The notes below the pieces were generated by a model. The model saw only the letters and a list, made by a program, of their open reading frames with translations, ran no database searches and had not been told where the DNA came from. Positions 1 to 23,314 of a stretch of 23,314 bases of DNA are shown here, in pieces. This stretch comes from a virus, in IMG/VR virus record IMGVR_UViG_3300013099_000093, positions 1 to 23,314 of that record; one strand, given 5' to 3'. The position numbers and the translations under genes were made by a program. Numbering within the stretch: position 1 is the stretch's first letter; each line of letters starts with the position of its first letter.

Positions 1-1440
1 AAGACCCTCAACAATCGCCCGCGCCATGCCAGACAGATCAGTATCCTCAGTCAGGCTATAGTCCGACTCGGCATGATCAAGCAGCACAGACTGAGACACC
101 AGAGGCACAACATAAACAGTACCGGCACCAGACCGCTGCCGCCGTGGATCAAGAGGAATAAGCAAGGAAGAAAAACCATCAACAACGATAGTAACGACAG
201 TTTCAAGATGGACAAAAAACTCATACTCAGCCTGATCAGCAAGCTGCAGCTCACCGACCATATGATACAGCGCCTCATCCTGCTCGATATTGATATTATA
301 GGCCGACGTTATAGCCCGAGTCTCGGATCCATTAACAGCAGTAACCGAAATATCAGAAGCCTGCACCAGCGCTTCACCCGCAGCCAGCACATACAACTGA
401 TCCATAAGCGCCCGCACCTGGTCGCGCTCGGACAGATCATAAGTCTCATCAACCATGGCCCGGACCTGCTTTTCAGTAATCGTATACCGCTGCACTAATA
501 CAGACCGCAGCCCCTCAAAACTACTCCACTCCTGATCAAGCACCGCCCGGTACCTAGCCGCATCGCCATACTCCTGGACCAGCAGCCGCCGCAAAAAAGT
601 ATTATCGCCATAAAACTGCTCCAGCACCGCGCGCCTGACAGGCATATCGCCGTAGAGCTGGTTAAATACTGCCAGCATGCGGATGCCGTAGACCTGATCT
701 AATATTGCCCGGTGTGCTGATGTTAAAGGGTAAAGTTGGAGCAGGGCTGCTCGCAGAAAACTTCCAATCGAGTAATTCTGTTCCAGCATTGCCCTAACGG
801 ATACCACCCCATACGGAGCCGTTGGTGGAGTAAAATTTTCTGTCCATCTACCATCGCCTTTTGAGATTCGTAATTCATCTATATACCCAGCAAAATTTCT
901 GATCGTGGTTGTACTTTCCTTACCGATGTACACAGGTGTATCTACATTATTTACAGTTTCTAAAAATGTAACTTCAGAACCACCAACTCCATTAGTATAC
1001 AATCTGCATTTTCCATTATTCCGTAATGCTGCAAGATGTGTCCAAGTGTTTTGGGTCACGCTTGGGCCTGTCCAGGACCTAGAAGACCCTCCGAAATAAA
1101 AATAAAAATTAGGGACATTGCTTGAATTAATCCAAAGACCATAGCAGAAGGTGCTTGTTTTTTTGTTAACTATATAATGCAATTTTACAGAAGTAAGATA
1201 TACCCACACATCTATACAGAAATCCCCTGAGCCAAAGTCAAAATCTGTATGATGGGGTACCGTTAAGTAATCTGCTATAGGCGCAAAGTGTAGTGAGGTT
1301 GACCCAAACTTAGCCTGGTCTGTTTCGTGGTGAGTTGCCCCAAATCTTGATATTGTATGAACTGAAGGAGATGAGTCAACAATTGTTGTGCTGCCGTCTG
1401 CAGCATCAGAATGAAGCAGTAATTTAGTGTACTCACTCAT
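1..1440 (-). CDS. Tail fibre/receptor-binding protein with LamG-like domain and 14-residue repeats (partial)
   Basis: The minus frame is open for all 480 codons from the ATG at 1440 to the window edge, so the C-terminus is missing. The ATG overlaps the stop of the preceding gene (TAATG), with GGAGG about 12 nt upstream. Residues 1 to about 205 look like a LamG/concanavalin-A-like jelly roll: an opening resembling LLLHSDAADGS, then FDFGSGDFCIDVWVY, WTHLAALR and GYIDELRISKGDGRW. Residues about 215-355 hold ten copies of a roughly 14-residue repeat, x-R-A-x-L-x-Q-x-Y-G-D-x-x-x. The rest resembles a beta-rich fibre shaft or knob and I do not recognise it. The last position in a tail operon fits a fibre that binds a host surface glycan (inferred). 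The LamG-coding part is clearly more A+T-rich than the repeat part, which suggests domain exchange. Confidence 0.85.
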   Translation of the reverse strand, partial: MSEYTKLLLHSDAADGSTTIVDSSPSVHTISRFGATHHETDQAKFGSTSLHFAPIADYLTVPHHTDFDFGSGDFCIDVWVYLTSVKLHYIVNKKTSTFCYGLWINSSNVPNFYFYFGGSSRSWTGPSVTQNTWTHLAALRNNGKCRLYTNGVGGSEVTFLETVNNVDTPVYIGKESTTTIRNFAGYIDELRISKGDGRWTENFTPPTAPYGVVSVRAMLEQNYSIGSFLRAALLQLYPLTSAHRAILDQVYGIRMLAVFNQLYGDMPVRRAVLEQFYGDNTFLRRLLVQEYGDAARYRAVLDQEWSSFEGLRSVLVQRYTITEKQVRAMVDETYDLSERDQVRALMDQLYVLAAGEALVQASDISVTAVNGSETRAITSAYNINIEQDEALYHMVGELQLADQAEYEFFVHLETVVTIVVDGFSSLLIPLDPRRQRSGAGTVYVVPLVSQSVLLDHAESDYSLTEDTDLSGMARAIVEGL

Positions 1441-1754
1441 TAGCCGTTTGTGCCTCCAACCAGCTCACTAAACTGGCAATTTCTACATTTTATTATTGTA
1501 CATAATGTGCCATCCAGGTCTTCACGCAGATATTTGTCCATCGCTCCCCTGCACTCCGGACATTCAATTATTTTTACTGTTGTTTTCACTCCTCGTTTCA
1601 ATTTAAAAATCAAAACGTTATGCTCTGTTCGTAATTTATTTTCTACCCGCAACCTGGCATCAGACAATGTCCGTATTCCGTTTGCCTCAATCTGTGTCAA
1701 CAGCCAGGCAAATTTCTGTAAATCTGCATGTGACAGGGTATTTAATATTTTCAT
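1440..1754 (-). CDS. Small zinc-ribbon protein, unknown function
   Basis: This 104-residue protein starts at the ATG at 1754, which overlaps the TGA of the upstream gene (TGATG). A longer reading from a TTG at 1766 lacks a ribosome site and is less likely. The C-terminal half has CPEC followed by CRNC, about 20 residues apart, a four-cysteine zinc-ribbon pattern. The N-terminal half is basic and probably helical. Its place between a tail-tip gene and the fibre gene suggests a fibre-assembly or accessory role, but nothing in the sequence proves this. The DNA is A+T-rich, like the first part of the fibre gene, so the two may have been acquired together. Confidence 0.7.
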   Translation of the reverse strand: MKILNTLSHADLQKFAWLLTQIEANGIRTLSDARLRVENKLRTEHNVLIFKLKRGVKTTVKIIECPECRGAMDKYLREDLDGTLCTIIKCRNCQFSELVGGTNG

Positions 1755-2794
1755 CAACAGACCCAAATAAATGATGCTGCAGCACCACTACGAACTACTT
1801 TATAAAACACAATCCTATAGTTATTTTTTTCACCATCATAGCAACTGGAAGTAAATTGTTTCGAGTAAAACAAAGATGGTGAACAGACAGAAAAATAGGT
1901 ACCCTCTTGTGGCTGCAGGGTATCATGCCAACCAAGGCAGCGCTCTCCGGCAGGGTGAGAAATGGTTGCCCCGTAGGCACATTTCTCAGAATGTGACAAA
2001 TCCAGCCAGTTGCATTCTGGGTTACCAGATCCATCTGGTGGCCAAGTACAGTCAACGATAGCACCCTCGGCCTGTTTATAACGCCCTCTGTCAACTACAG
2101 CAGCGACAGCATATTGCTCATGTAAATAACAGTTATAAGAAGGAGCTACATGCCACAACTCGGGCTCGTCTGGCACTGGCACCGCCGGTAACACGCAATC
2201 ACCATCCGGCAACTCCTGCCAATATCCAATATCAGAGCGAAAAAACTCACTGACAGATGTACATCCATCTGAAACTGTAACCTCAGTGGCCCCGCAAAAA
2301 TCATCAGTTGCCAATAACCGTGCGTGCCCTACATCACTGGTGATAGACCGGGATCCGTTGTCAAAATGTGTCTCTGCATTTGTGGTGGTAAATGTATATG
2401 GCCCCCGCCCGCCTGAAACAAATATAGATACTGACCCGCCAGAAGGTAAAACATCCGCAGTGGCATCATAGTCCCAGTCTAGCGCCAGAACTTCGTCGCA
2501 GCAGTTGCCACCGGACACGTCATACTCAATAACTTTTTCGCCACAGGGATTTTTACGCGGGGCAAGCTCGATCACGACGTAACGGCCACTTGAGTCACGC
2601 CCCTGGGCATCAAGATTTGGGTGGTATTTCCCCAGCAGATCCTGGGCAGTATGCCCCTGCCAGGTACCGTCATATTTTTCGCAGCACTGCAGTTTTTCGG
2701 TAGTCTCGCAGCAGATCTGCTCCATCTGCTCAGGTGTTTTGCAGGCAGGCTGAGGTTTGTATTCGACCACTGTTTCAATTATTCTGCGGCCCAT
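1754..2794 (-). CDS. Cysteine-rich tail-tip/minor structural protein, unrecognised
   Basis: This 346-residue protein has many cysteines, including a cluster near the N-terminus (QICCETTEKLQCCEKYDG), NCCDEV near residue 97 and others to the last residue. The middle part (SGGSVSIFVSGGRGPYTF onward) resembles an Ig-like/PKD-like beta domain of the kind found in phage tail proteins. I do not recognise the family. The ATG overlaps the TGA of the upstream gene (TGATG). A good ribosome site, AGGAGG, lies 10 nt upstream but can pair with an adjacent CCTCCT. Operon position puts it among the tail-tip/fibre genes. The cysteine content suggests disulfides or metal binding in an exposed virion part (inference). 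Confidence 0.7.
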   Translation of the reverse strand: MGRRIIETVVEYKPQPACKTPEQMEQICCETTEKLQCCEKYDGTWQGHTAQDLLGKYHPNLDAQGRDSSGRYVVIELAPRKNPCGEKVIEYDVSGGNCCDEVLALDWDYDATADVLPSGGSVSIFVSGGRGPYTFTTTNAETHFDNGSRSITSDVGHARLLATDDFCGATEVTVSDGCTSVSEFFRSDIGYWQELPDGDCVLPAVPVPDEPELWHVAPSYNCYLHEQYAVAAVVDRGRYKQAEGAIVDCTWPPDGSGNPECNWLDLSHSEKCAYGATISHPAGERCLGWHDTLQPQEGTYFSVCSPSLFYSKQFTSSCYDGEKNNYRIVFYKVVRSGAAASFIWVC

Positions 2795-3666
2795 CAGGAG
2801 GATTCCTCCTCAGACTCTTCTTCCGGACAATCAATCTCTTCTTCCCGCGAACTGGTAAGCTCCTCTGTGCATGGATCCCGCACTTCAATCAATCGGATAC
2901 ACTTCTCCTCATCATCGTCATTGATAGCAACAATGCTGTTGCCACCGCCCTGACAATTACCATCATCCAAACCACCAGGCAGGGAGATTTCCAGCACCTC
3001 GATGCCACCATCCCATACAGCCACCACCGTCGACTGGTATGTTGACTCAGCATCATCAGAGTTGGCAGCATCCGCCGCCCTGGGTTCGATGGTAAGGATA
3101 TATGTATCGTGGCTCTCTCCATACGATATCCGTATTGTACCAACCACTTTCTGGCCAAAAGATAATGTTAATCCGTCTACAGTTATTTCAGGTTTCGGGT
3201 TCAGGATAGAGCCGTTTGCCCCTATTACGTTGCCTTCCCATTCGGCTGAGACCGATCCGGTTGGTACGTGATCGAGGTTTATGCTGTCCTCACCCCTGAC
3301 CGTGATAGATTTTGTTTGAGTAGAGTTGTTGACATGCTGCTGTGAGAGAGTGCCGTAACTTGCGGTAATGGTGTAATGCAGATCTGCCCTGGATTTGTGC
3401 ACCTGGATTTCAATTTCCAGACAACCATTCTCCTCACAGGCAGAGTTATACTTGGCCAGCAGATCAGCCATAGTGACAATGGCAAGACCCCGCGCAAGAG
3501 AGTCAACATAACTGCCAAAGCCGGACGCAGGCGGTTTTTCATATGGCACCTGTTGCAGTCGTAGCCAGTCGTTGCTGTCACCATCACCCGTGCCACCTCC
3601 ACCGCCACCGGCATCAGGCTCCGGAACCTCAAACAGTATGCGTAATGTTGTATATTCGATCACCAC
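2794..3666 (-). CDS. Minor tail/tail-tip protein, unrecognised
   Basis: This 290-residue protein starts at one of two consecutive GTG codons (3666 or 3663), with only a weak GGGTTA-like ribosome site. Early residues hold a poly-glycine stretch (DAGGGGGGTGDGDS), a likely flexible linker. The middle is threonine/serine-rich and beta-like (YTITASYGTLSQQHVNN, then KPEITVDGLTLSFGQKVVG). The end is very acidic (EEEIDCPEEESEEESS). I do not recognise the family. It lies between a tail protein and the cysteine-rich tail-tip gene, with a palindromic repeat just upstream. A tail-tip role follows from position only. It ends at TGATG with the next gene. Confidence 0.7.
   Translation of the reverse strand: MVIEYTTLRILFEVPEPDAGGGGGGTGDGDSNDWLRLQQVPYEKPPASGFGSYVDSLARGLAIVTMADLLAKYNSACEENGCLEIEIQVHKSRADLHYTITASYGTLSQQHVNNSTQTKSITVRGEDSINLDHVPTGSVSAEWEGNVIGANGSILNPKPEITVDGLTLSFGQKVVGTIRISYGESHDTYILTIEPRAADAANSDDAESTYQSTVVAVWDGGIEVLEISLPGGLDDGNCQGGGNSIVAINDDDEEKCIRLIEVRDPCTEELTSSREEEIDCPEEESEEESS
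2796..2810 (-). promoter_or_regulatory. Ribosome site masked by short hairpin at a translationally coupled start
   Basis: In the coding direction AGGAGG-AAT-CCTCCT is a perfect 6-bp stem. Its left arm is the Shine-Dalgarno sequence of the gene starting at 2794. The same bases encode the last codons (EEESS) of the upstream gene. Ribosomes finishing that gene would open the stem, so this may enforce coupled translation. Codon choice in an acidic/serine tail could create the same pattern by chance. Confidence 0.3.
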
Positions 3667-3690
3667 CGGCTAACCCAGATAAAAAGATTG

Positions 3691-3773
3691 CACCACAGAG
3701 GGCACAGAGATCACAGAGAGAAAAAAGAAAAGAAAAAACGCTTTTCTCTGTGTCCTCTGTGCTCTCTGTGGTG
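3691..3773. repeat. Large palindromic CACAGAG-type intergenic repeat (REP/MITE-like)
   Basis: Two arms of about 32 nt (3691-3724 and 3742-3773) form a nearly perfect inverted repeat around an A-rich loop. Each arm is built of three CACAGAG-like units about 10 nt apart, opening with CACCACAGAG on one side and closing with CTCTGTGGTG on the other. Palindromes of this CACAGAG type recur between genes in many environmental bacterial genomes. Here it fills almost the whole gap between two tail genes on the same strand. RNA across it would form a very strong hairpin that could weaken expression of the tail genes downstream. Confidence 0.75.
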
Positions 3774-3787
3774 AGTAAATCATGCCA

Positions 3788-4798
3788 TCAACCAGCTGCC
3801 TCGCCACCATAAACCTGAGTAACCTTATTATTAGCAAGGCTCGCAGCCCCGGCAGTAACAACCCGCTTCTGACCGATCGGCACGGTTGCCGGATGGGTGG
3901 TAAAGGTAACGATATCACCAGCCTCATATGTATCGTCCCAGAACCCGGTCGCTATGGTAAAATACGGCCTGGTATAATCAGTATTATCCGGGGCAAACTC
4001 GGTACCGACATCTCCAGACTCAATTGATCCCAGAGAGTCACCGGACAGAGTAAAATGAGTGGCATCGGTAAAGGTGAGAGTCCAGTCCTCCTCCGGAGTA
4101 CCAATATTATCAAGCTCGATGGGATAGGTTGTATCGTCAACCGTCTTGGAATTGGTAACCGATGGAGTGGTATAGCTCGGCTCAGTATCAGCGCTCGGTT
4201 TAATCAAACTCGAACACCTGGCAACAGTACCGTCAGCAGTAAAGGCATTAACAAAAGCAGCTGTCACCGTAATGGTAACAGTCAAACTGGAATAGGTAGG
4301 CGTCCCGGAAATAACCTTCGTTTCCTCAGCCCCATCGGTAGCCAGAGCATCAGTATGAGAGCAGATCTTAATCGTATCCCCATCCCGAAAAATATCATCA
4401 GTGCCCCCAGGGAGCAGATCCGCATGCTTAACATCAACATCAAAGGTGGTATCGCTGGCAGTAATATTTGCAGATAGCAGCCCGGAGCCATATTTATCAG
4501 CCGCCGGAATAGACGTAGACAGATCAGCCAGAGCGTCCCGCTGAGCCAGCTCAACCATAACGATATAATCATCAGGAGAAAGCGACTCTTTATCGTGATA
4601 CGCCTCCGGATCGATCAGTGCATAATTATCGGTATTGGTCAAAGCCCAGTGTGTTTTTGCATAATCTGTCAGCCCCGCTGCCCGCTGGGCCGATGTAACA
4701 TGAGAGAAAACATTCTGCACCACCCCGGTGTTTATCTGGATGGCTGATTTGCGTCCGTTGGAAAGCGCGCTGTATACTTTAAGATCTGATGACTGCAT
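3788..4798 (-). CDS. Minor tail protein
   Basis: This 336-residue protein starts at the ATG at 4798. AGGAGG lies upstream at an unusually long spacing of about 15 A/T-rich nt. A longer reading from 4891 overlaps the previous gene and looks non-phage-like, so I reject it. The N-terminus (MQSSDLKVYSALSNGRKSA) and the C-terminal region with TRPYFTIATGFWDDTYEAG and PIGQKRVVTAGAASLANN resemble minor tail proteins of siphovirus prophages. The middle is a Thr/Ser-rich beta domain. It follows the tape measure and a 116-aa protein, a usual position for tail-tip proteins. The exact family is not certain. Confidence 0.7.
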   Translation of the reverse strand: MQSSDLKVYSALSNGRKSAIQINTGVVQNVFSHVTSAQRAAGLTDYAKTHWALTNTDNYALIDPEAYHDKESLSPDDYIVMVELAQRDALADLSTSIPAADKYGSGLLSANITASDTTFDVDVKHADLLPGGTDDIFRDGDTIKICSHTDALATDGAEETKVISGTPTYSSLTVTITVTAAFVNAFTADGTVARCSSLIKPSADTEPSYTTPSVTNSKTVDDTTYPIELDNIGTPEEDWTLTFTDATHFTLSGDSLGSIESGDVGTEFAPDNTDYTRPYFTIATGFWDDTYEAGDIVTFTTHPATVPIGQKRVVTAGAASLANNKVTQVYGGEAAG

Positions 4799-4808
4799 AA
4801 TATTTTTT

Positions 4809-5159
4809 TTATACCTCCTGCAGTGAGATGGAAGCGGAATACCAGGCAGTCGACTCCGGATCGGCCAGCAAAACTGCAGGCTCCGGATCAACTGCTGCTA
4901 TAAGGACTGTAAATGTTCCACGGTCATGGGTCAGAGTTACCGGCTGATTAAGCGCCGCCAGCGCCTGAATATCCGAGATATCGGACAGACTAAAATGATT
5001 TTCGCCAATAAGAGTGAGCAGACGTCCCCCGGAAAGCGGCATGGACTGTACAACCTGGCGACCGCCCAATGTTCTGCGCGCGGTCCAGGCAATGGGAGCC
5101 GCCGACTCAAGGCCATTAAGGACCAGATGGTCAGACAGTGTCAGGGATCCCAAGATCAT
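4809..5159 (-). CDS. Small tail protein downstream of tape measure
   Basis: This 116-residue protein has its ATG overlapping the tape-measure stop (ATGA), with AGGGGGG only 4 nt upstream. The sequence is beta-rich without cysteine or membrane segments (starting MILGSLTLSDHLVLNG). Motifs such as LSGGRLLTLIGENHFSL and PVTLTHDRGTFTVLI fit a small globular tail-tip component. In lambda-like phages the genes right after the tape measure encode tail-tip proteins (gpM, gpL), and this place suggests a similar job. Sequence alone does not identify the family. Confidence 0.65.
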   Translation of the reverse strand: MILGSLTLSDHLVLNGLESAAPIAWTARRTLGGRQVVQSMPLSGGRLLTLIGENHFSLSDISDIQALAALNQPVTLTHDRGTFTVLIAAVDPEPAVLLADPESTAWYSASISLQEV

Positions 5160-7531
5160 GACGCCCCCCTGTGCATTTTCTGCAGCTCCGACAGCACCAT
5201 TTTTGCATTCTGCCTGGCTGTCTGCCTGGAGATCGGTGACACATCGCCTGCAAAATTAACAGAGAGATTATAGATATTGCCGGGCAATGCACCGGCAGCT
5301 GCAGCCACGCCCACAGACCCGCCCGCGGCAAACTTTGGCATCTGCGGCAATCGCAGGGAGTTCAGGGCGTGAAAGATACCGGCACCAAACTTTGACACCG
5401 CCTCTTTTCTGATAATATATTCCCCGGCCTCAAGCATGGCAGGTATTCTATCACCGCCGCCATAGCCACCGAGTTTTCCACCACCACGATACCCGACAGG
5501 ACCGCCAAGCGCCTTTTTCACCCGTTCATTAATCCAGATGGTGATCTCTTTATCTTTTATTCTGACAAGACGATCCTCCACCTTCTCTATATCCCTGATG
5601 GCACCAACCCGCATATTCTTCCAGTTCTCAAGCCACTTTCTCTCGGCCTCATCCATGCCTTTGGAAAGATCCTGAAAACCTGATTTTTCCTTCAGCGCCT
5701 CCATGGCATCATGGGCGGCCTGCTGCTCGGCTTTTAATATCTCAACGGCCAGCTTTCCTGCCCGTTCAGCTCCCGACATTGCAGCGGCCAGGGCCTCACC
5801 TTTGGAGACAAGGACCTCATCACCTTTTTTTACTTCCGTATTCAGGTCTGCATAGGCGTCCTTTGCCTTATCCGCCAGCTTCACGGCCTCATCAAAATTA
5901 CCGGCATCGGCGGCTTTTTTCGCAGCCTTCTCGTATTCTTCCGCCTCTTTTTTGCGGTCCTCCCAGGCGCCAAGATCTGACATCCCGGTCCTGGCCAAAG
6001 ACCGCAGCTGCTCGGCAAGTGATCTCTCCCGCCCGGCGATCTCATCCTGCAGCCGTTTCACCTCGCTTGCATACTTCTGATACTTGGCCCGCATCTCATC
6101 AAGGGCCTTGCCGGTGACCTGCTTCTGGATGTTGGCAGACTCTTTGGTGGCATCTGACATCTTCTTGGCACCGGCAACCCAGGTACCTGTCAGGCTGTCA
6201 TAGGCAACCTTCCCATCTTTCTGCGCCTGAAACAGTGCGTCCATGGTTTTATAATTTGTGCCCATGGCCACATTGATTTCTTTTAATTTTGCTGCAATTT
6301 TCGGATCGATCCAGTCTTTCTGTGATTTTGCATCGGCCTGAGCCTGGGCGAGTTCTTTTGTTGCTTTACGCCAGTCCCAGAGGATACCGACCAGGCGGCC
6401 GATTTTAATAACCGCATCGGCCGCGGCAAAAAGGATAAAACCCTTAAAGGCCAGATTGAGTATTCTTGTACCGGCCGCAACAGTAAGAAAAGCAGTCCGC
6501 AGCCGCAGCAGCCAGGGAATGATCTGCGAACCTGTCAAAACAATCCAGGCAGCATTCAAACCCCTGAACAGACTGACCAGGGACCCGATAATCTTTACCG
6601 CACCGCCAAAAATCAGCGACCACTTTGCAACCTGGATGATCATCTCCTTATTGGCAGCCACAAAGGAGATAACGCTGGCAGCTCCCCGTGCAATAGCCCC
6701 GGCCATGGCCCCCAGGTCGTCGGCATTATCACGCAGGACAATGGCAATATCTTTCAGCGATTCAACCAGCTCTTTATTCTGGCCCAGGCCGTCGCTCATC
6801 TCTTTTTTAACAAGAGCGATAGCACCGGCATAAGTATTGATCGATTCAGCAGCCCGACCCTCAAGCGGGATCGCCTGCTCCAGGAAAACCTGGTAGCGGA
6901 TCTGTGCTTTTTCTACATCACTAAGTTCCTTCCACACTTTTTCATGGGCCTCTGAAGCCGCATACCAGGCTTTGACATAATCCTCGTTCAGGGTCAGCCC
7001 CAGATATTCTGATGCCTCAGCCTCACCGCGCAGGGCTGCGGTGACTCGCTCGATCCCGCCCTCAAGTGTAGTTTTTCCTGCAGACAGATCTCCGGTCAAC
7101 TCGATAATCCGCTCCATCTGATCGGACGACAGACCGAGCCGTTTGGTCATATCAACAGTCCTGGCCGTTGCATTCTGGATATCACTTGTCGCATAGATAC
7201 GCAGTTTTTCAGACAATCTCTCGATAGACTCCGCCCACTCATCGGCAGTGCCCACACTAAACTGGCGGTTTGCAGCTTTAAGGCTGGCCTCAAGGTTATA
7301 GACAGCCCTGGATGCATCCTCCAGCATCGTGCCCACCTGGCCAATAGCCTGCAGACCGACAAAGGCACCGGCCAAACCGACAACCTGCCGGTTAAAAGCG
7401 GACATCATCTTCGTACCGTTGCCGACCTGGTTATTAAATGCCTTGATAGACCTCTGGGCACGGGTCATGGTGTTCTGCAGACCCTTGCCGTTGGCTACCA
7501 GCAGCACCTCTATGGTGGTCTTTTTTGACAT
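5156..7531 (-). CDS. Phage tail tape measure protein
   Basis: This 791-residue protein sets tail length and is expelled with the DNA during injection. The N-terminus (MSKKTTIEVLLVANGKGLQN) is typical of minor-tail/tape-measure proteins. Residues 43-67 and about 277-385 are hydrophobic, helical and Ala/Gly-rich. Residues about 470-600 are charged coiled coil. Residues 693-712 hold GDRIPAMLEAGEYIIRKEAV, a motif shared by many siphovirus tape-measure C-termini. It lies directly after the tail-chaperone gene and before small tail-tip genes, as in lambda. The start has only a weak A/G-rich ribosome site, unlike most neighbours. No frameshift or truncation is visible. Confidence 0.93.
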   Translation of the reverse strand: MSKKTTIEVLLVANGKGLQNTMTRAQRSIKAFNNQVGNGTKMMSAFNRQVVGLAGAFVGLQAIGQVGTMLEDASRAVYNLEASLKAANRQFSVGTADEWAESIERLSEKLRIYATSDIQNATARTVDMTKRLGLSSDQMERIIELTGDLSAGKTTLEGGIERVTAALRGEAEASEYLGLTLNEDYVKAWYAASEAHEKVWKELSDVEKAQIRYQVFLEQAIPLEGRAAESINTYAGAIALVKKEMSDGLGQNKELVESLKDIAIVLRDNADDLGAMAGAIARGAASVISFVAANKEMIIQVAKWSLIFGGAVKIIGSLVSLFRGLNAAWIVLTGSQIIPWLLRLRTAFLTVAAGTRILNLAFKGFILFAAADAVIKIGRLVGILWDWRKATKELAQAQADAKSQKDWIDPKIAAKLKEINVAMGTNYKTMDALFQAQKDGKVAYDSLTGTWVAGAKKMSDATKESANIQKQVTGKALDEMRAKYQKYASEVKRLQDEIAGRERSLAEQLRSLARTGMSDLGAWEDRKKEAEEYEKAAKKAADAGNFDEAVKLADKAKDAYADLNTEVKKGDEVLVSKGEALAAAMSGAERAGKLAVEILKAEQQAAHDAMEALKEKSGFQDLSKGMDEAERKWLENWKNMRVGAIRDIEKVEDRLVRIKDKEITIWINERVKKALGGPVGYRGGGKLGGYGGGDRIPAMLEAGEYIIRKEAVSKFGAGIFHALNSLRLPQMPKFAAGGSVGVAAAAGALPGNIYNLSVNFAGDVSPISRQTARQNAKMVLSELQKMHRGAS

Positions 7532-7553
7532 AATTTCTATTCTGTTCTATACT
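7525..7553 (+). promoter_or_regulatory. Near-consensus sigma-70 promoter on the plus strand
   Basis: TTGACA at 7525-7530 and TATACT at 7548-7553 are separated by exactly 17 nt. Transcription would be expected to begin near 7560, where the ATG of a plus-strand small gene lies. The -35 box overlaps the tape-measure start codon on the other strand, so coding constraint explains part of the match. The -10 and spacing are not so constrained. Confidence 0.45.
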
Positions 7554-7559
7554 TCTTGT

Positions 7560-7733
7560 ATGGAGACTCTAAAAATCATGACCGGCTGTCTGCTGCTCTT
7601 CATCGGCATCAAATCCAGCCTTATCCTGATCACCATCCTGGGCCTGGTTGCAATCCTGTCAGCGGCCAACAACCTCACCTGGCGCCTTGTCAGGTTTCTT
7701 GAGCAGACTCTGCCAGCAGATCAAGCGCGGTAA
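7560..7733 (+). CDS. Candidate small membrane protein on the opposite strand (57 aa)
   Basis: This is the only plausible plus-strand gene in the window. It encodes 57 residues with a long hydrophobic stretch at about 8-36 (CLLLFIGIKSSLILITILGL), then an amphipathic tail ending in charged residues. That fits a single-pass or hairpin inner-membrane peptide. Most codons end in C or G (ATC, CTG, GGC), like the phage genes. No Shine-Dalgarno precedes the ATG. A good promoter (7525-7553) would start the RNA at or within a base or two of the ATG, so translation may be leaderless. It fills the gap between the tail chaperone and tape measure. A moron with a lysogen-expressed role is possible; the function is unknown. 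Confidence 0.42.
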   Translation: METLKIMTGCLLLFIGIKSSLILITILGLVAILSAANNLTWRLVRFLEQTLPADQAR

Positions 7734-7829
7734 AAAACAGGCTGAGGCCATAGCTCCAGACCTGCTGATGCCCCTGGGCAATCAGGAGACAGGTACAGCG
7801 CCTAAGCTGCTGCCGAGGGTTTCTTCCAT
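7690..7829 (-). other. Probable -1 frameshift extension of tail assembly chaperone (gpGT-like)
   Basis: In the -1 frame relative to the 113-aa chaperone, reading continues without a stop past its TGA (7782) to a TGA at 7690. The end (IAQGHQQVWSYGLSLFFTAL, then DLLAESAQET) looks like folded protein. No start codon with a ribosome site serves this segment, so it is probably reached only by slippage at 7829-7834. This matches the gpG/gpGT arrangement of lambda-like tails, where a minor extended chaperone is needed for assembly on the tape measure. The extension is short compared with lambda. Confidence 0.5.
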
Positions 7830-8123
7830 TTTTTCGGCCCGAGCCACCTCCAGCCGGGCCGTCTCTAAAAAATCCGGATTGACCTCCTTGCAGGCGTCAA
7901 TCAACGGCCTCAGAGATGACGGTGTCATGGCCGACAGATCAGCCACAGACATACCGACCGACTTTGACAGCACCGCCCCGGTGAGCAGATCCTTATCAAG
8001 GATCCTGTCCAGCCAGCTCGGGACATGATCATCCTGCCCCAGGAGCGCGTCAAGCTCACTGACCATCAGCTCCTTGACCGTTATCTCTTTTCCGTCAAAC
8101 TCAATTATCTTTGAATTTCTCAT
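7782..8123 (-). CDS. Tail assembly chaperone (gpG-like)
   Basis: This 113-residue acidic, mostly helical protein has no membrane segment (starts MRNSKIIEFDGKEITVKELM). It lies between the tail tube gene and the tape measure gene, where nearly all siphoviruses encode a tail chaperone. The opening, a beta strand then TVKELMVSELDALLG, resembles tail-assembly chaperones. The ATG has GGAAGG about 10 nt upstream. Seventeen codons before the stop is an A6 run preceded by an SD-like sequence, from which a -1 shift would give a longer second product. Family identity rests on context and general resemblance. Confidence 0.7.
   Translation of the reverse strand: MRNSKIIEFDGKEITVKELMVSELDALLGQDDHVPSWLDRILDKDLLTGAVLSKSVGMSVADLSAMTPSSLRPLIDACKEVNPDFLETARLEVARAEKMEETLGSSLGAVPVS
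7829..7851 (-). promoter_or_regulatory. Slippery A6 run with upstream SD-like stimulator
   Basis: In the coding direction GGAGGTGG is followed, 9 nt later, by AAAAAA within codons GAA-AAA-ATG. An internal Shine-Dalgarno about 10-12 nt before an A-run is the layout that stimulates -1 frameshifting in E. coli dnaX. The heptamer is not a perfect X-XXY-YYZ, but Lys-tRNA on AAA can re-pair with AAA one base back. Confidence 0.42.
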
Positions 8124-8139
8124 CTAAAAAAAACCTTCC

Positions 8140-8904
8140 TTACATATCTATGCCATTAACCCGGCCCGGAGATGTCTGGCCGGTGAGTGTCTCAAGGGTC
8201 ATGCCGAACTGCAGCTGCTCACCCTCTGTACCGGCCTCGGAGATAAAATTAATCTCCTGGTCTGCAGCCATCACGACCGAGTCAAGCTCCAGCACATAAT
8301 GCTCGTCAGCAAATTCGGAATAAAGATGAGCCAGGATCTGCACCCGGATCTGCACCTTGTCGCCCATAGTGACCTGGTAGCCAGTCTTTGCCGCATAGTC
8401 ATAATCGACCTTCAGCTCATCCGTGGCTGTGATTGCACCACCGTCGATGATGGTAAGCATGCCCAGCTTTTCATCCAGGGTATAGTCGGTATCTTCCTCA
8501 TATACAGGCGTACCGGAGGTATGCTTGACCGCCACAGCCGATACATCCCTGTAAAGCAGCGGCGCATATTCACCGGCAGGCAGCGCCGTCACCACCTCGT
8601 CTGTTATGGATGCCCCGGCCGCCGCCTGATCTGTGGCGGTACCGGAGAGTGCAAAGGCAAGATTTGCCGCATTCCACTCCCGCAGCACCAGGGATCCGGT
8701 GGTGTCGGTAATCTCTGTTTTTGAGGCGATGATCTGCCCTGCAGTCTCAACCCGGCGCGATTTAACCTTGATCTGCTCAGTTGCCACCTGGCAGGAGAGC
8801 GGATAGGCATCACCCACAGGTTTGTATTCACCGGTCTTAACCCCAGCCGCATTGACCGGCCTCATATACACAGTCCCGGTACCCGAATATGCTTTAAATG
8901 ACAT
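8140..8904 (-). CDS. Major tail tube protein
   Basis: This 254-residue beta-rich protein starts MSFKAYSGTGTVYMRPVNAA, typical of siphovirus tail tube proteins with a KPVGDAYPLSCQ-like segment and repeated SKTEITDTTGSLVLREW-like strands. It would polymerise into the tail tube around the tape measure. The start is clear: AAGGAG lies 6 nt before the ATG. Its position fits, after the tail terminator candidate and before the chaperone. The C-terminal part (YVLELDSVVMAADQEINFI) matches the closing region of tube proteins. No truncation is seen. Confidence 0.8.
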   Translation of the reverse strand: MSFKAYSGTGTVYMRPVNAAGVKTGEYKPVGDAYPLSCQVATEQIKVKSRRVETAGQIIASKTEITDTTGSLVLREWNAANLAFALSGTATDQAAAGASITDEVVTALPAGEYAPLLYRDVSAVAVKHTSGTPVYEEDTDYTLDEKLGMLTIIDGGAITATDELKVDYDYAAKTGYQVTMGDKVQIRVQILAHLYSEFADEHYVLELDSVVMAADQEINFISEAGTEGEQLQFGMTLETLTGQTSPGRVNGIDM

Positions 8905-8914
8905 GATATACTCC

Positions 8915-9322
8915 TTATGTTTTTACAAATGATTGCGGGAATACACGGATTAAAAGCGCAGCCAGATAGACCGTACTGCCGTGATCCTTATATGATTCTA
9001 TTCTCAACGTGGGCACCGAAAATGCGCCCTGCAGCCCTACACAGTCGCCAGGCCGCCAATCGGAAAAACCGTCCCGGATGGTATCGAGATACCCGTGCAT
9101 CTGGAGCTGGGCAGCACCATCGGTATCATTATGACCGACGGTAACCTGCAGGGCCCAGGTCAGCTCCCGGATCACCGCCGGGGCATCGGTAATAAACTTA
9201 TCCTCACCAAGCCACACCTGACAGGCAGGCAGGGGCGGGACATCTCCGATGCCGGTGGCCACATTGTTAAGCCCCAGGGCGGTAAGCCGATCGGTTATAA
9301 CTGTATATAAATCGTGATACAT
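8915..9322 (-). CDS. Tail terminator/minor tail protein candidate (gpU-like position)
   Basis: This 135-residue soluble protein starts MYHDLYTVITDRLTALGLN and contains LPACQVWLGEDKF and RELTWALQVTVGH. The length, the alpha/beta character and the place just upstream of the tail tube fit a gpU-type tail terminator, which caps the tail and joins it to the head. AAGG lies 6 nt before the ATG, inside a CCTTCAGCCT-type repeat. Another connector or completion protein is also possible, since these families diverge strongly. Confidence 0.6.
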   Translation of the reverse strand: MYHDLYTVITDRLTALGLNNVATGIGDVPPLPACQVWLGEDKFITDAPAVIRELTWALQVTVGHNDTDGAAQLQMHGYLDTIRDGFSDWRPGDCVGLQGAFSVPTLRIESYKDHGSTVYLAALLIRVFPQSFVKT

Positions 9323-9328
9323 TCTTTA

Positions 9329-9360
9329 CCTTCAGCCTTCAGCCTAATAGCCTTCAGCCT
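9329..9360. repeat. Three copies of CCTTCAGCCT
   Basis: CCTTCAGCCT occurs at 9329, 9336 (overlapping) and 9351. On the coding strand it reads AGGCTGAAGG and supplies the ribosome site of the gene starting at 9322. A related AAGGCTGAGGG stretch occurs in the gap at 11085-11100. It may be a local slippage product; no function is evident. Confidence 0.45.
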
Positions 9361-9374
9361 GTCTTTTGCTGCAG

Positions 9375-9671
9375 TTATACACTCCCCAGCATCATCGACA
9401 CAAAGCCATCCCCATCAGGCTCAATGGACAGCACCCGGTAGGGCAGATCATCAATATTGATAATAGTCCCTGTCTCCCCGGCCAGAATCGACAGCTCCGT
9501 GATGACAGACTCCGCCGTCACCGCAAACCTTGCCGCCTCCATAATACCGTCCCCATGCAGGGCAACCTGCTGCGGCTGGGGCGGGATCACAGAAAACGTG
9601 CCGCCAGGGGCAGTTGCCACAAGACCGACAGCGTCCAGCATATCGGCCATATCATCGTCTGAAAATTTCAC
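9375..9671 (-). CDS. Head-tail joining/connector protein candidate
   Basis: This 98-residue protein starts at a GTG whose codon overlaps the TGA of the 55-aa gene upstream (GTGA). It contains MADMLDAVGLVATAPGG and ILAGETGTIINIDDLPYRV, which resembles gpFII-type head-tail attachment proteins: small, with a late beta region and a DDLPYRV-type turn. The position between the coat protein and the tail terminator candidate supports a connector role. The ribosome site is weak, so translation probably depends on coupling. Confidence 0.55.
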   Translation of the reverse strand: MKFSDDDMADMLDAVGLVATAPGGTFSVIPPQPQQVALHGDGIMEAARFAVTAESVITELSILAGETGTIINIDDLPYRVLSIEPDGDGFVSMMLGSV

Positions 9672-9835
9672 TTGACCAGCACCCAGTCCATACGCAGATG
9701 GGCAGAAACACAGGTTGGATGGACAGCGATTGTCTCCAGCCCCTTTGCCATCTCGACCAGGTCACCCGGTTTACCGGCTGTTTTTTTACGTGACGCGCTT
9801 TTCGCTGCCGTCTTTTTTGTCTTTTTAACTACCAT
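9668..9835 (-). CDS. Short basic protein after the coat gene (55 aa)
   Basis: This gene is short and easily missed. It runs from the ATG at 9835 to the TGA at 9670-9668 and encodes 55 residues. The N-terminus is very rich in Lys, Ala and Ser (MVVKKTKKTAAKSASRKKTA). A short conserved-looking end follows (VEMAKGLETIAVHPTC, then LRMDWVLVK). AGAGGA lies 7 nt before the ATG, and the stop overlaps the next gene's GTG. Small genes with Lys/Ala-rich starts are common here in phage head modules. The basic tail could contact packaged DNA, but no function is shown. Confidence 0.7.
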   Translation of the reverse strand: MVVKKTKKTAAKSASRKKTAGKPGDLVEMAKGLETIAVHPTCVSAHLRMDWVLVK

Positions 9836-9863
9836 CACATAATCCTCTTTCGTTCATGATGCA

Positions 9864-9881
9864 GGGGCGGTTGTCCGCCCC
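9864..9881. repeat. GC-rich perfect hairpin after coat gene
   Basis: GGGGCGG-TTGT-CCGCCCC is a perfect 7-bp stem with a 4-nt loop in the gap just downstream of the coat gene. No T-run follows on either strand, so it is not a classical terminator. It may protect or trim the abundant coat mRNA, or be a short REP-like palindrome. Confidence 0.5.
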
Positions 9882-9901
9882 GTTAAATAAACAGAAAAGA
9901 C

Positions 9902-11032
9902 TTATCCGAGCAGCAGGGCCATATGCGCAGGCTTAACAGCCTTAACACCCCAGGCCAGCCCGATCTCATATTTAACCCGGCGATACTCACGATAAAGAGC
10001 AACCTGGAAAGTCAACCCGGAGATCGGGTCGGTGATATTGATCACATCGTCGGCCATATCTCCACCCTCCGGCATGGCCGGGGTCCTGGTAATAAGATGA
10101 ATTGCCGACTTGGAAAACGCCATATTGGCCGTATAACTGCCGCCGACGGTCAAGGCGTTTGCAGTGGCGATGGTGACCAGGGCGCCGGGATCTGCCAGGC
10201 TAATGGTGCCTGGTGCAGCAACACCGGTGGTAACCAGGTATTTATTGTCAGTATCAGCCGCAAAGGTGACAACGTCACCAGCCAGCACGGTGCCGGATCC
10301 TGTGACCAGGGCGATATCCTCAACCCCCACAGCGGTCTCGCCGTTGGTTACATACGATGTTCCATCACCCTTGGTATGGGATTTAATCTGGGCAGACTCG
10401 CGGATGGAAAAATCATGCATATCAAGCAGCACCCCGCGACGCTGCATGGAATCCGTTCCAGCCATTGCGGCCTGGGCCTGCTTGCCGCGAAAATTTGCAC
10501 CGGCCATAGTGTTGACAACCAGCTGCAGATCAGATGTAGGAGCCCCGTTGTCCACCAGGATCTTCCGCACATATGAAGCGTCGGTATAATCGCCAGCGGT
10601 ACCAAATGGAACGCTGCCTGCAGTGCCGTAGGCCCTCGATGCGGCAACATAAAGAGCAGCCAGATCCGTTTCAACCTCATTTGCCAGGGTCCGCATGGCC
10701 TGGGAAAACTGGTCTGTAAGAATACCAGCATGCAGGGATCCGACAGAGACAACCTCCTCCCCGGTCCAACGTACAGGTACAGCCCTGGCCTTTGAAATAG
10801 TCATTGTTTCCGGGGCGATGGTCTGATCACCGGTGTCCGGGGCTGTGGTTGCAGGGGTGATATCTGCTGCAGCAGATGCTGGTGCCACCGGATATTTTAT
10901 ACTCTGGCCGACAGCAGCCTGTTCGGCGTCAGCGTTCATCTGCACTGCGGCAATAAGACCGGTAAGCTCGCGGCTCACCCTGTCAATCGCCTGGTAAAGT
11001 ACGGGGATAAGCCCGGTCAATGTATTCGCCAT
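9902..11032 (-). CDS. Major capsid protein, P22 coat (gene 5) family
   Basis: This 376-residue coat subunit builds the icosahedral shell. The start MANTLTGLIPVLYQAIDRVSR and the segments PVAPASAAADITPATTAPDTGDQT, KARAVPVRWTGEE and LANEVETDLAALYVAASRAYG match the P22 gp5 coat family with high confidence. AAAGGAG lies 7 nt before the ATG, a strong ribosome site suited to the most abundant virion protein. It follows the protease/scaffold gene and precedes connector genes. The coat is of P22 family although the portal is lambda-type and the tail siphovirus-type, so the head module is mosaic. Confidence 0.93.
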   Translation of the reverse strand: MANTLTGLIPVLYQAIDRVSRELTGLIAAVQMNADAEQAAVGQSIKYPVAPASAAADITPATTAPDTGDQTIAPETMTISKARAVPVRWTGEEVVSVGSLHAGILTDQFSQAMRTLANEVETDLAALYVAASRAYGTAGSVPFGTAGDYTDASYVRKILVDNGAPTSDLQLVVNTMAGANFRGKQAQAAMAGTDSMQRRGVLLDMHDFSIRESAQIKSHTKGDGTSYVTNGETAVGVEDIALVTGSGTVLAGDVVTFAADTDNKYLVTTGVAAPGTISLADPGALVTIATANALTVGGSYTANMAFSKSAIHLITRTPAMPEGGDMADDVINITDPISGLTFQVALYREYRRVKYEIGLAWGVKAVKPAHMALLLG

Positions 11033-11118
11033 GATGTTACTCCTTTAATTTTTTTCGTTTATTCACTTCTCAACACTATTTTTCCCTCAGCCTTTAAACC
11101 CCTACGCCTTTATGCCCC

Positions 11119-11571
11119 TCAGTCGACCAGGGAGCCGCCGTCTGCAATAAACTTTGCCTGGGCGGAGGACGTAAGAGAATCAAAAGCCTTGCGGCTCATC
11201 TTGTTTTTATTCCCATCCTGCTGCTCTGCAGAGTCAACAGCGTCATTGGCCTCAGACTCTGTTTTGTCCCTTGCCTTGCCGCGCAGCTCGTTTTCCGCTG
11301 CCACCATGGCCTTTGCAGCATCGCCGCCGGTGGATTTACCATCAAACGCCATGCTGTTTATCACCTTCTCATGGCCGACGATCAGCTGGGCCTGGACCTC
11401 ATCTATCCGCTTTCGCTCCTGCTCGGCTCCTTCCGTTCTGCCCTCTGCCCTGCCCTCCTCCATGGCCGCTGTAATATCGGCCTTGGTTTTCTCGGTCATT
11501 TCAGCAATCGCCTCATCGGTGACGGCCGCGACCAGGTCAGGATGCTTTTTCTTCAACATTTCAAGATCCAT
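11119..11571 (-). CDS. Nested scaffold protein from internal start (Nu3-like)
   Basis: Inside the protease gene, in the same frame, AAGGAG is followed 6 nt later by an ATG at 11571 (residue 236, MDLEMLKKKHPDLVAAV). Starting here gives a 150-residue, highly charged helical protein consisting only of the scaffold part. Lambda makes Nu3 from within gene C in this way, so free scaffold can exceed the protease fusion. The internal ribosome site is as good as those of ordinary genes in this operon. Whether it is used cannot be seen. Confidence 0.55.
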   Translation of the reverse strand: MDLEMLKKKHPDLVAAVTDEAIAEMTEKTKADITAAMEEGRAEGRTEGAEQERKRIDEVQAQLIVGHEKVINSMAFDGKSTGGDAAKAMVAAENELRGKARDKTESEANDAVDSAEQQDGNKNKMSRKAFDSLTSSAQAKFIADGGSLVD

Positions 11572-12276
11572 TCTGTGCTCCTTGGTTGTGGTTGCGGGCG
11601 ATTTTGCCCGATGGTTCATTTCTTCTACTTTTTTTATCTCCGGCCCGGCAAGAGCCACAGCCATGGCCAGATCATCAGCCACCGCCTTGGTATCTGACGA
11701 CAGCCTGGCCGATGCAACGTTATAGGCATTGCGAGCCGATGCCATCAGCTGATCCTCATGCATGTTTGATCTGTCTTCCTCATCATCCATGTCAAACTCC
11801 ACCAGCTCATGGGCAAAACCGGCGTCGACAATGGCCTCGCCGTAAAAATATGTTTCTTCATCCATCATGGATGTAATTTCAGCAAGCCCCTTGCCGGTAA
11901 ACCTGACATAGGCACCTGCCATCATCATGGACAGCGCCGCGGTATCCTTGCCGTATTTGAGGATATAGTTATGATCCCCCCAGACGCCGCCATGCACGTT
12001 ATGGATCATGTAAACCGCGTTATCCTCGGCAATCACCTTATCTGCAGCCAGGGGAATATACGACGCAGCGGACATGGCAAAGCCTGTCAGCCTGGCCGTC
12101 GTATGCCCCGGATAGTTGCGGATCAGGTTAAACATCTCAAGACAGGCAGAAACAAGACCGCCGGGGCTGGAGATAAGCAGCTCAACGTCTCCACCATTTG
12201 CCTCTGCCAGAGCCTGGCGGACATCATCGGCCTCAACATCCCAGCCGATCACACCTGATATGGTTATTTTTTTCAT
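11119..12276 (-). CDS. Head maturation protease (ClpP-like) fused to scaffold domain
   Basis: This 385-residue protein has a ClpP/S14-like serine protease domain at residues 1 to about 165. The oxyanion-loop motif SPGG is at 37-40, the likely nucleophile is Ser69 in TGFAMSAAS, and the likely catalytic His is His92 in YMIHNVHGG. After a linker, residues about 235-385 are charged and helical (EEGRAEGRTEGAEQERKRI), typical of a capsid scaffold. The protease would trim scaffold during shell assembly. The ATG overlaps the portal stop (ATGA) and has a GAGGAAG ribosome site. The layout matches lambda gpC with nested Nu3. Confidence 0.9.
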   Translation of the reverse strand: MKKITISGVIGWDVEADDVRQALAEANGGDVELLISSPGGLVSACLEMFNLIRNYPGHTTARLTGFAMSAASYIPLAADKVIAEDNAVYMIHNVHGGVWGDHNYILKYGKDTAALSMMMAGAYVRFTGKGLAEITSMMDEETYFYGEAIVDAGFAHELVEFDMDDEEDRSNMHEDQLMASARNAYNVASARLSSDTKAVADDLAMAVALAGPEIKKVEEMNHRAKSPATTTKEHRMDLEMLKKKHPDLVAAVTDEAIAEMTEKTKADITAAMEEGRAEGRTEGAEQERKRIDEVQAQLIVGHEKVINSMAFDGKSTGGDAAKAMVAAENELRGKARDKTESEANDAVDSAEQQDGNKNKMSRKAFDSLTSSAQAKFIADGGSLVD

Positions 12277-13937
12277 TTTTCTTCCTCTTCTGTATTGGCT
12301 GCTGGCTCCGCAGGCGGCTCCACAGGCGGCTCCACAGTCATCTCCGCCCCCGTCTCTTTGGGCAGCAGGTTATTTTCTTCCAGCAGCTTCTCCTCGCGGA
12401 TGATCTGCGGCAGAGCCGCCTCCCAGTCACCGCCGATCAGCCTTGCCCGCTCTTCCGCCCTGCTCGACAGCCGGGCATTGATCCGCGCCACCGCCGAATC
12501 GATCTCTTTTTTAGGATCGAGCTGGCTGGGAGCATCACCGGTCCACAACGTTCCAAGCCACGCTTTTTTAATCAGCGGGTCCGCAAAAAAACCTGGCGCA
12601 CCAAGTCGTCCAGCTGCCACCGCCTCACTGATCACAGCCTCATATACCGGCTGACACAACGACAGCACCAGCCAGTGACGGCGCCGGGAAAAATAGTCCC
12701 AGGCTTCCTCGAATGCGGCACGCGACGCGCTATAACTCGATGTAAAATGTTTAACCAGGATCTCAAACGGCAGCTCCAGGGCCACACCGATCTGACGCAG
12801 GACAGCCAGCACAAAACCGTCAAAGGCGGTATTCGGGCGGCCGGGATTAACGGACTCTATTTTTTCTCCAGGCATCAGCCCCACAACAGAGCCGTACCCC
12901 AGCTCCATGCCGGTGGTGTCAACCTGCAGAGACGGATCGGCATCCGGATTTTCAGCGGTAGGTGCCGGGCCAAAATTTGGCGACCCGGTTTCATTGGTAA
13001 CAAAAACGGTAAGCATGCCGGTAACAACCGCGGCCATCACCTCTGCATCGGTATATCTTCCGAGCTGCTTGATCAGCTCAACAACTGTGGACAGATAGGG
13101 CACGCCTCTCGACTGCCCTGGGCGGACCTTGTCAAAAAGATGCAGGACCAGAGGATCGCCGTCAGAGCCGAAACTCTTTAAGCTCGACCATTTATATTGT
13201 TTTTTATTTCTGGCAAGAAAGGCAAAACTTGAATTGCCGGGATGAACATTCAGCACATGATATTTTTCCGGGGCACCATATTTATCCTTACTGATGCCAC
13301 CCGCCATCTCGGCTGAATCGGCAACAAAATCTTTATTGCAGACCCTGGCGGCCTCGATCATCTGCAGCTTTAAGGTATATGGGGACCCTGCCCGCTTAAA
13401 TCTGGGCATGTTGACAAACACATCACCATCCTCCAGGGCCTTTAGAAATACCAGTCCCTGAAACAGGGAAAAAGACAGCTGCCGCTCAGAATCAATCTCT
13501 TTTGTTTCTGTGGCCAGCCGAAACTCACGCTCCGCATCACGTTCCCACTGGTCCGCCTGCTCATCAGACATACCCAGCAGATCACGGTCAACCTGGGATT
13601 TAACATAGAGGCCGGTGCCAACAACCTTGGTTATATTTGTTTTAATGGCCCCTGCAGCAATGGCATTGTTGCGGCAGAGATGCTGCGACTCTTCTCGCAG
13701 GGTAGGAAGATCAGGCAGGATAGCGGAATCGGCGGAAAGCTCACGCCTGGATCCAAGCTGGTTGGCCCGGCGTCGTTTATCGGCCCCGGTGTATGCCCCC
13801 GACATGGCCAGCCGCACACGCTCCCGGTAACGACCACCACCTTTTTCAGGGGAAAAATAATTGACAACCCGGTCTAAAAGAGTGACCGGCACCGAGACAG
13901 ACTTGCCATCGACGGTTATTTCTTTGGAGAGTTTCAT
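12273..13937 (-). CDS. Portal protein, lambda family
   Basis: This 554-residue protein forms the dodecameric DNA channel at the capsid vertex and docks the terminase. Conserved lambda-portal segments include HLCRNNAIAAGAIKTNITKV near residues 87-104 and DKVRPGQSRGVPYLSTVVEL at 269-288. The start is the ATG at 13937, with GGAGGTGAT 6 nt upstream and an ATGA overlap with the preceding gene; a longer reading from 13967 is unnecessary. The C-terminus is Pro/Glu-rich (EPPVEPPAEP) and encoded by a 12-bp tandem duplication (12311-12334), probably a flexible tail. The protease gene follows with another ATGA overlap. Confidence 0.93.
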   Translation of the reverse strand: MKLSKEITVDGKSVSVPVTLLDRVVNYFSPEKGGGRYRERVRLAMSGAYTGADKRRRANQLGSRRELSADSAILPDLPTLREESQHLCRNNAIAAGAIKTNITKVVGTGLYVKSQVDRDLLGMSDEQADQWERDAEREFRLATETKEIDSERQLSFSLFQGLVFLKALEDGDVFVNMPRFKRAGSPYTLKLQMIEAARVCNKDFVADSAEMAGGISKDKYGAPEKYHVLNVHPGNSSFAFLARNKKQYKWSSLKSFGSDGDPLVLHLFDKVRPGQSRGVPYLSTVVELIKQLGRYTDAEVMAAVVTGMLTVFVTNETGSPNFGPAPTAENPDADPSLQVDTTGMELGYGSVVGLMPGEKIESVNPGRPNTAFDGFVLAVLRQIGVALELPFEILVKHFTSSYSASRAAFEEAWDYFSRRRHWLVLSLCQPVYEAVISEAVAAGRLGAPGFFADPLIKKAWLGTLWTGDAPSQLDPKKEIDSAVARINARLSSRAEERARLIGGDWEAALPQIIREEKLLEENNLLPKETGAEMTVEPPVEPPAEPAANTEEEEK

Positions 13938-14152
13938 CGCGGGATCACCTCCGCTAACTGCATACATCCCGACCGGGAAAGTCTTTGCACTCTGCTGTTC
14001 CAGATTTCCACCCCAGCCTTCACCTCGTCAAGGTTCGCCCTGGTCAGCCTGCGGCCGTCAATAACAACCTCCTGGCCCTCCAGGATCCTATCCTCGGCAG
14101 CCATGTAAAGAGTCAGCTTCTTTTCTGCAATCTCAAGAGTTATACCAGCCAT
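13934..14152 (-). CDS. Small head-joining protein (gpW/DUF6148-like)
   Basis: This 72-residue protein starts MAGITLEIAEKKLTLYMAAE and continues with VVIDGRRLTRANLDEV and KAGVEIWNSRVQRLSR. This is the pattern of the small gpW-like/DUF6148 proteins encoded just before lambda-type portals: two helices around a short DGRRLTR beta hairpin. The role is probably head completion or connection. AGGGG lies 7 nt before the ATG but is entirely inside a long hairpin stem (14155-14211). The stop overlaps the portal start (ATGA). Lambda has the same W-portal order. Confidence 0.8.
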   Translation of the reverse strand: MAGITLEIAEKKLTLYMAAEDRILEGQEVVIDGRRLTRANLDEVKAGVEIWNSRVQRLSRSGCMQLAEVIPR

Positions 14153-14154
14153 AA

Positions 14155-14211
14155 AAAAACCCCTTTTATCTGATGATGCCCCGTAGGATACATCAACTAA
14201 AAGAGGTTTTT
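14155..14211. promoter_or_regulatory. Long hairpin masking the ribosome site; possible bidirectional terminator
   Basis: On the coding strand AAAAACCTCTTTTA-GT-TGATG pairs with CATCA-TCAGA-TAAAAGGGGTTTTT: 14 outer and 5 inner pairs around a 2x5 internal loop and a 12-nt loop. The stem contains the AAAAGGGG ribosome site of the next gene. It ends in a T7 tract two bases before the ATG. The plus-strand reading also ends in TTTTT. It could terminate transcription from both sides, or act as a leader that controls the portal operon. Its position is at the edge of the accessory block. Confidence 0.6.
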
Positions 14212-14299
14212 AAAGTGACCTTTTGCTGGCATTTGCCGGTATTTGCAAACTAAATGAAAATAATTTGCTTATTTTTTTATGTTTTTTGTTATCAGGGCA

Positions 14300-14320
14300 A
14301 AAAGCACTGTTAATCAGTGG
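14300..14320 (-). terminator. Weak Rho-independent terminator candidate after the methylase gene
   Basis: Just after the methylase stop, CACTG-ATTAA-CAGTG forms a 5-bp stem followed by C and TTTTT. The stem is short, so termination would be weak. The rest of the gap (14212-14299) is A+T-rich and holds several GCAAA(T) copies; I see no convincing promoter there. Confidence 0.35.
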
Positions 14321-14761
14321 TTATGTTGCTTCCGTTAATTTATAAGCCCCTGCGCGAAAAATGATAACGGCGCTTGGGAATGGGGCGCTGTTTTTATGCC
14401 CCCCAAACTTTAATCTACCCCTTAATAGTCGTATTTCGCCCTTCATTGCGTAATCGTGCCACCAAGCCGTATCTGTTCTTGCTGGCACTAAGCAAACAAC
14501 GGTTGCGCCCTGTAAACTGCTCTCGTACGCCTTCTGCATCCACGCCTTTATTGCCCTGCCGTACGGCGGGTTCATGAAAACCGCTGATTGCCCCCAGTTT
14601 TGAATTAATCCGTCTTGTTCTGGCGTGTAAAAATCTTTGCATTTTGCGTTTTCAGCTATCGCGCAAGGATCTAAATCAAACTTAAACTCAACGTTTAATC
14701 CATTAAATAGCTCTTGCGGCGTAGCCCACATATCAGTTTCGCTTTTAAAATGTATATTCAT
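14321..14761 (-). CDS. dam: Phage-type DNA N6-adenine methyltransferase (Dam family)
   Basis: This 146-residue enzyme methylates adenine in DNA using S-adenosylmethionine. The start MNIHFKSETDMWATPQELF and the segment FDLDPCAIAENAKCKDFYT are typical of the small phage Dam family. The catalytic motif NPPYG is at residues about 64-68 (VFMNPPYGRAIKAWMQKA). Further motifs CLVPARTDTAWWHDY and GRLKFGG match the rest of the family, which is normally about this length. The stop codon lies in an attC-core-like GTTATGT. The gene starts 16 nt after the end of a full attC site, as the first gene of a cassette would. It may protect phage DNA from host restriction. Confidence 0.9.
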   Translation of the reverse strand: MNIHFKSETDMWATPQELFNGLNVEFKFDLDPCAIAENAKCKDFYTPEQDGLIQNWGQSAVFMNPPYGRAIKAWMQKAYESSLQGATVVCLVPARTDTAWWHDYAMKGEIRLLRGRLKFGGHKNSAPFPSAVIIFRAGAYKLTEAT

Positions 14762-14777
14762 AATTTCTAATCTCGCA

Positions 14778-14837
14778 ACATAACAACAAAATCAACCCGA
14801 CCGCAAAAGACGCGGCGGCTTATTTAAAACGTTATCT
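14778..14837 (-). other. Complete integron attC recombination site (59-be)
   Basis: On the minus strand the 60 bp divide as AGATAAC (R''), 9-nt spacer, AAGCCGC (L''), 13-nt centre, GTCGGGTT (L' with one extra T), 9-nt spacer, GTTATGT (R'). These are the same segment lengths and the same extrahelical base as the attC of the aadA1 cassette. L'' and L' pair except for one G-G. R'' and R' pair except for one base. The centre adds a CGC/GCG stem. R'' contains the TAA stop of the membrane-protein gene. The extra base lies in L', which orients the site with the genes. Confidence 0.85.
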
Positions 14838-15080
14838 TCCCAAAATGACTTCTTGGGTTCTCTCAGTTTTCTTGCCAATAAAGCACAAGACATCTGCCAC
14901 CCAGAAACAACAAACAAACTTCCACCAGAGGGCATCTGTGATAGTGACATCCATAAAAACAGACGGTGCCGCACCAAGCCAGATTGCCCGTGAATTAATA
15001 AAAAACCAGATAACAAAGCGTTTCAAGCGACCTGCGGTCGCAGCGGTTTCCCGATACTCTTTAATGTTTTCTGTACTCAT
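14832..15080 (-). CDS. Small membrane protein in cassette block
   Basis: This 82-residue protein starts at the ATG at 15080, with GGAG 6 nt upstream (MSTENIKEYRETAATAG). A longer reading from 15128 lacks support. A basic segment (RLKRF) leads into hydrophobic residues at about 20-40 (FVIWFFINSRAIWLGAAPSVF) and 51-64 (WKFVCCFWVADVLCFIG), suggesting two membrane passes with a charged cytoplasmic end. I do not recognise the family. Holin-like size and topology are possible but no lysin gene is adjacent. Its TAA stop lies inside the R'' box of the complete attC, a classic cassette feature. Confidence 0.65.
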   Translation of the reverse strand: MSTENIKEYRETAATAGRLKRFVIWFFINSRAIWLGAAPSVFMDVTITDALWWKFVCCFWVADVLCFIGKKTERTQEVILGR

Positions 15081-15101
15081 TATTTTCTCCAAAATTATGG
15101 G

Positions 15102-15137
15102 GTTAATACCACAGGCCCCTGAACTCAAACGTTATGC
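15102..15137 (-). other. attC half-site at the end of the 65-aa gene
   Basis: On the minus strand GCATAAC-GTTTGAGTT-CAGGGGC has the R''-spacer-L'' lengths (7-9-7) of the complete attC at 14778-14837, and its spacer closely resembles that of aadA1 (GCTTGAGTT). The matching L'-R' half is missing. The gene's TAA is within GCATAAC. A second core-like 7-mer, GTTAATA on the plus strand, lies at 15102-15108. Confidence 0.5.
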
Positions 15138-15329
15138 GTCTTCCGGTGAAAACTCTTTGCACATATCGTGTATTTCCTCAACCCCCCACTGTAAGCCCTC
15201 GCGGTGTATGGCATCCGTTAGCGGTAGTTTCGCAGTTTGCAAGTAGTTTTCACATTTTGCTTTTATCTCGCATAACAAGTAAATTAACTCAGACTCGCGA
15301 GCACCTGCGTTTTCTTGTGATCCTGTCAT
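15132..15329 (-). CDS. Small hypothetical protein in cassette block (65 aa)
   Basis: This 65-residue soluble, mostly helical protein starts MTGSQENAGARESELIYLL. It contains CEIKAKCENYLQTAKL and GLQWGVEEIHDMC and ends in an acidic tail. AGAGGGG lies 5 nt before the ATG. I do not recognise the family. Small orphan proteins of this kind are common in integron cassettes. Its TAA stop is embedded in an attC half-site (GCATAAC). Confidence 0.65.
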   Translation of the reverse strand: MTGSQENAGARESELIYLLCEIKAKCENYLQTAKLPLTDAIHREGLQWGVEEIHDMCKEFSPEDA

Positions 15330-15362
15330 CTTGTCCCCTCTGCTTTAGTTGGTTGCCAGCTT

Positions 15363-15393
15363 GTTAGGCTCGCAGGTTATTAGGGCGTTATGC
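15363..15393 (-). other. attC half-site at the end of the ASCH gene
   Basis: On the minus strand GCATAAC is followed by a 9-nt spacer and ACCTGCG (R''-spacer-L'' lengths). No pairing L' or R' follows. The ASCH gene's TAA lies in GCATAAC. A second, exact RYYYAAC core (GCCTAAC, plus GTTAGGC at 15363-15369) begins 24 nt further on. Confidence 0.45.
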
Positions 15394-15729
15394 CTCTTGA
15401 ATCTTACCAAGTTGCAAAATATAAACTTCCTGTTCTGGTGGTGCGCCCCATTCAACTATGCCAAGGCTACGCATGATGCCCTTCAGTTTTACAAACATTT
15501 TAGGGCTATCTTTCGAGTACCCATTGCGGAAACAAATTGTGTCATACTTCTTATTCAGTCGTTTGTTCCAGTACGGCTTTATTTCTCTATATTCTTCTAT
15601 CTTTACTCCTGATTTAATCATATCAAACCATTTCTTTTTCAGGGTAAGATGAAGAATTTTGCCATAACAAGGCGCTTCAGTGGAACCCAAGCAGCGCGGC
15701 TCTTCGGTTGGTCTTTCTTGCTTTTCCAT
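15388..15729 (-). CDS. ASCH/PUA-like domain protein
   Basis: This 113-residue protein is recognisable by LHLTLKKKWFDMIKSGVKIE, then EEYREIKPYWNKRL and YDTICFRNGYS. This is the pattern of the ASCH (PUA-like) fold, in which Lys and Glu residues of the K-x-x-E-Y-R-E-I-x-P-Y-W segment line the ligand cleft. ASCH proteins bind RNA or modified nucleosides; some are amidohydrolases on N4-acetylcytidine. Small prophage and cassette versions have no established role. The first 20 residues are poorly conserved in appearance, so initiation could be later, but AGGAGC precedes this ATG. Its stop lies in an attC-like core. Confidence 0.75.
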   Translation of the reverse strand: MEKQERPTEEPRCLGSTEAPCYGKILHLTLKKKWFDMIKSGVKIEEYREIKPYWNKRLNKKYDTICFRNGYSKDSPKMFVKLKGIMRSLGIVEWGAPPEQEVYILQLGKIQEA

Positions 15730-15755
15730 GTCTCTTGCTCCTGCTAAATTCGTCG

Positions 15756-15792
15756 GTTAAATGCTTGGGTCAACTGAGCTGAAACGTTATCT
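15756..15792 (-). other. attC half-site at the right border of the cassette block
   Basis: On the minus strand AGATAAC-GTTTCAGCT-CAGTTGA has 7-9-7 spacing, and AGATAACGTTT is identical to the start of the complete attC (14837-14827). The stop of the 78-aa gene is in AGATAAC. A second exact core, GTTAAAT on the plus strand, lies at 15756-15762. No L'-R' half is present. Confidence 0.5.
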
Positions 15793-16023
15793 TTCTTCCA
15801 ACCTCACCAAAACATCTTCCATCATCGCATAGCGGGTAACATCCTTCCATACCCAGGCCGTCCAGACATCCTCAAATTCATCTGAATAATAAAGGGTCTC
15901 TCCATCCTCTCCCAAAAAAACCAGGGCACAATCAGATCCCTCTTTTGTCTCAACCTCGACCAGCATATTACCCTCCGGAGTCTCTCCATTGGGTACACGC
16001 CAGGTGACCAGTGTTTTCATCAT
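15787..16023 (-). CDS. Small acidic protein, unknown function (78 aa)
   Basis: This 78-residue protein is acidic (VEVETKEGSD, LGEDGETLYYSDEFED) with a tryptophan-rich centre (VWTAWVWKDVTRYA). The first ATG overlaps the upstream stop (ATGA) and AGGGG lies 7 nt before it, so its 5' end belongs to the phage operon. Its stop codon is in an attC-core-like AGATAAC, so its 3' end is the right border of the cassette block; the last codons may come from the inserted DNA. I do not recognise the family. Confidence 0.65.
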   Translation of the reverse strand: MMKTLVTWRVPNGETPEGNMLVEVETKEGSDCALVFLGEDGETLYYSDEFEDVWTAWVWKDVTRYAMMEDVLVRLEER

Positions 16024-16670
16024 AATTCACCCCTCATCATCCGCAAATCTTCCATATCAATGCCGGTAATATCTCCATAAATCATCCCCTCGGCAAACTT
16101 CCAGGCCAGAGCATGCAGGTCGACCCCATGATCTGCACCATTTCCACTACCACCAGCCTCTCTCAGCCTGTCATTTTTAACTTCAAGGGCCCCGATTTTA
16201 CCGGTGGCGTCTGCCAGAGAGATAGTCGCTGATTCAAGCTGCTCCCGCAATTTCCTAATTGTTTTATTCGCCGCTGTAACATCCCCGCCACCATCGCCCT
16301 GGGGAAAACTGTCAAACTCCCTCAATACCTCAACAACCATCTCCGGCCTTTTACTGCACATCCCCCTCAGCATCCCGCATGTAGGACAAACAAGTTTACC
16401 TTGAGTATTTCTAAGATTTGCCTGCCGACCACACTGTTTACATTCTCCAGGTTTATCTGTAGCCACTTCGCCCTCCTGTTTTTCTTTTTTAATATCCATT
16501 ATGGTGAGTTCTTTCGGCCTGGTTTGCCCCGCGCACCGAAAACAAAACTGATATGTCGGTACACCACTCGAATTCGCCTCTCTTTTTGCCTTGCATATCG
16601 CCAGAAAAGCATCTTCCGAAAGCGTTGTTTTAAGCCCCATCGTTGCAGGGCATTGTGCCTGTAACTGCAT
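16020..16670 (-). CDS. Zinc-ribbon and coiled-coil protein, unrecognised (216 aa)
   Basis: The likely start is the ATG at 16670, with GCGGGG upstream; a reading from 16685 depends on TTG. Two cysteine modules are visible: C26 with C43-x-x-C46, and C77-x-x-C80 with C95-x-x-C98 (CKQCGRQANLRNTQG then LVCPTCG), the second a clear zinc ribbon. Residues about 130-170 are a coiled coil (RKLREQLESATISLADATGK). The protein may bind nucleic acid as an oligomer. It lies after the terminase and HTH genes, so control of late expression or packaging is conceivable, but this is inference. Confidence 0.65.
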   Translation of the reverse strand: MQLQAQCPATMGLKTTLSEDAFLAICKAKREANSSGVPTYQFCFRCAGQTRPKELTIMDIKKEKQEGEVATDKPGECKQCGRQANLRNTQGKLVCPTCGMLRGMCSKRPEMVVEVLREFDSFPQGDGGGDVTAANKTIRKLREQLESATISLADATGKIGALEVKNDRLREAGGSGNGADHGVDLHALAWKFAEGMIYGDITGIDMEDLRMMRGEL

Positions 16671-16674
16671 ACAA

Positions 16675-16893
16675 CTACCCCGCAATCAAGCCGTCAATAA
16701 ACCGGTCAACATCAGCCACATCAACCCATCCCCTCTCATCACGCAGCCGCTCAAGACATTTCTGCAGCCTGAAAAGCTCAGCTGTAATCGCGTTCATCCT
16801 GTCATTAACTGGACCGTCAACAGTATGAGCCGAAACATGGATCATCTGCTCAATAAGACCGCACACCCCGACAAACTTCTTTTCATCCGCCAT
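16675..16893 (-). CDS. Small helical protein, unknown function (72 aa)
   Basis: The ATG at 16893 overlaps the preceding stop (TGATG) and has GGAGGG 4 nt upstream; a start at 16905 would have no such site. The protein (MADEKKFVGVCGLIEQMIHV) is helical, with AITAELFRLQKCLERLRDERG suggesting a short coiled coil. No family is recognised. It sits between a small HTH protein and a zinc-ribbon protein and is probably co-translated with both. Confidence 0.6.
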   Translation of the reverse strand: MADEKKFVGVCGLIEQMIHVSAHTVDGPVNDRMNAITAELFRLQKCLERLRDERGWVDVADVDRFIDGLIAG

Positions 16894-17159
16894 CACTCCC
16901 TCCACCTGTCTTTATCAATTTTTATAGACCGCACATAGTCCGCCAGCTCGGCAGCCAGCAGCCGCAGGCCGCGGCCGCCAGGATTGCGGCTGTACCCGTG
17001 CAGATCACCGCATTTAACCAGATCATAGACCTTGCGCTTTGAGCAGGAGAGGATCCTGGCCGCCTCCGCCGGAGCAACCAGCACAGACTCCTCCAGCACC
17101 TCACGCTTATACCCCTCCACATCGCTCCCCATCATCCGCCGCTGTACGATCTCATCCAT
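16893..17159 (-). CDS. Small HTH DNA-binding protein (excisionase/MerR-like)
   Basis: This 88-residue protein starts at the ATG at 17159, overlapping the end of the large terminase by 8 bp, with GGGGTG upstream. Residues about 29-85 are a winged helix-turn-helix of the excisionase (HTH_17) type: VAPAEAARILSCSKRKVYDL, KCGDLHGYSRNPGGRGLRL, then ELADYVRSI. Such proteins act as recombination directionality factors or regulators. No integrase is nearby, and the place directly after the terminase suggests a regulator or packaging-site binder, so excisionase function should not be assumed. Confidence 0.75.
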   Translation of the reverse strand: MDEIVQRRMMGSDVEGYKREVLEESVLVAPAEAARILSCSKRKVYDLVKCGDLHGYSRNPGGRGLRLLAAELADYVRSIKIDKDRWRE

Positions 17160-19053
17160 CAATTTTCACCCCGCGTGAATAAACCTTTCTGGCAGGCCCC
17201 GACTCCCCAGGGCGCCGCCGGTTCCGTATCTGCAGGATGTCGGCAGCTGCCATCCCGTAGACCCCTATATCCCAATGGTGATTCGGTTTATTTTTCGGAC
17301 AGAGCCACCAGCCATGATCATCCTGGTACTCGGCACACATCTGCTTTGCATAATCCTGGCCCACATCTGCATGCAGGTGGAAAGCACCAGGATCACCCGG
17401 CTCAATATTCAGCTTTCTGGCCAGCTCGTTTTTATAGAGCGTTACATTCAGCGTATAAAGCACCAGCCCCCCTGGGATAGGTATCTTTTTGCCCCGCGGG
17501 CCGGGATAATAGTCAAGCCGTGTTGCATTCCAGGGCTGATCCATGGACCGCCGCCCTTTTACCGGCTTAAACATCGGATTTGTACGGCAGAACTCATACA
17601 CTTCGACGGTCCGCGAGTGTTTCGGGTTATTCGGGTTGGTACCGCCGCCGGAATCGATAAACGCAGCCTGAACCCGGTAATTTTTCTCATCCGCATCGAG
17701 CCATTCCTTTGCCGCAATATCGACCAGGTGGCCAAAAGACATGACAAAACCATGGTCAATCCGCCAGGACTCCAGATCCCGGCCGTATCCCCAGGCCACC
17801 ACCTGGTAGTAAAACCCGAGCCGCTGGGTATCAACCATCATGGTCAGACAGCTTATGCCTCTCGGCACCACCCGCCGCGGCATCGATTTGTCCACCAGCC
17901 GCAGAATATGGTCTGTATCACGATCCTGCTGCTCATGGATATAATCAATCGCCTCATAACCGTTGGCCCAGGCAACACGCTCGGCAACAGAACCATCCTG
18001 GGCATTCAGCCAGGCGGATGCTATCTCCGAAAGAGGAATATCGAGACACTCCCAGGCCCGATGGTGAAATCCTATCCTGGTCGGCCTTGACAGCTCATCG
18101 CCTTTTATGCAAAACCATCGACCGGCGCGGATCCCGCTCTCCCGGTCTGCATCATCCCACTGCACCCCGCACTCGTTGCAGCCGTAAAGGACCATGCCGC
18201 CTGCATCGATCGATTCGCCGGTGGCCCCATCATCCATGACCAGGTGATCTCCATCCATCTTTATTAAAGATTTGCAATGCGGGCAGCAGACGCGATATTC
18301 CCACACCTGGGCGCATGCCATCATCCCCTTATGGATAAATAATCCGGCAGGAGTGGAGGCAAAAAACCGTTTATAGCGGCCCTTATAGGTACGGTTCCGC
18401 TTTTTAATAAGGGTAATCGGGTCGGCTTCTTTACCTGCCATGGGCGGATATTTATCCACCTCATCACCGAAACAGTGTTTTGCCGACCAGGTCGCCATGG
18501 CCGATGCCGAATTGGCATGAGCCGGAAAGATCGTCATGCCATGACTCAGCTTTATCCGGGCCAGCGACGTGTCATCCTGTTTTTTAGAGAGATATCTGGA
18601 CAACCTGGATGATGACAAAAGCATCGGTTTAATCTTCCCGCCCGTGATCTTGGCCGCGGTGTCTTCTGTCGGCATCAGGTAAAATACATTTCCCGGTTCG
18701 CAGTCTATGCACCAGGAGAGGCAGTTCATCATAGTGTTGGTCTTGCCCGACTGTTCAACCCCGCAGAACCAGATCTCACGAACATGGGATAGCCCAAAGG
18801 AATCCATAATTTTTACCGTGTGCGGCGCATACTCATGACGCCATGGCCCCATATGGGCACCGTCGGTAACAATCCTGTATTTTACAGCATGTTCAGAGAC
18901 TTTTATCTTCTCAGCAGTTTTCAGCCGCCGCCTGATGACCAGCGGTATCTTTGGCAGCACATACTTACGCCCGAAAATCGACTCTTGATGGACGGACGGC
19001 ACCCAGGGCGGCAGTGGTATCGTTTTTTTATCTGTAAACAGCTGCTGCTCCAT
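17152..19053 (-). CDS. Terminase large subunit, GpA family
   Basis: This 633-residue (ATG at 19053) packaging motor cuts concatemeric DNA and pumps it into the prohead. Numbered from a GTG one codon earlier: Walker A GVEQSGKT is at 99-106, Walker B FGDEVD at 196-201, and coupling motif FASTPAG at 232-238. A zinc knuckle lies at 258-296 (CPHC and CNEC). Nuclease aspartates probably include D409 (MVDTQ), D468 (FIDSGGG) and D596 (HHWDIGVYG). All catalytic motifs look intact. The ATG is preferred over the GTG because AAGGGG sits 7 nt before it. It overlaps the small-terminase stop (TGATG). Lambda gpA is a family relative of similar length. Confidence 0.95.
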   Translation of the reverse strand: MEQQLFTDKKTIPLPPWVPSVHQESIFGRKYVLPKIPLVIRRRLKTAEKIKVSEHAVKYRIVTDGAHMGPWRHEYAPHTVKIMDSFGLSHVREIWFCGVEQSGKTNTMMNCLSWCIDCEPGNVFYLMPTEDTAAKITGGKIKPMLLSSSRLSRYLSKKQDDTSLARIKLSHGMTIFPAHANSASAMATWSAKHCFGDEVDKYPPMAGKEADPITLIKKRNRTYKGRYKRFFASTPAGLFIHKGMMACAQVWEYRVCCPHCKSLIKMDGDHLVMDDGATGESIDAGGMVLYGCNECGVQWDDADRESGIRAGRWFCIKGDELSRPTRIGFHHRAWECLDIPLSEIASAWLNAQDGSVAERVAWANGYEAIDYIHEQQDRDTDHILRLVDKSMPRRVVPRGISCLTMMVDTQRLGFYYQVVAWGYGRDLESWRIDHGFVMSFGHLVDIAAKEWLDADEKNYRVQAAFIDSGGGTNPNNPKHSRTVEVYEFCRTNPMFKPVKGRRSMDQPWNATRLDYYPGPRGKKIPIPGGLVLYTLNVTLYKNELARKLNIEPGDPGAFHLHADVGQDYAKQMCAEYQDDHGWWLCPKNKPNHHWDIGVYGMAAADILQIRNRRRPGESGPARKVYSRGVKIDG

Positions 19054-19622
19054 CACTCAACCCCTTTTTCAAACTGCACACTGATCGCGGATCCTGCAAC
19101 CTCGTTAAAAGCCTGACTGATAACCTCATCCACAAAACCGAAAACTTCCTGACTTCTGTCCTGCTTTCCGGCAGCAGAGAGAACAATCTCACCCTGCTTG
19201 ACATAAATATGATGCCGGATGCAGTCCCGCAGCGTACCGATCAGCCCGGCCATGGCCGACCAGGCATCCTCCGCATGCAGCCAGTCCTTATCCTCCTCCC
19301 GCCGCATCTTCTCCGCCTTCATCTCGGCAATATCGGCATCAGCCCGATTTTTCCGGTGATCATCCTCACGCGTGCTGATTGGTACATCGGCCACGACCCC
19401 GGATACCAGCTGCTGGCCATAGAGAATCACCTGGTACTTACTCACCGTGCCGTCACTGCCAACAGAGGGAAACCCGGCCTTGCAGTCCTGATAAAACTTG
19501 CCGGTTGAAATTTTATAGCCGTTATCCTGCAGCCAGGTCAGCGCCTTTTTCCTGGACTTGTACCGCTCGGACACCCCGCCATCTAATTTTTTACCGGCCC
19601 CCTGGGCACTGTTTTTTTTCAT
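19053..19622 (-). CDS. Terminase small subunit candidate
   Basis: This 189-residue protein starts at the ATG at 19622, 4 nt after the stop of the 78-aa gene; an in-frame reading from 19676 would overlap that gene by 50 nt. The N-terminal part (KKALTWLQDNGYKISTGKFY onward) looks like a winged helix-turn-helix as in Nu1-type small terminases, which recognise the packaging site. The middle is a charged helix (DIAEMKAEKMRREEDKDWL) and the C-terminus would oligomerise or contact the large subunit. The call rests mainly on position directly before the GpA gene plus domain layout. Confidence 0.75.
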   Translation of the reverse strand: MKKNSAQGAGKKLDGGVSERYKSRKKALTWLQDNGYKISTGKFYQDCKAGFPSVGSDGTVSKYQVILYGQQLVSGVVADVPISTREDDHRKNRADADIAEMKAEKMRREEDKDWLHAEDAWSAMAGLIGTLRDCIRHHIYVKQGEIVLSAAGKQDRSQEVFGFVDEVISQAFNEVAGSAISVQFEKGVE

Positions 19623-19626
19623 ACCA

Positions 19627-19863
19627 TCACCCACACTCACCAGATCGCCTCTTTTCCATCTCAGATAAACACTCAAGAGACCGCTTAACGACCTGCTGCA
19701 GACGATTAAAATTATTTGCCGGGATCACATAGCTATCAGGCTCACTGGCATGCAGATCCCCGGCAATAGGCTCCGCCACTTCAACCACATGGCGCGCAGT
19801 AAGCAGCAGCTCATCAGCGCTCTTTGCAGCATCGATACACCCGTCAAACATATCCATTTCCAT
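19627..19863 (-). CDS. Small hypothetical protein between primase and terminase (78 aa)
   Basis: The ATG at 19863 overlaps the primase stop (TGATG), so translation is probably coupled. The protein (MEMDMFDGCIDAAKSADELL) is helical, with an amphipathic C-terminus (FNRLQQVVKRSLECLSEMEK). No family is recognised. Its location between the replication and packaging genes does not indicate a role. Confidence 0.65.
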   Translation of the reverse strand: MEMDMFDGCIDAAKSADELLLTARHVVEVAEPIAGDLHASEPDSYVIPANNFNRLQQVVKRSLECLSEMEKRRSGECG

Positions 19864-21299
19864 CAGCTCACCACATAATGGCCGCGCAGCCTGGCGGCCT
19901 TAACAAGTTTTCCCGGTTTACTTACCGGCTGACAGTGCACGCAGGAATAACCACCATTATCCCCCTTTAAAAAGAGCATGCCGAAACAGAGCGGACAGCC
20001 CCGCAGCCCAGGCTCAACCTGCAGATAATTATCACTGCGGCCAGTACTATCACTGGCGCCAGGATCCGCATCCTCACCCTGCAGGAGCTCTTTCTCACAC
20101 TCTCTATTTTCGGCTACCCCTTCCCCCCGTCGGTTATCACCAGGGGAAAAGGCCAAATCCTGAGAATTACCGGCTGTATCAGGCACCAGCCCGGCCTCGA
20201 TCCAGACCGAAAGATCTCCGCCCAGCTCGGCATAGTTGCCGGGATCCTTGCCGTCCGGTACCGGCCAGTATTTTGCCTGGCGATAATCTTTTTTCCAGGC
20301 GGCAATGGCCAGAGGACCTGGGCCCGGCTTTCCGTCCGCCTGGCTGTCGGCATCGAGTGCCACCAGGATAACAGGAGCCGACGACAGATCAGCCCGCAGT
20401 GATTCAGGCACTCCAGCCGAAACAGTGCCCAGGGCGATAACCATCACCGACTGATTAGCAGCTGCCACAGCAATGGCATCAAGCTCAGACTCAACAATCA
20501 CCACGCCGCGTATTTTTCCGGCCTGACGGACAACTCCGCGCATTTGTGCCTGCGGCCGGATAACCATGGGATGAGTTCCGCTGCCCTGGATCCAGACATA
20601 TTTCAGTTTTGACAAAAACTTTTCCCGCGCTGCCTGGTCCCTGCGAACCCGGATCCGGTGGATGTCTCCATGCCTGGTAATAATCGGGATAATCAGGCCG
20701 CCAGGCACCCACAGTTTATTTTTGCCATCCTTATCCTTTAAACCGATGGATGATCGGCCGATCTGCCGGTCATGATCCAGCCAACCGAGCCGAAACATGT
20801 CCACTGCAGCCCCATCAATACCGCGTGCCTCAAGCCAGCTGAGTACGTCTGTTTTTCCCTTTATCTCTTCTGCAGCCTGGTCGACCAGGTCAGATCCCCA
20901 CTGCTGCCACTTTTTTTCAGGGTTTTTAATGGATGGTGTTGGCAGTGAGAGTTTTTTTACCGGAGCAGGAGCAACAGACTGCCGGTACCGCCTTTTCCCT
21001 CCTCCTGACCCTTGCCCGCTGCCAAGCCGACAGCTGTCAGCCACCGAGCACGATGTCGCCCGGCATTCCCGGCCAGCCTCTTCATGGGCCTGCGGGCAGC
21101 TCATCCCCTCCATTTCCCGCAGCCAGGTGATGATGTCCCCCTTAAAATCGCAGGAATAACACTTAAAGCCGCCATCATCGCGGATATTGAACTTGTCAGA
21201 ATTAGAGGATCCGCCGCACTTCGGGCACGGGCCGACATACTTCCCGCTTTTTCTTTTAAGATTATAACGATCAGAAATAGCATTCAGGATATGATCCAC
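19863..21299 (-). CDS. Phage primase with N-terminal zinc ribbon and TOPRIM domain
   Basis: This 478-residue enzyme would make RNA primers for phage DNA replication. It starts at GTG with GAGG 7 nt upstream. The N-terminal CHC2-type zinc ribbon uses C25, C28, C47 and C50 (PCPKCGG then CYSCDFKGD). A TOPRIM domain follows at about 263-330, with catalytic Glu270 (VVIVESELDA) and the Asp pair D316/D318 (ALDADS). An unusual second zinc ribbon lies at the C-terminus: C435, C438, C453, C456 (GCPLCFG then YSCVHCQ). The helicase is a separate gene upstream, across a candidate origin. In many phages these activities are fused. Confidence 0.9.
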   Translation of the reverse strand: MDHILNAISDRYNLKRKSGKYVGPCPKCGGSSNSDKFNIRDDGGFKCYSCDFKGDIITWLREMEGMSCPQAHEEAGRECRATSCSVADSCRLGSGQGSGGGKRRYRQSVAPAPVKKLSLPTPSIKNPEKKWQQWGSDLVDQAAEEIKGKTDVLSWLEARGIDGAAVDMFRLGWLDHDRQIGRSSIGLKDKDGKNKLWVPGGLIIPIITRHGDIHRIRVRRDQAAREKFLSKLKYVWIQGSGTHPMVIRPQAQMRGVVRQAGKIRGVVIVESELDAIAVAAANQSVMVIALGTVSAGVPESLRADLSSAPVILVALDADSQADGKPGPGPLAIAAWKKDYRQAKYWPVPDGKDPGNYAELGGDLSVWIEAGLVPDTAGNSQDLAFSPGDNRRGEGVAENRECEKELLQGEDADPGASDSTGRSDNYLQVEPGLRGCPLCFGMLFLKGDNGGYSCVHCQPVSKPGKLVKAARLRGHYVVS

Positions 21300-21327
21300 T
21301 GTACGGCCTCAATTGTTAAAGTTTTTT

Positions 21328-21586
21328 GCAAGTCCTCAAGTCCTAAGCAAGTCCTAAACAAGTCCTAAACATAACTACCTAATATATAAACATATGTTAC
21401 GTATATAGGACTTAATGACTAAATATGTACACGCGTATATGGGAAAGTTTTTTTTATTATTTTTTTTATCCATGTGCGTGTGCGCGGGAATTAAGTCCTT
21501 AAGTCCTAAATTGATATTATATTGAATAATTGCAAATAATTAAGTCTAGGACTTGCTTAGGACTTGCCTAGGACTTGAGGACTTAA
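21328..21586. other. Candidate replication origin: mirror-symmetric AAGTCCT iterons around an AT-rich core
   Basis: AAGTCCT occurs at 21330, 21338, 21349, 21360, 21493 and 21501. The reverse, AGGACTT, occurs at 21407, 21548, 21559, 21570 and 21578. The outer groups have start spacings 8-11-11 and 11-11-8, and the inner copies at 21407 and 21501 are also exact mirror positions about 21457. The two outer arms of about 42 bp match in inverted orientation with about three differences. The centre (21448-21469) is nearly all A/T. It lies between the primase and helicase genes. Confidence 0.65.
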
Positions 21587-21593
21587 TAGCTAT

Positions 21594-23201
21594 TTATCCC
21601 GATTTATTGGCATATGCCTCCACATCTGCAGCGATCTCAAGACTGATTATCATGGAAAAGATCCATGTCTTGCCGCCATGCTTATCAACGATAAACCCAC
21701 GTTCCCGGAGCGCTTTGTTGACCGTCTTCATGGCCGGGATCCGCAACTCCCTGGCGTCCATATTCTCACTCCACCACCATTTGAATGTCATATACATGGT
21801 CGTACATTGTATTTTCATCTCGGTATCGTCTGGATAATGAATCAGGCAGTCCTGAATAAACTGCCCGATATAATCCTCATCCTGCTGCAGCGATGTGACA
21901 CCGTCCAGGATCTTCGCTGGAGGATCAAGACCTCGCTCCTGCCAATCCAGGCAACCCTCAACCAGCCAGCGCAGGATCCCAGGACGGCACTCCCGGAGTT
22001 TATCCTTTAAATGAGGATCCTTTTGTCGAAACTGGTCCGCATGTCCTGGGTATTTTTTCTTTGCAACCTCAATATCATCCACATACCTGTGCGGGAACTC
22101 GACAAGCAGCAGCCGCTCAGTCATGGCAAAGTCGGATGTCAGCCCATACGGGATATGATTGGTATGCAGAAACATGGTATGGGTAGGATCAAAGGAGATC
22201 TCCGAGCCAAAATTCGGCCTGCAGAGCACTTTATCCTCACCGGTCAGCTGTTTGATTGCAGATGCATCAATTTTCTGACCCTTGTTTGTCTCGGCCCCGA
22301 CGATGATACGCTTGCCCAACAGAGAATATTTATGCTCTGATGCCGCCGACGGACTCGGGGCATTGCGCTGCTCCAGCAGCATCCCCTGGTTTATCTCATG
22401 ATAAAACGGGGCCATGATATTGCCGATCAGGTTAAATATGATGCCCTTGCCGTTGCGACCAGGGCCGATGAATACCCATATATACTGCTCGTAGGCATGG
22501 CCGGTGATGGCATAACCGAATGACCGCTTTAAAAAATCCGCTATCTCTTCACTGCCTGATATTTCCACCAGTGTTTTATGCCAGAGGGAATAATCAGCAT
22601 GAGGGTCATACTCGATATCCAGCATCCTGGTCATCAGATCAGCAGGCCGCCCGCTGGTAAGCGCCCCTGTCTTGAGATCGATCACACCGTTTTTAACCGG
22701 CAACAGCCAGTGTTTTTTATTAAAATCAGGCTCCCTGCAGGCCATCGACTGATCAACCACCGGCGCCCAGGTGAGTGTTTTTTTTACCCCCATCTCCGAG
22801 CGCAGCCGGTCAACCCGCTTTTTATATTTATCCCGGAGCGCTATTTTCCAGGCATCAGGATGTTTTTTATCAATACCATTATCATCGATCTCTTTTTGCA
22901 GTGGATCCACCATCCGCAGATACTCAAGAGCACACAGCTCCACAGACTGAAATGAATTACGAAAATCATCTATCTGCCAGACGTGATTCATCCAGGAGTA
23001 CCATTCCCCATCATTTGGCGTGGTATTATAGAGATACTGGTCTTTAAGCAGGCTGGCGAACATGCAGCCATCACCCCGCTCGTTGGCACCAAGACACGCC
23101 AAGACAAACTTATCATCCAGCGGCTCGCGCACATCTTCCGGCAGCAGCTCCGCCGCCCGCCTGTTTACCTGTTCGGCAATTTCCTGTTTAGTTAATGCCA
23201 T
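21594..23201 (-). CDS. SF3-type replicative helicase (D5/P4 primase C-terminal family)
   Basis: This 535-residue protein starts at the ATG at 23201, with GAGGAG about 11 nt upstream; a longer reading uses TTG and is rejected. The N-terminal half resembles the D5_N region (NGVIDLKTGAL, LWHKTLVEISGSEEIADFL). Walker A GPGRNGKG is at 246-253, the Walker B-like IIVGAET at 299-305, the sensor segment TMFLHTNHIP at 342-351 and the likely arginine finger in ERLLL near 363. Such helicases unwind DNA at phage and plasmid origins. It lies upstream of the iteron region, with the TOPRIM primase beyond, so the pair probably acts there. All motifs are present. Confidence 0.93.
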   Translation of the reverse strand: MALTKQEIAEQVNRRAAELLPEDVREPLDDKFVLACLGANERGDGCMFASLLKDQYLYNTTPNDGEWYSWMNHVWQIDDFRNSFQSVELCALEYLRMVDPLQKEIDDNGIDKKHPDAWKIALRDKYKKRVDRLRSEMGVKKTLTWAPVVDQSMACREPDFNKKHWLLPVKNGVIDLKTGALTSGRPADLMTRMLDIEYDPHADYSLWHKTLVEISGSEEIADFLKRSFGYAITGHAYEQYIWVFIGPGRNGKGIIFNLIGNIMAPFYHEINQGMLLEQRNAPSPSAASEHKYSLLGKRIIVGAETNKGQKIDASAIKQLTGEDKVLCRPNFGSEISFDPTHTMFLHTNHIPYGLTSDFAMTERLLLVEFPHRYVDDIEVAKKKYPGHADQFRQKDPHLKDKLRECRPGILRWLVEGCLDWQERGLDPPAKILDGVTSLQQDEDYIGQFIQDCLIHYPDDTEMKIQCTTMYMTFKWWWSENMDARELRIPAMKTVNKALRERGFIVDKHGGKTWIFSMIISLEIAADVEAYANKSG

Positions 23202-23314
23202 ATTTTGACTCACTCCTCTTTGTAGCCAGCAAAACAACCAGGCAATCTAAATATTTCATTTTTCCACCAATCAAAAAATATTAAATGGACTCAAACGTCG
23301 GGGCGCGAAATACC

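Follow-up and report, generated by a model that had tools for sequence, protein, structure and literature searches.

Probable integron-type gene cassettes, reversed relative to their attC sites, in the operon of a tailed phage

What are the small genes that lie between the terminase and portal genes of this phage, and how could they have entered the operon without damaging it? The window (the whole stretch of DNA that was analysed, 23,314 bases) is a virus record that is complete as filed; it represents a fragment of a tailed phage and may be incomplete. Its primase-helicase, terminase, portal and tail genes are all located on the minus strand of the record. A sequence-only reading had noticed one complete attC and five consecutive genes ending with TAA inside a core-like heptamer, and had proposed that integron cassettes were inserted into the phage genome. 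Our analysis supports this proposal, with four full-length attC sites instead of one. We consider it likely that positions 14320–15792 hold four integron cassettes without an integrase (a CALIN), inserted into a tailed phage by a host integrase at a stop codon.

Anatomy of the array

Read along the plus strand, the region consists of an edge, G|TTATGT (14320), followed by the reversed Dam gene, an attC, the reversed membrane-protein gene, an attC, the reversed orphan gene, an attC, the reversed ASCH-like gene, an attC and the phage gene at 15787–16023. The features are as follows.

12273–13967, minus strand: portal protein (PF05136, E = 2e-86)
13934–14152, minus strand: head-tail adaptor (DUF6148), which flanks the cargo interval
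14305–14319, minus strand: terminator-like hairpin, directly after the array
14320–14326, plus strand: left array edge G|TTATGT, an R'-like half only, without attC (p = 0.58)
14321–14761, minus strand: cassette 1, phage-type DNA N-6-adenine methyltransferase (Dam; PF05869, E = 6e-31; phrog_111, E = 2e-57)
14778–14837, plus strand: attC of cassette 1 (60 bp), with two canonical extra bases (covariance E = 0.06)
14832–15080, minus strand: cassette 2, 82-aa protein with two hydrophobic stretches and no family, a membrane protein by inspection; start and ribosome site inside the attC at 15008–15137
15008–15137, plus strand: attC of cassette 2 (130 bp), the weakest of the four (covariance E = 0.3; shuffle p = 0.002)
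15132–15329, minus strand: cassette 3, 65-aa orphan without relatives; start codon inside the attC at 15270–15393
15270–15393, plus strand: attC of cassette 3 (124 bp), top covariance score (E = 3.8e-6)
15388–15729, minus strand: cassette 4, ASCH-like protein (phrog_625)
15662–15792, plus strand: attC of cassette 4 (131 bp), whose R' box coincides with the phage gene's stop codon (E = 0.0036; shuffle p = 0.001)
15787–16023, minus strand: phage gene whose native stop codon is the inferred insertion target; its C-terminus matches the homologue in the relative L002
17152–19056, minus strand: terminase large subunit (PF05876/PF20454)

On the plus strand, each cassette is a self-contained unit that starts with TTATGC, TTATCT or TTATGT, continues with a reversed gene and ends with an attC; the initial TTA is the reversed stop codon, and in this array the R' box (G|TTA) includes the stop codon TAA. 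Three of the four cassettes have their start codon and ribosome site inside the attC; the Dam gene starts 17 bp before its attC. The first 23 residues of the ASCH-like protein are read from attC sequence, and its conserved part begins just past the attC. The name ASCH rests on phrog_625, which is of unknown function, and on remote plasmid relatives annotated as ASCH; there was no Pfam match. We found no relatives of the membrane and orphan proteins in viral contigs, and none of the membrane protein in plasmids either.

Four attC sites within 1.0 kb and no intI meet the criterion for a CALIN (at least two close attC sites, no integrase), as judged with our own model rather than that of IntegronFinder and on a record that may be a fragment. 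The criterion for a complete integron (intI and attI beside the array) is not met, as we observed no intI, no recognisable attI and no attC at 14320; a search of the 23,314-base record for an integron integrase (TIGR02249) returned no match, and neither did an Rfam search. Typical cassettes carry gene and attC in the same direction, and this criterion is not met either: each of the four genes is antisense to its attC. An inserted array should have one attC per gene and a left edge that lacks attC, which is the layout of these four cassettes.

The five gene ends on which the sequence-only reading relied are indeed exceptional, since all five read TAAC, compared with 1 of the 23 other genes in the window (Fisher p = 6e-5). 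Its array of five junctions holds for the four cassette genes, but the fifth gene (15787–16023) is a phage gene and position 14320 is only the array edge. It had also described the genes as AT-richer. The local GC content is 43.7% compared with 51.6% elsewhere; however, this is only about the 5th percentile of windows of the same size and is weak evidence alone.

Detection of the attC sites

The 60-bp attC proposed by the sequence-only reading, with its likeness to aadA1, was recovered at exactly 14778–14837. Pairing of its left arm, AAATCAACCCGACCGC, with AAAT-AAGCCG-CCGC leaves C and A as two extra bases, at the same places as in aadA1. The minus strand of this site forms a hairpin of the attC type (z = –3.5). 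However, three more full-length sites had been missed, as had the antisense orientation (the attC top strand is the plus strand). A structural scan identified the junctions 15131, 15387 and 15786 as the 3' ends of these three sites (124–131 bp, plus strand). When R' was fixed at the junctions of the sequence-only reading, the four sites gave P values of 0.001, <0.001, 0.002 and 0.002 (dinucleotide shuffles, adjoining 150 bp), and the same test did not support an attC ending at junction 14320 (p = 0.58). An initial reading, in which the junctions were minus-strand left halves of attC, was abandoned after the plus-strand scan.

All four sites display complementary R'' and R' boxes, with AAC at the end of the former and GTT at the beginning of the latter, and L'' and L' boxes with an extra base in L''. 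By eye, there are two canonical extra bases at 14778, two at 15662 and one at 15008. These extra bases, together with the TAACAA...CGTTA ends, fix the orientation of the attC sites. The minus-strand fold of 15662–15792 has the right shape without an energy excess over shuffled sequences, and the long sites at 15008–15137 and 15270–15393 fold no better than shuffles.

Because the structural scoring had been written after the sequence was seen, we trained a covariance model on 21 attC sites of other origin, none of them from the window (a Shewanella phage integron, a Vibrio phage integron, Tetrasphaera phage TJE1 and one bacterial integron). Such a search had been put forward as a check on the array, and it found the four sites: the four top-ranking matches in the window were precisely 15270–15393, 15662–15792, 14778–14837 and 15008–15137, in this order, all of full length and on the plus strand. 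Applied with default filters to 91 other phage loci (865 kb), the model had no hits at a cut-off of E = 10; for the window itself, filters were switched off. The model is small, the E-values of the tool are rough, and the site at 15008–15137 (E = 0.3) would be insufficient alone.

Insertion site and the terminase–portal interval

The flanking gene at 15787–16023 is undamaged; it ends where its homologue in L002 ends, and its terminus is located exactly at the right array edge. As the two genes end level with each other, we infer that its stop codon was the target and that the insertion cost nothing. If the array is taken out and the flanks are brought together, the sequence would read GAAAGATAACCACTGATTAACAGTGCTTTTT, in which the stop codon of 15787–16023 is followed by the terminator-like hairpin at 14305–14319. 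The exact empty site was not found in any relative, and the target was therefore reconstructed as GAAAGATAACCACTG.

We propose that a host integron integrase, which is inferred, may have recombined the cassettes into the phage at G|TTATCT, overlapping the stop codon of 15787–16023, and that later insertions may have occurred at R' boxes created by earlier ones. With the complement of a stop codon (TAA|C) as the target, such insertions would leave all coding sequence in place. Since the target is antisense to the operon, only reversed-gene cassettes would be transcribed together with the phage genes, and we infer that these were therefore kept by selection. Moreover, antisense G|TTA is present at every TAAC gene end, whereas sense G|TT is usually intragenic in a compact operon, so that reversed cassettes would be the ones to survive. 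The cargo (Dam methylase, ASCH-like protein and membrane protein) would probably be co-expressed with the structural genes as far as the terminator at 14305–14319; our guess, from gene type alone, is that it counters host defences or aids takeover. Reversal also makes the recombinogenic bottom strand of attC the gene-sense strand, which is the opposite of normal integrons.

The interval from the small DNA-binding-type gene after the terminase to the portal gene measures about 0.1–4.3 kb across 37 related loci, and in a dozen of them it is almost empty. The expectation that its content would differ among relatives was met: the Dam, membrane-protein and orphan genes occur there in none of the 37 loci, and a remote (32–37%) ASCH relative is located near the interval in only two. 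One relative (L084) carries a different cassette near the same end of the interval, a methyltransferase gene with its own single attC, and this gene is also antisense to the attC. No attC was detected in the relatives L001, L002, L086, L101, L106 and L112, with cargo or an empty interval. Considered as a hotspot, the interval (14153–16893 in the window, and its counterparts in L001, L002, L084, L086, L101 and L106) contains HNH endonucleases, ASCH and methyltransferase-like genes, mostly with no attC.

A search for the four genes in chromosomal integrons had also been suggested, and here we obtained no match to a bacterial integron; bacterial ASCH homologues had no adjoining attC, and an integron integrase was present in 5 of 10 bacterial genomes with such homologues. 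As regards the host, one genome from the phylum of a 'Deltaproteobacteria' MAG encodes a portal relative (59%) and contains no integron integrase.

Orientation in other phages and relation to known systems

We scanned contigs of viral relatives of the ASCH, Dam and methyltransferase genes with the attC model, and ran an unbiased exact pattern for the canonical attC left arm over the viral collection. Antisense genes were found in the window, L084, L104, L007 (Mu-like), L008, L011 (RecT), L014, L031, L071, L246, L221, L307, L358, L359, L360, L363 and L364. They were also found, by the model together with published annotation, in Pseudoalteromonas phage PH101 (L374, 25919–27987) and in MW202573 (L372, 2281–2703). 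Sense genes were found in L022 and TJE1; L293, L349 and L357 were not callable, and L361 and L305, which carry intI, were set aside. The tally including the window is thus about 19 antisense to 2 sense, and about 18 of the 20 other callable phage contigs are antisense (18 versus 2, p = 4e-4). The window, L084 and L104 are related, some contigs were found via homologous genes, and the orientation rests on open reading frames. In phage contigs lacking intI, the stop codon of the antisense gene is located exactly in R' (G|TTA) at 26 of 45 sites, compared with 0 of 21 sites in ordinary control arrays (p = 2e-6), where sense genes end at R'' instead.

This orientation could be an artefact if the attC strand had been misread and the cassettes were ordinary forward ones, with a mirror-image attC, the stop codon in R'' and the next start after R'. 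The attC site is near-palindromic, 15270–15393 scored about equally on both strands in a simple scan, and some starts (Dam, L007 and L307) are located just past the attC, as in forward cassettes. However, the covariance matches are confined to the plus strand, save for one partial overlap of 6.8 bits on the minus strand, and under a misread strand the start codons of three of the four genes would belong to the adjacent cassette. The strand assignment is also supported by the extra bases, which are located on the left arm at 29 phage sites and on the right arm at 8, and the exact canonical left-arm pattern recovers the same strand in other phages. We therefore regard a misread strand as improbable. 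The suggestion that there are no cassettes at all, only the usual accessory genes of a phage that happen to end in hairpins or terminators, gains something from the fact that cargo between terminase and portal is common in this family and mostly lacks attC. It does not account for four consecutive attC sites on one strand, at gene stops, with canonical extra bases and zero false positives in 865 kb; we find it scarcely tenable, and at the level of sequence it is already refuted.

Instead of being inserted by an integrase, a ready-made array might have reached the phage as a copy from a bacterial integron, through homologous or illegitimate recombination. Phages are mosaic, the flank is a hotspot for cargo that otherwise mostly lacks attC, and whole pieces of integrons have been captured by two Vibrio phages (Qi et al. 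2023, PMC9892861). Yet both edges fall exactly at G|TTA and the flanking gene has kept its full length up to the stop codon; moreover, we found these genes in no bacterial array, and none of the 21 control sites belongs to a reversed-gene array. Copying thus seems rather unlikely, and we continue to favour insertion of the cassettes by a host integrase at the stop codon.

Cassette clusters in phages, including methylase cargo, have already been published, and five of six tested phage attC sites were active with IntI1 (Qi et al. 2023, PMC9892861). The phage CALINs (Tetrasphaera phage TJE1, Pseudoalteromonas phage PH101 and Polaribacter phage P12002L) are likewise attC clusters without intI that carry DNA methyltransferases; compared with those of Qi et al., the window adds a new phage family, new genes and a stop codon built into R'. 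The antisense orientation is undescribed in that study, although our model finds it in their PH101 and MW202573 (TJE1 is sense), and we found no description of an antisense rule there or in the open-licence literature that was searched. Sedentary chromosomal arrays (Vibrio, Shewanella) have the same attC architecture, and training sites find the phage sites; however, their genes run with the attC, whereas those of the window run against it, without intI or attI. In the Vibrio cholerae integron, strand position at the fork has been linked to the excision rate (PMC11023631). Loot et al. (2024, Nat Microbiol; as cited in PMC12444791) are reported to have described cassette insertion at non-classical attG sites. 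There, attC cassettes likewise enter a genome outside attI, but in bacterial genomes, whereas the window is a phage with an inferred insertion at the complement of a stop codon. What looks new is therefore the architecture, with genes antisense to attC and the stop TAA in the R' box.

The reversal suggests a route by which viruses gain such genes while their own remain undamaged. If it were general, phage operons would be integron-like arrays without attI, driven by phage promoters, with the host integrase as the sole missing part; it would also provide a simple rule for cassette entry points in compact genomes and a defined route for methylases and host-takeover genes between unrelated phages, perhaps back to bacterial integrons. 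We lean, with considerable reservation, towards the broader idea that phages keep their own pool of reversed-gene cassettes, in which the R' box supplies part of the gene as its stop codon and the attC often contains the start codon, and for which any TAAC stop in an operon would be a landing site where host-integrase insertion is harmless, and which are exchanged between unrelated phages. In support of exchange, an ASCH cassette is present among attC sites in five different phages including the window; the other four are unrelated phages (L007, L011, L014 and L031), among them a transposing Mu-like phage, a RecT phage and a primase-helicase phage.

The ASCH-like proteins encoded among attC sites in these four phages share 61–73% identity with the window copy. 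In some ASCH cassettes the ATG start is located in the complement of the R'' box (GTTATG; L031, about position 2985), and the gene spans from box to box. Regarding the two contigs set aside, the 9.3-kb 'viral' contig L361 has intI at 1596–2540 and attC in the usual divergent layout, and may be a bacterial integron misfiled as a virus. In L305, an intact intI (7048–7986) is located beside attC sites at 3845–3911 and 5808–5870 with reversed genes, and the contig contains a RecE-like exonuclease gene; this may be a phage that carries an entire integron with its cassettes reversed.
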